The notes beneath the pieces were generated by a model. It was not told the DNA's origin, did not search any database, and saw nothing but the letters and a program-made list of their open reading frames with translations. Positions 1 through 64,000 of a DNA stretch of 64,000 bases are shown piece after piece. Source of the stretch: Natronococcus sp. AD-5 (GTDB lineage: Archaea; Halobacteriota; Halobacteria; Halobacteriales; Natrialbaceae). Within the stretch, counting starts at the first letter, position 1. The number at the start of each line of letters is the position of its first letter. Where the stretch lies: NCBI RefSeq assembly GCF_030734285.1, contig NZ_CP132294.1:2046001-2110000 (forward strand). Direction: 5' to 3'. Made by a program: the position numbers and the translations under genes.

Positions 1-131
1 TCGCTGACATAACCGTCTTGTCGAGGGATCCGCGGGCGGTCGCCCCGCCGACGCTCACCGACCTTGATGTAGAGAAGACAATCGTCGGAGGTGAAATCGT
101 GTACGACGCCAAGCGCGGCCATGTGTATTGA
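1..131 (+). CDS. Amidohydrolase family protein, C-terminal end (partial)
   Basis: The first 131 bases hold the last 42 codons of a gene that begins outside the window; the reading frame starts at base 3 and ends with TGA at 129-131. The visible peptide has the order ADITVLSRDP, then a Leu-Asp-Val-Glu stretch, then TIVGGEIVYD. This is the usual C-terminal signature of metal-dependent amidohydrolases of the YtcJ/imidazolonepropionase kind, where the last strands close the small beta-sandwich beside the TIM barrel. The active site is not in the window, so the substrate cannot be guessed. It lies on the same strand as the M20, C45 and AbgB-type genes that follow, which are also C-N bond hydrolases. 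Confidence 0.72.
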   Translation, partial: ADITVLSRDPRAVAPPTLTDLDVEKTIVGGEIVYDAKRGHVY

Positions 132-281
132 CGTGGGGCAACCGAGCCACAGTGTCGCAAGGGTTTGTCAGTCCCGGCGTGAACCAACCGGCGATTTCAC
201 TACTCTGTCGCTGGCGATTTCGCCGGTGCCCGTTGCTGCGCCTGCGCTCGAGGGGTTGTTCGTCTGGTGCAAGTCGCCCTA

Positions 282-290
282 TCTTTTAAG
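282..290 (+). promoter_or_regulatory. TATA-like box of the M20 deacylase gene
   Basis: The sequence tcttttaag lies about 27 bp before the ATG at 314. That spacing fits a haloarchaeal TATA box with transcription starting at or near the start codon (leaderless mRNA). It is the reason for preferring ATG 314 over the in-frame ATG at 305. Confidence 0.4.
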
Positions 291-313
291 TTGTCCCGCT
301 GCAGTTGAAAGAT

Positions 314-1489
314 ATGGTGGATGGGACCATCCAACACGACGTGACGGAAGCGGAGGCGGCCGACCTTCTCTCAGAACTCGTCGCACGCGACTCACAGAAC
401 CCTCCGGGTCGCGAACGGGCGTGCGCGGAGTTTATTGTTGAAACTCTCGAGGAGTGGGGTCTCGACGCACAGCTCGTCGAGGAGCCCTATGAGGACCGGC
501 CGCAGGTAGTCGCAGAGACGGGGGCTGGATCTCCCGAGAGCGGTGATCTCGTTCTGAACGGCCACATCGACGTAGTCCCGCCTGGCGACCGAGAACAGTG
601 GTCGGTGGACCCGTTTGAGGGCGGCGTCGACGGCAATCGCGTGTACGGACGCGGCGCCAGCGATATGAAGAGCGGCGTCGCGGCAGGCATGTTCGCGCTG
701 CGGGCGGCCCACGAACACGGCGTCGATGGCCGAGTGACCTTGACCTGTGCGATCGGTGAGGAAACGGCGGAGCCGGGAACGAAGACGCTGCTCGACAACG
801 TCGGCGGTGACTTCGGCATCGTCCTAGAGCCGACGGAGCTAGTCGTCGACACCGTCGGCAAAGGCTTGGCTTGGTACGAGGTAGAACTGCGCGGCGAGTC
901 GAGTCACGCAAGCAGCCCCGACCTGGGGCTGAACGTCCTCGACGGGTTGTTCTCGTTCAACGACGAACTCACCGCTTACCGCGAAGAGCTCGCCGAGCGC
1001 GAACACCCCTTGGTCGGATCCTCCCTGTGTACACCGACGATGCTCGAGGCTGGGACGAAGGAGAACGTCATCCCCGACTCCGCAACCCTCACGTTTGACC
1101 GGCGGTTTCTTCCCGAGGAGAATATCAAGGAGATTGACAAAGAGATCGACGACCTCGTCGAGCCGCTTCGCGAGCGCGGATTCGAGATTTCAGTCACCCG
1201 AACGCGGACGTACGAGGCGGCAGAGATCAACGCGGACAGGGAGATCGCGACGGTCGTCCGCCAGCACTCTCACGACATCGCGGGCGTCGACACCGCTCCG
1301 CACGGAAAAAGCGCCTCGACCGACCAGCGGAACTTCGTCAACGACGCGGGTATCCCGGCGATAATCTGGGGGCCCGGCACGAGCGCCCAGTCCCACACGG
1401 TCGATGAGTGGGCACGAACCGATCTCCTCGTCGACGCTGTCGAAGTCCTCTGTCGCACCATCGAGGAGCTCTGTGTCGAGCGCCGGTAA
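314..1489 (+). CDS. M20 family metallopeptidase / ArgE-DapE-type deacylase
   Basis: Predicted cytoplasmic zinc hydrolase that removes acyl groups from N-acyl amino acids or similar amides, as in the ArgE/DapE/CPG2 group. Counting from the ATG at 305, the metal and catalytic motifs are GHIDVVPPGD (about residues 86-95), YGRGASDMKSG (about 114-124, bridging Asp), GEETAEPGT (about 151-159, catalytic and metal Glu), EPTE near 175 and a late QSHTVDEW that supplies the last metal His. The SSHAS stretch near residue 200 marks the lid/dimerisation domain. About 390 residues is normal for the family. No signal peptide is seen. It is followed on the same strand by a C45-type enzyme. The exact substrate is not readable from sequence; a desuccinylase or peptidase role is equally possible. 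Confidence 0.9.
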   Translation: MVDGTIQHDVTEAEAADLLSELVARDSQNPPGRERACAEFIVETLEEWGLDAQLVEEPYEDRPQVVAETGAGSPESGDLVLNGHIDVVPPGDREQWSVDPFEGGVDGNRVYGRGASDMKSGVAAGMFALRAAHEHGVDGRVTLTCAIGEETAEPGTKTLLDNVGGDFGIVLEPTELVVDTVGKGLAWYEVELRGESSHASSPDLGLNVLDGLFSFNDELTAYREELAEREHPLVGSSLCTPTMLEAGTKENVIPDSATLTFDRRFLPEENIKEIDKEIDDLVEPLRERGFEISVTRTRTYEAAEINADREIATVVRQHSHDIAGVDTAPHGKSASTDQRNFVNDAGIPAIIWGPGTSAQSHTVDEWARTDLLVDAVEVLCRTIEELCVERR

Positions 1490-1567
1490 TCCCGTCCGAA
1501 AAGATCGCATGACCCTGATTGTACACATCGAGTGCGCTGCAGACCAACTACATGACCGAACCCACCT

Positions 1568-2662
1568 ATGATCCAGATCCCACACATAACGGTTTCAGGA
1601 TCGCCCTACGAGCGCGGACTGGACCACGGAAAAGCGTTCGAGGAGGAAATTCGAAACAACATCTCGACGTACATAGATCGGTTCGCCCAACATGGTGCAG
1701 CAGAGGAGACGGTTCGCGACCGAGCCGCCGAATTTCGTTCGCGACTCGAGGAATGGCATCCGGCCTACGAGGCGGAGGTCCACGGTATCGCAGAGGGAAG
1801 CGGACTCCCGATTGAGGAGATCGTCCTGCTCAACGTCCGTTACGAAATCCTCTACGCAGCATACGTCGCAGAGTCGACGGCGGCGGGAAGCGACGGCTGT
1901 ACGAGCTTCGGCCTCCTTCCCGGAGTGACGGAAACCGGTCACACCTACCTCGGACAAAACTGGGACTGGGCCGCACCCATCGAATCGACGCTTACCGTGA
2001 TCAAAACACACCAGGAGGATGGGCCGGATAGGATTGGCGTGACTGAGGCCGGCATCGTTGGCGAGAAAATGGGTGTCAACGAACACGGGATCGGACTCGT
2101 CGTTAACGGCCTTGTCTCACCGGACGACGGCACACACCCGTTTCGGAAGCCGTTTCACGTCCGCTGTCGCGAAGTCCTCGAAGCCGACCGTTTCGATCGC
2201 GCGCTCGAACCGTTCGTGAACTCGGCGCGGGCCTGCTCAGCGAATCTCGTTATCGGCTGTGGCGAGGGGGAGATACTCGACTTGGAGACGGCACCGGAGA
2301 ACGTGAACTGTCTCTATCCCCAGGAAGGAATCATCACACACGCGAATCACTTCGAGAGTCCCGGATTCGATAGCCGTATGGAGCGACAGCTCCCCGACAC
2401 ACTGTATCGGAGCCGACGTCTCAGAACCGCCCTCGAACAGGAACACGGTGAAATCGACCGTTCTACGATCGAAACCGCGCTCCAAGACCATTTCGGCCGT
2501 CCGGCGAGTGTCTGTCGGCACGTCGATGAAGAGGAGTCACCGAACGAACGCACTCAAACCGATACCAGCGTAATTATCGACCTCGTCACTCGAACGCTTT
2601 GGGCGACTCAAGGCCCCCCCTGTAAGTCTGCATACACCGAATACGAACTATCTAACAATTAA
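1568..2662 (+). CDS. C45 family autoproteolytic acyltransferase/hydrolase
   Basis: Resembles the peptidase C45 family, named for isopenicillin-N acyltransferase, an Ntn-hydrolase activated by self-cleavage before a Cys. The expected Gly-Cys site is present as DGCTSF with Cys 111, followed by a GQNWDW motif (about 130) and a VGEKMGVNEHGIG stretch that match the Ntn core. A helical N-terminal segment of about 110 residues would be released as the alpha chain. The 364-residue length is typical. Archaeal members are uncharacterised in my knowledge, so cleavage or transfer of an acyl-amide is inference. The ATG at 1568 begins directly at the conserved MIQIPHI start. The gene follows the M20 gene by 78 bp and precedes an AbgB-like M20 gene. 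Confidence 0.85.
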   Translation: MIQIPHITVSGSPYERGLDHGKAFEEEIRNNISTYIDRFAQHGAAEETVRDRAAEFRSRLEEWHPAYEAEVHGIAEGSGLPIEEIVLLNVRYEILYAAYVAESTAAGSDGCTSFGLLPGVTETGHTYLGQNWDWAAPIESTLTVIKTHQEDGPDRIGVTEAGIVGEKMGVNEHGIGLVVNGLVSPDDGTHPFRKPFHVRCREVLEADRFDRALEPFVNSARACSANLVIGCGEGEILDLETAPENVNCLYPQEGIITHANHFESPGFDSRMERQLPDTLYRSRRLRTALEQEHGEIDRSTIETALQDHFGRPASVCRHVDEEESPNERTQTDTSVIIDLVTRTLWATQGPPCKSAYTEYELSNN

Positions 2663-2720
2663 TGAATCAGGGTAGAGCCACTTTCGATATCGACCAGCGT
2701 CGAAAACGGATTTAATGGGG

Positions 2721-2740
2721 ACATTTATTTTATTATCATT
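2721..2740 (+). promoter_or_regulatory. TATA-like box of the AbgB-type gene
   Basis: The AT-rich acatttattttattatcatt segment is centred about 27 bp before the ATG at 2758. It supports that ATG over the upstream TTG at 2752 and implies separate transcription from the C45 gene. Confidence 0.4.
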
Positions 2741-2757
2741 CGACGGGTTGATTGCGT

Positions 2758-4179
2758 ATGGCTCCTGGCACGGTTTTCGACGAGGTAGAGCGGGATCGCG
2801 ACCGGCTATACAGTCTCGCCCAGCAGATCTGGGAGACCCCCGAACTCGGGTTGCATGAACACGAATCCGCGGAGACATTGGCTGAGCCCCTTCGCGAGGA
2901 AGGATTTGAGGTCGAAATGGGCGTTGGCGGGATGCCCACGGCCTTTGTAGCATCCTACGGCGAGGGGAACCCGACGATCGGCATTCTCGGCGAGTACGAC
3001 GCGCTTCCCGGCCTCTCCCAGACGGTGACCGCCGAGCGGAATCCTGCCGAAGAGGACGGGCCGGGCCATGGATGTGGTCACAACCTCTTCGGAACGGCTG
3101 CGGTCGGCGGTGCGATCGCGGTGAAACGCGCCCTCGAGGCCGGCGAAATCGAGGGGACAATCCGGTGTTACGGCTGTCCCGCCGAGGAGACGCTCGTCGG
3201 GAAGACGTATATGGCCCGCGCCGGCGTATTCGACGACCTCGACGCTGCGCTCACCTGGCATCCCGGAGGTCTGAGCACGCCGTGGTTAAAGCGTTCGAAT
3301 GCGCTCAACTCCATCGTCTTCACGTTCGAGGGGACATCCGCACACGCAGCCGCCTCGCCAGAGTCCGGTCGGAGCGCGCTCGATGCGGTCGAACTCATGA
3401 ACACGGGCGTCGAATATATGCGCGAACATATCTCCGACGACGCCCGGATGCACTATTCGATTACCGATGGCGGTCGAGCTCCGAACGTCGTCCCCGAAAC
3501 CGCCTCGGTGTGGTACTTCGTCCGTGCACCGTCACGAGCCGAGGTCGATCGAAACACCGAGTGGCTCCGAGACATCGCCGAGGCGGCGGGGTTGATGACG
3601 CAAACCAGCGTCGAGGAGCGATTTCTCACAGGCTGTTACGATTACCTTCCCAACCGCGCCGTGACCGATGTTGTCTGGGAGAACATGCAAGCGGTCGGTA
3701 CAATCGACTACGAGGATGCCGACTACAAGTTTGCCCGCGAACTCCAGACAACGGTCTCCGAAGCGGATCGGGAGGCTGAACTCGGAGATCTTCCGGCCGA
3801 ACTCCGGCGGGAGGTACGGGACTGTGCGCTGTACCCCGAGCCGGTTGAGCCGTACGACGAGGGTGACATGACCCACGGGTCGACCGAAGTGGGCGACGTG
3901 AGCTACATCACCCCGACCGCGCAGTTTACCGCCGCGACGTGGCCGGTCGGAATGCCCGGCCACTCCTGGCAGGTCGTCGCATCGAACGGTGACTTCGCGA
4001 AGAAAGGCGCCGTCTACGCCGCAAAGGTTCTTGGTGGGGCGGCACACGACCTTATAGCCGATCCCGAGACGCTCGAGGCGGCCAGAGCCGAGTTCGAGGC
4101 GACGACTGGCGGTAAACCCTACGAGACACCGCTCCCCGAAGACGCGGAGCCCCCATTCGACATGACTGCCGGCGACTAG
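2758..4179 (+). CDS. M20 family amidohydrolase, AbgB-like
   Basis: Zinc-dependent amidohydrolase of the p-aminobenzoyl-glutamate hydrolase subunit B type (M20D). Near residue 105 it has the GHGCGHNLFG metal-binding motif that sets AbgB relatives apart from ordinary M20 enzymes. It also has GILGEYDALPG (about 78), CPAEET (about 148), a TSAHAA lid-domain His, and an SYITPTAQ/GMPGHSW region near the C-terminus. Length of about 473 residues is normal for AbgB. AbgA, the usual partner in bacteria, is not next to it; the neighbouring M20 enzyme at 314 is from a different M20 branch. Likely acts in the cytoplasm on N-acyl-glutamate or aryl amides. Function beyond the family is inference. Confidence 0.88.
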   Translation: MAPGTVFDEVERDRDRLYSLAQQIWETPELGLHEHESAETLAEPLREEGFEVEMGVGGMPTAFVASYGEGNPTIGILGEYDALPGLSQTVTAERNPAEEDGPGHGCGHNLFGTAAVGGAIAVKRALEAGEIEGTIRCYGCPAEETLVGKTYMARAGVFDDLDAALTWHPGGLSTPWLKRSNALNSIVFTFEGTSAHAAASPESGRSALDAVELMNTGVEYMREHISDDARMHYSITDGGRAPNVVPETASVWYFVRAPSRAEVDRNTEWLRDIAEAAGLMTQTSVEERFLTGCYDYLPNRAVTDVVWENMQAVGTIDYEDADYKFARELQTTVSEADREAELGDLPAELRREVRDCALYPEPVEPYDEGDMTHGSTEVGDVSYITPTAQFTAATWPVGMPGHSWQVVASNGDFAKKGAVYAAKVLGGAAHDLIADPETLEAARAEFEATTGGKPYETPLPEDAEPPFDMTAGD

Positions 4180-4384
4180 CCTCCTCTTTCCGGCCTGTGG
4201 GTCACTCTCCGAGCGCTTCTCCTGGTAGGATCGATGGCCTGCTGTCTGTACGTCGAACCGTCTGCCGAATATTTCCGGGGGCTTCCGTGGCTGAACTCGT
4301 CGAGCGCATCGTAGTGACCGGTGTGCCCGCCTCCGAAGCCACACGCCGGTCGATTCAGCATAGACACTTGATCTATAGTATCGG

Positions 4385-6262
4385 CTAGTCGCGAGCCCCC
4401 ACTACGGGCAGTTCAATGTGTGTCGAATGGACGGATTCGTGATAGATCGTATTCGTCGCAGTTCGATACTCCCGATCACCGTACAACGGACCCCCCGTGT
4501 TGTGGTTCACGTCGTAGCGCGGATAATTCGATGACGAGATATCGAGTCGGATTTGGTGACCAACTTTGAACGTATTCGCAGTCGGATACGGTTCCATGTA
4601 GAACTCATAAATCTCGCCCGGAGTAACGTAGTCCGGTTCGCGGCGATATCCCCGATAGCGAGCACGACAAATGGAGTCGGCGACGTTCAGCGCGAACCCC
4701 TGCGGAAAGTCCTCGCTCGGCGGGTATTCATCGATCAGTTTCGCCGTGAAGTCGGTATCGGGCGCATCGGTGGAGGCAAAGACTCTCACACGAAGAGGAC
4801 CAGCTATTTCGACGGGTTCAGACAGCGGTGGTGTCCGGAACGTCAAGACATCGGACCGGCGCTCGAGCGATCCATACGGTGGATCTGCCCCGAATGTCTC
4901 CGGCCGAGTGCGCTGGTCGAAGCCTCCGCGACCGGTGATGCTCAGCTTTGGCCTATCGGCCAGCGATAATTCTTCGATCGATTCTTTGCGAGGTTCGAAC
5001 GTGTAGTACGACGAACAATTGCCGCCGATTGTCGGAACTGGATCCCGCGGATCGAAGTCGTAGGACGAACTCGAATTTCGAACCGATGGGCGGTCGAGTG
5101 ACAGTGTACAGTCCTCGTGGACAAAATACTTCTCGAAACTTGCATCCGGTATCGGCCACTCGTCTGCAGCTGCCCACTCTCCGCCGTGAGCGAGGCGGTC
5201 GCGTGTAGTGCGCGATCCGTCGCCGGTTCCCATTCGGAAGTACTGTACCCGTGGCTGATCAGACCATGTCTCTTTCCCTTTGAGATAGTGATCGAAAAAT
5301 CTCAACTGCGTTTCGAGGTGGTTGACGACGGCGTCCTCTCCGAAGTCGACTTCGCCCGAGAACGTCCGCGTCCAGGTGTTCTGCCCGCCGTGAGTCCACG
5401 GCCCCATAATGAGAAACTGGTCGCTGTCTTTTCTGTCGGCGAGCGCTTCGAAGTTGTCGGCGGTCGCTTTGGCGTACGAATCGTACCATGAGCCCGCGTA
5501 CACTGTCGGTACGTCCGCCATCTCGTCGTAGTACGCAGAGAAGTTGGTCGAGGGATTGTCCCAGAGCTCGTTTTCGCCGTCCAGCGTGAGGTAATCGAAC
5601 AAATACTCCTCGTAGTTTGGCAGCGTTCTCAACGGCGACTGCCCTTCGACGAGCGGGTCGTCACCGAGAATATCTCGGGTGTCGACGGTCGCCATCAAGC
5701 GCTGTACGTTCGGATCGTTCAAACATCGCTTTGCCCCCTCCGAACCGTAGGTGAAGGCCCACGTCAACCAGCGAAGCTCGAACGTACCGTTGTGTCTGAG
5801 GGTCGCTTCCCAAGCATTCGCGGCCCCTTGATTGACGAACATGGCCGCTAACCCGTCGGGATTCTGGGTCGCGAGGGCGTTCTGTACCCAAGCCATGTAC
5901 GAGGTCCCCATCGTCCCGACCTGCCCGTCACAGTAGGGCTGTTTGGAGAGCCACTCGACGGTATCGGCGCCGTCCTGTGCCTCGTTTTTCAGTAAATAAA
6001 ACTCCCCGTCGCTGGCGTAACGGCCTCGGACGTCTTGGATCGCGACCACGTATCCCCGCTGGGCATACCAGCGACCCTGGTTTTCGACCCAATCACGCGA
6101 CCGCTTATCGTACGGTGTACGAACTAAGAGAGCTGGAACAGGTTCCTTGATCGGTTCATCCGAGCCCTCGTCTGTCGGTCGGTAGATATCGGTAGCCAGT
6201 TCGGTACCGTCTCTCGTCTCGACCGCCTGATCGTGATACACGGCAACACCGTGAGAAGCCAT
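4385..6262 (-). CDS. CocE/NonD family hydrolase (X-Pro dipeptidyl-peptidase S15 type)
   Basis: Alpha/beta-hydrolase of the CocE/NonD family, which splits esters or Xaa-Pro peptides. The N-terminal hydrolase domain has RTPYDKR, a QDVRGRY oxyanion-hole region and GTSYMAW with nucleophile Ser 121. The GPWTHGG segment (about residue 290) supplies the catalytic His. The C-terminal third is a jelly-roll domain typical of this family, with LDISSSNYPRYDVN near the end. 625 residues fits. There is no export signal, so it probably acts in the cytoplasm. It is transcribed towards the M20/C45/AbgB group and ends 205 bp from the AbgB stop, so the two groups share one hydrolase neighbourhood without being one operon. 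Confidence 0.9.
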   Translation of the reverse strand: MASHGVAVYHDQAVETRDGTELATDIYRPTDEGSDEPIKEPVPALLVRTPYDKRSRDWVENQGRWYAQRGYVVAIQDVRGRYASDGEFYLLKNEAQDGADTVEWLSKQPYCDGQVGTMGTSYMAWVQNALATQNPDGLAAMFVNQGAANAWEATLRHNGTFELRWLTWAFTYGSEGAKRCLNDPNVQRLMATVDTRDILGDDPLVEGQSPLRTLPNYEEYLFDYLTLDGENELWDNPSTNFSAYYDEMADVPTVYAGSWYDSYAKATADNFEALADRKDSDQFLIMGPWTHGGQNTWTRTFSGEVDFGEDAVVNHLETQLRFFDHYLKGKETWSDQPRVQYFRMGTGDGSRTTRDRLAHGGEWAAADEWPIPDASFEKYFVHEDCTLSLDRPSVRNSSSSYDFDPRDPVPTIGGNCSSYYTFEPRKESIEELSLADRPKLSITGRGGFDQRTRPETFGADPPYGSLERRSDVLTFRTPPLSEPVEIAGPLRVRVFASTDAPDTDFTAKLIDEYPPSEDFPQGFALNVADSICRARYRGYRREPDYVTPGEIYEFYMEPYPTANTFKVGHQIRLDISSSNYPRYDVNHNTGGPLYGDREYRTATNTIYHESVHSTHIELPVVGARD

Positions 6263-6468
6263 GACTTGTGATCAAGACACAATGAAATAAAAGTGATGTC
6301 GATAGGAAATCTCTAGCGGAACAGTACTGGACTTGGTTTGAATGTCGCTCTGTGAGCACTAGCACGTGGTTCGACTCAAGGGACGCGTCAGTACACTGCC
6401 GATCCAGACTCTCGGCTGCAGATAGCCGGTAAGTATGATCACTACCGCACGTTCCTACTGCTCACGTA

Positions 6469-6945
6469 TTAGATGTTATTGGGATCGGCGAGCAGATCAA
6501 ACGTGCTCTTCTCGAGGGCGTCCAGATTCGGGTCGGACTGTGTGGATCGACCCTCTCCTCTCATCTCCTGGATGTCCTCTTCTACTGCCTCAACCCGCGC
6601 CTCGAGATCGTCGAACCGGCGCCGGACCACACCCTCCTCGAGCGGATCCAGACTGTAGTCTTCTTGGGCCGCTGTGAGTACGTCGTTCCCTCGCTCAGTA
6701 ATCTGGTAGGTGTACCCCTCTCGAGGGATTCCACTGCCGGAGTCATTCTCGTCGATCCGCTCGATCAGGTTGGCCCGCATGAGTTGTTTATAGTAGTAGT
6801 TGACCGTCCCACCATCGAGGTCAGTATCTTCGGTGATCATGGAGGTCTTCGCGGTACCTCCACGGGAGCGAATGGCGATCAGTATCTTATGTGGTTTTCG
6901 TGATAGGTCGGCAGCAATCTCGTAGGGGTCTTGGCCGATATCCAT
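6469..6945 (-). CDS. Winged-helix regulator with coiled-coil tail
   Basis: Short DNA-binding protein (158 aa). Residues 15-90 form a wHTH of PadR/MarR-like shape with an EGYTYQITERG wing. Residues 95-130 (PLEEGVVRRRFDDLEARVEAVEEDIQEM) are a coiled coil likely to make dimers. Two decayed copies of the C-terminal half of a close paralogue lie at 44819-44983 and 49781-50053, both with the LEARVE heptads, so this family has spread and broken down in this replicon. Target and ligand are unknown. On this strand it is preceded by a low-complexity region with a five-base microsatellite rather than by a normal promoter-sized gap. Confidence 0.75.
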   Translation of the reverse strand: MDIGQDPYEIAADLSRKPHKILIAIRSRGGTAKTSMITEDTDLDGGTVNYYYKQLMRANLIERIDENDSGSGIPREGYTYQITERGNDVLTAAQEDYSLDPLEEGVVRRRFDDLEARVEAVEEDIQEMRGEGRSTQSDPNLDALEKSTFDLLADPNNI

Positions 6946-7192
6946 GGTATTATACTAACGCTATAATAGTAAAAACTTACGTCAGATAACGTCAATTCAG
7001 GTCTATCGACCCTCTATTAGGCCGGCTACCCCCACAGCGCTGACCTCGAGCAGGGTGCGCTGAGCGGGCCTCGTGCGACAGCAGCGAGAGTATCAGATCC
7101 TCGATAAGATAGTGGTGATTCCACAGGGATCCAGCAGGCCAATTCATGAGCAACGCGGAGAGCCCCAACAGCAGGAAGGACCTCGAGCGAGC

Positions 7193-7241
7193 GACAGCAG
7201 AGCAGAGCAGAGCAGAGTAGAGTAGAGTAGAGCAGAGCAAA
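7193..7241. repeat. AGCAG/AGTAG five-base microsatellite
   Basis: About nine near-perfect tandem copies of a five-base unit (agcag changing to agtag and back) run from about 7193 to 7241. Because five is not a multiple of three, any length change would shift a reading frame. The reverse strand reads as a Leu/Ser/Cys-rich hydrophobic peptide here, but I see no evidence that it is translated. Confidence 0.85.
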
Positions 7242-7243
7242 GT

Positions 7244-7512
7244 GGACTATCACACCCTCGAGAGAGAGAGAGACCAGCTGTGCACTCCACAGGAGGAGTG
7301 GACTATCAGGCCGAGTACGAGCCAGCGAGGACTATCACTATCTCGAGAGAAGGGGGACTATCCGGCCTGACTGAGACACGCGATTCTCTCTGATTGGTGC
7401 GACCTCGAGGAGAGTAGTAGTGAACTCTCCACAAGGAGTCAGCATCGTGGCGATCTCAATCTCGAGACTACCTATCTGGGGGTCATCCCTGCCTACAGCA
7501 GAGTGGACTCTC
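7244..7512. repeat. Dispersed GGACTATC motif repeats
   Basis: The octamer GGACTATC occurs at 7244-7251, 7300-7307, 7329-7336 and 7355-7362, with a variant GGACTCTC at 7505-7512, mixed with several ctcgag and cactcc words. The whole stretch 6946-7820 contains no gene I can support. Spacing is irregular, so it is not a CRISPR or a simple tandem array. Confidence 0.6.
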
Positions 7513-7820
7513 CCACCGGAGCGAGCGCGGAGCGAAGCGGAGCGCGAGCGGTCCAGTCGGTAGGGTGGTGCCTCGAGGATTGCAGGTGGGCGTCGCCATG
7601 ACCGTGAAAGGTCGTACAATTCGGTCGCGACGGATACGATTAGCATGGACCTGCCGACGTCAGCACTCGGCAAGATCGACCGTCAGGCACTCATCGAGCA
7701 GTACGACCTCGAAACCGTTTGATGCGAGCTCGCTGACGCCTCTCCCCCGTCTACACAGCGGCGGGCGCTATAGCGAGGCACCCACCTCGTTGGTCCCGGT
7801 GCAAACCGAGCTAATTTATC

Positions 7821-8417
7821 ATGGGCCGCGACGTACCCCGCGCTGTGTTTCCGCTCGGCCATCTCGCCTTCGCGTATCTCTGTTACGTCGCGTACGCGGC
7901 TCTCACCCGCCGACCGTTGCCGGCTCGCTGGGCGCTGTTCCCGGTGGCGATCGGCAGTCAATTCCCCGACCTGATCGATAAGCCGCTGGCGTATTACGGC
8001 GTGCTCGCGAGCGGCCGGTCGGTCGCCCATTCGATCGTGATCGCCGTACTCGTCGCCGGCCTCGTCACCTGGGCTGGCTACGCGCTCCAGCGCCAGCGCC
8101 CGGACCACCGCTGGGTCGAACGGCTCAGTGCCGTCACCCCGGCGGCGTTCAGCATCGGCTACCTGTCGCATCTCGTCGGCGATAGCATCGGCCCCCTGCT
8201 AGCGGGCGCCTATTCTGAACTGCCGTTCCTGCTTTGGCCAATCCTCTCCGTACCCCAGCACGCAGGCGACAGCGTCGCTCCCTGGATCCGCCTCCTCGAA
8301 CTCTACCAGCAGCCACAGACCCACCCGGAACTCCCCCTGATCGTGACTGCGCTCGTCGTGTTCGTCTCGCTGCGCGTCTGGACCCACCTCGGCGCGTCAC
8401 CTGCCGCCAGCAACTGA
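7821..8417 (+). CDS. YdjM-like metal-dependent hydrolase, membrane bound
   Basis: Integral membrane protein of the DUF457/YdjM family, annotated as metal-dependent hydrolases. The motifs are FPLGHLAFAYL at the N-terminus, GSQFPDLIDKPL (about 45-57), GRSVAHS (about 65-71) and SHLVGD (about 115-120). His and Asp residues in these motifs could form a metal site at the membrane face. Four or five hydrophobic segments are visible, with the last near residue 180. 198 residues is usual for haloarchaeal members. The substrate is unknown; the family has been linked to membrane or DNA-damage roles in bacteria without a proven reaction. It stands alone, with relic sequence downstream. Confidence 0.85.
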   Translation: MGRDVPRAVFPLGHLAFAYLCYVAYAALTRRPLPARWALFPVAIGSQFPDLIDKPLAYYGVLASGRSVAHSIVIAVLVAGLVTWAGYALQRQRPDHRWVERLSAVTPAAFSIGYLSHLVGDSIGPLLAGAYSELPFLLWPILSVPQHAGDSVAPWIRLLELYQQPQTHPELPLIVTALVVFVSLRVWTHLGASPAASN

Positions 8418-8642
8418 CCACTGGTATTACGGTAGAGAAGAATGTCGTCCTCGTCCACACTGGTGGTGTGCTCGCTCGATCGGAAAGCGGTTACAGCCAT
8501 TACGTTGGCCATGGGTCTCTCCCATGCTGCGGGCGAAATCCATTGGCCCGTTTCGTCGTCGGTCGTAAGCGCGGTCGCCCAAAAAATCAGCGATGAGCCG
8601 AATCAGTCCGGCCGCCGTTCGCTGGCTGAGACCGGTTCGGCG

Positions 8643-8786
8643 TCCACCTCAACGAGGTCGTACTGGTCGGTATTACGGACCTACGACGGGGCGAGCCCGA
8701 GGATCTCGTAGTCGTGTCGTTCGGCGTCCGCCCGTTTGATGATCCTGTTCTCGACGACCCGGTCGGCCGGGGCGACGGCCCCTAGC
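8643..8786 (+). pseudogene. Decayed fragment, repeat family C copy 1
   Basis: Reads without interruption as a peptide containing LNEVVLVGITDLRRGEPEDL and then VVVSFGVRPFDDPVLDDP before a TAG at 8784-8786. Related peptides occur at 48820-48975 and, more decayed, at 35500-35605. It has no start and no full-length relative in the window. The parent family is not recognised. It overlaps the end of the oppositely oriented orc1 relic. Confidence 0.4.
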
Positions 8787-9063
8787 CCTCGCCCTCGGCG
8801 ACAACGACCGGCTCGTCCGGGAGCTCGGACGGTTCGTATTCGACCGGGTGTTCGGCGTTCTTGAGGACCTCCTTGAGGCGCTCCTTCTCCCAGTCGATCT
8901 GAACCTCGTCCGGCGGCGCGGTCGGTCCGCCGAAATGTTAGAGGACCTCGTGACGCACCTCAAATACTCCCTCGGGGTCGGCGAGCGGGTCGAGCGCACC
9001 CTTGTCCGCGAAGAGGCTGCCGTCGGGTGCAGTGGCATCGAAGAGGTCGTCGTACTTGCTCAT
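8782..9063 (-). pseudogene. Orc1/Cdc6 N-terminal relic fused to unrelated sequence
   Basis: Starts with MSKYDDLFDATAPDGSLF and continues through LDPLADPE, the N-terminus of archaeal Orc1/Cdc6 initiators, then leaves the family after 31 codons. The frame hits TAA at 8938-8940, and the same frame afterwards reads a peptide with QIDWEKERLKEVLKNAEHP of unknown family up to TAG at 8782-8784. No AAA+ core is present, so it cannot be an initiator. It is the first of three orc1 5' relics in the window (others at 9924-10283 and 23971-24165). Confidence 0.7.
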
Positions 9064-9248
9064 AGACGAAGGTTTCGGCGGAACGTTGGTGTCTCTCGAG
9101 CACGTTCCGCATAACGGTTCTGGATCACGGCCCTCTGTGGGCGAGCCAGCAAACGTGGCGCGAAATCATTCGGCCACCGCTTCGTTCGTGCCGACGAACA
9201 GGGCCTGCCGTATCCGTGACTGCGAGCCACTTCACGGAACACTTTTGC

Positions 9249-9264
9249 GTATGGGTACCCATAC
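9249..9264. promoter_or_regulatory. Palindromic candidate operator of vapBC
   Basis: GTATGGGTACCCATAC is a perfect 16-bp palindrome lying between a TATA-like acttttgc (9241-9248) and the ATG at 9272. This is where an autorepressing antitoxin would bind. It favours ATG 9272 rather than the ATG at 9251 inside the palindrome. Confidence 0.5.
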
Positions 9265-9271
9265 ATCACGT

Positions 9272-9499
9272 ATGAGCAGGAACATCGCCATCTCGGATGA
9301 CGTTTACCGCGAGCTCAAGCGAGAGAAGGGCGAGCGGAGTTTCAGCGACGTGATCCGTGACCATCTCAAGGAGCGCCGTCAGCTCGCCGACGTCACGGGG
9401 GCGGGCGTGCTCGACCCCGACGTCCAGACGGCGGTGAAAGACGACGTCGAACGCCTGAGCCAGGGGACGCTCTCGCGACTCGACGATGAAACTCTGTGA
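9272..9499 (+). CDS. vapB: VapB-type antitoxin
   Basis: 75-residue protein beginning MSRNIAISDDVYRELKREKG, which matches the N-terminal DNA-binding strand-helix-helix of haloarchaeal VapB antitoxins. The C-terminal half is acidic and probably unstructured until it wraps the toxin. Its last 14 bases overlap the start of the PIN-domain gene, the usual antitoxin-first arrangement with translational coupling. It should bind VapC and, as a complex, repress its own promoter through the palindrome at 9249-9264. An in-frame ATG at 9251 would add seven residues but lies inside that palindrome. Confidence 0.82.
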   Translation: MSRNIAISDDVYRELKREKGERSFSDVIRDHLKERRQLADVTGAGVLDPDVQTAVKDDVERLSQGTLSRLDDETL

Positions 9500-9896
9500 T
9501 ACGTCGGTCCTCGTCGATATCGACCGCGGCGGGGTCGATGACCGCGTGCGGAAACTCGACGACGAGGGGCGTCACGCGATCAGTACGGTGACGGTCACCG
9601 AACTCCGGCTCGGCGTGAACAAGCGATATGAGGATGCAGAGGCGCGACAGACCGCCTTCGAAGACCTCGAGCGACTGCTCGCCCGGTTCGAGATCGTCGA
9701 CGTCGATCGGGCCGTCGCGACCGCCGCGGCCGATCTCGTTCACGCACTGCAGGCGCGGGGCGAGCCGCTCCACGATCTTCACGACGTGTACGTTGGCGCG
9801 ACCGCCCTGACCGAACAGCTGCCGGTGCTCACCGCGAACGTGGATCACTTCGAACGAATGGACGACGTGGCCGTCATCGACTGGACGACCTTTTGA
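9486..9896 (+). CDS. vapC: VapC-type PIN-domain toxin ribonuclease
   Basis: 136-residue PIN-domain protein, normal length for VapC. The acidic metal-binding residues are in place: Asp 5 in MKLCDTSVLVDID, Glu 39 in TVTVTEL, Asp 97 and Asp 100 in PLHDLHDVYVGATAL, and Asp 120 in TANVDHF. Family knowledge says such toxins cut RNA with Mg2+ when the antitoxin is degraded; tRNA or rRNA targets cannot be predicted here. The gene starts inside the antitoxin's end and appears intact, so the pair could be active and could stabilise this replicon. Confidence 0.88.
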   Translation: MKLCDTSVLVDIDRGGVDDRVRKLDDEGRHAISTVTVTELRLGVNKRYEDAEARQTAFEDLERLLARFEIVDVDRAVATAAADLVHALQARGEPLHDLHDVYVGATALTEQLPVLTANVDHFERMDDVAVIDWTTF

Positions 9897-9923
9897 GCAC
9901 ATCCCAGTAGGCTAGCTACAGGA

Positions 9924-10283
9924 TCAAACCACAGCACGGCGGCTATGTGGGCGGTGTGGCACCCCCTCAGTGACAGCACTGAACAGCATCCGACACTCCT
10001 TCAGATTCGCGTACTCGATGGCGACCTTATCGTTCCGCGTAGCGAACTCTCGATACACGCGCCGGGTCGTCAGCGTCTTGCCGGTGCCCGGCGGGCCGTA
10101 GATCGAGACCGTCGGCGGGAGATAGCCGTCGTGGACGCCGTTGAGGAGCGTCGCGAGCTCGCGTTCCTGGGCCTCGCGCGCGTGAATCTCCTCGGGGTCG
10201 GCGAGCGGATCAAGCGCGCCCTTGTCCGCAAACAGGCTGCCGTCGGGGGCGGTGGCGTCGAAGAGGTCGTCGTACTTGCTCAT
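9924..10283 (-). pseudogene. Truncated orc1/cdc6 replication initiator (N-terminal 100 residues)
   Basis: Starts MSKYDDLFDATAPDGSLF and keeps the family sequence through a Walker A motif GPPGTGKTLTTRR (about residues 64-76) and a LKECRMLFSA segment, then leaves the family near residue 105 and stops at 119. Complete haloarchaeal Orc1/Cdc6 proteins have about 400 residues, so Walker B, sensor motifs and the winged helix are missing. The roughly 240 bp before its start are repeated before the relic at 24165, so both derive from one ancestral initiator gene plus promoter. It lies tail to tail with vapC. Confidence 0.85.
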
Positions 10284-10520
10284 ACGATCGCGAGTACCAG
10301 TGGTAGCCGCGTGCTAGTAATGAACGTTCCGCACGTCGAGCCAGCACACACGGCTTCGATAGCACCCTGATCTTGTGGCGACCAGGCCATCGACGCTGCA
10401 GTCTCGAAAACCGAAGCGCCGGCGTTGCGGTCCGCCGTTTCGGCCGGTGCCCCCACCCCCGGACCGTTTCCGAACAGCGGCGGCCAGCCGGGATACTCCA
10501 CCGGAACGGGTGCCATCGAA
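10284..10520. repeat. Upstream region shared with the third orc1 relic
   Basis: This segment matches 24166-24400 closely near the gene (agtggtag, cgtgctagtaatgaacgttc and gcttcgatagcaccctgatc are common) and more loosely further out. Both copies end with ctccaccggaac. That word loosely resembles the TCCA-GGAAAC core of archaeal origin recognition boxes, but the G-string is missing, so an origin is only a possibility. Confidence 0.6.
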
Positions 10521-10643
10521 GTTTGCTCACGATGGTGGATCGATATCGTAGTCAGAAACGAAGGAGACGTGCGAGCCGAAAACGTCCATCTAACGGCGTA
10601 CTTCGAAAACCGAGACGAGAGAGTAGTAGCCGCTAAAGGATAG
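10517..10643 (+). pseudogene. Possible fragment of a beta-sandwich domain gene
   Basis: The frame reads WWIDIVVRNEGDVRAENVHL followed by TAYFENRDERV before a stop. The pattern of a beta strand, an Asn-Glu-Gly turn and a Tyr-Phe strand resembles FxLYD/CARDB-like extracellular beta-sandwich domains. No start, signal or complete domain is present. Weakly supported. Confidence 0.25.
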
Positions 10644-10649
10644 ATTGGC

Positions 10650-11670
10650 GCCTCGACAACCCGATCGGCCGGCGATCTGTAGCGCGGTTCTCGCCGTTGG
10701 CGTCTGGAACACGCGCTATCGCCAATGATTGTGACAGACCCCTTCGTCTCGATCGGCTTCCCGTACCGAGCATCACATGGTTCGTCGCATCGCTCCGAAG
10801 CCGCGAAGCCGTAGGTATCGTCAACGCATCGACGTACCGTCGAAACTATGGGTCCGCTCTACTCGTCGCTCGATTCGAACTGAATCAGCCGAATTTGACA
10901 TGTCCGTTTGTCCGTCGGAGATTAATACGAGGGTTATAAAATTGATAAGAAGTCAAGGATCGATACCTATATTGTGTGAAATGCGAACTACACTCTTCGA
11001 CCGACTAATTCACGCTAACTGAAATAGAAACGGTTGAGTTACCCTTCAAACAAATGCAGGTGGCTTGTGGTGGTATTATATATCTAAATGGACTATCAGT
11101 TCTAATGCTCGATCAGACATAATTTGATGTAGGAACTAATATTATTCTGCCTCTTTGAGGCAAAGATAGATATGATTCGGTGCAGATCATGATATTATCT
11201 CCGCCTATATAGCAATTTCTACTACAAAGACCAAGAATCGAACCTAGACAGAATTTGGTGGAAAGTACACAAGACTATAGGACAGTAAGGTCAATAAGTT
11301 AAGTGATATTTAGTCTTTAGTAGCTTTACTAATGGTGGCTCAGGATAACCATCAATTGATCGACAAGCGAGAATTGCGGTATAGTCGAAACGAGTACCCA
11401 ATTAGTTAGAAAGACTCTTTGCTGCCAACACTCGAATCAAGTACACCGGATTTGTAGAACCGATACTGTTTGGAGAGGGTGGCGATGATTATATTACAAC
11501 CGTACGAACGTAATTACATCGATATTCATACACTGTTTCGGCGAACCAGAGTTTGTCTATCTCGGATATGAACAGAAAGACACGTAATTTATCTCATAGT
11601 TTGGCAGAGTCAAATAGCCTACATCCGTCGGCTGTAGTATTCGAATATTTTCGTCCTATAGAACAAGGAT
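10650..11670. other. Gene-free, AT-rich tract
   Basis: About 1 kb with clearly lower G+C than its surroundings and no reading frame with a recognisable product on either strand. Short AT-rich words are common but no long repeat or array was seen. It separates the toxin-antitoxin/orc1 relic zone from the IclR island. Confidence 0.6.
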
Positions 11671-11765
11671 AAATGCCTATAGCCAAAAGAGAGCTACTCT
11701 TTGACGATCTGCAGCGATATCAAACGAATAAGACCAAGGAGCAGGCCAGAGGATCGGATGAAGCA

Positions 11766-12542
11766 CTATTGGATCTGAAACTCGACCTCGATAATGTTTG
11801 CAGACTTCGCGACGAGGTCAGGAATCGTGCTTTGAAATTGCTCTCCTTGAAGCCGACTCGTCGGTGCCGAGAGGCTAATCGCCCCAAGGACCTCCTCCCG
11901 ATGACGAATAGGGCATCCAACTGCCCGAACACCATCTATTTGTTCTTCGTCGTTCCGGGCGACGTGCTCTTTATGTATTTCTTGTAGCTCTTCCCGAAGC
12001 GTGGCCTCATCAGTGATCGTATTCGTCGTCTGTGGTGTAAGGTCGTACCCGTCAAGAATCGCATTGCGTTTCTCCTCGCTGACGTGGGCCAGTATCGCTT
12101 TCCCGGCTGCCGAACAGTGAAGGTTGTATCCCGGCGAGCCCTTGTTCCTGAGGTAGAGGTCTTCACCTACGGCGTTCTCACCAAACTCCTCGTAGAGGAG
12201 AACTTCCCGTCCCAGGGTTTCCACGACCAGATGTACCGATTCACCAGTCTCCCTGGCTAAGTCGTCGACTTCCGTTTTCGCAGCCCTGAATAGCCGCGAA
12301 TTGTTACGGACGTGCTCACCAAACGGAATCATGAACATCCCGACCTGATACTTGTCGCCAGTGTTCTGGACGACGCCATGTTCCTGCATCGTCGTCAGAT
12401 GCGTGTGGACTGTTCCGGGCGTCAGGTCGACCTCGTTCGCCAGCTCTGAGACTGTCAGGCCGCCGTGATCACGCAGTGCCTTCAGTATCTCGAAGGCATG
12501 ATCAACGGCCTGAATCCGGCGCGGATTCCGGTTGTGTTCCAT
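11766..12542 (-). CDS. IclR family transcriptional regulator
   Basis: 258-residue regulator with an N-terminal winged helix (residues about 10-75, AVDHAFEILKALRDHGGLTV then ELANEVDLTPGTVHTHLTTM) and a C-terminal IclR effector domain (about 85-250) containing GSPGYNLHCSAAGKAILAH and GVRAVGCPIRHREEVLGAIS. Family members bind a small carboxylate or sugar-acid ligand and usually repress or activate a neighbouring catabolic operon. It is divergent from the ABC transporter ATPase gene, with 137 bp between the two starts. That gap contains repeated CATCGTCA words that are good operator candidates, including one inverted pair beside its own start. Confidence 0.92.
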   Translation of the reverse strand: MEHNRNPRRIQAVDHAFEILKALRDHGGLTVSELANEVDLTPGTVHTHLTTMQEHGVVQNTGDKYQVGMFMIPFGEHVRNNSRLFRAAKTEVDDLARETGESVHLVVETLGREVLLYEEFGENAVGEDLYLRNKGSPGYNLHCSAAGKAILAHVSEEKRNAILDGYDLTPQTTNTITDEATLREELQEIHKEHVARNDEEQIDGVRAVGCPIRHREEVLGAISLSAPTSRLQGEQFQSTIPDLVAKSANIIEVEFQIQ

Positions 12543-12544
12543 GG

Positions 12545-12663
12545 TTGACGATGCAGTTCGGATAGCAAAAGGTTTGTCATCGTCAAATCACCGGTAGTGG
12601 TCCGATCGAGACGAACTTCGACGGTAGCATCGTCACGAACCTTTATAGTATATCGATAGTACT
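12545..12663. promoter_or_regulatory. Divergent promoter region with CATCGTCA repeats
   Basis: TTGACGATG (12545-12553) and CATCGTCAA (12578-12586) form a perfect 9-bp inverted repeat around the TATA-like box of iclR. CATCGTCA occurs again at 12628-12635, just upstream of the TATA-like tttatagtata (12642-12651) of the transporter gene. Three copies in one short divergent promoter suggest binding sites of the IclR protein. A second near-palindrome around atcgat at 12647-12663 overlaps the transporter's TATA box. Confidence 0.5.
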
Positions 12664-12679
12664 GTGTGTGTACGCAACA

Positions 12680-13783
12680 ATGAGCAATGTGCGACTGTCG
12701 GAAGTAACAAAAATATATGACGACTTGACGGCCGTCGAAAACGTCGATCTAAAGGTTGAAGACGGTGAATTCCTCGTCATGGTCGGCCCGTCCGGTTGTG
12801 GGAAGTCGACGACGCTCCGAATGATCGCTGGCCTAGAGCAGATCACGGACGGCACGATCGAGATCGGAGAGACGGTCGTTAACGGTGTTCGACCACAGGA
12901 TCGGAATATTGCGATGGTCTTCCAGAATTATGCGTTGTATCCGCATATGACCGTCCGGAAGAACATGTCCTTTAGTCTCGAGCTCGCCGACGAGTGGAGT
13001 CAGGAAGAAATCGACAACCGCGTTGAAGAGGTTGCAGAACTCCTCGAAATTGCAGAACTTCTCGACCAGTACCCGAAACAACTCTCTGGAGGACAACAAC
13101 AGCGTGTCGCGCTTGGACGTTCGATTGTGCGCGATCCGGATGTCTTCCTCATGGACGAACCGCTGAGCAACTTGGACGCAAAACTCCGCACCCAGATGCG
13201 GACAGAACTGCAGCGCATCCAAGAGGAACTGGACGTCACGACGATATACGTCACGCACGACCAGACGGAAGCGATGACGATGGGCGACCGAATTGTGATC
13301 CTTAACGATGGCGAACTCCAGCAGGTATCGCCGCCAGAGGAGTGTTATCACCGGCCGAACAACAAGTTTGTTGCCGGATTCATCGGCTCGCCGAGCATGA
13401 ACTTCTTCGACATTACTGTCAGGAGCACCGAAGATGGGTGCGCGATCGATGCAGAGGGATTCGCTACGACGCTTCCGCTTGACATTGCTGCCGGAGAGTA
13501 TACCCTCGGAGTACGACCGGAAGACTTTACGCTCGCTCACGACGATGGCCATTTCGAGGCTATCGTCGACGTTGTCGAACCGATGGGTGCTGACAATTAT
13601 CTTTACCTCCGACTTGAGGAGAGCGATACCGAGATAATTGCCCGTGTCGACGACGAGATACGCCCAGACCGGGGTGACTGTGTTATGCTCGATTTCGATG
13701 CGACTGATGTCCATCTCTTTGATACGGATGGACAACGTGTACCTGTAGAAAACGAATCGGCCACGATACCGGATGCGGTGTGA
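12680..13783 (+). CDS. ABC transporter ATP-binding protein, MalK/UgpC/MsmX type
   Basis: ATPase of a carbohydrate-type ABC importer. It has Walker A GPSGCGKSTT (about residues 38-47), Q-loop AMVFQNYALYPHM, signature LSGGQQQR, Walker B DVFLMDEPLSNLDAKLR and switch THDQTEAM. The C-terminal third (about 235-367) is the OB-fold regulatory domain found in MalK and UgpC. The ATG at 12680 is preferred to the GTG at 12668 because it begins MSNVRLSEVTKIY, the normal family start. It would pair with the two permeases at 16137 and 17075. In this island the ATPase gene comes first and is separated from the binding protein by a creatininase gene. Confidence 0.92.
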   Translation: MSNVRLSEVTKIYDDLTAVENVDLKVEDGEFLVMVGPSGCGKSTTLRMIAGLEQITDGTIEIGETVVNGVRPQDRNIAMVFQNYALYPHMTVRKNMSFSLELADEWSQEEIDNRVEEVAELLEIAELLDQYPKQLSGGQQQRVALGRSIVRDPDVFLMDEPLSNLDAKLRTQMRTELQRIQEELDVTTIYVTHDQTEAMTMGDRIVILNDGELQQVSPPEECYHRPNNKFVAGFIGSPSMNFFDITVRSTEDGCAIDAEGFATTLPLDIAAGEYTLGVRPEDFTLAHDDGHFEAIVDVVEPMGADNYLYLRLEESDTEIIARVDDEIRPDRGDCVMLDFDATDVHLFDTDGQRVPVENESATIPDAV

Positions 13784-13792
13784 GAATCATCA

Positions 13793-14596
13793 ATGCTTTA
13801 CGAAACAATCGGAACCACGACCTGTGAATGGGCGGGAAAACCATACGCGGAAATCCAGGCTATCGGGGACAGTGACGGATCGGTACTCGCTATCCCTGTT
13901 GGAAGTATTGAGCAGCATGGCCATCACTTGCCTGTATCGACTGATACCCTCCTCGTCGACGCGGTCACACACGGAGGCGCCGACCGTATCGCTGACGAGA
14001 TCCCAATTCTGGTGACACCGCCCGTCTGGAGTGGGTATTCACCCCATCATCTCTCGCTCGGCGGGACACTTTCCCTTGACTTCGAACAACTCCAGGCGAT
14101 CCTGGAGGATCTCGCGTACACTGGGATAGAAAACGGGTTTGACGCTGTCATATTCGTTAACGGCCACGGCGGAAACATGCCGTTGATCGATACGGTCGTG
14201 AGCACCGTCGGCTGTAGAACCGACGTCGAAGTACTCGGCGGAACGTACTTTCAGTTCGCGATCGACAAAATCGACGACTTACGCGAAAGCCAAACCGGTG
14301 GAATGGCTCACGGCGGAGAATTCGAAACATCACTCATGCTGTACTTGCGGTCGGATCTCGTCGCTGACCCCAGCGAATACGACGCTGAACTCTGGGACGA
14401 ACCGTACGAATGGGGCGGAAGTGACCTCCTCGAGGGTGGTCCCCTGTCGGTTTATCGGCCCTTCGAAGCGTACTCCGAATCCGGCGCGATCGGCGCACCA
14501 GAATACGCGAACAAGGAGAAAGGCGAGCAGATATACCACGTCATCACGAACGAACTCGCAGCGCTGTTCACGGCGATCCACGAGGAGAACGTATAA
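13793..14596 (+). CDS. Creatininase family protein (amidohydrolase)
   Basis: Metal-dependent amidohydrolase of the creatininase fold (267 aa, normal). Motifs: IPVGSIEQHGHHLPVSTDT (about 35-53, with the Glu, His and Asp metal ligands), a VNGHGGN loop (about 122-128) and GGMAHGGEFETSLML (about 164-178, catalytic Glu/His). Members open cyclic amides or formamides, as in creatininase itself and the archaeal ArfB deformylase of flavin and F420 biosynthesis. The gene begins 9 bp after the transporter ATPase stop, so the two are almost certainly cotranscribed, which points to catabolism of the imported compound rather than cofactor synthesis. The substrate is unknown; a lactam- or lactone-like ring is inference. 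Confidence 0.9.
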   Translation: MLYETIGTTTCEWAGKPYAEIQAIGDSDGSVLAIPVGSIEQHGHHLPVSTDTLLVDAVTHGGADRIADEIPILVTPPVWSGYSPHHLSLGGTLSLDFEQLQAILEDLAYTGIENGFDAVIFVNGHGGNMPLIDTVVSTVGCRTDVEVLGGTYFQFAIDKIDDLRESQTGGMAHGGEFETSLMLYLRSDLVADPSEYDAELWDEPYEWGGSDLLEGGPLSVYRPFEAYSESGAIGAPEYANKEKGEQIYHVITNELAALFTAIHEENV

Positions 14597-14831
14597 TCGG
14601 GATGTGCTGAGAGGATCAGGTCGAATACGAGAGTTACAGACCTGGCTACCGCTGCAGCTGGGCTTCCCGATTTTCTGCTAGCGACGGGGCCTCCACCGGC
14701 CGGGAGCCCTGATTACGTCCCCCCTTCAATATGATCCGTTAGTATACAGTATCTCTCGAGCATATTATCCAAATCAACGACGGTCAAATTAATAGTTAAA
14801 ATTATAACGGTGGACTGGTTCGTTAGGTGTG

Positions 14832-16124
14832 ATGACGCATAACACTTCGAGCGAGGGGGGCAGTCGTATCAATCGTCGGCGGATGATGTCGCTACTCGGC
14901 TCTGGCGGTGCTGTCGCGGTTGCTGGCTGTTTCGGCGGCGAGGATCCCCGAGAGAGTGACGGCGATATTCAATTTCTCACCATGGGAGTCGGCGATAACA
15001 TTGAGGAATATTTCGAAGAGAACAACGCAGCCTTCGAGGAGGAGTTCGACGCTGAACTGGACTTTACCAGCGTCACGTGGGACAACGCTCAATCGACGCT
15101 CAATACGCGAGTCGATGGTGGCGAAGCACCGGACGTGAGTCGACTCCCTGCTCGATGGATTCCGCAGTTCGCCGGGAAAGAGGCGCTTGTCCCACTTGAT
15201 GATCTGATGGAAGGGGAATTCGGAGACCAGTTCTACGAGGGGCTTGTTGAATCGAACTACTACGATGGTCACTATTATGGGGCACCATGGGCCCAATCGA
15301 ACAAGTGTCTGTACTACAACAAAGATGTCTTTGAGGAGGCGGGTCTCGACCCCAAAGATCCGGGCCTTGATACGTGGGATGACATGCTCGATGCGGCGAT
15401 CGAGATTCGGGACAATGCGAGCACGTCTCCATATGGGCTTCCGGCAAATGAGGCCTTAGAAACTGGCTCCCAGTACTGTCACTACCACTGGTCGTTTGGT
15501 GCCGATCTGATAGACGACGATAGAAATCCTGCAGTGAACTCCGACGAAGGTGTTGAAGCCCTGTCGTTCTACAGTAGTCTTGCTCAGGAGCATGAAGTCA
15601 CGCAGCCGTCACCGCTTTCTTCGTCCCGCCAAGACGTTCGACGGTTGTTCGAGAATGGTGACCTTGGAATGGTCATTGCTCACGTGTATGCCGGCCTCAA
15701 TATCGAAGACAGCGATCAAGACTTCGATTATGGAATCGTACAAGTTCCGGAAGGGCCTGCAGGTCGATATAATCTCAGCACAGTCGATAGTCTGGTTATC
15801 TATACCCAGACAGAGAACGAAGACCTCGCGAGAGACCTATTCGAGTTCTACTACGACGAAGAACGTCGTTTCGAGTACTCGAAACAAAAAGGGTTCTTAC
15901 CGGTCGTCGAATCGGTTGCTGAGCGCGATTTCTTTACGGAAGATGAGAACTGGGCGCCGTTCGTGGAAGCCTCAGAGTATGCCCGGAGCCGCCCAAAGAT
16001 TTCGAACTTCAGTGAGTTCAACAACCGGGTCGTCACCGCTATTCAAGAGACTGTTGGCGGAGATAAGTCCGCTCAGGAAGCGCTCGATGACGCACAGGCT
16101 GATCTCGAAGAAATCCTCGAGTAA
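14832..16124 (+). CDS. ABC transporter substrate-binding lipoprotein, carbohydrate type
   Basis: Extracellular binding protein of family 1 (MalE/UgpB-like). The N-terminus has twin arginines in INRRRMMSLLGSGG and a lipobox ending VAGC at about residue 34-37, so it is a Tat-exported, lipid-anchored protein. The mature part starts with the usual IQFLTMGVGD strand and has WAQSNKCLYYNKDVFEEAGL, the family hinge motif. The ATG at 14832 is used; a GTG three bases earlier is possible. A TATA-like aaaattataac sits about 30 bp upstream, so this gene probably has its own promoter in addition to any read-through from the ATPase-creatininase genes. The ligand is likely a sugar or sugar derivative. Confidence 0.92.
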   Translation: MTHNTSSEGGSRINRRRMMSLLGSGGAVAVAGCFGGEDPRESDGDIQFLTMGVGDNIEEYFEENNAAFEEEFDAELDFTSVTWDNAQSTLNTRVDGGEAPDVSRLPARWIPQFAGKEALVPLDDLMEGEFGDQFYEGLVESNYYDGHYYGAPWAQSNKCLYYNKDVFEEAGLDPKDPGLDTWDDMLDAAIEIRDNASTSPYGLPANEALETGSQYCHYHWSFGADLIDDDRNPAVNSDEGVEALSFYSSLAQEHEVTQPSPLSSSRQDVRRLFENGDLGMVIAHVYAGLNIEDSDQDFDYGIVQVPEGPAGRYNLSTVDSLVIYTQTENEDLARDLFEFYYDEERRFEYSKQKGFLPVVESVAERDFFTEDENWAPFVEASEYARSRPKISNFSEFNNRVVTAIQETVGGDKSAQEALDDAQADLEEILE

Positions 16125-16136
16125 CGCTATCACCCA

Positions 16137-17078
16137 ATGACTTCCGTTAACCAGGAATACAACGAACAAACCACTGATACACGAATCGAGTGGCTGCGTA
16201 CAGAAGTCTTAGCCAATTATACCGCTTATTTGCTTATCACTCCAGCAATAGTGTTTCTGCTCTCAGTGGTTGCCTATCCTATACTGGAGACATTCAGACT
16301 CTCTTTGTATCAGTCACCGACTAATTCCCCCGTTGAGACATTCGTCGGGTTAGACCACTATGTAGCAATTTTCCAAAGCGATATTTTCTATCAACTGCTC
16401 TGGCAGACAGGACGATGGGTAGTCGCTTCAGTGACGCTTAAAACGGTTCTAGGCCTGCTAATCGCAGTTCATCTGAACCAACAGATAGCAGGACGCAAAT
16501 TCTTCAGGACAGCGTTTCTCATTCCATGGGGGATTCCCTATGCGATATCAGCCGTCGTCTTCCGATGGATTCAGCATCCCCAATATGGCTATCTGAACGC
16601 AATTCTTCTGGAAACGGGGCTTATCTCGAGTCCTATCGGAATTCTCGGAAATACGTCAACCGCGTGGTTCGGTGCTGTTCTGGCAGACGTCTGGATTGGA
16701 ACTCCGTTTATGGCGATTATCTTCCTAGCCGGATTGCAGTCTATTCCCGACGACCTGTATGAAGCCGCCGCTATCGACGGTGCAGAGTGGTGGCACCAGT
16801 TCCGCTATATCACTGTCCCACAACTGAAAAGCGTTATTTTAATCGCAACGCTCCTCTCTACAATCTGGACGTTTGTGAGCTTCGACGTAATCTGGACGAT
16901 GACGCGAGGCGGACCGATGAACTCCAGTGCAACATTGGTCATCTGGATCTACCGGGTCGCGTTTGATCAAGGGAGCCTCGGCGAAGCAGCTGCCTTCAGC
17001 GTGATCGGGTTCGCCTTTTTGCTCGTGTTCGCAATCCTCTACTTACGCCTCTATACGCGTGGAGGTGAGAGTCTATGA
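16137..17078 (+). CDS. ABC transporter permease, MalF/UgpA type
   Basis: Inner-membrane permease of the carbohydrate uptake subfamily with six predicted membrane spans. The cytoplasmic EAA loop is visible as YEAAAIDGAEWWHQFRYITV near residue 205, which contacts the ATPase. Length of 313 residues is typical. It starts 12 bp after the binding-protein stop, and its own last four bases overlap the next permease start (ATGA), so the three genes are one translational unit. G+C is lower than in the flanking genes, as is common for membrane proteins. Confidence 0.93.
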   Translation: MTSVNQEYNEQTTDTRIEWLRTEVLANYTAYLLITPAIVFLLSVVAYPILETFRLSLYQSPTNSPVETFVGLDHYVAIFQSDIFYQLLWQTGRWVVASVTLKTVLGLLIAVHLNQQIAGRKFFRTAFLIPWGIPYAISAVVFRWIQHPQYGYLNAILLETGLISSPIGILGNTSTAWFGAVLADVWIGTPFMAIIFLAGLQSIPDDLYEAAAIDGAEWWHQFRYITVPQLKSVILIATLLSTIWTFVSFDVIWTMTRGGPMNSSATLVIWIYRVAFDQGSLGEAAAFSVIGFAFLLVFAILYLRLYTRGGESL

Positions 17079-17920
17079 CGATGGCCGGCCACGATCGGAC
17101 GGGACTCAGAAAAGTCCGAATCTATGGAGTTCTGCTAGCGCTGCTTGGGATAATGATGTTCCCATTCTACACGATGGTCGCGAGTACGTTTAAGCCGGAA
17201 CAGGAGATATTCTCTACGCCGGCAACGCTCGTTCCGGACGAATTCACGGCTGAAGCGTACCTAACGGTCTGGACTCAAACCGATGTCTTGCTATGGGTCG
17301 GCAACAGTTTCCTCATCTCTATTTCGACAGTTGTGTTGACACTCCTACTGGCGATTCCAGCAGCGTACTCGTGTGCTCGAAACGAGTTTGTCGGAAAGAG
17401 GACGTTCTTACTGTCTGTACTTGTCGTGCAGATGTTCGCACCGGTTGTGCTTATCGTCGGTCTCTTCGACGTGATGGTGAGTTTGCGCCTCTACAACACC
17501 TATTTGGCCGTTATTATCCCCGCGGCAGCGTTTACGCTGCCGTTCAATATCTGGATGCTGTACGGCTACTTCAAGACCATTCCGCTCGAGTTAGAAGAGT
17601 CGGCGCGAATCGGCGGTGCAAGCCAGTTCCAGATCCTCTGGAAGATCATCCTCCCGCTGGCGAAGCCCGCACTCGTGGCTAGCATCACGTATACGTTTCT
17701 CTACGCCTGGAACCGGCTCCTGTTCGTCCTCACCTTCCTGACAGACGACGCCAAGTTCAACATCCCTCGCGGTGTCTTCTCGATGGTCGGTGCGCTGCAG
17801 GCAGATTGGCGGATGATGCTTACCGTTTCGGTGATCGGTATCGTTCCGATCCTGATCCTGTTCGCGTTCCTTGAGGAGTATATTGTCGCGGGGATGACTA
17901 GCGGTGCGGTAAAAGAGTAG
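17075..17920 (+). CDS. ABC transporter permease, MalG/UgpE type
   Basis: Second permease of the importer (281 aa, six predicted spans). Its EAA loop is EESARIGGASQFQILWKIIL at about residues 171-190. A GMTSGAVKE C-terminus is characteristic of this subfamily. The start overlaps the first permease by four bases; a second ATG two codons later is also possible. With the ATPase at 12680 and the binding protein at 14832 it completes a CUT1-like importer. A short T-rich run follows the stop before the next gene. Confidence 0.93.
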   Translation: MTMAGHDRTGLRKVRIYGVLLALLGIMMFPFYTMVASTFKPEQEIFSTPATLVPDEFTAEAYLTVWTQTDVLLWVGNSFLISISTVVLTLLLAIPAAYSCARNEFVGKRTFLLSVLVVQMFAPVVLIVGLFDVMVSLRLYNTYLAVIIPAAAFTLPFNIWMLYGYFKTIPLELEESARIGGASQFQILWKIILPLAKPALVASITYTFLYAWNRLLFVLTFLTDDAKFNIPRGVFSMVGALQADWRMMLTVSVIGIVPILILFAFLEEYIVAGMTSGAVKE

Positions 17921-17972
17921 CTACTTCTTCCGGTTTCCGCACCTTTTTGCCGCATTGTGTCCCTGTACCACT

Positions 17973-19115
17973 ATGGAATTTGCGACGTGGATGTATCCGT
18001 GGGACTTCCTTGAAGAGGGACCCGACCGAATCGCTGAGCACCTCACCACGGCCGGGATCGACGAAATAAATCTTGCAACGAATTACCATACCGTACAGGC
18101 GTTTACGCCACACAATCCGAACCGACGGACGTTTTTCGCGCAAGCGAGTTCGTACTTCTATCCAGACGATCAGTACGGTCGGCTCGAACCGGTCCCGTAC
18201 TTTGAGATGGAAGACGACTGGGTCGATACAATCGCCGGCGAATTACCTGCCCCACTCTCGCTCAACTCGTGGACCGTGGGGTGTCATAACTCTCGACTCG
18301 GGATGGCTCACCGAGACGTAACGATCGAGAACGCTCACGGGGACGACCTCGTCTTCGGCCTGTGCCCGTCGAACCCAGCGGTGCGTTTGTATCTCACAAA
18401 TATCGTTCGGGATTTAGCTTTCCGAGACCATTTCGATCGGATTGAGCTCGAGACGTTCGACTATTTTTATGGGACGGGGTTTGGATGGCATCATCAGAAG
18501 ATCCACGTTCAGTTAGGAGCGCTCGGGGAGTTCCTCTTCGGACTGTGTTTCTGCGATGAGTGCCGGGTACGCGCCCAAGAATTCGATATCGACGTTGAGG
18601 ACGTCCGCCGGACGGTGGCAGAGACGATCGACGACGTTGTCGCCGGACGAGTTTCTCACGAGACGAGCCCCGAATCGTGGCTGAACGAGCATCGCGACGT
18701 AGCCGCGTACGCCGACGTCCGCACGCAAACCCTCGAGGAACTCTTCGCGGAACTGGCCGTTGCCGCCGGCGACACCGAGCTCGGATACTATGCCGGGATG
18801 CCGACACCGGGACGGGAGTGGATGGTCGGCGCCGACCTCTCGAAGCTAGCGACCCACATTGATTACTACTGCGTGCCGGCATACGAATCGTCACGGGAAG
18901 CCGTCCTAGACGCATATCGTACTGTCGAAGCCGAAGTCGACGTCCCTGTTCACGTCGGAATTCTCCCCGCACATCCGGCCGTTCACGACGGCGAAACCGT
19001 CGAGGCGATCGTCGACGGACTACGTAGGAACGGTGTCCCTCGAGTGTCGTTCTATAATTACGGGCTGCTACCGGAGCGATCACTCGACTGGATTGCTTCG
19101 GCGATACGTTCGTAA
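17973..19115 (+). CDS. Putative TIM-barrel glycoside-hydrolase-like protein
   Basis: About 380 residues without a signal peptide. No exact family is recognised. Pointers to a (beta/alpha)8 barrel are the early MEFATWMYPWDFLEEGPDRI repeat-like strand/helix pattern and the IELETFDYFYG strand end. The LFGLCFCDECRVRAQ segment (about residue 190) resembles the CxC..C motif after the catalytic strand in GH10-like and related bacterial glycosyl hydrolases. Acidic residues at strand ends (Glu in ELETFD, Asp near DYYCVPAYE) could be catalytic. It lies 52 bp after the transporter and 52 bp before a dehydratase gene, so it probably acts on the imported compound or its glycoside in the cytoplasm. Function is inference. 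Confidence 0.55.
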   Translation: MEFATWMYPWDFLEEGPDRIAEHLTTAGIDEINLATNYHTVQAFTPHNPNRRTFFAQASSYFYPDDQYGRLEPVPYFEMEDDWVDTIAGELPAPLSLNSWTVGCHNSRLGMAHRDVTIENAHGDDLVFGLCPSNPAVRLYLTNIVRDLAFRDHFDRIELETFDYFYGTGFGWHHQKIHVQLGALGEFLFGLCFCDECRVRAQEFDIDVEDVRRTVAETIDDVVAGRVSHETSPESWLNEHRDVAAYADVRTQTLEELFAELAVAAGDTELGYYAGMPTPGREWMVGADLSKLATHIDYYCVPAYESSREAVLDAYRTVEAEVDVPVHVGILPAHPAVHDGETVEAIVDGLRRNGVPRVSFYNYGLLPERSLDWIASAIRS

Positions 19116-19167
19116 GCAGGTGAGGCTCAGTCGATGGATTTTTTATATTGCCCTGTGATCACAAACC

Positions 19168-20334
19168 ATGAAAATCACCGATGTATCGGCATTCACGGTG
19201 GATGTGCCGCTACTGCCACTCGAAGAAGAGTTAGGAATCGGCCCATACGTCACGAATCACGGGCAGGTCGACTCGATGGAACGGGTACTCGTCCGAGTCG
19301 ACACTGACGATGGACTCTCCGGGTGGGGTGAGATGCGTGTCTTCCTCTCGCCTGCAGCGACCGAATCCGTCATTGAAGACGGGATCGCGCCGCTCGTCGA
19401 AGGGCAGTCACCGTTCGAGATTGAGCGGCTGCGCCGCCAGTTATTTATCGAGTACACCAACGTTGAACTGTTCTTCGCGGCAATCGAAACGGCTTGCTGG
19501 GATCTCGTCGGGAAGGCCACCGGAAAACCCATCTACGAGCTGTTGGGCGGCTGGACTGCCCCAGACCCGACGGAGGCCAGATACCGCAACGCCGATGACG
19601 CTGATCTCGTCGGGGATCAGACTGTCGAAGTCGCGTTCTGTCTTGGAATTCTTCCGCCAGAAGAGTCTCGAGTTAAGGCACGCGAAGCGCTCGAAGCGGG
19701 CTTCTCCGTCCTCAAAACCAAGGCCGGGCGAGATTGGAGAGAGGATATCGCTCGCATCAAAGCCATGCACGATGAAGTGGATGGCCAGCTCGAATTCCGG
19801 CTTGATCCGAATCAGGGATGGACGCTCGACCAAGCCGTCCGGGTCGGTGCCGCCCTCGAAGACGCGGGAATCTATCTCCAGTATATGGAGCAACCCATCC
19901 GGACGAACGCTCACCGATCACTAGCAACGCTTCGGCGCCGACTGCGCCAGCCGATCGCCCCGAACGAGGACACCTACATTCCGAACAACCTTCGATCCCT
20001 CATTGAAGCCGATGCAATGGACGTCGGCGTCCTCGATCTCACTCCTGCCGGTGGGATCGCCGGGCTTCGGCAGCAGGCGGCGATCGTTGAGGACGCTGGC
20101 ATTCCGTTCACACACCACTGTGCGTTCGATCTCGGTATCCGGACTGCAGCGATCTTACAGGCAGTTACCGGGATCCCCGGATTTACCCTGCCGCCCGATT
20201 CGACCTACTACGCATGGGAGGACGACATCATCGAGACGCCGTTTGAACTTGACGAGGGCGCACTGACTGTCCCCGCTGAGCCAGGTCTCGGCATTAGTAT
20301 TGATATGGCGGCTGTCGAAGAGTACCGGATATAG
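19168..20334 (+). CDS. Mandelate racemase/muconate lactonizing enzyme family dehydratase
   Basis: Enolase-superfamily enzyme of 388 residues. The capping domain covers about 1-125. The barrel holds the KTKAG motif (catalytic Lys, about residue 177), metal ligands in RLDPNQGW, YMEQP and APNEDTY, and THHCAFD near residue 312 supplying the His base. Sugar-acid dehydratases and racemases share this set. The metal Glu/Asp residues are all present, so it should be active. Placement after a carbohydrate-type importer suggests it dehydrates an aldonate, uronate or related acid to a 2-keto-3-deoxy product. The exact acid is not predictable. No KDG kinase or aldolase gene follows here. Confidence 0.9.
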   Translation: MKITDVSAFTVDVPLLPLEEELGIGPYVTNHGQVDSMERVLVRVDTDDGLSGWGEMRVFLSPAATESVIEDGIAPLVEGQSPFEIERLRRQLFIEYTNVELFFAAIETACWDLVGKATGKPIYELLGGWTAPDPTEARYRNADDADLVGDQTVEVAFCLGILPPEESRVKAREALEAGFSVLKTKAGRDWREDIARIKAMHDEVDGQLEFRLDPNQGWTLDQAVRVGAALEDAGIYLQYMEQPIRTNAHRSLATLRRRLRQPIAPNEDTYIPNNLRSLIEADAMDVGVLDLTPAGGIAGLRQQAAIVEDAGIPFTHHCAFDLGIRTAAILQAVTGIPGFTLPPDSTYYAWEDDIIETPFELDEGALTVPAEPGLGISIDMAAVEEYRI

Positions 20335-20417
20335 ACCGAAGGGAGAATTTTCTCGCGGTGGATCGGCCCTGTTCATATACGAAACTTTGATAGTGAGAAG
20401 GAGTAACGATACTCAGT

Positions 20418-21260
20418 ATGGTCGAACTCACGGTAGCAGACAGACCAGCGATCGTGACTGGCGCCTCAAAGGGGATCGGACGAGAAATTGCCGCCACCTT
20501 CGCGGAGGCCGGTGGCGACGTCGCCATCTGTTCGCGCTCATACGATCGGGTCAAACCGGTCGCCGAAGAACTGACTGCAACTCACGAGGGCCGGGTCCTC
20601 CCTGTCGAATGTGACGTGACTAACAATGATGCGGTGCGACGGCTCGTCGACACGGCTCTAGAGGAGTTCGGAGAGATCCGAGTGCTCGTGAATAACGCGG
20701 GTGGAGCCGACGAATCGGCGAATCTGCTCCACCGGTGTGACGAAGAGACGTTCGACCGCATGGTTGACTTGAATCTAAAAAGTCAATTCTTACTCGCCAA
20801 AGAGACGCTTCCAGCAATGGTCGCAGCGGGTGGTGGCTCGATGATTCACCTCGGTTCGGTGAATGGCCTGTTCGGGATCGGACTGACGGGATACTCCGAA
20901 GCGAAGAGTGGCTTGCTCGCACTCTCGCGAAATATCGCGACTCACTACGGGAAACACGGTGTCCGCTCGAACGTTGTTTCAGCAGGAACGATCGAAACGG
21001 AAGCGCGAAAAGTCGAAATGGAGAACACTGACCAACAGACCGAGGCAGCGAGTGCCCGGGAGCGCTGGCTCGACCAATACCCGATCGGCCGGTTCGGTAC
21101 GCCAGAGGAGATCGCTGATATCGCCCTCTTCCTCGCCTCGAAACGCGCGAGCTTCATTACGGGATCTAATATCGTCGCTGACGGAGGCCTTACGAGCGGA
21201 CTTCCGACGCCATTCTTGAACGACATTTACCATGCAGATGTAACCCCTTCGTACGAGTGA
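20418..21260 (+). CDS. Short-chain dehydrogenase/reductase (SDR)
   Basis: Classical SDR of 280 residues. It has the TGASKGIG cofactor loop (about 14-21), a CDVTNND segment, NNAG (about 92-95), catalytic Ser in IHLGSVNG and YSEAK (about 158-162), then a C-terminal FLASKRASFITGSNIVADGG. An acidic or neutral residue at the end of beta-2 cannot be assigned with certainty, so NAD versus NADP preference is left open. It is the next gene after the enolase-superfamily dehydratase and likely oxidises or reduces a sugar-derived hydroxyl or keto group. The gap of 83 bp contains no strong terminator. Confidence 0.92.
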   Translation: MVELTVADRPAIVTGASKGIGREIAATFAEAGGDVAICSRSYDRVKPVAEELTATHEGRVLPVECDVTNNDAVRRLVDTALEEFGEIRVLVNNAGGADESANLLHRCDEETFDRMVDLNLKSQFLLAKETLPAMVAAGGGSMIHLGSVNGLFGIGLTGYSEAKSGLLALSRNIATHYGKHGVRSNVVSAGTIETEARKVEMENTDQQTEAASARERWLDQYPIGRFGTPEEIADIALFLASKRASFITGSNIVADGGLTSGLPTPFLNDIYHADVTPSYE

Positions 21261-21378
21261 TGGTGTTATGAATATATGAAATCACTGAGATACAATCGGA
21301 ATGGTCTTTGCTGATTAAATCGTAGTATCCGACGCCGGAGGTGATGGGAGCTGGAGCCATCGCCGGCGATTACAAAGC

Positions 21379-21753
21379 ATGAAAGAGATCGAAACTGACG
21401 ATGCACCGGCCAGTATTGGCCCCTACTCGCAAGGGATTCTCGACGGAGACCGAATTTATGTCTCCGGACAGGGGCCGGTTAACCCGGAATCAGGTGAGGT
21501 TATCTCCGAGGATATCGCAGAACAGACCGCTCAGACGATAGAAAACATTGAGGCGATTCTCGCAGCGGAAGAAAAGTCTCTCGATGACGTGACAAAATCG
21601 ACGGTTTTCGTACGGGACATGGATAACTATGAGGAGATCAACGAGGTTTACGAGGAGTACTTCTCCTCACCATATCCTGCTCGAAGCGCCGTCGAAGTTG
21701 TACGGCTTCCGATCGACATCGGGGTAGAGATCGAAGTCGTCGCTACCGCTTGA
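21379..21753 (+). CDS. ridA: RidA family enamine/imine deaminase
   Basis: 124-residue YjgF/YER057c/UK114 protein that hydrolyses reactive enamine and imine intermediates to keto acids and ammonia. The family marks are SIGPYSQGI at the N-terminus, VSGQGPVNPESGE, and PYPARSAVEVVRLP with the conserved Arg (about residue 104) that binds the carboxylate. It forms trimers in known members. Its presence in a sugar-type catabolic island next to a creatininase-family gene suggests the pathway makes a nitrogen-containing intermediate, such as an amino-sugar or amidine derivative. It starts 118 bp after the SDR. Confidence 0.93.
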   Translation: MKEIETDDAPASIGPYSQGILDGDRIYVSGQGPVNPESGEVISEDIAEQTAQTIENIEAILAAEEKSLDDVTKSTVFVRDMDNYEEINEVYEEYFSSPYPARSAVEVVRLPIDIGVEIEVVATA

Positions 21754-22046
21754 TGATCTTGTGGGAAGAACCATAGTCACGCCTCGGTGACCCCATTCAA
21801 TACCCTAATTTCGGTATACAGAAGCGAAACCAACTCACTTGTGGCCTCGTGTCGCTTGCGCCTGTCGTCATGCTGCTGATCGTTAGACACATTCACAGCA
21901 AGTAGATATCTCAACCAACCGTCTTTGTGAAGTGCTGAGGATGGGAATTGAATGCCATTTGGTTTCTATTCACATATTTCTGCATTTCGATGTTGGAATT
22001 AATTAGATAATTATATTTAGGATAGTAATGTGAGGCAATATGTAAC

Positions 22047-23462
22047 ATGCGAAGAAGAGAGTACATGGCAGGGCTGGCGGGTACAGGAATCTTGACTGTC
22101 ACGCCGACAGGCAAAGCAATTGAACGACCGGACGACACGCCTGGGCAGGGGCCACCTGACCACACGCCTCCGAGACAAGGTGATTCGGTATTCGATCTCA
22201 CAGATCAAATGGATAACGTGCGTTGTGGCATCGTTGGACTCGGTAATCGCGGATCAGGTATGACGCAGCACTACGATTCAATGTACCCAGAGATGGGTGA
22301 GATCAAGGCGATCTGCGATCTCCGAGAAGAGGCTGTTGACGATACGATGGATTGGTTCAATGAGAACTCGGAGCAGGATCCTGATACCTATTACGGATCG
22401 GAAGACGCCTATCAGGAGTTGTGTGAGCGGGACGATATCGATGTCGTCTTCATTCATACACACCTTCAAAAACACGCTGAGATCGCTGTTTACGCGATGG
22501 AGCAGGGCTCACACGCAGCGGTAGAAGTTCCTGCAGCGATAACCATAGAGGAGTGTTGGGATCTCGTCGACACTGCTGAAAAGACCCAAAAGCAGTGTAT
22601 CATGCTCGAAAATGTCAACTACTTCGCTGAGGAGATGTGGCTCCTGAATATGGCGAAGCAAGGGGTATTTGGTGATGAACTGACCTATGCAAAAGGTGGA
22701 TACATCCACGAGCTCATCCCAAATTACTTCTTCCAAGCGTACTGGAACAACTGGCGTGCACGGTATCATTACGAGAGGAAGGGCGACCTCTACCCGACGC
22801 ACGGCCTCGGACCCATATGCCACTACATGGATATTCTGAGAGGTGATCGGATGGAGTACATTGTGGCTCACGACAGTCCCGAAACTCGCATGACCGACGC
22901 CGCAGCAGACTTGCCACCCGATCACGAATTCGCTGGAGAAACAGACTGGGCAAACGGTGACATGGCCACGTCTATCATTAATACTAACAAAGGGAAGCAA
23001 ATTACGCTTCAACATGACGTGAAAACACTGCGCCCGTATAACCGCCACAACGAACTCGCTGGAAGTGAAGCATTCCATACAGGCTTCCCGAGCGAACTTT
23101 CCGTTAATGGAGAGTTCATTGGGGAGCAGAGTGGGGATGACGGATATGACCAGTATGCCGATGAATACGAACATCCCCTCTGGGAAGTCGCAGGAGATCT
23201 TGCTGAAGAACACGGTGGGCATGGGGGCGGAGACTGGTTAATGGTATACCGAGTGTTCGATGCCTTCAACAAAGGTCGGCCTCTGGATATGAACGTGTAC
23301 GAAGCAGCTGCCTGGAGTGCAGTGATTCCCCTCTCAGAAATCTCTATAGAACACGGTAGCGCTCCTGTCAAATTCCCTAACTTCACACGGGGAGAATGGA
23401 AGACGGAGAGGGAGCTACAAACGATGCAATTCGACACGATCGAAGATCCGGCAATAGACTAA
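22047..23462 (+). CDS. Gfo/Idh/MocA family oxidoreductase, GH109-like
   Basis: 471 residues. After a twin-arginine-like MRRREYMAGLAGTGILTV leader, a Rossmann domain starts at about 55 with VRCGIVGLGNRG, then HLQKHAEIAVYAMEQGSHAA and EVPAA. The C-terminal domain has the GLGPICHYMDILRGDRM block (about 250-267). The GNRGSGM start, the YPTHGLGPI block and the exported character match GH109-type glycosidases, which use bound NAD to cleave N-acetylgalactosaminides by elimination. It may instead be a plain dehydrogenase. A TATA-like element lies in the AT-rich 290-bp gap before it, so it may be a separate unit. It closes the catabolic island. Confidence 0.82.
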   Translation: MRRREYMAGLAGTGILTVTPTGKAIERPDDTPGQGPPDHTPPRQGDSVFDLTDQMDNVRCGIVGLGNRGSGMTQHYDSMYPEMGEIKAICDLREEAVDDTMDWFNENSEQDPDTYYGSEDAYQELCERDDIDVVFIHTHLQKHAEIAVYAMEQGSHAAVEVPAAITIEECWDLVDTAEKTQKQCIMLENVNYFAEEMWLLNMAKQGVFGDELTYAKGGYIHELIPNYFFQAYWNNWRARYHYERKGDLYPTHGLGPICHYMDILRGDRMEYIVAHDSPETRMTDAAADLPPDHEFAGETDWANGDMATSIINTNKGKQITLQHDVKTLRPYNRHNELAGSEAFHTGFPSELSVNGEFIGEQSGDDGYDQYADEYEHPLWEVAGDLAEEHGGHGGGDWLMVYRVFDAFNKGRPLDMNVYEAAAWSAVIPLSEISIEHGSAPVKFPNFTRGEWKTERELQTMQFDTIEDPAID

Positions 23463-23490
23463 CATTATTGACTAAATATTTTCTAGGGAG

Positions 23491-23640
23491 GGCACTGTCT
23501 AGATCTATGTCTCCTCAGCTGGCGTCTTTCCGTTGAGAGTTTGGTGCGATCTCTGATGGTTATAGTAATGTGTGAATTATTCAAACTACCCGCGGACACT
23601 CGACCGACTGTCCACCTACGAATTATAGGAGATTTTCGAT
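23491..23640 (-). mobile_element. IS6-family terminal fragment (transposase C-terminus)
   Basis: Begins with ggcactgtct at 23491, the same end as the larger IS6 relic at 62908. On the minus strand a frame ends HYYNHQRSHQTLNGKTPAEE before a TAG at 23505-23507, the C-terminus of an IS6-like DDE transposase. The frame is interrupted further upstream by stops. Only about 150 bp remain, so it is not mobile. It marks where the intact island ends and decayed DNA begins. Confidence 0.75.
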
Positions 23641-23970
23641 GGTGAAAAGAATTATTCTTCGTTCACATAATAAATATTATCTATTATAGTAAGATAATAT
23701 AGTATTGACTTAAACAATATATTTAGGAATAATTACTATTTACTATATATATCGGCAAATATATACTGATGAGCATTATCTAGAGAAGAGAAATCGCAGG
23801 ACATGATGATAGTAGAGTAACGATATAATCTGTGGAATTACTATATAGGCCCTGGTGAAAAAGAGAGCACCACAACCGCTAAACCAGCCTTCTACGGCAG
23901 AATCAAGGCTGACACAGGCTAGTTGCGAAGCTACCATGTCATATAATCGAGTTTGGTCATCAATTCGAGA
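23641..23970. other. AT-rich gene-free spacer
   Basis: A very AT-rich tract with many ata/tat words, no supportable gene on either strand. It lies between the IS6 remnant and the third orc1 relic. Confidence 0.55.
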
Positions 23971-24165
23971 TCAAATATCTTCTTGTAGACGTTTTCGAGT
24001 GAACATCGTTCCAACTAGTATCAGATTCGAGGAGTCGTTTCGGGTGTTCCTGCTCCTTGGGGCGTGAATCTCCTCGGGGTCGGCGAGCGGGTCGAGTGCG
24101 CCCTTGTCCGCGAACAGGCTGTCGTCGGGCACGGTGGCGGCGAAGAGGTCGTCGTACTTGCTCAT
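23971..24165 (-). pseudogene. Orc1/Cdc6 N-terminal relic (third copy)
   Basis: Starts MSKYDDLFAATVPDDSLFAD and keeps the family through LDPLADPEEIHA, about 35 codons, then continues into unrelated sequence and stops at 23971. Walker A and everything beyond are lost. The start and the roughly 230 bp upstream match the relic at 9924-10283, including the inferred promoter region. Small substitutions (Asp to Ala, Ala to Val) show it is an independently decaying copy. Confidence 0.75.
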
Positions 24166-24400
24166 ACGATCGCGATTACCAGTGGTAGTCACGTGCTAGT
24201 AATGAACGTTCCGCACGCCGCCCCCACACACGGCTTCGATAGCACCCTGATCTTGTGGCGACGAACAGTCCCTCAATGCTGCGGTCGACGGTAACCGAAG
24301 CGTCCACGGTCCACCGTTTCGTCCGGCGCCACCACGACCGGGCCGTTCACGAGCAGCATCGCCCAGCCAGGAGGCTCCACCGGAACTACAAGTGTGTGTC
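24166..24400. repeat. Shared upstream region, second copy
   Basis: Counterpart of 10284-10520, ending with ctccaccggaac. Both copies lie directly upstream of an orc1 relic in the same orientation. A stretch of no known function otherwise. Confidence 0.6.
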
Positions 24401-24464
24401 TGCCCGCCGATCGAGATCATGGCTCGGGATTCCCCTTCAGAACGGGCTACCCAGCCGGGCAGAC

Positions 24465-25058
24465 GCCCGGGTCGTGCTCGCCTCAAGTGCGGCGATCGAC
24501 GGCCATCCCGACCAGGTGCCGATTACGGAAGGCGATCGCAAAACGCCGACCTCGCTGTACGGACTCGACAAACTCGCGATCGACCACTACGCCCGGCAGT
24601 ACCACGACCTCTACGGGTTCGAAACGGTCGGACTGCGCTACATCAACGCCTAGGGCCCGGGCCAGACCGCCGACGACTACAGCGGCGTGATCAGCAGCTT
24701 CTGCGACCAAGCTCTAAATGATGAGCCGCTCACCCTCCACGGCGACGACGGGCTGAAGCGGAATTTCGTCTTTATCGACGATATCGTGCAGGCGGACCTC
24801 CGGGCTGCGACGACCGAGCAGAACGGGGTGTCGTACAACGTCGGCTCCGGGACGAGCGTGACGATCAACGAGCTCGCGGAGACGATCGTTGAGGTCACCG
24901 ATTCCGATTCAGAGATCACACATACCGAGGGCTGAGACGGCGATACCCGTCACAGCGAGGCCGAGATGACGGCGGCCCGAACGACGCTCGGCCACAAGCC
25001 CACGGTGGCGCTCGACGATGGGGTTGAGCAAACCGTCGCATGGCTTCGTGACCGGTAA
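24465..25058 (+). pseudogene. NAD-dependent epimerase/dehydratase (GalE-like), broken
   Basis: The frame reads VVLASSAAIDGHPDQVPITE, then SLYGLDKLAIDHYARQYHDL with the catalytic YxxxK, then GFETVGLRYINA, stop, GPGQTADDYSGVIS and further C-terminal GalE-like sequence to VAWLRDR. In-frame stops are TAG at about 24651 and TGA near 24935, where relatives have sense codons. The N-terminal Rossmann part (about 110 residues) is missing. It would have been a sugar-nucleotide 4-epimerase. The two nonsense codons and the missing cofactor site make activity very unlikely. Confidence 0.8.
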
Positions 25059-25371
25059 CTGCGCGCCGCTACGTCATCATCCATCTCGTCGTCACCCCCC
25101 GCCTACTCATCCCCACTACAGAGGTCAAGACCGTTCATTCACGGAGGGGTTCAACAGGCCAGTTACGAGGAATCGGTCATCAGGGCGGCTCCGGTATCGC
25201 CATTCAGCGAGCCGGTACCGCTCTCGAGACACTACTGGCTTGACGCGATCGCGTCTCATGCCTGCAGTGCCGGGCGTGATCCCGTGAACGACGATTATCG
25301 CGGCAGGTCCGCGATAGAGAAGATGTGATCACGCGTTGCAAGCACACCCTCCACTGTGGCGCGGAAAGCAG
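25059..25371. other. Gene-free stretch
   Basis: No reading frame with a recognisable product, and no repeat or hairpin that stands out, between the epimerase relic and the HTH_63-like relic. Confidence 0.5.
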
Positions 25372-25909
25372 TCATTTACTCGGTTGCTCTCTCGTGTTTT
25401 CGAGAGCTTCTTCGGCATGATATTCTAAGGGCATGTCTTGCCCCGCAAACGGTTTGATTGCGCCAGCCTCGACCGCTGTGAGACATGCTTCGACAGTATA
25501 CGTTTGCCCGCCATCCGAGCAGGGCGCAACACAGCGGAGTTTATCATCATCGTAGACGGCCACACACACAACCGGCACCTGGATTTCCACGGCTGATCGA
25601 CGAGGCGAGCAGCGATCCAGTCTCGCGCCGATTAAACGCCGGGGAGAGCGCGTATCCCTCGCGGTCAGCCCACGCTTGAAACGCATCTACCGTGAGTGAC
25701 ACCGACGGCCCAGAGTCGCTGAGCTCTTCCAGTGCGGGCCTCACTGGTGCCCATGTCTTGACTTCAACTTCAGTCACCATCTCTCGATCTTTTAGACGGC
25801 GCGCTCGAGTAACGAGTTTCCTGAGTCGCTCTATTACATCTGCGGAAGTGGTCGTTCGGAGAAAAAGCTCAATTCGAACCCTCCGTAATGTAGTGGTGGA
25901 TTTTGTCAT
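25372..25909 (-). pseudogene. HTH_63-like haloarchaeal protein with a frameshift
   Basis: Two overlapping frames together make one protein of about 179 residues. The first starts MTKSTTTLRRVRIELFLRTT and runs through VSLTVDAFQAWADREGYALS. The second carries IQVPVVCVAVYDDDKLRCVA then DGGQTYTVEACLTAVEAG to the stop at 25372. The switch is needed near 25600-25625. The combined layout (N-terminal variable domain, FQAWA helix, VPVV/CVAVYDD strand, YTVEACLTAVE helix) is that of haloarchaeal proteins with an HTH_63-type domain, whose function is not established. A sequencing error could mimic this frameshift. Confidence 0.65.
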
Positions 25910-25945
25910 TATTGGGCACCGGTAACATATGACACGACCGGCCAC

Positions 25946-26416
25946 TTAAAGGTAGTAATATATGAATTAAATTTACTTATAGGTAATAGGATAGGAGTTC
26001 TAATATCCAATAAAGTATTACTGGGCGACCCACAGGGATGCCTACTATAGATATAGACAAGAGCGGAAGACGGACACGCACGGACCTGGTCGTCGACCCA
26101 ACGGTCGACGTCGCTGTCTCTTCTAGTGACAACTCCGAGAAGAACCCTCTCGATTCAAGAGTAGTAGCAGTATGTATAACGCAGATTTGGCGATTGGGCT
26201 CACACTCTCCCTCTCAACAGGTCTGACTAGGCCTACACCGTGATATCACGATTGGTCAGTCGACGAGATCCCTCTCTCAGCAATTAGTGATGCGGCTTTT
26301 AGCAGCAGATAGTAGCATAGCTTCTTTCGATCGAAAATCACGCCTCACTACTGCTGCTGTTTAATTATTCGAACGAAGCCAAATTATTTGAGCCAGGGAG
26401 TAGAAGTGCCAGTACG
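25946..26416. other. Intergenic region without a supported gene
   Basis: AT-rich leader region. A 62-codon frame at 26038 begins MPTIDIDKSGRRTRTDLVVD but has no recognisable family and unconvincing codon use, so it is not called. A TATA-like aattatttgagc is found about 30 bp before the next gene. Confidence 0.4.
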
Positions 26417-26956
26417 ATGGGAGACCCAACCCAAGGATCGTGGACGGACAGTATAAGCGGGCGTGAGCGTGTGCGTCGCGTCGTGGAATTACTCGAGGAG
26501 CCAACACCAGTACAGGAGGTCGCGGACCGCGCAGAGGTGTCGCGGGCAACGGCAGACGACGAACTCCAGCGGTTAGAGAGCGACGACTGGATCACCGAAA
26601 CGACCATCGATGGCACGAAGGCGTACGATCTGAATCCCGTTCGGATGCTCTTCGACGAAGTAACGGACTTGATCGCAGAGCACTCGCGCGACGAGCTAGA
26701 GGGCCAACTCACGGAGCTGAAAACAGAACAGGAGGAACTCACCGCAGAGTACGATGTTGATTCACTCGCGGAGTTCCGAGAGCAACTCGCTGCGGACGAG
26801 TTGTCGGCTGAAGAGCTCAGGGAGCGTCGCAACGTGATCGCTACATGGGAGGCGATCAACACGGAACTCGGACTCGTAAAGCACGCGCTCCAGCTGTACG
26901 GAGACGTCGTTGAACTCTCCTCACCTCGAACTGACTCACGCTCGACGTTTGCCTGA
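26417..26956 (+). CDS. Winged-helix protein with coiled coil (DUF7342-like)
   Basis: 179 residues. Residues about 18-75 form a helix-turn-helix: RERVRRVVELLEEPTPVQEV then AEVSRATADDELQRLESDDW, followed by a wing. Residues about 90-165 are predicted to be a long acidic coiled coil (LEGQLTELKTEQEELTAEYD). The arrangement matches haloarchaeal wHTH proteins of the DUF7342 kind, as far as I can tell from memory. It likely dimerises and binds DNA. Its TGA shares a base with the ATG of the next gene, so the two proteins are translationally coupled and probably form one functional pair. Confidence 0.75.
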   Translation: MGDPTQGSWTDSISGRERVRRVVELLEEPTPVQEVADRAEVSRATADDELQRLESDDWITETTIDGTKAYDLNPVRMLFDEVTDLIAEHSRDELEGQLTELKTEQEELTAEYDVDSLAEFREQLAADELSAEELRERRNVIATWEAINTELGLVKHALQLYGDVVELSSPRTDSRSTFA

Positions 26957-27465
26957 TGGTCGTCTTCCTCGCTAACCGGGAGAACTTGCAGAGCAAACGG
27001 CTCCACGACCGTATCCAGCAACGGCTCAGTGCCGACTGTGACAACGTTCGACGACGGCGTACTGAGCCGCGCGAAGCTGGGTCGTATCGTGTCGTTGGCG
27101 ACATGAATCCGCGCCAGTTCCTCGGTGATGATGAATATCCAGTGACAGCTGCTCGGGTCGAAATCGGGTTCCAGCTACGAACGAGCGATCCGTATGAGCA
27201 CTACTGGATCAACTGGATCGAGCCGGATCGAAGCCTGCTTGTTGGCTGGCACCAAGACAACACTCACGATGATCTCGGTCCAGTACACCTGCAAGTGAAC
27301 GACGGCTCGACTGTCGTCGCTCACGAGCAAGCGCAATTCATCGACACGCACCCGCTCAACGTTGTCGAGCAACGGATCAAACCACTTCAGGATGCGATCT
27401 TCGCTGTCAACTGGGAAGAAGAACAACCAATTAGGTTCGACACGTCTGTGCCTCCCTTCGAATAG
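26956..27465 (+). CDS. Conserved haloarchaeal protein coupled to the wHTH gene
   Basis: 169 residues, acidic, no signal or membrane span. I do not recognise a characterised family; it looks like a haloarchaeal protein of unknown function often seen next to a DUF7342-like regulator. Visible features are a basic N-terminus (ENLQSKRLHDRIQQRL, CDNVRRRR) and a central beta-rich part with EHYWINWIEPDRSLLVGWHQ and then DLGPVHLQVN, which has a lipocalin-like or small-barrel character. It begins exactly at the stop of the upstream gene. A regulator-effector or toxin-antitoxin-like pairing is possible but unproven. Confidence 0.6.
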   Translation: MVVFLANRENLQSKRLHDRIQQRLSADCDNVRRRRTEPREAGSYRVVGDMNPRQFLGDDEYPVTAARVEIGFQLRTSDPYEHYWINWIEPDRSLLVGWHQDNTHDDLGPVHLQVNDGSTVVAHEQAQFIDTHPLNVVEQRIKPLQDAIFAVNWEEEQPIRFDTSVPPFE

Positions 27466-27547
27466 AATTGTCGGCCCTTCTATGTGATCAGAACAGCTGT
27501 CAGGATCGGTGGAATATTAATGTGTTTGTACCCCCTCTTGTGACGGA

Positions 27548-28063
27548 GTGACTGACCTGATTACCGAATACGCCGACTACGACTCATTTGCCCGTGCGTG
27601 GCATTCAGATACCCTCGCTGACTACGACGTCTCTCTCGAAGAAGCCCGGGAACGGGGGCTTCTCAACGAACAGAAAACCCGGCAACTATGGCAATTGTTG
27701 GGACTCCTTGGCACCGATGAGCTTTTCATTCAACTGCCAGATTGGTTGGCCAACGAGAAGGTTAGGGTCACGGACAGAGCTACACCCACAATGTTCGTTG
27801 GATGCATCTCCAGAGAGACCGGGGATGCAATCCTCTTCAAAGAGTCCGCAGCGGCCCGGCCACTGATGGGACTCGCACACAGAATTCATTCACTCGAAAA
27901 GGGAATTGAAAATACAGGGGCAGATACCGACCGCCACGAGCGGTCAGAGAATCGTCTTCAAGACCACTACCAACAGTTTCGCAACCGAGATGACCTTCCC
28001 ATCCTCTCTGACGAGTGGCTTCCAAAAAGCCAACTCATAACGGCTGTTCAGCGGTGTGAGTGA
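27548..28063 (+). CDS. Hypothetical acidic protein
   Basis: 171-residue frame starting at GTG 27548, with a TATA-like aatattaatg about 30 bp upstream. No family is recognised. The predicted content is mostly helical, with LTEYADYDSF-like start, LLNEQKTRQLWQLLGLLGTD and a beta strand TPTMFVGCISRETGDAILFK. No Cys cluster, signal peptide or membrane span is present. Codon use looks like that of neighbouring real genes. It follows the wHTH pair by 82 bp on the same strand and may belong to the same unit. Confidence 0.55.
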   Translation: MTDLITEYADYDSFARAWHSDTLADYDVSLEEARERGLLNEQKTRQLWQLLGLLGTDELFIQLPDWLANEKVRVTDRATPTMFVGCISRETGDAILFKESAAARPLMGLAHRIHSLEKGIENTGADTDRHERSENRLQDHYQQFRNRDDLPILSDEWLPKSQLITAVQRCE

Positions 28064-28196
28064 ACCAAATACCGGCCTTCATCGGCAGAAATGACGGTTG
28101 TAATGGCGAATTTTCAGAAATGACCGTACGTCACCAGACTGGTGCTGATCAGACCGATATACTGCATTCCTCTGGGACTGCTGTGCGAGATACGCG

Positions 28197-28325
28197 CCCT
28201 GTATCTTGTAGAGACTCCACGAACTACCGGACTGTTGTCAGAACCAGCGTGCAAGATACAGGGAATGTATTCAGCACGCCTCTCTTGACAGTGGCTCGGT
28301 AGTTCGATTCGGTTTTGCTGAATAC
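28197..28325. repeat. Interlaced inverted repeats (A-B-A'-C-B'-C')
   Basis: Three perfect inverted repeats overlap. A is CCCTGTATCTTG at 28197-28208 with CAAGATACAGGG at 28252-28263. B is CGAACTACCG at 28220-28229 with CGGTAGTTCG at 28297-28306. C is GTATTCAGCA at 28267-28276 with TGCTGAATAC at 28316-28325. A and C can form two stem-loops whose loops carry the two halves of B, so the loops could pair with each other like a kissing-loop. It lies downstream of the 171-aa gene. No protein is encoded here. Confidence 0.75.
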
Positions 28326-28381
28326 AGGTGAACGATATAACATAACATATTGTAATCTATCCAGTCTTAGTCAAGAATGGT

Positions 28382-28397
28382 ATGCTGAATATAGAGG
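28382..28397. repeat. GCTGAATATAGAGGATG end motif
   Basis: TGCTGAATATAGAGGA here resembles tgctaaatatagagga at 32694-32709. Paired with TATTCAGCA upstream at 28268 it could be the outer end of a small palindromic element. The rest of 28326-28628 shows no gene. Confidence 0.45.
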
Positions 28398-28628
28398 ATG
28401 AGTTAAGCACGACGCCAACGTCTGTTTCACGTCGAAGCTAACGAATCAACCGCTCAGCAGGCCTACGAAGATATTTATTCGAGAGGACTGCGTAAACACT
28501 GCAAGGAATCGATACCTTGTTAGCGAAGCCGTCTTGAACGGGCCCAATCACTAGTCATTGCCTGTGTGGTCATATCCCTGCTGAATCGTGTACTGTTTCT
28601 AACGATTAGTATAGATAACCCACGGTCA

Positions 28629-28898
28629 CTAACGGATTATCCCCCCCCGACTACGTGAACGTCTTGAGTGCGAAGATGTTGTCTCTCGCCCAAGCATTAG
28701 GTACAAAAAGAAACCCGCTATAGATAACAAAAAGACCACGACAGCCCACATCGTCGGTGATTGGTTGTCGTTCTCCCAGCTGAAGGCATCCGTGAACGCC
28801 CATACCGCCATACTCAGATTTACCATCAGAATTAAAACCAGTAGGAATGAACCGAACTCACCGCGCCAGCCAGATTGGAGCATAGCTTCGGGAATCAT
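28629..28898 (-). CDS. Small two-span membrane protein, PLDc N-terminal-like
   Basis: 89 residues. A first hydrophobic span SFLLVLILMVNLSMAVWAFT is followed by DAFSWENDNQSP and a second span, AVVVFLLSIAGFFLYLMLG, then a basic tail HSRRSRSRGG. The W-A-x-D-A-F and final YLMLGRE pattern recalls the PLDc N-terminal membrane domain found alone in many archaea and bacteria. Function of these small proteins is unknown. The basic tail should lie inside the cell. A run of C (ccccccc) near the stop makes the last codons sensitive to sequencing error. Confidence 0.6.
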   Translation of the reverse strand: MIPEAMLQSGWRGEFGSFLLVLILMVNLSMAVWAFTDAFSWENDNQSPTMWAVVVFLLSIAGFFLYLMLGRETTSSHSRRSRSRGGIIR

Positions 28899-29086
28899 GA
28901 ACGGAGAACCATTCTAAACTCCAATATACTTTCTGGAACAAATATCGGTATAGGGTACGTGAGTACATGTAGTGTACAGACATATCTACAGGATCTCTGT
29001 AGAATGGAATTTTAACAGAACCTATGCTATCAGTATTGACTGATCACCTTCGCTGATCGGCCTCTGATTCGTGCTGCATTCGCGCT

Positions 29087-29220
29087 TTCTATTCAGCACG
29101 CCTGTCCCCAAATCTCCGCTGACTGGCAGATTCCTCAACGGTCGATAAACATCTCTATGTAACGATCAACTCTTTGAGTTCGGAGCTAACTCAGAGACGG
29201 CGCTTACGTTACGTAGAGAT
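29087..29220. repeat. Hairpin element, left copy, downstream of the PAS kinase
   Basis: Starts ttctattcagcacgcct and contains arms atctctatgtaacg (29151-29164) and cgttacgtagagat (29207-29220), 13 of 14 bases complementary, with an inner gagtt/aactc stem. The same layout occurs at 32516-32704 on the other side of the kinase gene in the same orientation. Confidence 0.65.
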
Positions 29221-29358
29221 GATCTATGCAATACGATGAATGGGCATTATTCAGATCTCCTGACTAAACCAATTACTCACTACAGAATAACCGCGATATT
29301 GTCACCGAAACAGCTGCGAGTTCCGGGAAGAGGGGTCAATCGACCAGTTCGAGTATAA

Positions 29359-32300
29359 TCAGAGCTCGTGATCCGTTACCGTTGGCAGCGTAAACGAGAA
29401 CGTCGCTCCTTCGTTCGGTTCCGATTCGACCCAAATCTCCCCGCCGTGGCGCTCGACAATTCGTTGGCAGAGCGCCAGTCCGATACCGGTCCCCTTGTGC
29501 TCCTCGCGGCTGTGGAGTCGCTGGAAGACTTCGAACACGCGCTCCTGTTCGTCAGGCTCAATCCCGATTCCCTCGTCGTGGACTGAGACGATCCACTTCC
29601 CATCCCGTTGTTCGGAGTCGACGCGGATCGTCGGCGGTCCGTCCCCGCTGTACTCGATCGCGTTCGACAGGAGGTTCTGGAACAGCTGCCGTAACTGATT
29701 GGCGTCGCCGTTCACGCGAGGGAGTTTGCCGACGGATACGTCGGTATTACTTTCCGCGAGCTGCAGCTGGATGTCCGTGAGGACGTCGTCAACAACGTCC
29801 TCGAGATCGGTCGGCTCGAACGGATCGCCTCGCGTTTCGATTCGGGAGTACGTGAGTAGGCCATCGATCATGTTCCGCATCCGGTCCGCCCCATCAATGG
29901 CGAACTCAAGGAACTCCTCGCCCTCCTCGTCAAGTGCGTCACCGTATCTGTTCTCGATCAACTGGAGATAACTGGAGACCATCCGCAGGGGTTCTTGCAA
30001 GTCGTGTGAGGCTGCGTACGCGAAGTGTTCGAGGCGTTCGTTCGAGGTCTCGAGCCGCTCGATGGTCTCCTCGAGTTTCCGTTGGTACTCTCGACGTTCG
30101 GTAATGTCGCTCAGGGTGAGCACCGCGCGCGTCACCTTACCTCGCTCGTTCCTGATCGGCATCCCCTTGACGCTGAGGATGCGCCGCACGCCGTCAGTAG
30201 CCTCGATCTCGAAGATTCGTGGATCAGTGACCTCCTCGCCCCGAAGCAGCCGGGCAATCGTCCACTCATTACGTTCGACCGGCTCTCCTGTGTCAACCCA
30301 TGTGACGGGGAACTCGTTGTAGTCGTCGAGGGAATCACCCTCCAACACGTCGCCACCCCAGATTTCCTTGGCCGCGTTGTTGGCTTCAACGAGTCCCCCG
30401 TCCTCATCCGCAACGACGACACCGACGGGGAGAATTTCGAACAGCGTCTCTAGCTGTTCGTTGTTTCGCTCGAGTTGTAACTCGGCACGTTTCCGTTCCG
30501 TGATGTCGGTGACTGCACCGGTGAATCTGACGGGGCTTCCATCTTCGTTACACTCGACGCGGCCACGGGAAACGATCCACCGGAGTTCGTCGTCAGCGTT
30601 CCACACGCGGTACTCCGCCTCGTACTCCCCACAGGACTCGAGAGCGTCGTCGATCTTCTCTTCAATTCTGGAACGGTCTTCCTCGTAAATCGAGGTGAGG
30701 AACCGGTCACTTGACACACCCTCGCGGGCTGCGTTGGGATCGACATCGAACGTTCTGGCGAACGTTTCTCCGGTGATCATCTGGTCTTCCGGAATCTTCC
30801 ATTCCCAAGTACCGACAGCACCGGCTTCAATCGCTGCCTCGAGTTGCGATTTTGTGTCTTCTAAATACCGTTCACGCTCTTTTTGCTCGGTGATGTCTTG
30901 GGCCATCGTCATTCCCGCGAAGACGTCTCCCCGCTCATCCGTAATCGGGACTGCATAGAGCATCCACTCCCGGCCCGCGTACTCGAGTTCGATCGACGTT
31001 TCCTCGCCGTTGAGTGCCGCCTGAAACGCGGGATCGAGGTCATCGACGGTCTCGTCGGGCCAAACCTCGTGGAACTGGCGACCCTCGAGATCCTCGGGGT
31101 CGACGGGAATCCGATCGAATCCCTGTCCGGCTGTTAGTGTGTACTCGAGGTCGTGATCGAACAGCGTCACGAGTCCGTTCGGGAAGCACTCCGCAAGTGT
31201 GCGGTAGCGCCGCTCAGACTCCTCGAGGGCGCGCTCGCGCTCCTTGCGCTCGGTAATGTCGCGGAAGTACACCGACAACCCCGTCTCGGAGGGATAAGCG
31301 TTCACTTCTGCCCAGATGCCGAAGGGCTCGGAATAGTGTTCGAACGAAACGGGTTCTTGGGTCTCCATCGCCTCGTGGAATTGGTCGTAGATGTTCGAGC
31401 CGATGGCTTCCGGAAACACTTCCCGTGCGTTCTTCCCGAGTAATTCCTCACGCGACTGTTCCATGAACTCCGCGGCGTGCTCGTTGACGTGTGTGTACCG
31501 CCACTCCTCGTCGAGCGCGTAGAACGCATCGGAGATCCGACCGAAAATCTCGTCCAGTTCGGTCTCGAGTTCGCGCTCGCGTTCTTTGAGTTCGGTGATA
31601 TCCTCGCCGGTCGTGACGACACGGTCGATGTCGCCAGCCTCGTCGAAGAGCGGCTCCGCGTTGACCGAGAGCCACCGCGAGTCGCCGCTCGGGAGTTCGG
31701 TTCGGAGTACCTCCTCGTATACCGGTTCGCCCGTCTCGAGCGTTCGAGCAAAGGGATGTTCGTCAGTCGGGATCGGCTCACCAGTTTCGTCGTAGACAGT
31801 CCGCCACGACGGATCGTACTCCTCGGCTTCGTCCGCGGAAATCTCGAGAATTTCCCGGACCCGTTCGTTCATTCGTGTGATCTCACCATCGGCGTCGAGT
31901 ACTAGAATGCCGACGGGGCTTGTCTCGAGGATCTGATCGATCAGATCGCGCTCGCGCTTGAGTTGCTGTTCGCGTTCATCGAGCGTTTCTTCCGTTCGTT
32001 TTCTGCCGGTGACGTCACGGACGATCCCGACCGATCCCTGAAGCGTGCCGTCGTCGACGAGCAGACTCACCCGCAGCTCGCAATAGATCACCTCGTCATC
32101 GGCAGTACGTGCCGTGATCTCGAAGGGGTTGGTCAGCTGCTCGTCGTTTGCCACACTCTCGGCGATTTCACTCGAAATTCGTTCGACATCATCGTCCTCG
32201 AGCAGTATCGAGACGTGTTCGCCGAGGAGTTGGTTCCGCGTGTAGCCGCTTATCTCGACGATAATATTGTTAACCGCGACGAACCGGCCAGCAGAATCGA

Positions 32301-32418
32301 GCTGGTAGATCCCGTCGTCGACCGTGTTCACGAGCGTCTGGTAGCGCTGGATAACCAGAGAATCGTCGGCTTCGTCCGCCCAGAAGGCTGGTTCTGCCGC
32401 GTTCGCTCGTTTACTCAT
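29359..32418 (-). CDS. Multi-PAS sensor histidine kinase
   Basis: About 1,019 residues with no membrane span, so a cytoplasmic sensor. Six PAS/PAC modules follow in series, each ending with the typical DITE/DVTG-RKR or KER linker: GIVRDVTGRKR, TTGEDITELKER, VYFRDITERKER, MAQDITEQKER, GAVTDITERKR and LTLSDITERRE. Then comes a HisKA domain with phospho-acceptor His near residue 805 in AYAASHDLQEPLRMV, and a HATPase with LRQLFQNLLSNAIEYS (N box), DEGIGI (G1), EVFQRLHS (F) and GTGIGLALC (G2). ATG 32418 is preferred to 32472 because a ttttatca TATA-like box lies about 27 bp before it. No response regulator gene is adjacent. The signal is unknown; haem or flavin binding cannot be judged. Confidence 0.9.
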   Translation of the reverse strand: MSKRANAAEPAFWADEADDSLVIQRYQTLVNTVDDGIYQLDSAGRFVAVNNIIVEISGYTRNQLLGEHVSILLEDDDVERISSEIAESVANDEQLTNPFEITARTADDEVIYCELRVSLLVDDGTLQGSVGIVRDVTGRKRTEETLDEREQQLKRERDLIDQILETSPVGILVLDADGEITRMNERVREILEISADEAEEYDPSWRTVYDETGEPIPTDEHPFARTLETGEPVYEEVLRTELPSGDSRWLSVNAEPLFDEAGDIDRVVTTGEDITELKERERELETELDEIFGRISDAFYALDEEWRYTHVNEHAAEFMEQSREELLGKNAREVFPEAIGSNIYDQFHEAMETQEPVSFEHYSEPFGIWAEVNAYPSETGLSVYFRDITERKERERALEESERRYRTLAECFPNGLVTLFDHDLEYTLTAGQGFDRIPVDPEDLEGRQFHEVWPDETVDDLDPAFQAALNGEETSIELEYAGREWMLYAVPITDERGDVFAGMTMAQDITEQKERERYLEDTKSQLEAAIEAGAVGTWEWKIPEDQMITGETFARTFDVDPNAAREGVSSDRFLTSIYEEDRSRIEEKIDDALESCGEYEAEYRVWNADDELRWIVSRGRVECNEDGSPVRFTGAVTDITERKRAELQLERNNEQLETLFEILPVGVVVADEDGGLVEANNAAKEIWGGDVLEGDSLDDYNEFPVTWVDTGEPVERNEWTIARLLRGEEVTDPRIFEIEATDGVRRILSVKGMPIRNERGKVTRAVLTLSDITERREYQRKLEETIERLETSNERLEHFAYAASHDLQEPLRMVSSYLQLIENRYGDALDEEGEEFLEFAIDGADRMRNMIDGLLTYSRIETRGDPFEPTDLEDVVDDVLTDIQLQLAESNTDVSVGKLPRVNGDANQLRQLFQNLLSNAIEYSGDGPPTIRVDSEQRDGKWIVSVHDEGIGIEPDEQERVFEVFQRLHSREEHKGTGIGLALCQRIVERHGGEIWVESEPNEGATFSFTLPTVTDHEL

Positions 32419-32515
32419 GGCTACTCGGTGGGCGCTGTCAGTGATAAAACCTATGCTGGTCGTGGTTCTCAAGGAATGATCCTCGCCGTTGCAGAGCCGT
32501 ACAAGATTCGCAATT

Positions 32516-32704
32516 TCTATTCAGCATCGCTCTCCCAATACCATTCCTATCTGATAGAACCTCAGCGTTAGGTTCGCACCTCTACGTAACGATTATTCTG
32601 AGTTCGACACTAACTTGAGGGAGGCTCCTTCGTTACATAGAGGTGAAGTAGGTATCAGAGCAGCAATTGAATTCCCATATAACTGTCAAAACCGCGTGCT
32701 AAAT
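32516..32704. repeat. Hairpin element, right copy, upstream of the PAS kinase
   Basis: Flanked by tattcagca (32516-32524) and tgctaaata (32694-32702), which form imperfect terminal inverted repeats. Inside, cctctacgtaacga (32579-32592) and tcgttacatagagg (32630-32643) are 13 of 14 complementary. Size and layout resemble a MITE-like palindromic element. It starts about 100 bp before the kinase start codon, so it may influence kinase transcription. Confidence 0.6.
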
Positions 32705-32907
32705 ATAGAGGATAGATGAAGCGAATCGACGTTGTTTCTTCCAAGAGGTTAGCACTGAATCATCCGATCAGTAGAACTGCGCACTGATCGATGATGATTC
32801 AACCAAGTCGATGCGAACTTCTGATTGACCCGGTGCACGTTTCTCGCCCTATACCAGGTTACGGTAACCATTGCTATTTCCGCCATCCAGCGGCGCAGTC
32901 TGTCTAC

Positions 32908-33411
32908 TCAGGGTCCGGTCATGACGTCCCCAAAGCCAGCAAAGAGGACGATGAGATAGGTCGGGATGATGAGCCACGGTAGATACCAGACGGTTCCCCC
33001 GATGACGAGTGTAACCGTTGTAGACGTGTCTTTGTTCGAGTACCAGTCGAACCCACTGGCTGGCAGCATGTACAGCAGCAGGGCTGGCCACGAAAGGAGC
33101 GAGATCGCGGTCGCCACGATGATACCGTCCAGTCCGGATACATAGAGCGGCGACGCATCGGTTGGCGGTCGGACGTCGAGGCTCAGCGAAACGATACTCC
33201 CACAGAGAAACCCCCAGCATACCGCCGGGAGCGGTATCCAGAGAACGTAGTTTATGTGCCAATCGAAGGGAGAAAGCGAGCCGAAGAGTTGACGAAAGTG
33301 TTCCGTAAGGAGGAAGGGCGACCAGAAGAGTGCGATGAGCAATCCGTAGAGTCCACTGACAATTGCGAGAAAGACCCCCATATGCAGAATTGCAATCGGC
33401 TCGATACTCAT
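32908..33411 (-). CDS. Four-span membrane protein of unknown function
   Basis: 167 residues with four hydrophobic segments: about 8-30 (ILHMGVFLAIVSGLYGLLIA), 53-75 (INYVLWIPLPAVCWGFLCGS), 95-115 (GIIVATAISLLSWPALLLYM) and 132-160 (VTLVIGGTVWYLPWLIIPTY). No family is recognised. Conserved-looking residues are few. It is separated from the kinase by the right hairpin element and shares its direction. The gene could be a haloarchaeal orphan; support comes from the clean frame and membrane-type hydrophobic pattern. Confidence 0.6.
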   Translation of the reverse strand: MSIEPIAILHMGVFLAIVSGLYGLLIALFWSPFLLTEHFRQLFGSLSPFDWHINYVLWIPLPAVCWGFLCGSIVSLSLDVRPPTDASPLYVSGLDGIIVATAISLLSWPALLLYMLPASGFDWYSNKDTSTTVTLVIGGTVWYLPWLIIPTYLIVLFAGFGDVMTGP

Positions 33412-33686
33412 TTCGTATACATGTTCTACCTACCGGCATGAATTTTGTGTTCTAATTGATATCACTCTCCCGTAGAAAACGCCCTCTGTTTCCGACAAAT
33501 TTTTGAAAAACAATTGATACTCCAGTAACTGCTTCACCTATATTGACCGATCCAACGCGCTCAACAAGAACTAATCGCGTTTGATTGGGAGAACAGTTCG
33601 AAGGGGTACCCGGCGCATTGATCGATACTCTTAGCGGCCAATCCAACAGTAAAGGGCGGACAATACAGACATACCGCTCTTGGGGG

Positions 33687-34094
33687 CTAATTGACGACGA
33701 GTTCGGCGTTCAGTTGGTGATCGAGGAACGCCTCCAGATCGACGCCGACACCGAGATGGTCCGCCAGCAACTGGCGCCATCGGGCTCGCATCGATTGGCC
33801 GATAACAACGTAGTCGGCGTCCTGTTCAGCGGCCTCTTTGAGGATCGCTTTTTCGATCAGGTACGCATCCCGAACGTGACAACTCGTGTCTGGAGGGGGA
33901 TCGACCTTCTCGTGGACAGCGCGACGGAACTGCGTTCGATCGACGTCCTTACCTTTGTGCAACACGTTCACGTGCAGGATATACAGGTGGGTGTCATCGA
34001 GTTTGTCGGCGAGGTCGATAGCGTGGGCTATCGTCTCCGCGCTCGGTTTTTGCAGTGGATATCGGATTGGTACCAACAGTGTGGTCCGGTTCAC
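33687..34094 (-). CDS. Universal stress protein UspA-like
   Basis: About 135 residues from a GTG start at 34092-34094, beginning VNRTTLLVPIRYPLQKPSAE. The family layout is clear: LLVPIRYP strand, TIAHAIDLADKLDDTHLYIL helix/strand, KAILKEAAEQDADYVVIGQS and an acidic C-terminal GVGVDLEAFLDHQLNAELVV. The ATP-binding G-2x-G-9x-G-S/T motif is reduced to VIGQSMRARWRQL, so ATP binding is doubtful. Longer in-frame starts upstream lack family similarity. The neighbouring 33412-33686 has no gene. Confidence 0.72.
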   Translation of the reverse strand: MNRTTLLVPIRYPLQKPSAETIAHAIDLADKLDDTHLYILHVNVLHKGKDVDRTQFRRAVHEKVDPPPDTSCHVRDAYLIEKAILKEAAEQDADYVVIGQSMRARWRQLLADHLGVGVDLEAFLDHQLNAELVVN

Positions 34095-34320
34095 AGTATT
34101 ACTACGGTTAGCCAGTATATGAATCCAGTATCCGCTGAGTGGTAACTCTGCTGGAGGTGGCTGTATAGTTCCATTTGACGATTGGTATTGGTTGATCACT
34201 AATTCATCAAACCCCGCCCGGATGCTCAGCGACAACTCCGATCCAAGGTGGACGCTTGAACACGGGAACTTACGTATTCAGCGACGCACTTGTACAGAGG
34301 AGCACACCTCCCGCACTACC

Positions 34321-34586
34321 ATGGAATTCGAAGACCAACTTCGCTCGCTGGAAGAGCGGTATGACATCTCCGAGAGCGAGCGTGCTCGAGAACTCGGTCG
34401 AACCGTTGCCCAGTTGCGGGACTGACGTTCGAACCTTACCGATGGAACGTTTCGTCGGTACGACAAGGCACGAATTGCACGTCGCACCGGATCCCGACCC
34501 GGACAGAATCACGTTCCCCGGGATGTCGAACTCTGGGAACGGTTCTGGAGCGAGATCCCGAAATCCGAGTTCGAGGTCGAGTGAGA
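34321..34586 (+). pseudogene. Decayed small-gene remnants, possible toxin partner
   Basis: An ATG at 34321 begins MEFEDQLRSLEERYDISESE and stops after 34 codons at 34425. A second frame then reads GTFRRYDKARIARRTGSRPG followed by VELWERFWSEIPKSEFEVE before a TGA near 34586. The latter ends just before the HVO_A0114-type gene. In many haloarchaea that regulator follows a TumE/DUF6516-type toxin gene, so this may be what is left of it. The similarity I see is weak, and the family call is a guess. Confidence 0.35.
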
Positions 34587-34608
34587 CCGTCACACTACGG
34601 TGATACGC

Positions 34609-35058
34609 ATGAACAAGACCACGCCGCCGCTGCACCCGATGGAGCGCGAACAGCTTCAGGCTGAATCACCCCTTGTCGTAACTGTAAAGTCGTCCAGTGA
34701 GTTTCACGATAATGTCACCGACGGTATCAAGGCGCTCGAACGGGGCGACGCGGTGGATTTCCCGCCGACGCTCTCGTTTACCAGCTACGACGAACTCATG
34801 GAGATGCTGACGCCGCGCGTCCTTGATCTCATCGAAGCCATCCGCTGCGAAGAGCCATCCAGCATCAACGAGACCGCACGGGTTGTTGACCGGGACGTAA
34901 AGAACGTCCACGAGGGGCTCAGTCGGCTCGCCCAACTGGGCATCATCTTCTTCGAGGAAAACGGCCAGAGCAAGCGCCCGGTCGTCTGGTTCGACGAACT
35001 CGTCATCAACCTCCCGTTCGATCCAGAGGCTAGCGACACGACAGCCGCCACACCGTAA
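34609..35058 (+). CDS. HVO_A0114 family putative DNA-binding protein
   Basis: 149 residues, winged-helix (MarR-like) regulator as found in many haloarchaeal toxin-antitoxin-type pairs. Characteristic stretches are LSFTSYDELMEMLTPRVLDL, EEPSSINETARVVDRDVKNV, HEGLSRLAQLGIIFFEENGQ and a final PVVWFDELVINLPF. The ATG at 34609 is chosen over a GTG at 34600 because family members begin close to it. Its stop is only 2 bp from the end of a truncated oppositely oriented nucleotidyltransferase-type gene, which suggests that this block was inserted into that gene. Usual partner gene upstream is decayed, so this copy may be an orphan antitoxin/repressor. Confidence 0.88.
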   Translation: MNKTTPPLHPMEREQLQAESPLVVTVKSSSEFHDNVTDGIKALERGDAVDFPPTLSFTSYDELMEMLTPRVLDLIEAIRCEEPSSINETARVVDRDVKNVHEGLSRLAQLGIIFFEENGQSKRPVVWFDELVINLPFDPEASDTTAATP

Positions 35059-35059
35059 G

Positions 35060-35287
35060 TCAGCCCCTCCTGCGGATTGTTTCGAGTGACTCCAGGTCGT
35101 CTACAGCAAGCGAACTGCTTCGAGGAGGACGGCCGATTGCACGTCCGAGGTCTCGAATTCCAAAGGCTGAGTGTGGAGTGTCCGTGAGGAGTGACAGAAT
35201 CGGGCCGTAGGCAGTGTGTCTGAACACATCCTCGTCTGGAATCGGGACTAGAAGTGCAACAGATAGGTGTGTAACCTCGTTATCCAT
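35060..35287 (-). pseudogene. Truncated wHTH-nucleotidyltransferase-type gene (5' part)
   Basis: Reads MDNEVTHLSVALLVPIPDED then YGPILSLLTDTPHSAFGIRD, LGRAIGRPPRSSSLAVDDLE and ends abruptly after 75 codons. The helix-turn-helix resembles the N-terminal domain of haloarchaeal MNT-type nucleotidyltransferases. The catalytic GS-x10-D-x-D part is absent. The truncation falls next to the HVO_A0114 gene stop. Family assignment rests on the helix-turn-helix only. Confidence 0.45.
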
Positions 35288-35499
35288 GGATAACAGTATT
35301 ATACAGTCGACAAATGAGCTTATTGAGGCCCAGTAACTCGATCGTATGATACTGCCTGAATAGGACTCTAGTACTTCGTCGAATCGATAGAGGAGGCTTG
35401 ATTTTGATGTGTTCACTCGCTTATCCGATGAGTAGAAACCGTCACACTGCGGCCGGTTCTACAGGCAGAGCAGGCCGAGTGCCTCGGGGTCAAGCCCCG

Positions 35500-35605
35500 A
35501 GGCGGTTCACCTTGACGGATCGTACTGGTCGGTACCGCTGATCCATGACGGGCCGAGTCCGAGGAGCTCGTAGCCCCACTCCTCGCGGCCGCCCGCTTCA
35601 TAATT
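35500..35605. repeat. Repeat family C, third decayed copy
   Basis: Contains cgtactggtcggt, gggccgagtccgaggagctcgtag and ccgcccgcttcat in the same order as the copies at 8643-8786 and 48820-48975, but with no open frame. Only the nucleotide-level resemblance is left. Confidence 0.4.
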
Positions 35606-35645
35606 GTCACTGCCCACAGTAAACCGCACAGGGCCCCGAGGCAGT

Positions 35646-37043
35646 TCACCGCGAGAAAGACGCAACTACGTCCTCTGGCGTGAACAGCGAAACATCGTCT
35701 CGGTCTGCAGCGGCCTGTTGCAGGTCATCAGAAAACCCAGACCGGCAGAAACAACAGTAGTGATGCTCACGCTCGGTACCTGCCGGCGGCGACCACTGGA
35801 CGTGTGTCGTACTGCGCTCGATATCTGTCAAGTCACCTTCGGTCATCTTTTGGGTGGTGTATTTACATTCACCGGCGACGATCGTACCATCGCTTGCGAG
35901 CCCGACAACATCGAGTTCGTGCTGTTGGTGCCACCAATAGCCAATCCCCTGGTATGTCTTCGGGATTAGCGACGGAAGCGCATTTTGGCAGACCTGTTCG
36001 AACATCGTACCCATGTATTCGGTGAACGTCGGCTCGACTAATTGCTCGTATGCGTCATCATCTAGCTGAGCAAGCTTGCCCTGCTGGCCGTAGACGTATC
36101 GGAACCAGAACCGGAACAACGGCTCTTTCAAACGATATCGACTCTTCCGTGTTGCGTTCGGGTTTGCTGTCACGGGGATGTCACGTTCGACGAGTCGGAG
36201 GCGACGAAGTTTCGAGAGATACGATCCAAGCGAATTCGAGTCAACGCCAGCAAACCCCGCGATTTCGTTGGCTGCACGCTTCCCAGTCGCAATCGCTCGC
36301 AGGATCGTATAGTACGTCTGTGGTTCGCGAATTCCGAACTCCGTACGCAACAGGAACTCCGGTTCGTTGTGGAGGACGCCGTGTTCCGCAAGAATATGGG
36401 AATGGATATTCTCCGCGAGCGATGCGGACGGCGTAAGCGCCTGAAGATAAAACGGTGTCCCGCCAAATACGCCCCATGTTTGGATGACTGAATCGGGATC
36501 ATCATCGGGATAGAACAGCTGTGCATCTGCAAGATCAAGCGGTGGAAGATCGATTGTTCCTGTTTGTCTGCCATACAGTGGGCTTCCCCCACCGAGGACT
36601 TTGTCTTCCATGACGCTGATCGAGGATCCGACAAGCACGAGCGTTATATCCATCTCCTGAAGGTGCATATCCCAAACCCGCTGGATTTTCGAGGGGAGGC
36701 TGTCATCTGATTCGATCAAGTACGGAAACTCATCGAGAATTACGATTGCCTGTTCGCGGCCGAGCGCCCGGAGGAGAGCCTCCCAATCGCGTTGGATGTC
36801 GTCCAAGACCGGGAACGTCTTACTGGCGGTGTCGACGAAATCCGCGAGCTGTACATCCGGCGTTTCTTCGGTCGCCTGCCAGTAGATCGCATTCTCACGC
36901 CCTTGGATTGCTTCACGGACGAGGGCGCTCTTCCCGAGACGGCGGCGGCCGTACACGATAAGTAGCTCTGCTGTATCGCTCTCGAACCGCGAGTTCAGTA
37001 TATTGAGTTCCTCCTCACGATTGACGAAACGTGGATGAGCCAT
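35646..37043 (-). CDS. Archaeal ATPase with DUF234/PD-(D/E)XK-like C-terminus
   Basis: 465-residue STAND/AAA-type ATPase common in archaea. N-terminal ATPase: RFVNREEELNILNSRF, Walker A YGRRRLGKSALV (about 32-43), Walker B AIVILDEFPYL (about 104-114), sensor VLVGSSIS. A winged helix follows (about 240-310, ILRAIATGKRAANEIAGFAG). The C-terminal DUF234-like domain (about 320-465) has HELDVVGLASDGTIVAGECK, matching the D-x(n)-ExK core of PD-(D/E)XK nucleases, so nucleic-acid cleavage is plausible. Physiological role of this family is unsettled; mobile-element or defence links have been proposed. It is single and intact amid pseudogenes. Confidence 0.9.
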   Translation of the reverse strand: MAHPRFVNREEELNILNSRFESDTAELLIVYGRRRLGKSALVREAIQGRENAIYWQATEETPDVQLADFVDTASKTFPVLDDIQRDWEALLRALGREQAIVILDEFPYLIESDDSLPSKIQRVWDMHLQEMDITLVLVGSSISVMEDKVLGGGSPLYGRQTGTIDLPPLDLADAQLFYPDDDPDSVIQTWGVFGGTPFYLQALTPSASLAENIHSHILAEHGVLHNEPEFLLRTEFGIREPQTYYTILRAIATGKRAANEIAGFAGVDSNSLGSYLSKLRRLRLVERDIPVTANPNATRKSRYRLKEPLFRFWFRYVYGQQGKLAQLDDDAYEQLVEPTFTEYMGTMFEQVCQNALPSLIPKTYQGIGYWWHQQHELDVVGLASDGTIVAGECKYTTQKMTEGDLTDIERSTTHVQWSPPAGTEREHHYCCFCRSGFSDDLQQAAADRDDVSLFTPEDVVASFSR

Positions 37044-37170
37044 ACGTTCACTTGGGCCCCCCTGAAGATAATGCTGCCGACTATCTAAATCGTGATTTTA
37101 CTAACCTCGATTTTACTATTTGAGTTGGAGTGAGTTATCCGAGCATAGGTGCGAGCTATCGACCGCGTCC

Positions 37171-37860
37171 TCATACTGCCACCCCATACTCGTCAGCCAG
37201 TTCCTGGAAGTCGTCCTACTCGGGGAGTCGAGCCGTCCGCTGTTCACCGCTGGTGTCGAGATACGTGCAGAGATCATCAGCGAGCCCCTCGACGTCGTAC
37301 TTGACGGCCTGGGCACGGAGCTCGTCACAGTCGATGTCGACGTGGCTGAGCAAGCAGTCTAACTGAGCCCGTGCTCCTGAATCGATCACGAGCATGTGGC
37401 AACACAATATCTCCGGCGAGAGGTCACTCGTCGTTTCCGAATAAAGATAGTATCGGCGATCACGTGCCAAGAGTGGCAAGTCGTATCTTTGGAACTGATT
37501 TGGCCCAGTCGGGGTGAAATCTTCGTCACTGATCTCGGTATCAGTCTGTACAAGGAATTCGTCGAGAGACTCCCATGGAATCGTGTACGTGTCGGTCTGC
37601 TCTTCGACGGTCTGTCGATGAGTGTGATGAGCAAGTTCTCGAGCGAATACGCTCAGTTGTTAGAACCCCTCATTCAGTGCGTATGTGTTGTCGTCTGTCT
37701 GGCAGACGATTCCGCGATGCTGAAGCGGAGCAAGAGCGCGGTGAACGGTACTCCGATGGACGTCGGCGCGGCGCGCGAGATTGGTCACAGTGCGTGGAGT
37801 GTTGAGGTAGTAGCAAACACGGAGTGCCGCCCCTGACAACAGCTCCGGCCAATTGGTCAC
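37171..37860 (-). pseudogene. wHTH regulator with two nonsense codons
   Basis: One frame of 230 codons is broken by a TAA after LNEGF (37660-37662) and by a TAG where relatives would have Trp (37216-37218). It starts MTNWPELLSGAALRVCYYLN and has an HTH (NLARRADVHRSTVHRALAPL), then a helical middle part (ARELAHHTHRQTVEEQTDTY, DEFLVQTDTEISDEDF) and an LLARDRRYYLYSETTSDLSP segment, ending WEDFQELADEYGVAV-like. The family is a haloarchaeal HTH protein of unknown detailed role, possibly the regulator of a nucleotidyltransferase pair. Apart from the two stops the frame is well kept, so the loss is recent. Confidence 0.75.
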
Positions 37861-38109
37861 TACATGAGTGGCAACTCTATGACGACTCTCGAGTGTCCTT
37901 CCCGACTACTCGAAGATTTTGGAGCGAGCGCCCGAGTGTACCGAACATATCACAAGTTTGTACACTGGCGTGTACCAGCGTAACAACTGAGAAAAATGTC
38001 GAGGCCGGGCGACAATCACGGAATGATCGTGACGGGAATGAGGAAACGGACGAAGCTCGACCAGTATTCAAGACGCGTTGAAGCCCAGAGTTCAGAAACG
38101 ATAGTTCAA

Positions 38110-38232
38110 GATCGTAGATAGTCGGTTCGGAATTCAGTGCCTCGACAACCTGCTCGGCTTTGTCCTGATCGAACCGGAGCGCATTTTGTCGACGGTGCCG
38201 GCCTGTTGACGGATTGTTTCTTGGGAACTCAT
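38110..38232 (-). pseudogene. dpsA: DpsA ferritin-like gene, 5' fragment
   Basis: ATG at 38232 begins MSSQETIRQQAGTVDK, then, after a one-base loss in a run of A, the next frame reads ALRFDQDKAEQVVEALNSE. This is the N-terminus of haloarchaeal DpsA, an iron-storing, DNA-protecting dodecamer. Everything after about residue 40, including the helices with the ferroxidase His and Glu residues, is missing. A TATA-like tttaagg lies about 25 bp upstream, so the promoter may survive. Confidence 0.75.
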
Positions 38233-38783
38233 CGCACGGTAGATACCCTTTCGACCCCCTTAAACCTTCAGATTTCGTATATTTTTCGGTGTACCTAGAT
38301 TCGTTTCAGAGATCCATTATTCTCACTCTGAAGACCTGCTCAACAGTTCATCAGTCATATTTCTTACTAGTATTTCACGGAGGTAACAGTGTAACCTTCG
38401 CTGAAATGATGACCCCCGCAGATAGACTAACCCTGTAGGAAGACGATAGGCAAAGCTCAGGACCGTTACAGCGTCGAAAGGGAGAAACCCCTTAGCAGTT
38501 CTTTCCTTTCGGCCAAAGTACAATAAGCTTTGTCCCGAGACCAGCGGCAGCACTGTCTCGCTCAGTGCTGCTCGAGCGGTTCACTCGGGCGAGCGCTATT
38601 GACTTTGGCACGACGGTACCGACCGTCAACGCTCAATCCGGACACATGAATGTTCACCGACCCACTAAGAGCAGCGGACGACCGGAACGTTGGACAGCAG
38701 AACAGCATCAGTGATCCGAGCGAGGAGCGGACCTTCACGTCGATCATCCAACCTCAAAACGGAGATCAGCGAGGCCAGCAATA
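38233..38783. other. Gene-free region
   Basis: No supported gene. The part next to 38232 holds the surviving dpsA-type promoter. The rest has no recognisable repeat. Confidence 0.5.
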
Positions 38784-39293
38784 ATGTTTCTCGAGGCTAC
38801 CCCCGCGCAACTCCCTGTCGGAACGCAAGGCACCACTCACTGCCAGTGGTGTGATCACGAGTTCGACGAAGGCGACACCATCATTATCTTGTTCTCCCAG
38901 TCAGCCGGCACCGATCACTGGGTGGTCCACCGAACCTACTGCACAGCATGCAATCCCTCGACGATCGCCCGCCCGGTACTTGACTGTGCGAAACTGCTCG
39001 CCCGGTGCCGACTTGGCACCCATGCTGACCTCGCAACGCAGCCACCCGAGCTGGTCGTCCTCGAGCCCGAATTGATCGACTCGAGCGAACCCGCCGAGAA
39101 CCCATCCGCTCTCGAGACCGACGAGAAGACAGACCCAGACACGAGCGCGCAGCCTCCGTCTCCAAGTTCGAATGAAGTTGAGATCGAGACACTCCCACCG
39201 AGTCTCAGCGCCCTGGCTACTCACCGCCACCCGGTGGCTGACTCCAGCGTTCGATCCGAGGAGCAACCCGTCCCAGACGGCGGTGCCGAATAG
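38784..39293 (+). CDS. Hypothetical protein with a two-CxxC zinc motif
   Basis: 169 residues. The N-terminal 70 contain CQWCDHEFDEGDTIIILFSQ and then RTYCTACNP, a pair of CxxC motifs about 35 residues apart that could hold one zinc ion, with a conserved His (VVHRTYC). The C-terminal 90 residues are rich in Pro, Ser, Glu and Thr and look disordered. It probably belongs to a haloarchaeal hypothetical family. It may bind nucleic acid or protein; there is no direct support for either. The frame is clean and starts after a short leader. Confidence 0.6.
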   Translation: MFLEATPAQLPVGTQGTTHCQWCDHEFDEGDTIIILFSQSAGTDHWVVHRTYCTACNPSTIARPVLDCAKLLARCRLGTHADLATQPPELVVLEPELIDSSEPAENPSALETDEKTDPDTSAQPPSPSSNEVEIETLPPSLSALATHRHPVADSSVRSEEQPVPDGGAE

Positions 39294-39479
39294 CCCTGGC
39301 TCCTCCTCGATGTCGGATACCTCGCCTGCAGCCCACGAGTGTGTATGGAACTCAGAGAGACGACGTGGGCCCGTCACTTCAATCCGAAAAGCGGCTAGAG
39401 TCGGTTGGCTGCGGGATTTCTGGTTGTTGCTGCGCTTTACCATCGCAGATAGCGGCTGCTGGCACTCACGATTCTGTTC

Positions 39480-39891
39480 TTGGCGATCAATTCAGTACTG
39501 TTTCGCGAGCCGTCTGAAAACTCAGATGATTGGATGTATAAAGTCGTACGAGCCGAAGAACGCTGGATAACTGACGGAAAGCGTCTTATCGGCCTGGCCT
39601 ATCCACAGATTCTGAACCCAGTGAGTCTCTCGATCGGGCTCTACCTGACGCAGGCATCTACCGAATTTAGTATGAGGGCGGCGTGCCACCACTGACGTAT
39701 ATTGGCGAGACGAACGCGTTACACGGAGACTGCGACAACACGAAAAAACGTTCGGCAGTGAAGCACTATTTTCAGTAGCCATTCCGGATGGAATGGACGC
39801 GAAACACAAGCGAACCGAAGTTGAGACAGACCTGATTGGTGCGCACTATCTCGTAACGCAGCGATCACCGACAGCCCAGTTCAGGAACTGA
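39480..39891 (+). pseudogene. GIY-YIG-like nuclease domain gene, broken
   Basis: Two frames must be joined: one has YEGGVPPLTYIGETNAL, the next RRLRQHEKTFGSEALFSVAI then AKHKRTEVETDLIGAHYLVT and ends AQFRN before TGA at 39889-39891. TYIGETNALRRRLRQHE matches the GIY-YIG nuclease core (YIGxT..xxRxxxH). The conserved Glu is in the ETDLI helix. An upstream third frame with WITDGKRLIGLAYPQI may belong to its N-terminus. One or two frameshifts make it inactive. Confidence 0.6.
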
Positions 39892-40001
39892 GTTAGTGGT
39901 GGGTCTGCCGGCAGATTTGAACAAGGCCAGGCGCGCTCAGGGAGGCGAGTACGCCTGAACGTAGTTTGAGTCCGCCCCGGGCTCAGACGGTCAATACAGC
40001 A

Positions 40002-43000
40002 TCAGGAGTACGGCTCCACAAGATCTTCGACGGAATACAACTCTCCGTTCTTCATGGTCATCCTCACTTGCATCGCATTCCTGATGTCCTCCAACGGATT
40101 CCCTTCAACGAAGGCCATGTCCGCGAGCTTCCCTGATTCGAGCGTTCCTAATTCATCTTCGACCCCAAGCCGTTCAGCTGGGGCCCGAGTGGCCGTCATG
40201 AGTGCCTCGTAAGGAGAGAATGCGTATGCTTCCAGGGCGCGCATGTTCGCATGCATACCCAATCCGAAATAGTCCAGTGGGGCGTCGGTACCGGTGAGGA
40301 TCACACCGCCACGGTCGAAGATGTCTTTGAAGGTGTTTGCGTGCCTACATGTCCCCGTTTTGCAATCCGGGTCGGATGGATATTCGTCGTTGTCCCCGAC
40401 CGCACCGAAGCCAGAGTCACTAAGCAATGTATCGCGATCCCAGGGCGGGAATAGCTGCGTTCGAGGGTCACCCTGGACCTCGCTGGCGAGGATGAAGTCG
40501 GAAGTGAAGAACGTCGTTGTCACTGAGCGTTGCCCCTGGGCGTAAAGCTTGACGATATCCTCGTACGTTTGACTCGTCACTGACTCCGTTCGTGCGTACC
40601 CGAGACGCTGCGTCGCAGACAGATGCGTCGTCCCATCCTGGCCGACGAACCCCCCTGGTGCAAGGTAGTGGGATTTCGTGGGCACCCCAACCTCTTCGTG
40701 ATTAATGTCCGTCACTCGGGCCATACGTTTGGCATTCAAGCGGACGTACGTTTTCCCCATGTCGTAGTCGAGCTCGATTGCGCGCGACATTTCCAGCGGT
40801 ATCCGATCGAGACTCCTCGTGGGCCGACCAATGAAACCGTAGTACACGCGTGAGCCGTCGATTGGCTCACCCATCGCGAAGAAGCGTGGCCCGACGCGAT
40901 TACCGGACTTCAGTGCTTCGCGGTCTTCGAGGGCGCGATAGACCCGGTCACCGACGGATACAGTCGAGGTAACCCCATATGCGAGATTGATGCGTCCCTG
41001 GCGACCACCGAAGAACCGTTCATCGTATGTGTAGTGCACGTGAGAGTCGATCAGCCCGGGAATAACCGTTAGGTCGGATGCGTCCACGTATTTCCCACTC
41101 GGCGGTTCGCTATCCGGGATTACGTTCTTGATACGGTTATTTACGACCTCGATGGTGACATCTTCGTGGACTTCGGAGCTCGTGCCGTCCCACATCTGTC
41201 CAACGTAGATGACGGTACGACCCGATGGTCGATCCGGCTGGTAGGTGAGGTTAACGGGTACTTCCTGCGTTTCGCTTCCGTCACGTCTGACTTTTTTCAG
41301 CTGACCATTGTTCAGGTAGAGCAACCACTCCGAATCACCGCTCCACGTCGGGGAATCGGTAGCCTCATCCGTGATTTCCGTGGCTGGGCCGTCCGGTTCC
41401 CCACTTTCGGTGATCGGCATGACACGGAGGGTACTTTCGACCACGAACGCCATCCAGTTGCCGTCCGGGGACCATACGGGACCGTCCACGCCTCTCGTCG
41501 ACAGGGAATCGAACTGCTCGCCCGGTGGATAGTAGTGCTCTTCACCGGAGTTGACATCCACAGTCAAGATTTGACTGGTACCAGAACGGAAACGGTCCGA
41601 GTAGGTATAGACAGCTGCCAGCGCTATTGTGCTGCCATCTGCGGACCACGTCGGCTGGCCCGGGAGAAATAGTGGCCCTTTGACCTGGCGAATTTTACCA
41701 GTGTCCACGCCATCTTCACTGACGTCTACCTCGACTGTGTAGGTGGCTCTATCCTGATCCTGAAACGCTATTTTCGAACCATCGGGTGACCACGCTGCAG
41801 ACACGGTAGCTTCCTCGTCTCTTGAAGTGACCTGCCAATCCTCACCAGTCTCCATATCGTGAATATACAGGTCCTGGGTGCCCTCTTTGTCGGACGAGTA
41901 GGCCAGGTACCGGTCGTCGGGGGACCACGCTGGATCTACCTGATAGGCCGAATCGTCCGTAATACGGCGGGGAGGCTGTCCAATACACATCACCCAGAGG
42001 TCGTTGAGGGCGACAAACGCCACGCGCTCGCCGTCGGAACTGAGGGTTGGCGACTCGATGCCCTGGACCTCACGTGCGCCGCGATCGTCTTCGAAGTACG
42101 ATTTGCGCTCGTAATCGAGTCCGGGGAGGTGAAACGTGGCCGAGAAGGAAATGTCAGACGTTTCGCCAGACGGCAGGTCGACGATACGTATATTGCCGTC
42201 AGCGCTATACAAGAGTTCCTCTGTCGACAGCCAGTCGGGGGTGAATATGAACACGTCCTCCCCGTCCGTGACCTGTTCTCCGGATACCATCAGATCGACT
42301 TGACCTTCCCCCTGGTCTTCGGGACTTTCGCGAACGTATGCGACATCCTCTCCCTCGGGGGACCAGGATGGCGAGTGGAGAGTGTGCTCCGGATCGGCAG
42401 TGACGAGTGTTCGCGTCTCCCCATTTTGATCGACCGCCTTGATCCTATCAACAGGATTATCGGAATTGTCCTCGACAGGCTCACTGACGTACGCAATCTC
42501 GGACCCGTCTGGAGACCAAGTCGGTTCGTAATTTTCGCCAGCAGAGTCAGTCCATTGCTGTAACTCGCCGGATTCAACGTCGAGCGTCCAGATATCGTAC
42601 TCTTCTCCTCGATCGGACGAGAATGCAATCTGAGTCCCGTCAGGCGACCATTTTGGCTCTCGATCGTCCCAAAAGTCGTCTGTCAACTGCCGAATATCAC
42701 TGCCGTCAGGAGCCATCGTCCAGATATCATAGTTGCCATCTGCATATCCTTGGAACGCTATACGGTTCCCGTCGGGAGCATAGTCGGGGCGAGCAGGTTC
42801 TAAGGTGACGTCAGTTAGTGGTTCTGCCTGGCCCCCGTTTCGTGGAAGTTGGAACAAGACCCCGTGGAGATCCATCACGATCGACTCGCCATCGGGTGAT
42901 GCCGTCGGTGCAACGTTCGTGCCCTTCGTTACAGTCACGTTTGCCCCTTCGATGCTGACTCGATCCACGTCATCATCGTCACGGTTACTTGCCTCAACAG

Positions 43001-43118
43001 CTCCGACGCCGAGCATGGCGGCGCCAGTGACTGCACCGCCTGCCTTGAGGACGTCTCGCCGCGGCGCCTTCGGTGAGAACTTCTTTTCACTCGATGATAT
43101 CTTGTTATCGTTTACCAT
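40002..43118 (-). CDS. Exported TolB-type beta-propeller/amidohydrolase fusion
   Basis: About 1,038 residues from ATG 43118. A Tat signal (APRRDVLKAGGAVTGAAMLG) is followed by about 600 residues of PD40/WD-like repeats, each with a W-SPDG-x-IAF strand (examples EPKWSPDGTQIAFSSDRG, SPSWSPEGEDVAYV, DPAWSPDDRYLAYSSD). Residues about 650-1040 form an amidohydrolase domain: VIPGLIDSHVHYTYDERFFG with the HxH metal motif, and ILTGTDAPLDYFGLGMHANM with the late Asp, ending with LGTLESGKLADMAFVEGNPL. Bacterial and archaeal relatives have the same fusion. Expected to act outside the cell on an amide or peptide; substrate unknown. The lysine metal ligand position is not certain from inspection. Confidence 0.9.
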   Translation of the reverse strand: MVNDNKISSSEKKFSPKAPRRDVLKAGGAVTGAAMLGVGAVEASNRDDDDVDRVSIEGANVTVTKGTNVAPTASPDGESIVMDLHGVLFQLPRNGGQAEPLTDVTLEPARPDYAPDGNRIAFQGYADGNYDIWTMAPDGSDIRQLTDDFWDDREPKWSPDGTQIAFSSDRGEEYDIWTLDVESGELQQWTDSAGENYEPTWSPDGSEIAYVSEPVEDNSDNPVDRIKAVDQNGETRTLVTADPEHTLHSPSWSPEGEDVAYVRESPEDQGEGQVDLMVSGEQVTDGEDVFIFTPDWLSTEELLYSADGNIRIVDLPSGETSDISFSATFHLPGLDYERKSYFEDDRGAREVQGIESPTLSSDGERVAFVALNDLWVMCIGQPPRRITDDSAYQVDPAWSPDDRYLAYSSDKEGTQDLYIHDMETGEDWQVTSRDEEATVSAAWSPDGSKIAFQDQDRATYTVEVDVSEDGVDTGKIRQVKGPLFLPGQPTWSADGSTIALAAVYTYSDRFRSGTSQILTVDVNSGEEHYYPPGEQFDSLSTRGVDGPVWSPDGNWMAFVVESTLRVMPITESGEPDGPATEITDEATDSPTWSGDSEWLLYLNNGQLKKVRRDGSETQEVPVNLTYQPDRPSGRTVIYVGQMWDGTSSEVHEDVTIEVVNNRIKNVIPDSEPPSGKYVDASDLTVIPGLIDSHVHYTYDERFFGGRQGRINLAYGVTSTVSVGDRVYRALEDREALKSGNRVGPRFFAMGEPIDGSRVYYGFIGRPTRSLDRIPLEMSRAIELDYDMGKTYVRLNAKRMARVTDINHEEVGVPTKSHYLAPGGFVGQDGTTHLSATQRLGYARTESVTSQTYEDIVKLYAQGQRSVTTTFFTSDFILASEVQGDPRTQLFPPWDRDTLLSDSGFGAVGDNDEYPSDPDCKTGTCRHANTFKDIFDRGGVILTGTDAPLDYFGLGMHANMRALEAYAFSPYEALMTATRAPAERLGVEDELGTLESGKLADMAFVEGNPLEDIRNAMQVRMTMKNGELYSVEDLVEPYS

Positions 43119-43258
43119 ATGGTAGAAACATGATATAAACATTAAAATTTTTCGTCCTTATTCCTTCAGTGAGAAATCACGTCGGTCGAGGTATAACGCC
43201 GGGCCGAATTTGACTGTGACATCGAGAATTTCAGCAGCGACGAAGCGAGTGGACGCTC

Positions 43259-43845
43259 TCACAACACCATCAAAACACTAGAACCCGACACTGTATGGCG
43301 ATTCACCAGATCCTCTCGGCCGACGGACATGAGGACGGCCGGAAGGATGAACACCGGGGTGACGATGAGGAAGGGACCGACCGCCAACCGCCTCACACCG
43401 GGGATACGCCAGAGGACGATCCCGACGATGCTCGCCATAAACAGGTAATCCCGACGAAGTAGACGAAGCCCATCTCGATGTGCAGCGATTGGGGCAGCAC
43501 CCACATCACGACGTTATCGACCGATGCCAACGCGACCAACGCGGTGAGCAGACCGTACGCTGTGCGGCCAAAGAGGCCGAACGCGAGATCGAACCGCGTG
43601 CTAGCCGCGACCAACACGCGGAACATCAACGCGTACGCGACGGCGTGGATCATGTCCACGATCAGGACCGTGAACGTCCATCCGTCGAAGCCGATCCCCG
43701 ACATCACCGAATACGCGTTCAATCCGATCACGATGAGGACGAGATCATCGTCGTCACCATCGTACTTCTTTTCCAAGACCAGACCGTCGACACTCGAGAT
43801 CGTACCGGGAGGGATGGCCGATGGGACGTTCACAGATCCGATGTC
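43259..43845 (-). pseudogene. Multi-span membrane protein gene, frameshifted
   Basis: Two frames fit together. The first has LVLIVIGLNAYSVMSGIGFD, TFTVLIVDMIHAVAYALMFR and FGRTAYGLLTALVALASVDN. The second, after a shift near 43430-43450, has FMASIVGIVLWRIPGVRRLA and VGPFLIVTPVFILPAVLMSV to a stop at 43259. Five or six membrane spans would result. The start is lost in the decayed sequence before the HAD gene. The family is not recognised. Confidence 0.5.
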
Positions 43846-43894
43846 GGAATGATTGTTCCACTCCAGAAGGACCGAAGTGGATCGCTCTGAGAAA

Positions 43895-44578
43895 TCAGAC
43901 TCCGAGCGTATCGGCCAGTTCGTAGAACGTTTCGATGATGAAATCCGGTTCGGGACCGAACGGTTCCCATGGCGTCGATTTACGATCCACCCAGGCGGCC
44001 TGCATTCCAGCGTGTTGAGCGCCCATGACATCGAACCAACCCGCAGTCACATGGACGATCTCGTCGATCGGCGTCCCAGTGCGTGCAGCGGCGTGTCGGT
44101 AGATCTCAGCGGCTGGTTTGAATGTCCGGACCTCATCAGCGCTGATTGTATCCTCAAGAATATCTCCGATGTCGGCGTGTTCGACCATCGAATTGAGCAT
44201 CTCGGGGTTACCATTCGAAACGACGTAGCAGTCGTACCCACCGTCACGGAGCCGCTCGATTCCGTTGCGGACGTCGTCGAAGACATCGAGCTCGTGGTAC
44301 ACAGCGAGAATCTCATCCCGCTCCCCGGTGGTGATGTCGGCACCATAGACATCGAGCGCGTACTGGAGCGCATCCCGGTTCATTTCGTAGAACGGTTGAT
44401 ACGCATCGATAGCATTAGCGACAAACGTATACTCGAGTGAACGGACCCGCCAGAGCTTCGATACCGGCTGCGGACCGTCGACTCGTTCGGCGAGTGCCTT
44501 CTCGGCGGCGTCTACGTCGACGAGTGTACTATACGAATCGAAGGTAACCGTCGACACCTGCCCAGGATCGAATGCCAT
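43895..44578 (-). CDS. HAD superfamily hydrolase, haloacid dehalogenase type II-like
   Basis: 227 residues from the ATG at 44578; a longer in-frame start exists at 44626. Motif I is VTFDSYSTLVD with the nucleophile Asp (about residue 14), motif II VVSNGNPEML with Ser (about 118), motif III KPAAEIYRHA with Lys, and motif IV TAGWFDVMGAQHAGMQAAWV. The cap helices RVRSLEYTF and the DSYSTLVD signature are those of type II L-2-haloacid dehalogenases, which release halide from 2-haloacids. Given the hydrolase-rich context it might instead be a phosphatase. The start of the mRNA is close to the ATG. Confidence 0.88.
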   Translation of the reverse strand: MAFDPGQVSTVTFDSYSTLVDVDAAEKALAERVDGPQPVSKLWRVRSLEYTFVANAIDAYQPFYEMNRDALQYALDVYGADITTGERDEILAVYHELDVFDDVRNGIERLRDGGYDCYVVSNGNPEMLNSMVEHADIGDILEDTISADEVRTFKPAAEIYRHAAARTGTPIDEIVHVTAGWFDVMGAQHAGMQAAWVDRKSTPWEPFGPEPDFIIETFYELADTLGV

Positions 44579-44818
44579 ATTGTATCTTATATGGGGTCTG
44601 TAGCATAATAATCCGGGAAGAGACATTGTTCAATTGATATTCGACGGGTACCTGTACCCGAGATGGGGACTTGGTCCGAGGGGTGAATCCAACAAGAGAC
44701 GGTCCGACCGGCCCGCGCAGTCCAACGAATTGACATGGACAACGAGTTCTCGAATGCGGCGAACTTGTCATGAAATCGGCGGCACGAAACATCGAACGCG
44801 CTATTGAGGGCTGTAACC

Positions 44819-44983
44819 GATCTAGAGGCACGCGTGGAGAAACTCGAGCAGGAGAACGAGAAGCTCCGAAGTGTGTTCTATGATCCCCACGAGAATTACG
44901 ACACACTTGATGAATGGGTTGAAGCGATCCGTGACAATGTCGTCGTACTCCAGGAGAAGTGGCAGAAAGAAGACCAAGAGTAA
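44819..44983 (+). pseudogene. wHTH-coiled-coil relic, copy A
   Basis: Fifty-four codons plus stop. The frame reads DLEARVEKLEQENEKLRSVF then YDPHENYDTLDEWVEAIRDN and ends KWQKEDQE. The same sequence occurs at 49889-50053 with about four amino acid changes. It lacks the DNA-binding half and has no start. It belongs to the paralogue family of the regulator at 6469-6945. Confidence 0.7.
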
Positions 44984-44998
44984 AATGTGGGTTTCGGC

Positions 44999-45148
44999 TC
45001 ACTGCTCGCCAGTCACAGCGATGTCATAGTCATCGATCACCTCGGGCCTGCTATGGGATGCGATTTCAAAGCACCACGTCACGCCAGCGGCGAGGTCAGG
45101 TGTCAGGTCGCGGATATTATTCAACTTGTCGCCGTCTTCGTTGTAGAG
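44999..45148 (-). pseudogene. FxLYD-type domain C-terminal relic, copy A
   Basis: Frame reads LSLYNEDGDKLNNIRDLTPD, then FEIASHSRPEVIDDYDIAVT and ends GEQ. This has the LYDEDG, LAAG..W.F and YDIAV marks of haloarchaeal FxLYD domains, which are parts of exported lipoproteins. The upstream part of that gene is replaced by unrelated sequence. The counterpart in copy A' lies at 50069-50226. Confidence 0.55.
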
Positions 45149-45553
45149 CGAGAGTTACTCCGCGTTCGAAAGATCTCGGAGGTATACGAGCAGAAGCGGG
45201 GGTCCGGCTTCCGACTGGGTCGCTCACCCGAGCAGCACTTACTGCCGGCAAGCTGACGACGATCGGCGGGATCCTCATCAGCGGGGTTCGCGAAGCAACA
45301 GGCGCGATCAAAACCGCCTACACTGAGGGTGGCATAGACAAACGACGAACTGCTCGAGGATTTTTACATCGCCTTGGCCGTGTTCATCAGGGAGTTAGTA
45401 CTAATGCTGACGCCGGTTTCGGCGAACTTCGCGTTTCAGGCGACCGGGCATTTGCATAGCCGGCTTCTGTGGCACCGGTTCAAGGAGTACCAGTCGGCCT
45501 ACCGCATCCTGCTACATCACCTCTACTACTTTTCAACGGGATTCCCAGCCTAG
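45149..45553 (+). pseudogene. Unknown haloarchaeal gene fragment, copy A
   Basis: Joined frames read LLRVRKISEVYEQ, then LTAGKLTTIGGILIS, AIKTAYTEGG and, further on, FIRELVLMLTPVSANFAFQA and HRFKEYQSAYRILLHHLYYF before TAG at 45551-45553. Small frameshifts divide it. The copy at 50227-50448 keeps the first half. No family is recognised; the last third is fairly hydrophobic. Confidence 0.45.
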
Positions 45554-45686
45554 CGCTGCACACGCTAAGAGACGCCCGTGATCACGTTACTGACTTCGTC
45601 GATTCGGTCGTCTTCCTAATCGAGACCTCCTGGGAGGTGTTCGACGAGCCTGCGGCGCTCGGTGACCTCTCCCCGAGCGATTTCTT

Positions 45687-45944
45687 GTGGAATCTCGTGC
45701 AAGGATTCTGGATCTATCGCTCGATGACCTCCGGGTTGATCTCGGAGACGGGGTCGATCGGCTCCAAGCATACGTCGAAGACGTCATTGCGGATCTCTCA
45801 AAGAATCGCCTCGCCGTCCACAAGAAGACCGAGCGCAAGAACGGGCTCTCGTACACCGAACGCTGGGTCCTGCTCTCAATCGACGCCGAAATCCCCGGCG
45901 AGTCATCTACTGGCTCACCGGAGGCAGCTGGCATCCACGGCTAA
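45687..45944 (+). pseudogene. Unknown gene fragment, repeat family B copy 1
   Basis: Eighty-five codons with LSLDDLRVDLGDGVDRLQAY, VEDVIADLSKNRLAVHKKTE and GLSYTERWVLLSIDAEIPGE, ending AAGIHG. The end (from LSKNR on) is repeated at 52325-52488. The preceding frame, with ETSWEVFDEPAALGDLSPSD, probably belonged to the same gene. Family unknown. From 45945 to 46413 only decayed, gene-free sequence is seen. Confidence 0.45.
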
Positions 45945-46413
45945 GGCTGACCCCGGGGAGGAACCATCCGCTCGAGAGTGCCTGAACTCTTCCAGGGATC
46001 CACACCACACTCCAGTCCGGCTATCCGTACGGCTCGCGTACTCATGTGTCTCTTTCTCGATCGGTCGTCGGTCCGGACGCGAGAGGCCCCACGCTGGGTC
46101 GCCCGAGGACACCAGTTGTCACCGGAGGACGCGTTCCGCCGGTCTCCTGTTGGCGAGGTAGCCGGCGGAGGGACGCGTGGAACCCACGAGATCGCGGTAC
46201 CCAACGCTATTCGCCCGCGCGACGCCCGCGGACGAAGTGGGCCCTCAACAGACGGTACCGGTTCCTACCGCGACGTAGATCACTTCGGACGGGTTGCTGA
46301 CGCGGCCGTCAGCGGCCGGACGACCCTGCGAGCACGGTCCGGTGGGCGCCCTTTGGCCCACACCGGCGACACCCCCGAAAAAACGCTTTGAGCGTCTCGA
46401 CCCGTGATCGCCA

Positions 46414-47922
46414 TCAGTCCGCTATCGGCGGTGCCGTGTCCGGCGGTTGCCGGTGGGCCGTTGCCTGTTCGAACGAGTACCCTAACTCGAGCAGCGTCGG
46501 CTCGTCGAACGGCCGTCCGAGGAGTTCCATGCCGACCGGCAATCCGTCGTCGGTGAATCCGGCGGGAATAGAGACCGCACTACAGAGCGACTGCGAGGCG
46601 ATGATCGTATTCGTTGCGAACGTCATCGTCTCATACTTCCCGTCCCGGATTTCGCGTTCCGTCGGGGGAACGACTTGCACGTCGGGATAGACGATCGCAT
46701 CGAGATCGTGTTTCGCGAATACGTTCAGAATCTCTTGCTGGAACGTTTGCTGTGCGTTTCGCCGCTTCCAGTATTCTAGATGGTCCGAGAGCTCGTTCGG
46801 GCCGTCTTCAGCAAATCCAATAAAGAGATCCAACAGGTCGTGGTACTGGCCGTTTTCGTAGAGTTCGCCGACAGAATCAACTGGCCCGTTGCGTTCGTCG
46901 AGGAACTCGTTGAGGTCACGCTTCGACTGCAGGATGTAGAGCATCGTTTCCTCGAGGGAGTCCTCCAACCGCGGAATCTCGATTGGATCGAGAAGTGTCG
47001 CTCCCATGTTCTCCATCGTCGTCAGCGCTCGTTTGATGACATCGTTGACCGGCGCAGCGGCGGGGTTCTCATCGTCACCGAACCCATCCCGAAGCACCCC
47101 GATTCGAGCGTCGTTCAACCCGTCTGCGAGGAGGGAGTTCGTATATGAGCCATGAACTGTGGCTAGCTCTGTTTGCCCGGTGAGTGCATCACGGTCGTCG
47201 TAGCCGACGAGGACATCGAGTAATTTGGCCGTATCACGGACCGTTCGTGTCATTGGGCCAGCCGTATCTTGCTGAGAGACCAGCGGGCTCATCCCGGTTC
47301 GACTGATCAATCCGGGCGTCACACGGAACCCGACGAGGTTATCGAACGACGCAGGGACGCGGATCGAGCCACCGCAATCCGTCCCGATACCGACAGTGCC
47401 CAGGTTCGCAGCGACTGCCGCTCCGGTCCCGCTACTTGACCCACCTGGATCTCGCGTCAGGTCGTACGGATTCTTCGTCCGACCACTGACTGAGGAAAAC
47501 CCGAACCACGACGTGGCCCAGTCCGGCAGAGTAGTCTTCGCCAGAATAATCGCCCCTGCGTCGCGCAACCGCTGGGTTACGTCCGCGTCCGTCTCGGGGA
47601 GATACCCGTCGAACGCTTCCGAACCGTACGTCGTCGGAAGATCCGTCGTTTCGACGTGATCTTTGACGAGCACGGGAATTCCGTGGAGCGGTCCGACGAA
47701 CGTACCTGATTCGGCGAACATTTGGTCAAGCTTGGCCGCTCGTTCCGACGCGGTCTCATTGACCGTCACGATCGAATTGAGCTCGGGACCGTCACGATCG
47801 TAGGCAGCGATCCGTTCGAGATACCGGTCAACGAGTTCCTCGCTGGTAAGCGTTCCAGCTTCGAACGCCCGATGGAGTTGGTCGATCGTCGCTTCTTCGA
47901 TGGTACGGTTTTTGGTCCCCAT
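46414..47922 (-). CDS. Amidase signature family protein
   Basis: 502-residue serine hydrolase of the amidase signature family (as in GatA and bacterial amidases). Catalytic Lys is in HGIPVLVKDH (about residue 86), the cis-Ser and nucleophile Ser in DPGGSSSGTGAAVAANLG (about 160-177) and IGTDCGGSIRVPAS (about 178-191). The C-terminal AVSIPAGFTDDGLPVGMELL is standard. It is not part of a GatCAB operon, so general amide hydrolysis is likelier than tRNA amidation. Expected in the cytoplasm; no signal peptide. It adds to the number of amide hydrolases in the window (positions 314, 1568, 2758, 13793). Confidence 0.93.
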   Translation of the reverse strand: MGTKNRTIEEATIDQLHRAFEAGTLTSEELVDRYLERIAAYDRDGPELNSIVTVNETASERAAKLDQMFAESGTFVGPLHGIPVLVKDHVETTDLPTTYGSEAFDGYLPETDADVTQRLRDAGAIILAKTTLPDWATSWFGFSSVSGRTKNPYDLTRDPGGSSSGTGAAVAANLGTVGIGTDCGGSIRVPASFDNLVGFRVTPGLISRTGMSPLVSQQDTAGPMTRTVRDTAKLLDVLVGYDDRDALTGQTELATVHGSYTNSLLADGLNDARIGVLRDGFGDDENPAAAPVNDVIKRALTTMENMGATLLDPIEIPRLEDSLEETMLYILQSKRDLNEFLDERNGPVDSVGELYENGQYHDLLDLFIGFAEDGPNELSDHLEYWKRRNAQQTFQQEILNVFAKHDLDAIVYPDVQVVPPTEREIRDGKYETMTFATNTIIASQSLCSAVSIPAGFTDDGLPVGMELLGRPFDEPTLLELGYSFEQATAHRQPPDTAPPIAD

Positions 47923-48011
47923 GTTCTACATCTTCCATGGAATAGCGCATAGTTCTGCGGGGGTCCCAGAAACGTTGTCGCGCCTCGACTGCGGTCTTCC
48001 CTGAGTGTCTA

Positions 48012-48317
48012 TCAGTCGTCGACACACGCTGCACAGACGAGATACTCTTCTGACCCCAGTATCGTGTCTCCACATTCACGACAGATCGACGTCTCCGCGA
48101 TGTCTCGCTCCGTGACAGAACCGTCATCGGTCTCCACCCACGCCGCAAACGGGTTGATCTTCTCGCCGGTTTGCTCTTCGAACAGATGCGTCTGCTGGCG
48201 CTGCACAGCCTCCGCCGCAGAGTGCCTAAACGCCCACATCCAGCCTACAACGACACAGCCCAGTCCGATCAACAGCACGACATCGAGCCCGCTAGTGCCG
48301 GCAATACTGCCGATCAT
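48012..48317 (-). CDS. Small membrane-anchored zinc-ribbon-like protein
   Basis: 101 residues from ATG 48317; a GTG start at 48404 would add 29 mostly non-conserved residues. One membrane span, LDVVLLIGLGCVVVGWMWAF, is followed by a polar linker and a C-terminal CREC..CAAC pair (SICRECGDTILGSEEYLVCA) able to bind zinc. Similar span-plus-ribbon proteins are frequent haloarchaeal hypotheticals. Role unknown. It lies upstream of the amidase gene on the same strand, 90 bp from its start. Confidence 0.6.
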   Translation of the reverse strand: MIGSIAGTSGLDVVLLIGLGCVVVGWMWAFRHSAAEAVQRQQTHLFEEQTGEKINPFAAWVETDDGSVTERDIAETSICRECGDTILGSEEYLVCAACVDD

Positions 48318-48439
48318 CTTCGTGACCTCGCCGCGAAACCGATTCGTTCGCTCTCCCACATCTGGACTACCGATCCGTCCTGACTCCACCAGTGAAAAGG
48401 GCACGGTTTCCTGTCGTCCCGATGCATCCGGTTTTCCCG

Positions 48440-49060
48440 GCGCTGCGTCACTTGTCCCTCGTACCCTCCGCTGCCAGGTCCGAGACGGGTCGGCGCAGCG
48501 TTTCGAGCGGAATCGAGCCGCTCACGAATACACTCGCCGGCGGGGTCGCTCGTGACGGCGGCCGAGGACGACCATCACGAGGCCAAACGGACCGGCGGCG
48601 TACTTCGTGTGAGCGACGGGTGTCCAGGTCGGCGGTTGACTGTCCAGGCCAGCAGATCGTCGAACTGGTCGGACAACTGGGAAGTGATGAGCACGATGAG
48701 GACAGCGTCTTCTGGATGCAGTGTGGCGACCGCTGTTATCGTCGTGGGTGGCCGGGCCCCTGACTGTCCCGTTATCTGCAGCGCTCAACTCGGGTGCCGC
48801 TCATCCTCGGGGATCAACTCGGGGTCGACCGTGACGAGATCGAACTCGTCGGCTCCTCAGATCCACGACGCGACGGACCCGAGAATCTCGTCGTCGTGCC
48901 GTTCGGTGTCCGCCCGCTTCATGATCATGTTCTCGACAACTCGGTCAGTCAGGGCGACAGCCTCCCAACCCTTGCCCTCCACGACACGACCGGTTCGTCC
49001 GGGAGCAACGACTTCGCTCCGCTCAGTCACCAGAGAGTTTCGCTCTTTCGAACGACAACG
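48440..49060. pseudogene. Decayed coding sequence including repeat family C copy 2
   Basis: Several short protein-like frames without a complete gene. On the plus strand 48820-48975 reads LGVDRDEIELVGSSDPRRDG then PENLVVVPFGVRPLHDHVLD, related to 8643-8786. On the minus strand near 48640-48760 a peptide LHPEDAVLIVLITSQLSDQF looks like former coding sequence of something else. No start or intact domain. Confidence 0.4.
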
Positions 49061-49192
49061 AGGCGCGTGAGTCTACCACGCCAAGGGTTTTCGGAGTGGC
49101 CATATCTGCCTCGGACACTCCATTAACCGCCCCGCGCTCTGGACTCGCCAAACACGACCACCACCGACACCCTCCCGCCGTCGATGGACAGG

Positions 49193-49200
49193 CCCTTTAC
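49193..49200 (+). promoter_or_regulatory. TATA-like box of the FKBP gene
   Basis: The ccctttac-like segment lies about 28 bp before the ATG at 49225, consistent with a leaderless transcript, and supports this start over the upstream ATG at 49096. Confidence 0.35.
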
Positions 49201-49224
49201 CCCTCACGACACTACCGAGTACCC

Positions 49225-49701
49225 ATGCCGATCGAAACCGGCGACGCGGTCACGATCGAGTACACGGCCCGGTTCGCCGACGGCCTCGTGTTCGATACGA
49301 CGCGCAAAGACGTCGCCGAGGAGACGGGGCTGGCCGAGCGGCTGCCCGATCGCGAGTACGAACCGCTCACCGTCGAGGTTGGCGACGACGAGCTCATCGA
49401 GGGGGTCACCGACGCGCTCGTCGGGATGGCAGCGGGCGACGAGACGACGATCACGGTCCCACCGGAGAACGCATACGGCGAGCGATCCGACGACCGAGTC
49501 GTCGAATACCCGACCGTCGAGTTCGAGCAGATACTCGAGTCGGAAGGCCGGTCCCTCGAGATGGGGATACAGATCGGGTCCGAGGACGGAAACGTCGGCG
49601 AAGTCACGCATATCGATCCGGAGATCACTCGGATCGACTTCAATCACCAGCTGGCGGGCGAGACGCTCGAGTTCGACCTCGAGGTCCTCGAGGTCGACTG
49701 A
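49225..49701 (+). CDS. FKBP-type peptidyl-prolyl cis-trans isomerase, SlyD-like
   Basis: 158 residues that speed cis-trans change at proline and probably act as a chaperone. FKBP core: GDAVTIEYTARFADGLVFDT at the start, PLTVEVGDDELIEGVTDALV (about 55-74) and VPPENAYGERSDD (about 88-100). An insert-in-flap domain follows, with a VGEVTHIDPEITRIDFNHQL segment and a final LAGETLEFDLEVLEV strand, as in archaeal SlyD-like proteins. It is cytoplasmic, with no signal peptide. It is a normal housekeeping-type gene among relics, and unlike them it shows no damage. Confidence 0.93.
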   Translation: MPIETGDAVTIEYTARFADGLVFDTTRKDVAEETGLAERLPDREYEPLTVEVGDDELIEGVTDALVGMAAGDETTITVPPENAYGERSDDRVVEYPTVEFEQILESEGRSLEMGIQIGSEDGNVGEVTHIDPEITRIDFNHQLAGETLEFDLEVLEVD

Positions 49702-49780
49702 GCCGTGACGGCCGGGGTGAGAGGGTCCGAAGCTGAGCCTCTCGCCCGGCCCGCGCCGGCAGGATCACCCAGAGCGAAGC

Positions 49781-50053
49781 GGATACACCTACCAGATAAC
49801 TGCTAGAGGAAAAGAAGTCCTCACAGCGGCCCAAGAAGACTACAACCTCACGCCGATCGAAGAGGGTGAAGTCCGTCAGCGTTTCAACGATCTAGAGGCA
49901 CGCGTGGAGAAACTCGAGCAGGAGAACGAGAAGCTCCGAAGTGTGTTCTATGATCCCCACGAGAATTACGACACACTCGATGAATGGGTTGAAGCGATCC
50001 GTGACAATGTCGTCACACTTCAGGAGAAGTGGCGGAAAGAAGACCAAGAGTAA
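49781..50053 (+). pseudogene. wHTH-coiled-coil relic, copy A'
   Basis: Ninety codons plus stop: GYTYQITARGKEVLTAAQED, YNLTPIEEGEVRQRFNDLEA and RVEKLEQENEKLRSVFYDPH to KWRKEDQE. It lacks the first 60-70 residues with the recognition helix. The beginning matches the intact paralogue at 6469-6945 (its EGYTYQITERG) and its end duplicates 44819-44983. The breakpoint lies just after the FKBP gene, in gagcgaagc. Confidence 0.75.
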
Positions 50054-50068
50054 AATGAGGGTTTCGGC

Positions 50069-50226
50069 TCACTGCTCGTCAGTCGCAGCAATGTCATAGT
50101 CATCGATCTTTTCGGGCCTGTTGCGGGGACCTATTTCAAAGCGCCATGTCTCGCCAGCGGCGAACTCAAGCGTCAGGTCGCGGAGATCATCCAACTTGTC
50201 GCCGTCTTCGTCGTAGAGCGAGAGTT
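50069..50226 (-). pseudogene. FxLYD-type domain C-terminal relic, copy A'
   Basis: Reads LYDEDGDKLDDLRDLTLEFA then GETWRFEIGPRNRPEKIDDY and ends DIAATDEQ. It is better preserved than copy A. The N-terminal signal and lipobox are missing. Confidence 0.55.
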
Positions 50227-50448
50227 ACTCCGCATTCGGAAGATTTCGGAGGTGTACGAGCAGGAGCTGGAGGTCCGGCTTCCGATCGGGTCGCTCACCC
50301 GGGCAGCGCTCACCGCCGGCGAGCTGACGACGATCGGCGGGATTCTCATCAGCCTTGATGAGGGTTGCGAAGCGACGAGCGCGATCAAAACCGCCTACAC
50401 CGAGGGTGGCATCGATAACGTCGACGACCTGCTCGAGAATTTTTACAA
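50227..50448 (+). pseudogene. Unknown gene fragment, copy A'
   Basis: Reads LLRIRKISEVYEQELEVRLP, IGSLTRAALTAGELTTIGGI and then AIKTAYTEGGIDNVDDLLEN. Sequence identity with copy A ends at tttttaca, where the TnpB remnant begins, so the two were joined by insertion of that element. Confidence 0.45.
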
Positions 50449-50451
50449 TCA

Positions 50452-50867
50452 CGAATCGAGGAGAAGACAGCGGAACACGGTATTCCCGTGGAATACGTGT
50501 ATCCGCACTACATGTCTTTGACGTGCCACGCGTGCCAGCACAGTGAGTACAGGCTACATCAGGGCACGTTCAGGTGTACGAATCCCGATTGTTGGGTGTC
50601 GGAGTATCAAGCGGATTTGAACGCAGCAGCAAAAATCGCACAGCGATTGTATCCGTGGGGACAGAGCCTGCCTCGGAAAACGGTGGGCGATGACTCGCTT
50701 CGGAGTGGGGGCCAGTGGTTGGCCCACCAAGACACGTCATCGAGCGGCGAACTCCCGTCTGAGAAGCGGGCTTCCGATGACAACGTGTCACCTATCTCAC
50801 CAGTAGTGGGAACGGGGGCGGCGCGGAAGACCGGTGACGCGCATACGTCTATGAAACCTCAATCCCG
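50452..50867 (+). pseudogene. tnpB: TnpB (IS200/IS605 type) C-terminal fragment
   Basis: Frame begins RIEEKTAEHGIPVEYVYPHY and shows the TnpB zinc finger CHACQHSEYRLHQGTFRCTN with CxxC...CxxC, followed by the last RuvC piece ADLNAAAKIAQRLYPWGQSL. The first 75% of TnpB, with the other RuvC acidic residues, is absent, so it cannot cut DNA. No stop codon separates it from the following hairpins; the frame runs on to 51042. TnpB is known as an RNA-guided nuclease whose guide RNA comes from the 3' end of its own element. Confidence 0.88.
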
Positions 50868-50927
50868 CTACTCGGATATTCCACCCGTAGTGGAAGCCCC
50901 CGCCGTGAACGGCGGGCGAGGATGTCA
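50868..50927 (+). mobile_element. Right end of an IS200/IS605 element with two hairpins
   Basis: TTCCAC/GTGGAA (50879-50884 and 50890-50895) and CCCGCCGT/ACGGCGGG (50899-50906 and 50909-50916) form two adjacent stem-loops, followed by cgaggatgtca. In IS200/IS605 elements this position is the transposase-recognised right end and, in TnpB systems, the scaffold part of the guide RNA. It joins directly to the stop codon of the lipoprotein gene at 50925. Confidence 0.7.
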
Positions 50928-52055
50928 CTCTCCGCTCTCGGCGGTACCGAGTCGCGACCAGTCCCAGTCGACACCCTGTGACGACCGGAAGCCAATACTC
51001 ATTTCGTCCTCGATCCCCTCGGTTTCATCCGTGCTCACGTAGCCAAGGACAGTGCCATCGAGATCTTGGATCCAGAACTCGATCCCGTTCGAACTGTCGG
51101 CAACAAATCGGCAATCAACTGTTTCGTCTACTAGACTCGGCATTCTCGAGTACTCAGCGAGGATCTCTGCACCACTTCCGGTTTCTCGAGCAATTCGAAT
51201 TGAACCCTGTGGATCGATAATGAGCCGCCAACCGGGCGTCTCTGTGGACCACACGTCCTCTTCCATCCCGAAAAGGATCCATGGCTGGGCGGTATCTGGG
51301 GACGGTCGCATAAGTACGGAGACCTCACGGCCGTCCTCGGGGTAGTTCGGGAGTCCTTGACCGGGGAAGGATCGAACGTTCGAGTCGCCCGCTTGCCGGA
51401 GACCCTGCGTCGAGTCCTCGTGGAGGGCAGCATCTGCGGTCACTGTCGCATCGCCGCCCCCATCAAGTGTCCATGCCGTTGGCAGCGTACCACTGTCGTA
51501 TCCCTCGAAGTCGTCGATCAGCGGCGTCTCCGACGCGTTCGATCCGCCATCGCCGTCGCCGGGTTCGCTGATCTCGAGTTCATACGAGGCCGTTCCCGCG
51601 CAATTAGTAAGAGGGAACGAGTACACGCCGGTCTCACCCGGTTGAGGACTGGTCTCGTTGGGGAAATAGACGCTAGCGAGTTCAGTCTCGTTCTCGTTAT
51701 AAATCCTGACGTCGATATCGCTGTTCACCTCCTCGTCGCCGGTGTTCTTGAGCTCGACGTGGACAGAACACTCGTCGCCCCGCTCCTCGCCTCTCCAAGT
51801 ATAGGTATGGCGAAGCGCTGAGAGAGAGTCACTGAGACTCTCGGCAATGATCGCATCCCCCTCTACAGACTCGTCTTCGTAGAGTTGCTCGTCGTCAGTG
51901 GATTCGCTTGATTCGTTTACCAACTCGTCAGTACTCTCGTTGCTCTCGGTAGGCTCGCTACCCTCGTTATCGATCGACTCAACGAGGTCTGCACATCCGG
52001 CTAACGGAACCGAAAGTGTCGATCCGATACCCCCGAGTATCGCACGCCGTCGCAT
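50925..52055 (-). CDS. Tat lipoprotein with LamG/jelly-roll-like C-terminal domain
   Basis: 376 residues. MRRRAILGGIGSTLSVPLAG followed by Cys is a Tat signal with lipobox. After a Ser/Glu/Asp-rich linker (about 25-80) comes a beta-sandwich of FxLYD-like type (about 85-170, HVELKNTGDEEVNSDIDVRI, NETELASVYFPNETSPQPGE). Residues about 185-370 have LIDDFEGYDSGTLPTAWTLD and then IIDPQGSIRIARETGSGAEI and EFWIQDLDGTVLGYVST. This is the pattern of concanavalin-like carbohydrate-binding domains. It should sit on the outer face of the membrane. Ligand unknown. The stop lies inside the TnpB element end. Confidence 0.8.
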   Translation of the reverse strand: MRRRAILGGIGSTLSVPLAGCADLVESIDNEGSEPTESNESTDELVNESSESTDDEQLYEDESVEGDAIIAESLSDSLSALRHTYTWRGEERGDECSVHVELKNTGDEEVNSDIDVRIYNENETELASVYFPNETSPQPGETGVYSFPLTNCAGTASYELEISEPGDGDGGSNASETPLIDDFEGYDSGTLPTAWTLDGGGDATVTADAALHEDSTQGLRQAGDSNVRSFPGQGLPNYPEDGREVSVLMRPSPDTAQPWILFGMEEDVWSTETPGWRLIIDPQGSIRIARETGSGAEILAEYSRMPSLVDETVDCRFVADSSNGIEFWIQDLDGTVLGYVSTDETEGIEDEMSIGFRSSQGVDWDWSRLGTAESGE

Positions 52056-52324
52056 AGACGTATGTTATCTAAGTCGCGAATAACAGTACCGAATGCGTAT
52101 TTGTCAGCCTCTATTACTTTAGTTATTGGTCTGTTCGATCAGTTGAATTGAAAAGTGACTTCGTCGACAGTTCGAATATCTGTCCCTGATCGAGCGTGCC
52201 GCCACGTTCGAACGCGAGTACCGGGATTTCGGCTGGAATCGAGGAGTCATTCATCCGTGTCACGAACACATGAACCCGGGATGATCGAGACGTCCGCGAA
52301 GCGGCTCGTCCATCGAGAACGATC

Positions 52325-52488
52325 AACGCGCTGCTTGACCTCTCGAAGAATCGTATGGCCGTCCGCAAACAGACCGAACAGAAGCACGGCCTCTCGTATA
52401 CAGAACGTCAGATCCTGCTACCGACGGACGCCGAGATTCCCGACGAGTCACCCGCCGGCTCGCCGGAGACGGCTGACGTCCACGGCTG
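52325..52488 (+). pseudogene. Unknown gene fragment, repeat family B copy 2
   Basis: Reads LLDLSKNRMAVRKQTEQKHG then LSYTERQILLPTDAEIPDES and ends ETADVHG before TGA, the partner of the end of 45687-45944. Nucleotide similarity continues about 200 bp past the stop in both copies. From 52489 to 52801 there is otherwise no gene. Confidence 0.5.
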
Positions 52489-52801
52489 AGACTGCGCACG
52501 GGGACGAGCCACCGCTCGAGAGAGTCCACGCACTCATAAAGAACAACAACACGCTTCCAGTACGGCGGTCCGAACGGGTCGCGTAGTCGCGGGTTCCTTC
52601 CTCGATCGGTCGTCGTCGGACCGGGCTCGAGACAACTCCCAGTGGTTCGTCCGCGGACACCCGCTATCACTGGACCAAGCGCTCCGCTGGTCTCCTGATA
52701 TCGGGGACCGCGTGGATTCAGGGGCGGTAGCGGAAGCACCTCTCGCCCTCCTCCGATCACAGCCATGAGAACACAACGGCTAATTCGAATCGCCTCAGCT
52801 C

Positions 52802-54592
52802 CTACTCGACGGTGACGCTCTTCGCGAGGTTTCGCGGTTTGTCGATCGACCGTCCGAGCCGATTGGCAACCCAGTAGGAGACCAACTGCAACTGGACGTT
52901 CGCCAGCACCGGCGTTAGCTGCGGATGGGTCGACGGCACCTCCAACACGTGATTGGCGTACCGCCCGACCTCGTCGGGTGCGTCGGTCACCGCGACGACC
53001 GGCGCCTCGCGGGCCTCGACCTCTTTGACGTTGCCCAGCGTCTTCTCCAAGCTCGAGCCCTCGGTCAACAGCGCAAAGACCGGCGTCGCCTCGGAGACAA
53101 GCGCCAGCGGTCCGTGCTTCAACTCGCCCGCTGCAAAGCCTTCGGCGTGCTTGTAGGTGATCTCCTTCATCTTGAGCGCACCCTCGAGGGCAACCGGGGC
53201 GGCGTACTCCCGGCCGATGAAGAAGTAGGCGTCCGCGTCGACGTACGCGTCGGCGACCTCCCGCGCCCGCGAGGAGTCTAGGATATTCTGGACCTGGTCG
53301 GGGAGTTCGCGCAGCGCCTCGAGGAACGCCAGGCTGGCGTCACCAGTCAGCGCGCCTGCGACCAGCGCCAGCGCGACCTGCTGGCTCGCGAACGTTTTGG
53401 TCGCCGCGACGCCGATCTCGGGGCCGGCCCGGATGTAGCAGACGTGGTCGCACTCGCGGGCGGCCGAACTCCCGACCGTATTCGTCAGCGCCAGCGTCGT
53501 CGCGTCGGCACCGTTGGCTTCCCGCAGGGCGCGCATCGTGTCGGCGGTCTCGCCGCTCTGGGTGACGCCCACGACGAGCGTCCCCTCGTCGACTGGCACC
53601 GCGTCGGCCGTGTATTCACTGGCCAAAAACGACTGCGTTGGCACACCCTGCTCGCGCAATAGGCGGGCACCGTAGCGCGCGGCGTGATACGAGGTGCCGC
53701 AGGCGACGAACTGGACCAGCCCGTCGGGGTCAAGGGTGGCGACCTCCTCAAGCATGATCTGACCTTCGAGTTCGTCGACGCGCCCGCGCAGACACTGGCG
53801 GATCGCCCGCGGCTGCTCGTGGATCTCCTTTTGCATGTAGTGGTCGTAGCCGCTCTTAGCCGCGTCCTCGGGATCCCAGCTGATCGTCTGCACCGACGTC
53901 TCGACGACGGTTCCCGTCTCGTCGGTCACCGTGACGCCGTCGGGGGCGATCGTCGCGAACTCGCCGTCATCGAGGTAAATTACCTGATCCGTATACTCGA
54001 TGAATGCGGGGACGTCGCTGGCCAAGTAGTGGCCGTCGTCGCCGACGCCCAGCACCAGCGGAGACTCGTGGCGAGCAGCGTAGACCGTCTCGCTTCCCTG
54101 GAACACTGCCGCGACGGCGTAACTCCCCTCGAGTTGTGCGATGGTTTCGCGGAAGGCAGTCTTGCGATCACTACCGACCTCGAGGCGTTCTTCGATCAGG
54201 TGGGGGATGACCTCGGTGTCGGTCTCGCTCTCGAACTCGTGGCCCCGTGCCGCGAGTTCGTCGCGCAGCGACTGATAGTTCTCGATGATCCCGTTGTGAA
54301 CGACGGCCACCGCGTCCGTACAGTCGGTATGCGGATGGGCGTTGGCATCTGACGGCGGGCCGTGGGTGCTCCAGCGGGTGTGCCCCAGTCCGGCTGCTCC
54401 CTCGACGCTGCCGTCAGGTAGTGCGTCCTCGAGGGTCTCGACCGCTCCCTGGCGCTTTTCGACTGCTATCGAGGAGTCCGCAAGGGCGACGCCGGCCGAG
54501 TCGTAGCCGCGATACTCGAGTCCCTCCAGCCCCATCAGCAGGACGTCGAGCGTCTCGCCCTCATCACCCGTATAGCCGATGATGCCACACAT
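52802..54592 (-). CDS. glmS: Glutamine--fructose-6-phosphate aminotransferase (isomerizing)
   Basis: 596 residues. Makes glucosamine 6-phosphate from fructose 6-phosphate and glutamine, the first step of UDP-N-acetylglucosamine synthesis for glycoproteins. N-terminal glutaminase (about 1-230) with nucleophile Cys 2 (MCGIIGYTG), LGHTRWSTHG and HNGIIENYQSLRDEL. Two SIS domains (about 270-600) with CGTSYHAARYGARLL, GVTQSGETADTMRAL and FFIGREYAAPVALEGALKMK, ending KPRNLAKSVTVE with the catalytic Lys. Full-length and intact. Its ATG overlaps the stop of a 19-codon upstream frame (TAATG), suggesting coupled translation. Confidence 0.96.
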   Translation of the reverse strand: MCGIIGYTGDEGETLDVLLMGLEGLEYRGYDSAGVALADSSIAVEKRQGAVETLEDALPDGSVEGAAGLGHTRWSTHGPPSDANAHPHTDCTDAVAVVHNGIIENYQSLRDELAARGHEFESETDTEVIPHLIEERLEVGSDRKTAFRETIAQLEGSYAVAAVFQGSETVYAARHESPLVLGVGDDGHYLASDVPAFIEYTDQVIYLDDGEFATIAPDGVTVTDETGTVVETSVQTISWDPEDAAKSGYDHYMQKEIHEQPRAIRQCLRGRVDELEGQIMLEEVATLDPDGLVQFVACGTSYHAARYGARLLREQGVPTQSFLASEYTADAVPVDEGTLVVGVTQSGETADTMRALREANGADATTLALTNTVGSSAARECDHVCYIRAGPEIGVAATKTFASQQVALALVAGALTGDASLAFLEALRELPDQVQNILDSSRAREVADAYVDADAYFFIGREYAAPVALEGALKMKEITYKHAEGFAAGELKHGPLALVSEATPVFALLTEGSSLEKTLGNVKEVEAREAPVVAVTDAPDEVGRYANHVLEVPSTHPQLTPVLANVQLQLVSYWVANRLGRSIDKPRNLAKSVTVE

Positions 54593-54651
54593 TAGGCATC
54601 CACCCGCTCAGATCGGTATTCCTTCCGTACAGATTCACAGAGAGCTGGCAT
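54592..54651 (-). CDS. Possible leader peptide or end of a lost gene before glmS
   Basis: A 19-codon frame starts ATG 54651 (MPALCESVRKEYRSERVDA) and ends in TAA that overlaps glmS ATG by one base. A TATA-like aataaatt at 54685-54692 would start transcription near 54660, just before it. It could be a leader peptide controlling glmS translation by reinitiation. It could also be the remaining 3' end of a former upstream gene. Codon use is unremarkable; there is no direct proof of translation. Confidence 0.35.
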   Translation of the reverse strand: MPALCESVRKEYRSERVDA

Positions 54652-54856
54652 AGTCGTTACACCAACATTCATGGTCTCTCTACAATTTATTTCTTCCGGT
54701 GGTTAAATATATAATATTATGTATTGGCATATAGTTATAGAGATGATCGTGTAGCCGGCGATTTGAAGAACTACCGAGCTACAGGGCCGTCCGCTGCAGC
54801 GAGGTCGACGCCGCCGCTATTGACCCGGCCCACCTCTGAGTCGATTATCTCACTCT

Positions 54857-55020
54857 ATCAACGCGGCTGCGAACATCGCTGGTCGCGTAGACCCGTGGGA
54901 GAGAGCGTCCCTCGGAAACCGGGACGCGATGACTCACCGCGGGATGGGAGCACCCTTGACAGTGCCACAGCCCGCCGCGAGCCGAGTGCGAGACCCGCAC
55001 AGACGACGCTCGCGGAGTGA
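54857..55020 (+). pseudogene. tnpB: TnpB C-terminal tail, second element
   Basis: Reads INAAANIAGRVDPW, then after a one-base shift GESVPRKPGRDDSPRDGSTL to TTLAE and TGA at 55018-55020. It matches the end of TnpB and the tail after it, as in the copy at 50452-50867 (both have PWG-x-S-x-PRK). Only the last RuvC Asn/Ala-rich helix is left. The upstream 54724-54856 shows no gene. Confidence 0.7.
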
Positions 55021-55043
55021 GGCTGAAACCTCTCCGGTAGCAG

Positions 55044-55100
55044 GCCGGATTCCCCGTGCCGGGGATCCCCCTGCCTTCAGGTAGGTGGAGGATGTCAAGA
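55044..55100 (+). mobile_element. Right end of the second IS200/IS605 element
   Basis: CCCCG/CGGGG (55053-55057 and 55061-55065) and ctgcct/aggtag (about 55072-55085) form two adjacent hairpins, followed by tggaggatgtca. The closing gaggatgtca is the same as in the first element at 50918-50927. Both lie 3' to a TnpB tail, as expected for right ends. Confidence 0.65.
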
Positions 55101-55620
55101 GGCCAGTTGTACGTAGAGGAGGCGCAATCCCACGTCGTTGACGGCGTGGATACGCGCCGTCGCTTGGGAGTCAACCCACGTGAGACGACCAGCCCGAGTT
55201 TTCTACACGCACTTCCAAGTAGACCAGCATCATGCCGGCAACATAGGATTCGGATGGGAGGAGAGCGATTCCCGTCACTCCCGCGATGGCGGCCCGTCCG
55301 CCCCAAGCAATCAGACAGTAATCGGAACCAGTAGATGACCGCTCGATTCCCACAGAATTGACGCGGAGTTGACCGCTGCACGCCCGAGGAAAGTAACTCC
55401 GAGTCTAATGACGTCAACTTGACCCTCGCTGGACAAAAACAACCACGAGGGACGGTGGAGGCCGAGGATAGGAGTACCGGGGGCTTGGCACTCCCAGCAG
55501 TCCCACCCGTTCCAGTCCACGAGCATCCCACCGGCTTCTTCCCGGGTAGATGCTCGGTGGATCTGCAAACCTAAAAACTCCAACGTTCAGGATTCCTCTG
55601 CATTCACGCGGAGGAGTGTG
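55101..55620. other. Gene-free stretch after the IS200/IS605 relic
   Basis: No reading frame with a recognisable family on either strand. The minus-strand frame with DWNGWDCWECQAPGTP contains two Cys but no TnpB or IscB signature. Directly after the element end (55099 on) the sequence would be the guide part of any transcript reading through the right end. Confidence 0.4.
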
Positions 55621-56073
55621 TCAACCATCGGAAATATAATCATCACCAAACTCATTAATTATCGCCGTTTCAAGCGACTTCCCCCGCCAATCAAAGAGTT
55701 CAGCGAGCCATCGACCGTACTTCCCCGTTTGTCGTTCAGTTCGAATCAACAGTGGCCACTCTCGGGGGACGTCCTCGGCGCTCTGGGCGTATTCAATCGT
55801 ATCGTCGATCCACTCACGAACAAACTGCGTCTGTTGAATGCCGATTTGGTATTCGTCGGATTCACGACTGACCCCGTGCGTCTCAGCGGTATTGATATGC
55901 ATAGCTCGTACTCGAATTCCAGCCATTGTCCGAAATCCTAAGTCAACCACTAACTCGTAGGTATCACCGTCGACAACTCCCAACTCGTGGGTCGAATCTT
56001 GGTCAGGTCGGGCTCGATACGTCCAGATATCCGTTGGTCGCTCAAAATCAGCTTCGGAGATCCGATTAACCAT
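55621..56073 (-). CDS. Staphylococcal nuclease-like (SNc) protein
   Basis: 150 residues with an SNase OB-fold. GVVDGDTYELVVDLGF (about 32-47) carries the metal-binding Asp, IRVRAMHINTAETHG the catalytic Arg and the following Asp/Glu position, and TERQTGKYGRWLAEL the second Arg region (catalytic Glu/Arg). Family members cut DNA and RNA with Ca2+. There is no signal peptide; the protein is probably cytoplasmic or part of a larger complex. It ends 84 bp before the next gene's end, with an AT-rich spacer. It could also be a non-catalytic relative, since the exact catalytic set cannot be verified by eye. Confidence 0.78.
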   Translation of the reverse strand: MVNRISEADFERPTDIWTYRARPDQDSTHELGVVDGDTYELVVDLGFRTMAGIRVRAMHINTAETHGVSRESDEYQIGIQQTQFVREWIDDTIEYAQSAEDVPREWPLLIRTERQTGKYGRWLAELFDWRGKSLETAIINEFGDDYISDG

Positions 56074-56156
56074 TAAAAAATAATCACTTTAGAGTCACTT
56101 ATTTCTTACTTCTAGATTAAAATTATATCTATCTGAAACAGTAATGCTACTTGTGC

Positions 56157-59100
56157 CTATTGGAAATCAACATTCTCGAGCACTGGCTCTTCGGTACCAC
56201 CTAACGCCGGGCGATTTTCGACGGAGACTACGCCGGAACGGAGCGTTACGTCTGGCCGCCGTATGACAATGCTCGGACCGTTGGTAGCCGTAGTGACATC
56301 ATCAATCACGAAGTCTTCGATTAGAAGACCTTGGAGATCCGTTAAAGATGTCCGTGTACATCGCACCGTGGGAGCGGCAGCAGTAGGACCACAAAATACG
56401 CTGAGGTCCCTAATGTGGCCTCCATCGGCTTCGCTATTGACCCTCACTAGGTCGTTTTGAGCATCGATCCCGTCGATTTCGATTCGCTCGGCTATTGGCT
56501 GGCCGTCGTTGAACCAAAGTCCGCATCCGGCATATTTCCGGTTCGACATATCATCGTAGGTGATTTTGCAATCGCGAGCCTCGTCTGCCACTCCGAGCCG
56601 GATGCCGCTGCTTCCGTTGTTGATCGCCGTCGACCGATCCAAAATATTTTCGCCGGGACTGTTTTTCACGTAGTACGCGCTAACGACGAAATCTTCGACG
56701 TGGCACTGTTGCCAGACGTTGATCCCCTCGTGTGGCGGATCGGCGCTGAATCCGATCGTGTGGTTCCCGAGCATTGGTACATTGGGATTCTCGACCTCGC
56801 CGTCTGTGGCGGTTACATTGCGAATCACTGAGGTCGCATTTTCGTCCCGAGTATTGATCAGGAACGTATACCGGTTGCCGGAATGCGGTCCATGCAGAGT
56901 GCGTTGACCGACAAGGTTGACGTTGTCTATCAGACAGCGACCGGCGTGAGCAACCATCAACCCGGCGTCCCGTTCAGGCTCGTCGCTGATATCGACGTCG
57001 AGATTTTGGATGACGACGTGCTGTGGTGGAGTGTTACTCCCCCACCTACCGAACTGGAACGCGAGGCTCACATCATGATTCCGAATCTCGAGCGTCGCCC
57101 GCGGATCACCCCTAATCGCGAGAAACTCGATCGGATCGGTGAGCACGAAGTTAGTATTCCAATTGTACGACCCCCTCGGTAGAACGATCTCGTGGTTGAC
57201 CTCGTCTTGGTTCTGGAGAAAGTTGAGCAGCTCTGCGGCTAGGTCACCGTTCTCGTCGATCGATGGATGTTCAGTCACATCGACGGTTGTAACATCGAGC
57301 GAACGATTCCTGAGTGATGCCAGTAGTCCACGGTTTGTAGAAGCCGTCCTGATACGGTCGAGACAGTAGCGGTAGTTGCCGGACTGGAGGGCCCCGCCGT
57401 ATATACCGTGGGTAGCCTCCAGGGAGTCACCTTCGAGTGGATAATCAACCCCGGCTCGACCCCGAGTGTAGCTCTGCCCATCTGCATCACAGAGAACCCG
57501 GTAGACCTCACCGCCCTCGAGGTGGATATCGAATTCGAACGTCTCGCCGGCCTCGACAGAACCAATCGCCTGCTGGTCGAGGACGGTTCCCGAGTCGTCG
57601 GTCAGGTACGCCGTCGTGACCCCGTCGGTCATTGCAGAGAGACGACATTCTATATCGGCTACATCTTCGGTCGCACGAATGCGGATGCCGGATCGACCGG
57701 TTAGCCCGCTCCAGGATTGGGCTATCTCGTCGCTTCCGAGATCGAGCGTATCGATCCTGCTGTCCACGTTGTTAGCAGGCCTCATTCGATCGAAACAGTA
57801 TCGGTAGCTGCTCGACAGACTATCATCACTATAGATGCCGTGAGTAGCGACCAGGGAGTCGCTTTCGAGCGGGTAGTCGACCGGTGCTCGACCCCGGACG
57901 TAATCGCGACCGCGGGCATCGCACAGAACCCAGTAGGCGGTGTTGGCTTCGAGCTCGCTCTCGAACGCGAACGTCTCGCCGGCCTCGAGCGTCGCGATCG
58001 TTTGGCGTTCCAGGACGGCTCCTGCATCGGTGGTCAGATAGGCCGTTGCGACTCCCTCCGTCTGCGTCGACAGACGACACTCAAGGCCGTCAACGTCCTC
58101 AGTCGTCTCGATGCGAACCCCGGATCGACCATTTAGCCCGGCCCAGGATTGGCCCTGGTGGTCGGTCCCGAGCACGAGCGTCGTGCCGATCTCGAGGGTC
58201 GCGTCGGCCGGCTGAATCCGATCGATACAGTACCGGTAGTCGTTTGACCGTGCCCCGCTGCCGGTGTAGATGCCGTGAGTGGCCTCCAAAACGTCGCTCT
58301 CGAGCGGGTAGTCGACCGCGGCTCGCCCTCGGGTGTAGCTTCGGCCATCGGCGTCACACAGGACCCAGCACGTCTCGTCAGCTCCGAACTCGGTGTCGAA
58401 CGTGAACGTCTGGCCAGGTTCGAGACCGTCGATCGCCTGTTGCTCGAGGACGGTTCCCGAGTCGTCGGTCAGGTACGCCGTCGTGACCCCGTCGGTCTCC
58501 GCCGAGAGACGGCACTCCAGACCGTTGATCTCGTCGGTCGCCTGGAGCCGAACTCCAGACCGATTCCGCTGACCGAACTGTGCCTGGTCATCGTTCTCGA
58601 GATCGAGCGTGACACCGATCTCGTTTCGTATACCGCCCGGCGTGATTTGATCGATGCAGTACCGGTAGCTGTTCGATCGCGTACCACTGCCGGTGTAGAT
58701 GCCGTGGGTGGCGACTAGGGAGTCGCCTTCAATCGGGTAATCAACTGCGGCTCGCCCCCGGGTATAACTACGCCCACTGGCATCACAGAGGATCCAATAG
58801 GCGGTGTCGGCTTCGAGCTCGCTCTCGAACGCGAACTGCTCGCCGGGTGCGAGCGTTGCGATCGTTTGGCGTTCCAAAACGGTTCCTGTGTCGGCGACCA
58901 GATAGGCCGTCACAACACCGATTGTCTCTCTCGAAACACGACATGCTAGACCGTCGATGGTCTCGGTCGTCTCGATACGAATTCCAGAGCGATTCCGCTG
59001 GCCGGGCTGAGCGAGGTCGTCATCCCCGAGATCGAGCGTCCCACCAATCTCACTGCGCGTGCCGACTGATGTGATACGATCAATACAGTACCGGTAACTG

Positions 59101-59555
59101 TTCGATCGCGTACCACCGCCGGTGTAGATGCCGTGGGTGGCGACTAGGGAGTCGCCCTCGAGCGGGTAGTCGACCGCGGCTCGTCCCCGGGTGTAGCTTT
59201 GACCATCGGCATCGCACAAGATTAGGTAGGTTTCGTTGGCACTGAGCTCGGCGTCGAACGTGAACGTCTGGCCGGGTTCGAGACCGCCGATCGCCTGTTG
59301 CTCGAGGACGGTTCCCGAGTCGTCGGTCAGGTACGCCGTCGTGACCCCGTCGGTCATTGCAGAGAGACGGCACCTCAGGCCAGCAACGTCGGTGGTTACC
59401 CGGATGCGAATCCCGGATCGATTCCGCTGATTGAGTTGGGCCTGGTCATCGCTCCCGAGATCGAGCGTCTCTTCGCGTGGACTGCTCAAATTGAGTATTC
59501 TGTTCGCCGTACTGTCGTTGGTCTCGAAGACCCTCGTTTCTGGGCTAGACGTCAT
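56157..59555 (-). CDS. Large protein: five tandem 140-aa repeats plus right-handed beta-helix
   Basis: About 1,132 residues from ATG 59555 (the frame remains open to 59726). Five repeats of about 140 residues follow each other, each with L-x-L-G, QRNRSGIRI or LNGRSGVRI, CRLS, DGVTTAYLTDDSGTVLEQQ, GLEPGQTFTF, LCDADG-SYTRGRAAVDYPLE, ATHGIYTG and YRYCIDRI. Each repeat holds three Cys in fixed places. Residues about 740-1132 look like a pectate-lyase-type beta-helix (NTPPQHVVIQNLDVDISDEP, GRCLIDNVNLVGQRTLHGPH, VIRNVTATDG). No signal peptide is evident. The repeats suggest binding, the helix a polysaccharide-active or phage-tail-like role. Function is unproven. Confidence 0.8.
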   Translation of the reverse strand: MTSSPETRVFETNDSTANRILNLSSPREETLDLGSDDQAQLNQRNRSGIRIRVTTDVAGLRCRLSAMTDGVTTAYLTDDSGTVLEQQAIGGLEPGQTFTFDAELSANETYLILCDADGQSYTRGRAAVDYPLEGDSLVATHGIYTGGGTRSNSYRYCIDRITSVGTRSEIGGTLDLGDDDLAQPGQRNRSGIRIETTETIDGLACRVSRETIGVVTAYLVADTGTVLERQTIATLAPGEQFAFESELEADTAYWILCDASGRSYTRGRAAVDYPIEGDSLVATHGIYTGSGTRSNSYRYCIDQITPGGIRNEIGVTLDLENDDQAQFGQRNRSGVRLQATDEINGLECRLSAETDGVTTAYLTDDSGTVLEQQAIDGLEPGQTFTFDTEFGADETCWVLCDADGRSYTRGRAAVDYPLESDVLEATHGIYTGSGARSNDYRYCIDRIQPADATLEIGTTLVLGTDHQGQSWAGLNGRSGVRIETTEDVDGLECRLSTQTEGVATAYLTTDAGAVLERQTIATLEAGETFAFESELEANTAYWVLCDARGRDYVRGRAPVDYPLESDSLVATHGIYSDDSLSSSYRYCFDRMRPANNVDSRIDTLDLGSDEIAQSWSGLTGRSGIRIRATEDVADIECRLSAMTDGVTTAYLTDDSGTVLDQQAIGSVEAGETFEFDIHLEGGEVYRVLCDADGQSYTRGRAGVDYPLEGDSLEATHGIYGGALQSGNYRYCLDRIRTASTNRGLLASLRNRSLDVTTVDVTEHPSIDENGDLAAELLNFLQNQDEVNHEIVLPRGSYNWNTNFVLTDPIEFLAIRGDPRATLEIRNHDVSLAFQFGRWGSNTPPQHVVIQNLDVDISDEPERDAGLMVAHAGRCLIDNVNLVGQRTLHGPHSGNRYTFLINTRDENATSVIRNVTATDGEVENPNVPMLGNHTIGFSADPPHEGINVWQQCHVEDFVVSAYYVKNSPGENILDRSTAINNGSSGIRLGVADEARDCKITYDDMSNRKYAGCGLWFNDGQPIAERIEIDGIDAQNDLVRVNSEADGGHIRDLSVFCGPTAAAPTVRCTRTSLTDLQGLLIEDFVIDDVTTATNGPSIVIRRPDVTLRSGVVSVENRPALGGTEEPVLENVDFQ

Positions 59556-59633
59556 TGTTGTGAGCGTGTCACTGGATACCGCCAGATCGGATGGTGTGAC
59601 TGTGCGGCTGCCAGTTCGACACGTTGATTTCAG

Positions 59634-59640
59634 TATATAA
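59634..59640 (-). promoter_or_regulatory. TATA box of the repeat/beta-helix gene
   Basis: TTATATA on the minus strand at 59634-59640 would start transcription near 59612, about 57 bases before ATG 59555. It argues against the longer frame starting at 59726. Confidence 0.45.
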
Positions 59641-59726
59641 TGACGGTATTTCATCAGTATTGATAGGCTAGAACATAATCGACCGTAGGGGAATAAACAT
59701 AGAAATCGTCCTATTTTCATCATCAA

Positions 59727-60053
59727 TCAAATTTTTCGTTTAAGCTAAGAAACTGTGTAGTAGGCGTCCTTTACTCAGTTAGATCCCATTCCTGGAGGCA
59801 AGATTCTGGCCCGACGTTCGTATCACGGACATCGGACAAAACCATCCCTCGTTCGGGCGGGTGACCGGCATTCGCTCAATCATAGTCCATATCTTCTCAA
59901 TGTCCCCCAGTGAACGCGTTTCTGCCTCCTTAAATTCTGATGGATCAATCCGTTAGAACAGATTCGATCACCGATGAATCCCCAATTGATGGTTATTTAC
60001 GGCCGTTGGTAATATCGCATAGGTTTATTAATAGAGATATCTTACTATGAATA
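59727..60053. other. Divergent intergenic region
   Basis: No gene. It separates two divergent genes and holds the TATA-like tttattaata at 60023-60032, about 27 bp before the lipoprotein ATG, which fits a leaderless transcript. Confidence 0.5.
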
Positions 60054-60818
60054 ATGAATAGAAGATGTTTCACAAAATTAACTATTTCACCGTTGATTGG
60101 TGTCCTTGTAGGATGTACTTCGTTCGGCACCGACTCCGATGGCGAAGATTCAGAGACGAATAACGAAGCCAATGAGGACTCTCTCACCGATGGAGAGACG
60201 ACGAACGAGGACGAAACCGACGACGAGGAGGCGAACAACGATTCGGACGATCCAGATGAAGAGGAGACGGACAGCGAAACCGGCAACGAGACGGACGACG
60301 CCGAGGAGACGAGTGATGAATCTAACGAGGAAGTCGCGGATGACGAGGAGACCGGCGATGAGACTGACGACGAAGAGACAAACAACGATGAGACGGGAGA
60401 TGACACCGACGACTCGGCTGACGCAGACCAAGAGGAAGAGGACGGCGAAACCGGCGATGAGGACCAGGATGAGCACGAAAACGATGAAGCTGACGAACCG
60501 CCGGAGAATGACGAGATGGAGGCGACGGTTACTATGGACGCTGAGCTAGATGAGGTGCTCGAAATCGTCGATCACGAGTTCATCTGGGAGTCCTATCCTG
60601 GCTCGCACCTCTGTAACATTCGGGTCGAGTTGCGGAACACGTCGGATACTGAGATCTGGTTCGAGGGGATCGGAACGACAACCGATGATACCGGGAATTC
60701 CCTCGGTGGCGACATCGCCCAGTTCGGACTCGACCCGGGGGAGACGACGACGTACGTCTTCTCCATGGACAGGTGTGCCGACGCGACTGGCTACCAACTC
60801 GAGTTCGAGGCGCGCTAG
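60054..60818 (+). CDS. Lipoprotein with hyperacidic linker and FxLYD-like domain
   Basis: 254 residues. MNRRCFTKLTISPLIGVLVG followed by Cys is a lipobox signal with paired Arg (Tat-like). Residues about 25-155 consist almost only of Asp, Glu, Thr, Asn, Ser and Gly (DDEE, TDDE, ETGDE words), giving a charge of well over -60 by inspection. Residues about 160-254 form a beta-sandwich (EIVDHEFIWESYPGSHLCNI, RVELRNTSDTEIWFEGIGTT, then FGLDPGETTTYVFSMDRCAD) like the FxLYD-type domain in the lipoprotein at 50925-52055. It should be exposed on the cell surface, with the acidic segment as a spacer through the S-layer zone. Confidence 0.78.
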   Translation: MNRRCFTKLTISPLIGVLVGCTSFGTDSDGEDSETNNEANEDSLTDGETTNEDETDDEEANNDSDDPDEEETDSETGNETDDAEETSDESNEEVADDEETGDETDDEETNNDETGDDTDDSADADQEEEDGETGDEDQDEHENDEADEPPENDEMEATVTMDAELDEVLEIVDHEFIWESYPGSHLCNIRVELRNTSDTEIWFEGIGTTTDDTGNSLGGDIAQFGLDPGETTTYVFSMDRCADATGYQLEFEAR

Positions 60819-61186
60819 CTCTTTGAAGCGGCTTGAACCTCTGTGTGACGGGGACTCACGGGTAGACCAGTTCGAACGTCCTTCAACCACGACCACGGAA
60901 ATGATGTTCGCGAGACCATCGCCGCGATGCCCGCAGTTCGACGATTTCTCGCCGGTCGTCCTTTTCTGATTTTCCTCAGGTACGAAGCTCGACAGCCTCT
61001 TCTCCGTCCTCTACTGGTGGTCAACCCATATATACCCCTTCCTGAATGTCTTCAAAATGACGAATGACCAAATATAACTATTTTTACATGTATTTTCACA
61101 GATTTGTTCTATATCAATTGTTCTCAGAATGTAACTATTACGTTAGATGCTAAATGAATATATGCAATTCGATCGCCGAAACGAGT

Positions 61187-62410
61187 ATGGCTGATTGGCA
61201 ACGGCGGTCGGTACTGACAACAGGTACAGCGCTTCTGGTCGGCGGATTGCTTTCGTCGGGCGGGGCTGCGGACGACTTGGTCAACGATGATCAGGCATCG
61301 CTCGAGGAACCCACCGGCTGGTCATCGTACGGAGGAAACGCAGGAAACACGCGATTCGTTCCGTCCGCGGACGATCTTGAGGAACCGGAGACAATCGCCT
61401 GGCAGTACGATGAGACCGGAGCAGCCGCGGTCGTCGACGAGACGGTATACCTCCAGACGGACGGCGAGATCCACGCCCTCGATGCGGCCGATGGACGCTT
61501 GCTGTGGACGACTGGCGATATTCAGGGCCTTACGACGCCAGCAGTCGCTGATGAGGCGCTCTTTGTGACCGGCGACCAACTGACGGCGATCGAGGCTGAC
61601 AGTGGCGATATCCGTTGGAGCAACACGTTCGGTGATGACGCGGTGAGTTCGGCACCGGTCGTCGCTTTTGAGACCGTCTACGTCGTCGTCAACGGGACGC
61701 TCTACGCGTTCGATACGGCTGATGGTTCGTGCTGCTGGAAGCGCGACTCGATCAGCGTGACGTGCGAACTGCCCCATAATGATAGCCCGGGTCAGACCTC
61801 TTACGTATTCAACACGCAATATAACTCGATCGCTGCGACGGATGGTGTGGTCTGGGCGCTGCTCGATGATCGAGCAAGCGAAGAGTCCATCAACACAGAC
61901 GCGGTGGTCGCGTTCGATCCGATGACCGGTAAGAAACAGTGGTCGGCTCATCTGGAGCCGGGGTACTACGCTAGGGGGCTGACCGTAACCGAAGACACGC
62001 TGTTCATCGAAAACGAGACCGAAAGAGGCGTGATGATCTTCGACCGTGCCGAAGAAGAACACGGCGACTTCATTCCGGACGCGTTGGTGACCGCTACCGC
62101 TAACGGACGGACGGTGACCCGCGGACGGGATGGCCTCATGATGCACGACTCTCGCTCCAGCTGGTCGAAAGACGGGATGCATCAGTATGGACGGCCGACG
62201 ATCGCCGATGAGACCGTTGTCGTCGCTTACAGCGTAAACGGATCACGGACCACCGACGAAATCATCGGATTCGACCTCGAGAGTGGCTCCGACCAATGGC
62301 GGTTCACGTTCGACGAGGCACAATGGAACGACGGGTTCAACGTTGATTGTTTCGTTGCCGGCGAGACGGTGTACGTCAACAGGGACGGCTGTCTGACTGC
62401 TCTTCGGTGA
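61187..62410 (+). CDS. Exported PQQ-like beta-propeller protein (BamB-like)
   Basis: 407 residues from ATG 61187 (frame open from 61154). The N-terminus has QRRSVLTTGTALLVGGLLSS, a Tat signal without an obvious lipobox. The rest consists of PQQ-type propeller repeats, each with an A-x-D-x-x-x-G-x-x-x-W pattern: IHALDAADGRLLWTTGDI, LTAIEADSGDIRWSNTF, LYAFDTADGSCCWKRD, VVAFDPMTGKKQWSAHLE and IIGFDLESGSDQWRFTF. Seven or eight blades fit the length. Such proteins usually act as scaffolds on the cell surface. A Tyr-Gly-Gly-Asn entry (WSSYGGNAGNTRF) is typical. Partner unknown; it is next to the acidic lipoprotein and may belong to the same surface set. Confidence 0.85.
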   Translation: MADWQRRSVLTTGTALLVGGLLSSGGAADDLVNDDQASLEEPTGWSSYGGNAGNTRFVPSADDLEEPETIAWQYDETGAAAVVDETVYLQTDGEIHALDAADGRLLWTTGDIQGLTTPAVADEALFVTGDQLTAIEADSGDIRWSNTFGDDAVSSAPVVAFETVYVVVNGTLYAFDTADGSCCWKRDSISVTCELPHNDSPGQTSYVFNTQYNSIAATDGVVWALLDDRASEESINTDAVVAFDPMTGKKQWSAHLEPGYYARGLTVTEDTLFIENETERGVMIFDRAEEEHGDFIPDALVTATANGRTVTRGRDGLMMHDSRSSWSKDGMHQYGRPTIADETVVVAYSVNGSRTTDEIIGFDLESGSDQWRFTFDEAQWNDGFNVDCFVAGETVYVNRDGCLTALR

Positions 62411-62907
62411 GGGCGCCAAGCCTCCTGTCCTTGACGAGCGAGCCGAAGCCGAGCAAGTAGGGCGAGGTAACTTCTCACCCATCCGTCTTTAGCTAAGCGA
62501 AGAACCGCATGGATCCGCTCGTGTGTCGAGCGGCGCGCTGGATATGACTTTCCGGAAGCCATTCGCCTGCTAATTCAACGATATCCATTCGCTGTTCGAA
62601 TACCTGCTCATCAGCTCCTCGGCGCAACTTTCGCAGCCCCGAATCAATTTTTGGCCCGTTCAATGTATGTGGCGTCGAATGAGTTAACCTACAGTTCCGA
62701 TCATATTCTACCGCACGGGGGTAACTACGTGTTCCGCTGCTCGAGCGAATCCAAGTTCTTTCTTTAAGTAGTTCTGGCAATGAAGAGAGGCTATAGCGGG
62801 AGGCCGTTCTCTCGTATTTTAAATTCCGTAGCTTGGACTGTCGGTAACTACTTCCAGCAACTCGCGGGTTTCTATCCGGAAAGCGAGGCAACGCCGGCCG
62901 ATGTACG
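62411..62907. other. Region without a supported gene
   Basis: A 139-codon minus-strand frame ending at 62493 contains LRRGADEQVFEQRMDIVELA but no recognisable family or start. It may be a fragment of an old gene. No repeats were noted before the IS6 end at 62908. Confidence 0.35.
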
Positions 62908-63478
62908 GGCACTGTCTAGTTCTGCGCCTCCTCGGCTGGAGCTTTTCCGTTGAGAGTATGATGCGGTCTTTGATGGTTGTAGTAATGTATGAACTCTTCA
63001 AGCCACTCGCGGACGCTCGCCCGACTGCCCACCCACGAGTTATGGAAGCGGCCGATTCGCATTTTGAGGGTGTGAAATCCCTTTTCGATACGGTTTCGGT
63101 CGGTATAATTGACCCGACCGCTCAGTCCTAATCGAGAGAGGGGAGTCCGATAGCCGAATTGATCGACGAGAAACTCGGCATCCGAGAGATCGTGTTTCTC
63201 GCGGAGTTTCTGGAGAAATGCAGCTGCCGCATTAGTGCCGTGCCGACCAAACAACGCGACGTCGAGGATCAACTTTGAGTCGATATCGATTGCAGCATAC
63301 ACCTAAGACCACTCGCTGTTGGGCTTGACAGCGGTTTCGTCAACAGCGACCCGCGACGACGTCGCCGTCGCGGGTCGCGTCCGCTGTCAGCCAGCCGATG
63401 AACCCAATTCCAGACCGCTCCGTGAGAGCACTCTACGCCTAATTCATCTGCCGAAGTGATGAGACGCATCCGTTTCAC
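62908..63478 (-). mobile_element. IS6-family insertion sequence relic, broken transposase
   Basis: From the end ggcactgtct at 62908 the minus strand encodes the C-terminal DDE part: VYAAIDIDSKLILDVALFGR, KHDLSDAEFLVDQFGY, RNRIEKGFHTLKMRIGRF and NHQRPHHTLNGKAPAEE (stop 62916-62918). Relatives have Trp where this copy has TAG before VYAAID (about 63302-63304). Upstream, MRLITSADELGVECSHGAVW then NWVHRLADSG is in another frame, so there is also a frameshift near 63360-63380. The N-terminus and second end are missing. The stretch 23491-23640 is a fragment of a sister copy. Confidence 0.85.
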
Positions 63479-63703
63479 GACGAAGAGGCACTGTATGTGG
63501 CGGCGACGACCCGCCGCGCAGCCGCCGGTTCACTCACGGACGACGACTTCGTGACCGGCGGGCTGCCGCGAGAGACGTACATCAACTCCTAGACTATCGC
63601 TTCGATCCGTTTTGTCGACATCCGGTGTGAAGAGGGGCGGCGCACGAAGGCAACGACAGAGACGATCGCCTAGGAAGCCGCCGGCTATCTCCGCATCCCG
63701 TGA
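63479..63703 (+). pseudogene. PemK/MazF-like toxin gene fragment with nonsense codons
   Basis: Seventy-four codons plus stop in one frame: DEEALYVAATTRRAAAGSLT, DDDFVTGGLPRETYINS, TAG, TIASIRFVDIRCEEGRR, then IA, TAG, EAAGYLRIP. The DDDF-x-GGLPR-x-x-Y-x-NS-x-x-x-x-IR layout matches the middle of haloarchaeal PemK/MazF-like endoribonuclease toxins as I recall them. The start is missing and two TAG codons interrupt it, so it is not functional. It abuts the IS6 relic. Confidence 0.5.
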
Positions 63704-64000
63704 GCCGCAGTCAGCGCCGCCGACCCAGCGGAGCGTACCTTCCCGACTATCGCGGTCGTCGTTTTCTGAGCGGATCGGCTGAGACCGGCTCCGTGTCCCG
63801 ACGAGCGAGACCGGTTGGGAGCAGCCACCGCCCAAATCGCCGTGTCCGGTGTCTCGTGGAGCGACGCAGGCCGCCAGGCGAGGCGCGAAGCGCCGTCGAA
63901 CTCCGAGCGTTCCCTCGCCTCACACTCGTTGGGATGCCCGTGTGACGAAAACGAGTCACCTGGTGTCCGACTACCACCGCACAGTTATTCGTCCGGTGTC
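63704..64000. other. End of window, no gene seen
   Basis: High-G+C sequence with only shadow frames. Nothing on either strand resembles a known family. Confidence 0.45.

Follow-up and report, generated by a model that had tools for sequence, protein, structure and literature searches.

In the window, the whole 64,000-nt stretch of Natronococcus sp. AD-5 DNA analysed here (own genome G000, 5.17 Mb in two contigs), a plus-strand gene of 171 aa (27548..28063), which has no Pfam match and lies in a locus 83-92% conserved in three relatives, is followed by two short repeats placed head to head. The first of these, unit 1 (28182..28277, plus strand), was defined by HMM and by alignment with 33 other units, and is a complete four-box site composed of box R'' (TGTGCGAGATACGCG, 28182-28196), box L'' (CCCTGTATCTTG, 28197-28208), a loop (28209-28251), box L' (CAAGATACAGGG, 28252-28263) and box R' (GTATTCAGCAC, 28267-28277). 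Homology with the relative G002 downstream of the 171-aa gene ends at 28188, inside box R''. The second, unit 2 (28266..28328, minus strand), is an inverted copy with the loop CGAACTACCG...CTGTCAAGAG, and is 87% identical to G000:C1:2921718-2921779 and 83% identical to C1:1288252-1288314. The L' box of unit 1 meets that of unit 2 head to head in a shared simple site, GTGCAAGATACAGGGAATGTATTCAGCACG (28249..28280), which by its sequence looks like a recombinant junction.

Immediately beyond the pair, a degenerate left end (LE; 28323..28412, plus strand; LE HMM E=1.3e-6, hr HMM E=3.9e-8), including an L'R' half-site at 28370-28411, marks the start of a cassette whose passenger ORF encodes an 89-aa membrane protein of the PLDc_N family (28629..28898, minus strand; Pfam PF13396, E=1.6e-7), and which is closed by a right end (RE; 29070..29165, plus strand; RE HMM E=6.8e-10) made of an R''L'' half-site and a tip ...CATCTCTATGTAACG. 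At 29153..29218 lies a second type of junction, in which the RE tip CTCTATGTAACG and an inverted left-end-type tip CGTTACGTAGAG are separated by a 42-bp spacer; junctions of this type, with CTACGTAACG/CGTTACGTAG arms and a 38-42 bp spacer, part an RE from the next LE both here and at 32580-32642 of the window, as well as at loci L103 and L098. The following passenger, identified by Pfam, is a gene for a 1037-aa PAS/histidine kinase (29359..32472, minus strand), the C-terminal part of which recurs very many times within every genome of the genus, at 70-76% identity, as a large expansion of paralogues. It is succeeded by an RE (32499..32593, plus strand; RE HMM E=5.8e-15) and, 39 bp past this, by the LE of the next cassette (32632..32722, plus strand; LE HMM E=3e-14), while positions 33610..34211 are a 90% copy of a cassette interior found at G000:C2:249162-249960 (USP-like 162-aa ORF). 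Elsewhere in the window, at 24255-24935, pieces resembling an NAD-dependent sugar epimerase lie in different frames, apparently a broken gene.

The segment at 28197-28325 had been described, in a sequence-only reading, as three perfect inverted repeats of 12, 10 and 10 bp arranged A-B-A'-C-B'-C' and able to form a kissing-loop. All three repeats are present, A as 12 bp (28197-28208/28252-28263), B as 10 bp (28220-28229/28297-28306) and C as 11 bp (28266-28276/28316-28326) rather than the 10 bp originally given, and their coordinates confirm the interlaced layout. That three such repeats would rarely meet by chance also held, with no cluster of three perfect repeats within 140 bp in 100 dinucleotide shuffles; a single perfect repeat of at least 10 bp within 140 bp is unremarkable, since 11 occur in the window and 9.0 +/- 2.7 in each shuffled one. 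Judged from sequence comparison, the segment is two head-to-head copies of one repeat of ~66 nt (28197-28263, plus strand, and 28328-28266, minus strand), repeat A being the end stem of copy 1, repeat C (C/C') that of copy 2, and repeat B (CGAACTACCG) a conserved loop stretch found in each copy. The three repeats are thus not independent, because A and C each mark the ends of one copy in an inverted pair of the same repeat, and B appears as an inverted repeat because these copies stand head to head. Nor is the interlacing a conserved device, since copies elsewhere are mostly solitary or arrayed in one direction. A kissing-loop does not survive this comparison, as partnerless single units are the norm and B is loop sequence conserved copy by copy; in its place, we regard the feature as probably a junction belonging to a haloarchaeal system of mobile gene cassettes.

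Alignment of 34 units gave a consensus of CGTGCnnCATTCGCGC, (C/T)TGTATTCAGCA, a ~36-nt loop (GATCGAACTACCGAATCGCTGTCAAGAGCGGC), TGCTGAATACAGAG and GATGnATTCAGCACG, with four boxes per unit in the order R'', L'', L', R', read from the alignment as CGTGC..CATTC, TATTCAGCA, TGCTGAATA and TTCAGCACG. Each half of a unit is a simple site, i.e. an inverted pair of ~7-mers set ~13 bp apart (TGCTGAA..TTCAGCA), and two simple sites flank the conserved loop of ~36 nt in the layout R''-L''-loop-L'-R'. The inner stem L''/L' is 84.6% paired in this alignment, and its two boxes match better within their own unit than between units (2.44 vs 1.84 for the core three pairs, p<1/5000), with compensatory variants such as TCTTGTA/TGCAAGA (unit 1 of the window), TCTCGCA/TGCGAGA and TATTGTA/TGCAACA. 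The outer helix R''/R' is paired in 58.8% of cells, with p=0.985 for own-unit against between-unit match, and hairpins within half-sites (box pairs within L'R' or R''L'') did not covary above shuffles. Covariation, which had been suggested as a check on all three stems, is hence found for the stem of the single unit (A or C), and the A-B-C interlacing is not conserved. Because L''/L' co-match within a unit and R''/R' do not, the pattern fits joint inheritance of L''-loop-L', with breaks in the spacers between L and R boxes.

A structured RNA or kissing-loop that regulates neighboring genes would be in keeping with this covarying inner stem, and with the strong single-stranded DNA fold of unit 1 (z=-4.05). 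Against it, Rfam and tRNA scans found nothing, RNAalifold gave no consensus structure on the 34 copies, units point either way with respect to genes, and conservation does not extend to the inverted pairing, which together make such a role very improbable. Antisense control, likewise proposed for the segment, finds no more support than the structured RNA in the Rfam and RNAalifold results; among the three functions that had been guessed at, a protein-bound recombination end is the one that the evidence favors.

A search of the own genome with the segment returned 33-43 partial matches, mostly to the 63 bp of 28266-28328. Of 41 related haloarchaeal genomes, 19 contain the repeat, as do 43 plasmid records spanning several haloarchaeal genera; a phage collection gave no match to the unit. 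Scanning collections of genome contigs and viral contigs with a strict 34-base pattern gave zero matches, the pattern being too strict. Units usually occur alone or in same-direction arrays with a spacing of 0.7-3.7 kb. The ends fall into two site types, LE (tip CGTTACGTACAGGTCAAGCAGGTAACG-loop-L'R') and RE (R''L''-loop-tip CGTTAGGTTCGCATCTCTACGTAACG), and at E<1e-4 each of six genomes of this genus holds 11-30 LE matches; the HMMs for the sites were built from Natrialbaceae, some of the half-site matches are weak, and divergence of the intergenic DNA blurs exactly where LE/RE inserts begin and end. Read along a single strand, the sites come in the order LE, units, RE, with 38 of 43 transitions allowed against 26.7 expected, a count reached in 0 of 2000 label shuffles, and same-orientation site arrays are present, as in integrons. 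The intervals of these arrays hold one or two accessory genes each, in mixed orientation relative to the array, which encode PAS kinases, response regulators, HTH regulators, USP, a cold-shock protein, alpha/beta hydrolases, lipoproteins, plastocyanin, metal-resistance transporters and many hypotheticals. Some small inserts (L085, L167 and similar) also contain a separate intergenic repeat, GGGACCTTCGGTCCCGC..CGTGAGCAGAGAG.

Mobility of the cassettes is well supported by comparisons within and between genomes. A cassette with a 140-aa gene occurs at both 1288 kb and 3286 kb of G000:C1 with interiors ~100% identical, and exactly at L' and L'' identity falls, to 46% on the left (the loop side) and to 60% on the right. 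An SDR-gene cassette from the 1287-kb locus recurs elsewhere in G004 with 91% conservation, and G004 carries another LE-RE cassette at the orthologous place. At three orthologous sites (a, b and c), empty sites in some genomes amount to 2-25 bp between convergent genes. Site a is empty in G008, G000, G004, G001 and G007 (10-25 bp between two convergent genes) and occupied in G002, G003, G005 and G006, where the tips and junctions of ~54 bp on the left and ~44 bp on the right are common and the interiors differ (0.8, 2.5, 3.4 and 0.24 kb, respectively). Common junctions and tips with different interiors are also seen at site b, empty in G008 and G000 and occupied by 0.5 kb in G002 and 4.5 kb in G003 and G005; site c is empty in G008, G007 and G005, with an insert in G004. 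By inspection, none of 18 LE-RE inserts showed a target-site duplication in its flanks, nor did one emerge when occupied sites were compared with empty ones. Such exchanges could also arise if the repeats were passive and cassettes were swapped by ordinary homologous recombination between their repeated ends of ~100 bp, which are conserved and multicopy and thus allow exchange between such stretches. We consider this quite unlikely: in the clearest case the loops that flank the copied cassette share only 46-60% identity, too little for homologous exchange there, and the sites are strongly associated with one class of recombinase.

No transposase genes were present among the ~30 cassettes first inspected. 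Four of the 21 PF00589 tyrosine recombinases of G000 lie within 1.6 kb of sites vs 0.59 expected from random placement (p=0.003; site list compiled by hand), and one class stands out, with ~225 aa, a CxCGYC motif and the catalytic domain as its sole Pfam match (PF00589 E=1.6e-13 for the G000 copy). Two G000 copies of this class lie between sites (L186, L205), a plasmid of Natrinema salinisoli carries a 79%-identical one within an array, and a scan of GTDB genomes identified 28 loci in about 20 haloarchaeal genera. WP_226008235.1 of Natrinema salinisoli is an example of this ~225-aa class. A half-site is found at most 200 bp upstream or at most 140 bp downstream in 17 of 20 full-length recombinase loci (2.1 expected; maximum of 7 in 5000 random placements), and 7 loci have sites on both sides vs 0.14 expected, compared with a site within 200 bp at 1 of 14 loci that carry recombinases of other classes. 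The ~225-aa class is arranged as R''L''-recombinase-L'R'; its gene may point either way and takes the loop position of the short unit, and the L''/L' boxes flanking the recombinase also match each other (ATGCAGCA/TGCTGCAT in L216 and L230). The link between this recombinase and the sites, strong by position, leads us to infer that the enzyme acts on them; speaking against this are several unit-rich genomes without a demonstrated intact copy, and two other tyrosine-recombinase classes that are found near some ends.

The same loci raise the question of transposition. MITEs and REPIN-type repeats are short, palindromic, dispersed and intergenic, and sometimes occur in inverted pairs, all of which is also true of the haloarchaeal repeats, and an autonomous partner with the same ends is present in the R''L''-recombinase-L'R' loci, as for MITEs and insertion sequences. 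The units might accordingly be MITE-like non-autonomous insertion elements of a tyrosine-recombinase transposon, R''L''-rec-L'R', with passengers caught by chance between neighboring insertions and order resulting from insertion next to older copies. The inverted-repeat ends, the existence of empty sites and the recombinase gene at the loop position of the unit, in either orientation, agree with this. We nonetheless find it unlikely, although less so than homologous exchange, as the same passenger DNA is bounded by sites at unrelated loci, interiors are replaced at a fixed site, a fixed LE-unit-RE order is unexpected from random insertions, and the flanks inspected lack target-site duplications. 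MITEs and REPIN-type repeats are not known to bound exchangeable cassettes in fixed order, and the relative here would belong to the tyrosine recombinases rather than to the DDE or Y1 transposases.

Taken together, these results are probably best explained by an integron-like cassette system worked by the ~225-aa tyrosine recombinase, with the sites as cassette junctions. With somewhat less confidence, we favor a form of cassette shuffling in haloarchaea that is distinct from integrons, in which a compact tyrosine recombinase, encoded within a four-box site resembling attC, would carry accessory and signaling genes (kinases, HTH regulators, USP, hydrolases) between chromosomes, plasmids and genera. 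In this reading a cassette is the DNA from L'R' of one site to R''L'' of the next, and the recombinase would bind the boxes and exchange strands in the inter-box spacers, where cuts would allow cassettes to be inserted, lost, swapped at existing junctions, or inverted. The short unit would be a recombinase-less form of the recombinase element, and the head-to-head pair in the window may be the product of one crossover between two inverted L'R' sites, which would leave two L' boxes head to head as the junction 28249-28280. A difficulty is that L'R' and R''L'' are mutually inverted, and plain double-strand recombination of cassette ends would invert, not excise; by analogy with integrons (attC), a folded single-strand site would solve it.

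Integrons are resembled in the gene cassettes in arrays, the accessory genes and the tyrosine recombinase, as well as in a junction site where two simple sites, inverted to each other, enclose a loop, with L'' able to pair with L'. The system was not filed as an integron because two tests failed: no match to the integrase IntI (TIGR02249) over cut-off was found in 9 genomes including G000 (the best being partial), and the attC core RYYYAAC / GTTRRRY is absent from the 34-unit alignment. In contrast to integrons, the haloarchaeal loop is conserved, not variable, genes lie in both orientations, scattered single-cassette inserts are common, and the recombinase is inside a site, not beside a fixed platform; in a check for an attI platform, recombinases of other classes were divergent from LE in three places, without consistency. 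Archaeal integrons (Ghaly et al. 2022), known from metagenome-assembled genomes of nine phyla, have canonical IntI/attC (PMC9668308), and share with the present system site-bounded cassettes in archaea, the sites there being attC (PMC9668308); the text of that paper contains none of the words 'halo', 'Natri' and 'Euryarchaeota'. Arch1 and Arch2/SNJ2, halobacterial simple tyrosine recombinases in which short sequence insertions have been noted (PMC8138268), are likewise haloarchaeal simple tyrosine recombinases, from which the present class may be set apart by its ~225 aa, its sole catalytic-domain Pfam match and its position between cassette sites. A description of this repeat or system was not found in the open-access literature searched, which is no proof of novelty.

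Closely related genes for regulators and kinases abound in haloarchaeal genomes, and genes are exchanged readily; among described haloarchaeal exchange mechanisms, we found no dedicated gene-capture system. A site-specific cassette system would give this exchange a mechanism, would be a second, independent route to integron-like arrays, and would supply a small recombinase with short sites that is testable directly in Haloferax or Natrinema.

Two other recombinase classes were considered and set aside. P0001 adjoins an array on a Natronococcus sp. CG52 plasmid and was tried as an IntI analogue, and was dropped as the main candidate because its other intact copies are far from sites. Many decayed copies of P0001 are present in G000, some adjoining left ends, e.g. 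at C2:33013-37518, C2:279848, C2:557244, C1:3856296, C1:3905017 and C1:3929430. P0002, a tyrosine recombinase of 205 aa with the catalytic domain only, is found close to RE ends in certain relatives, but inside shared mobile DNA, a segment found in three relatives (L199-L203) and often just downstream of an RE. A further tyrosine recombinase, at L188:5216-5912 (G000:C1:3925.2-3925.9 kb), is divergent from a left end, the conserved start of which is about 90 bp from the integrase domain.
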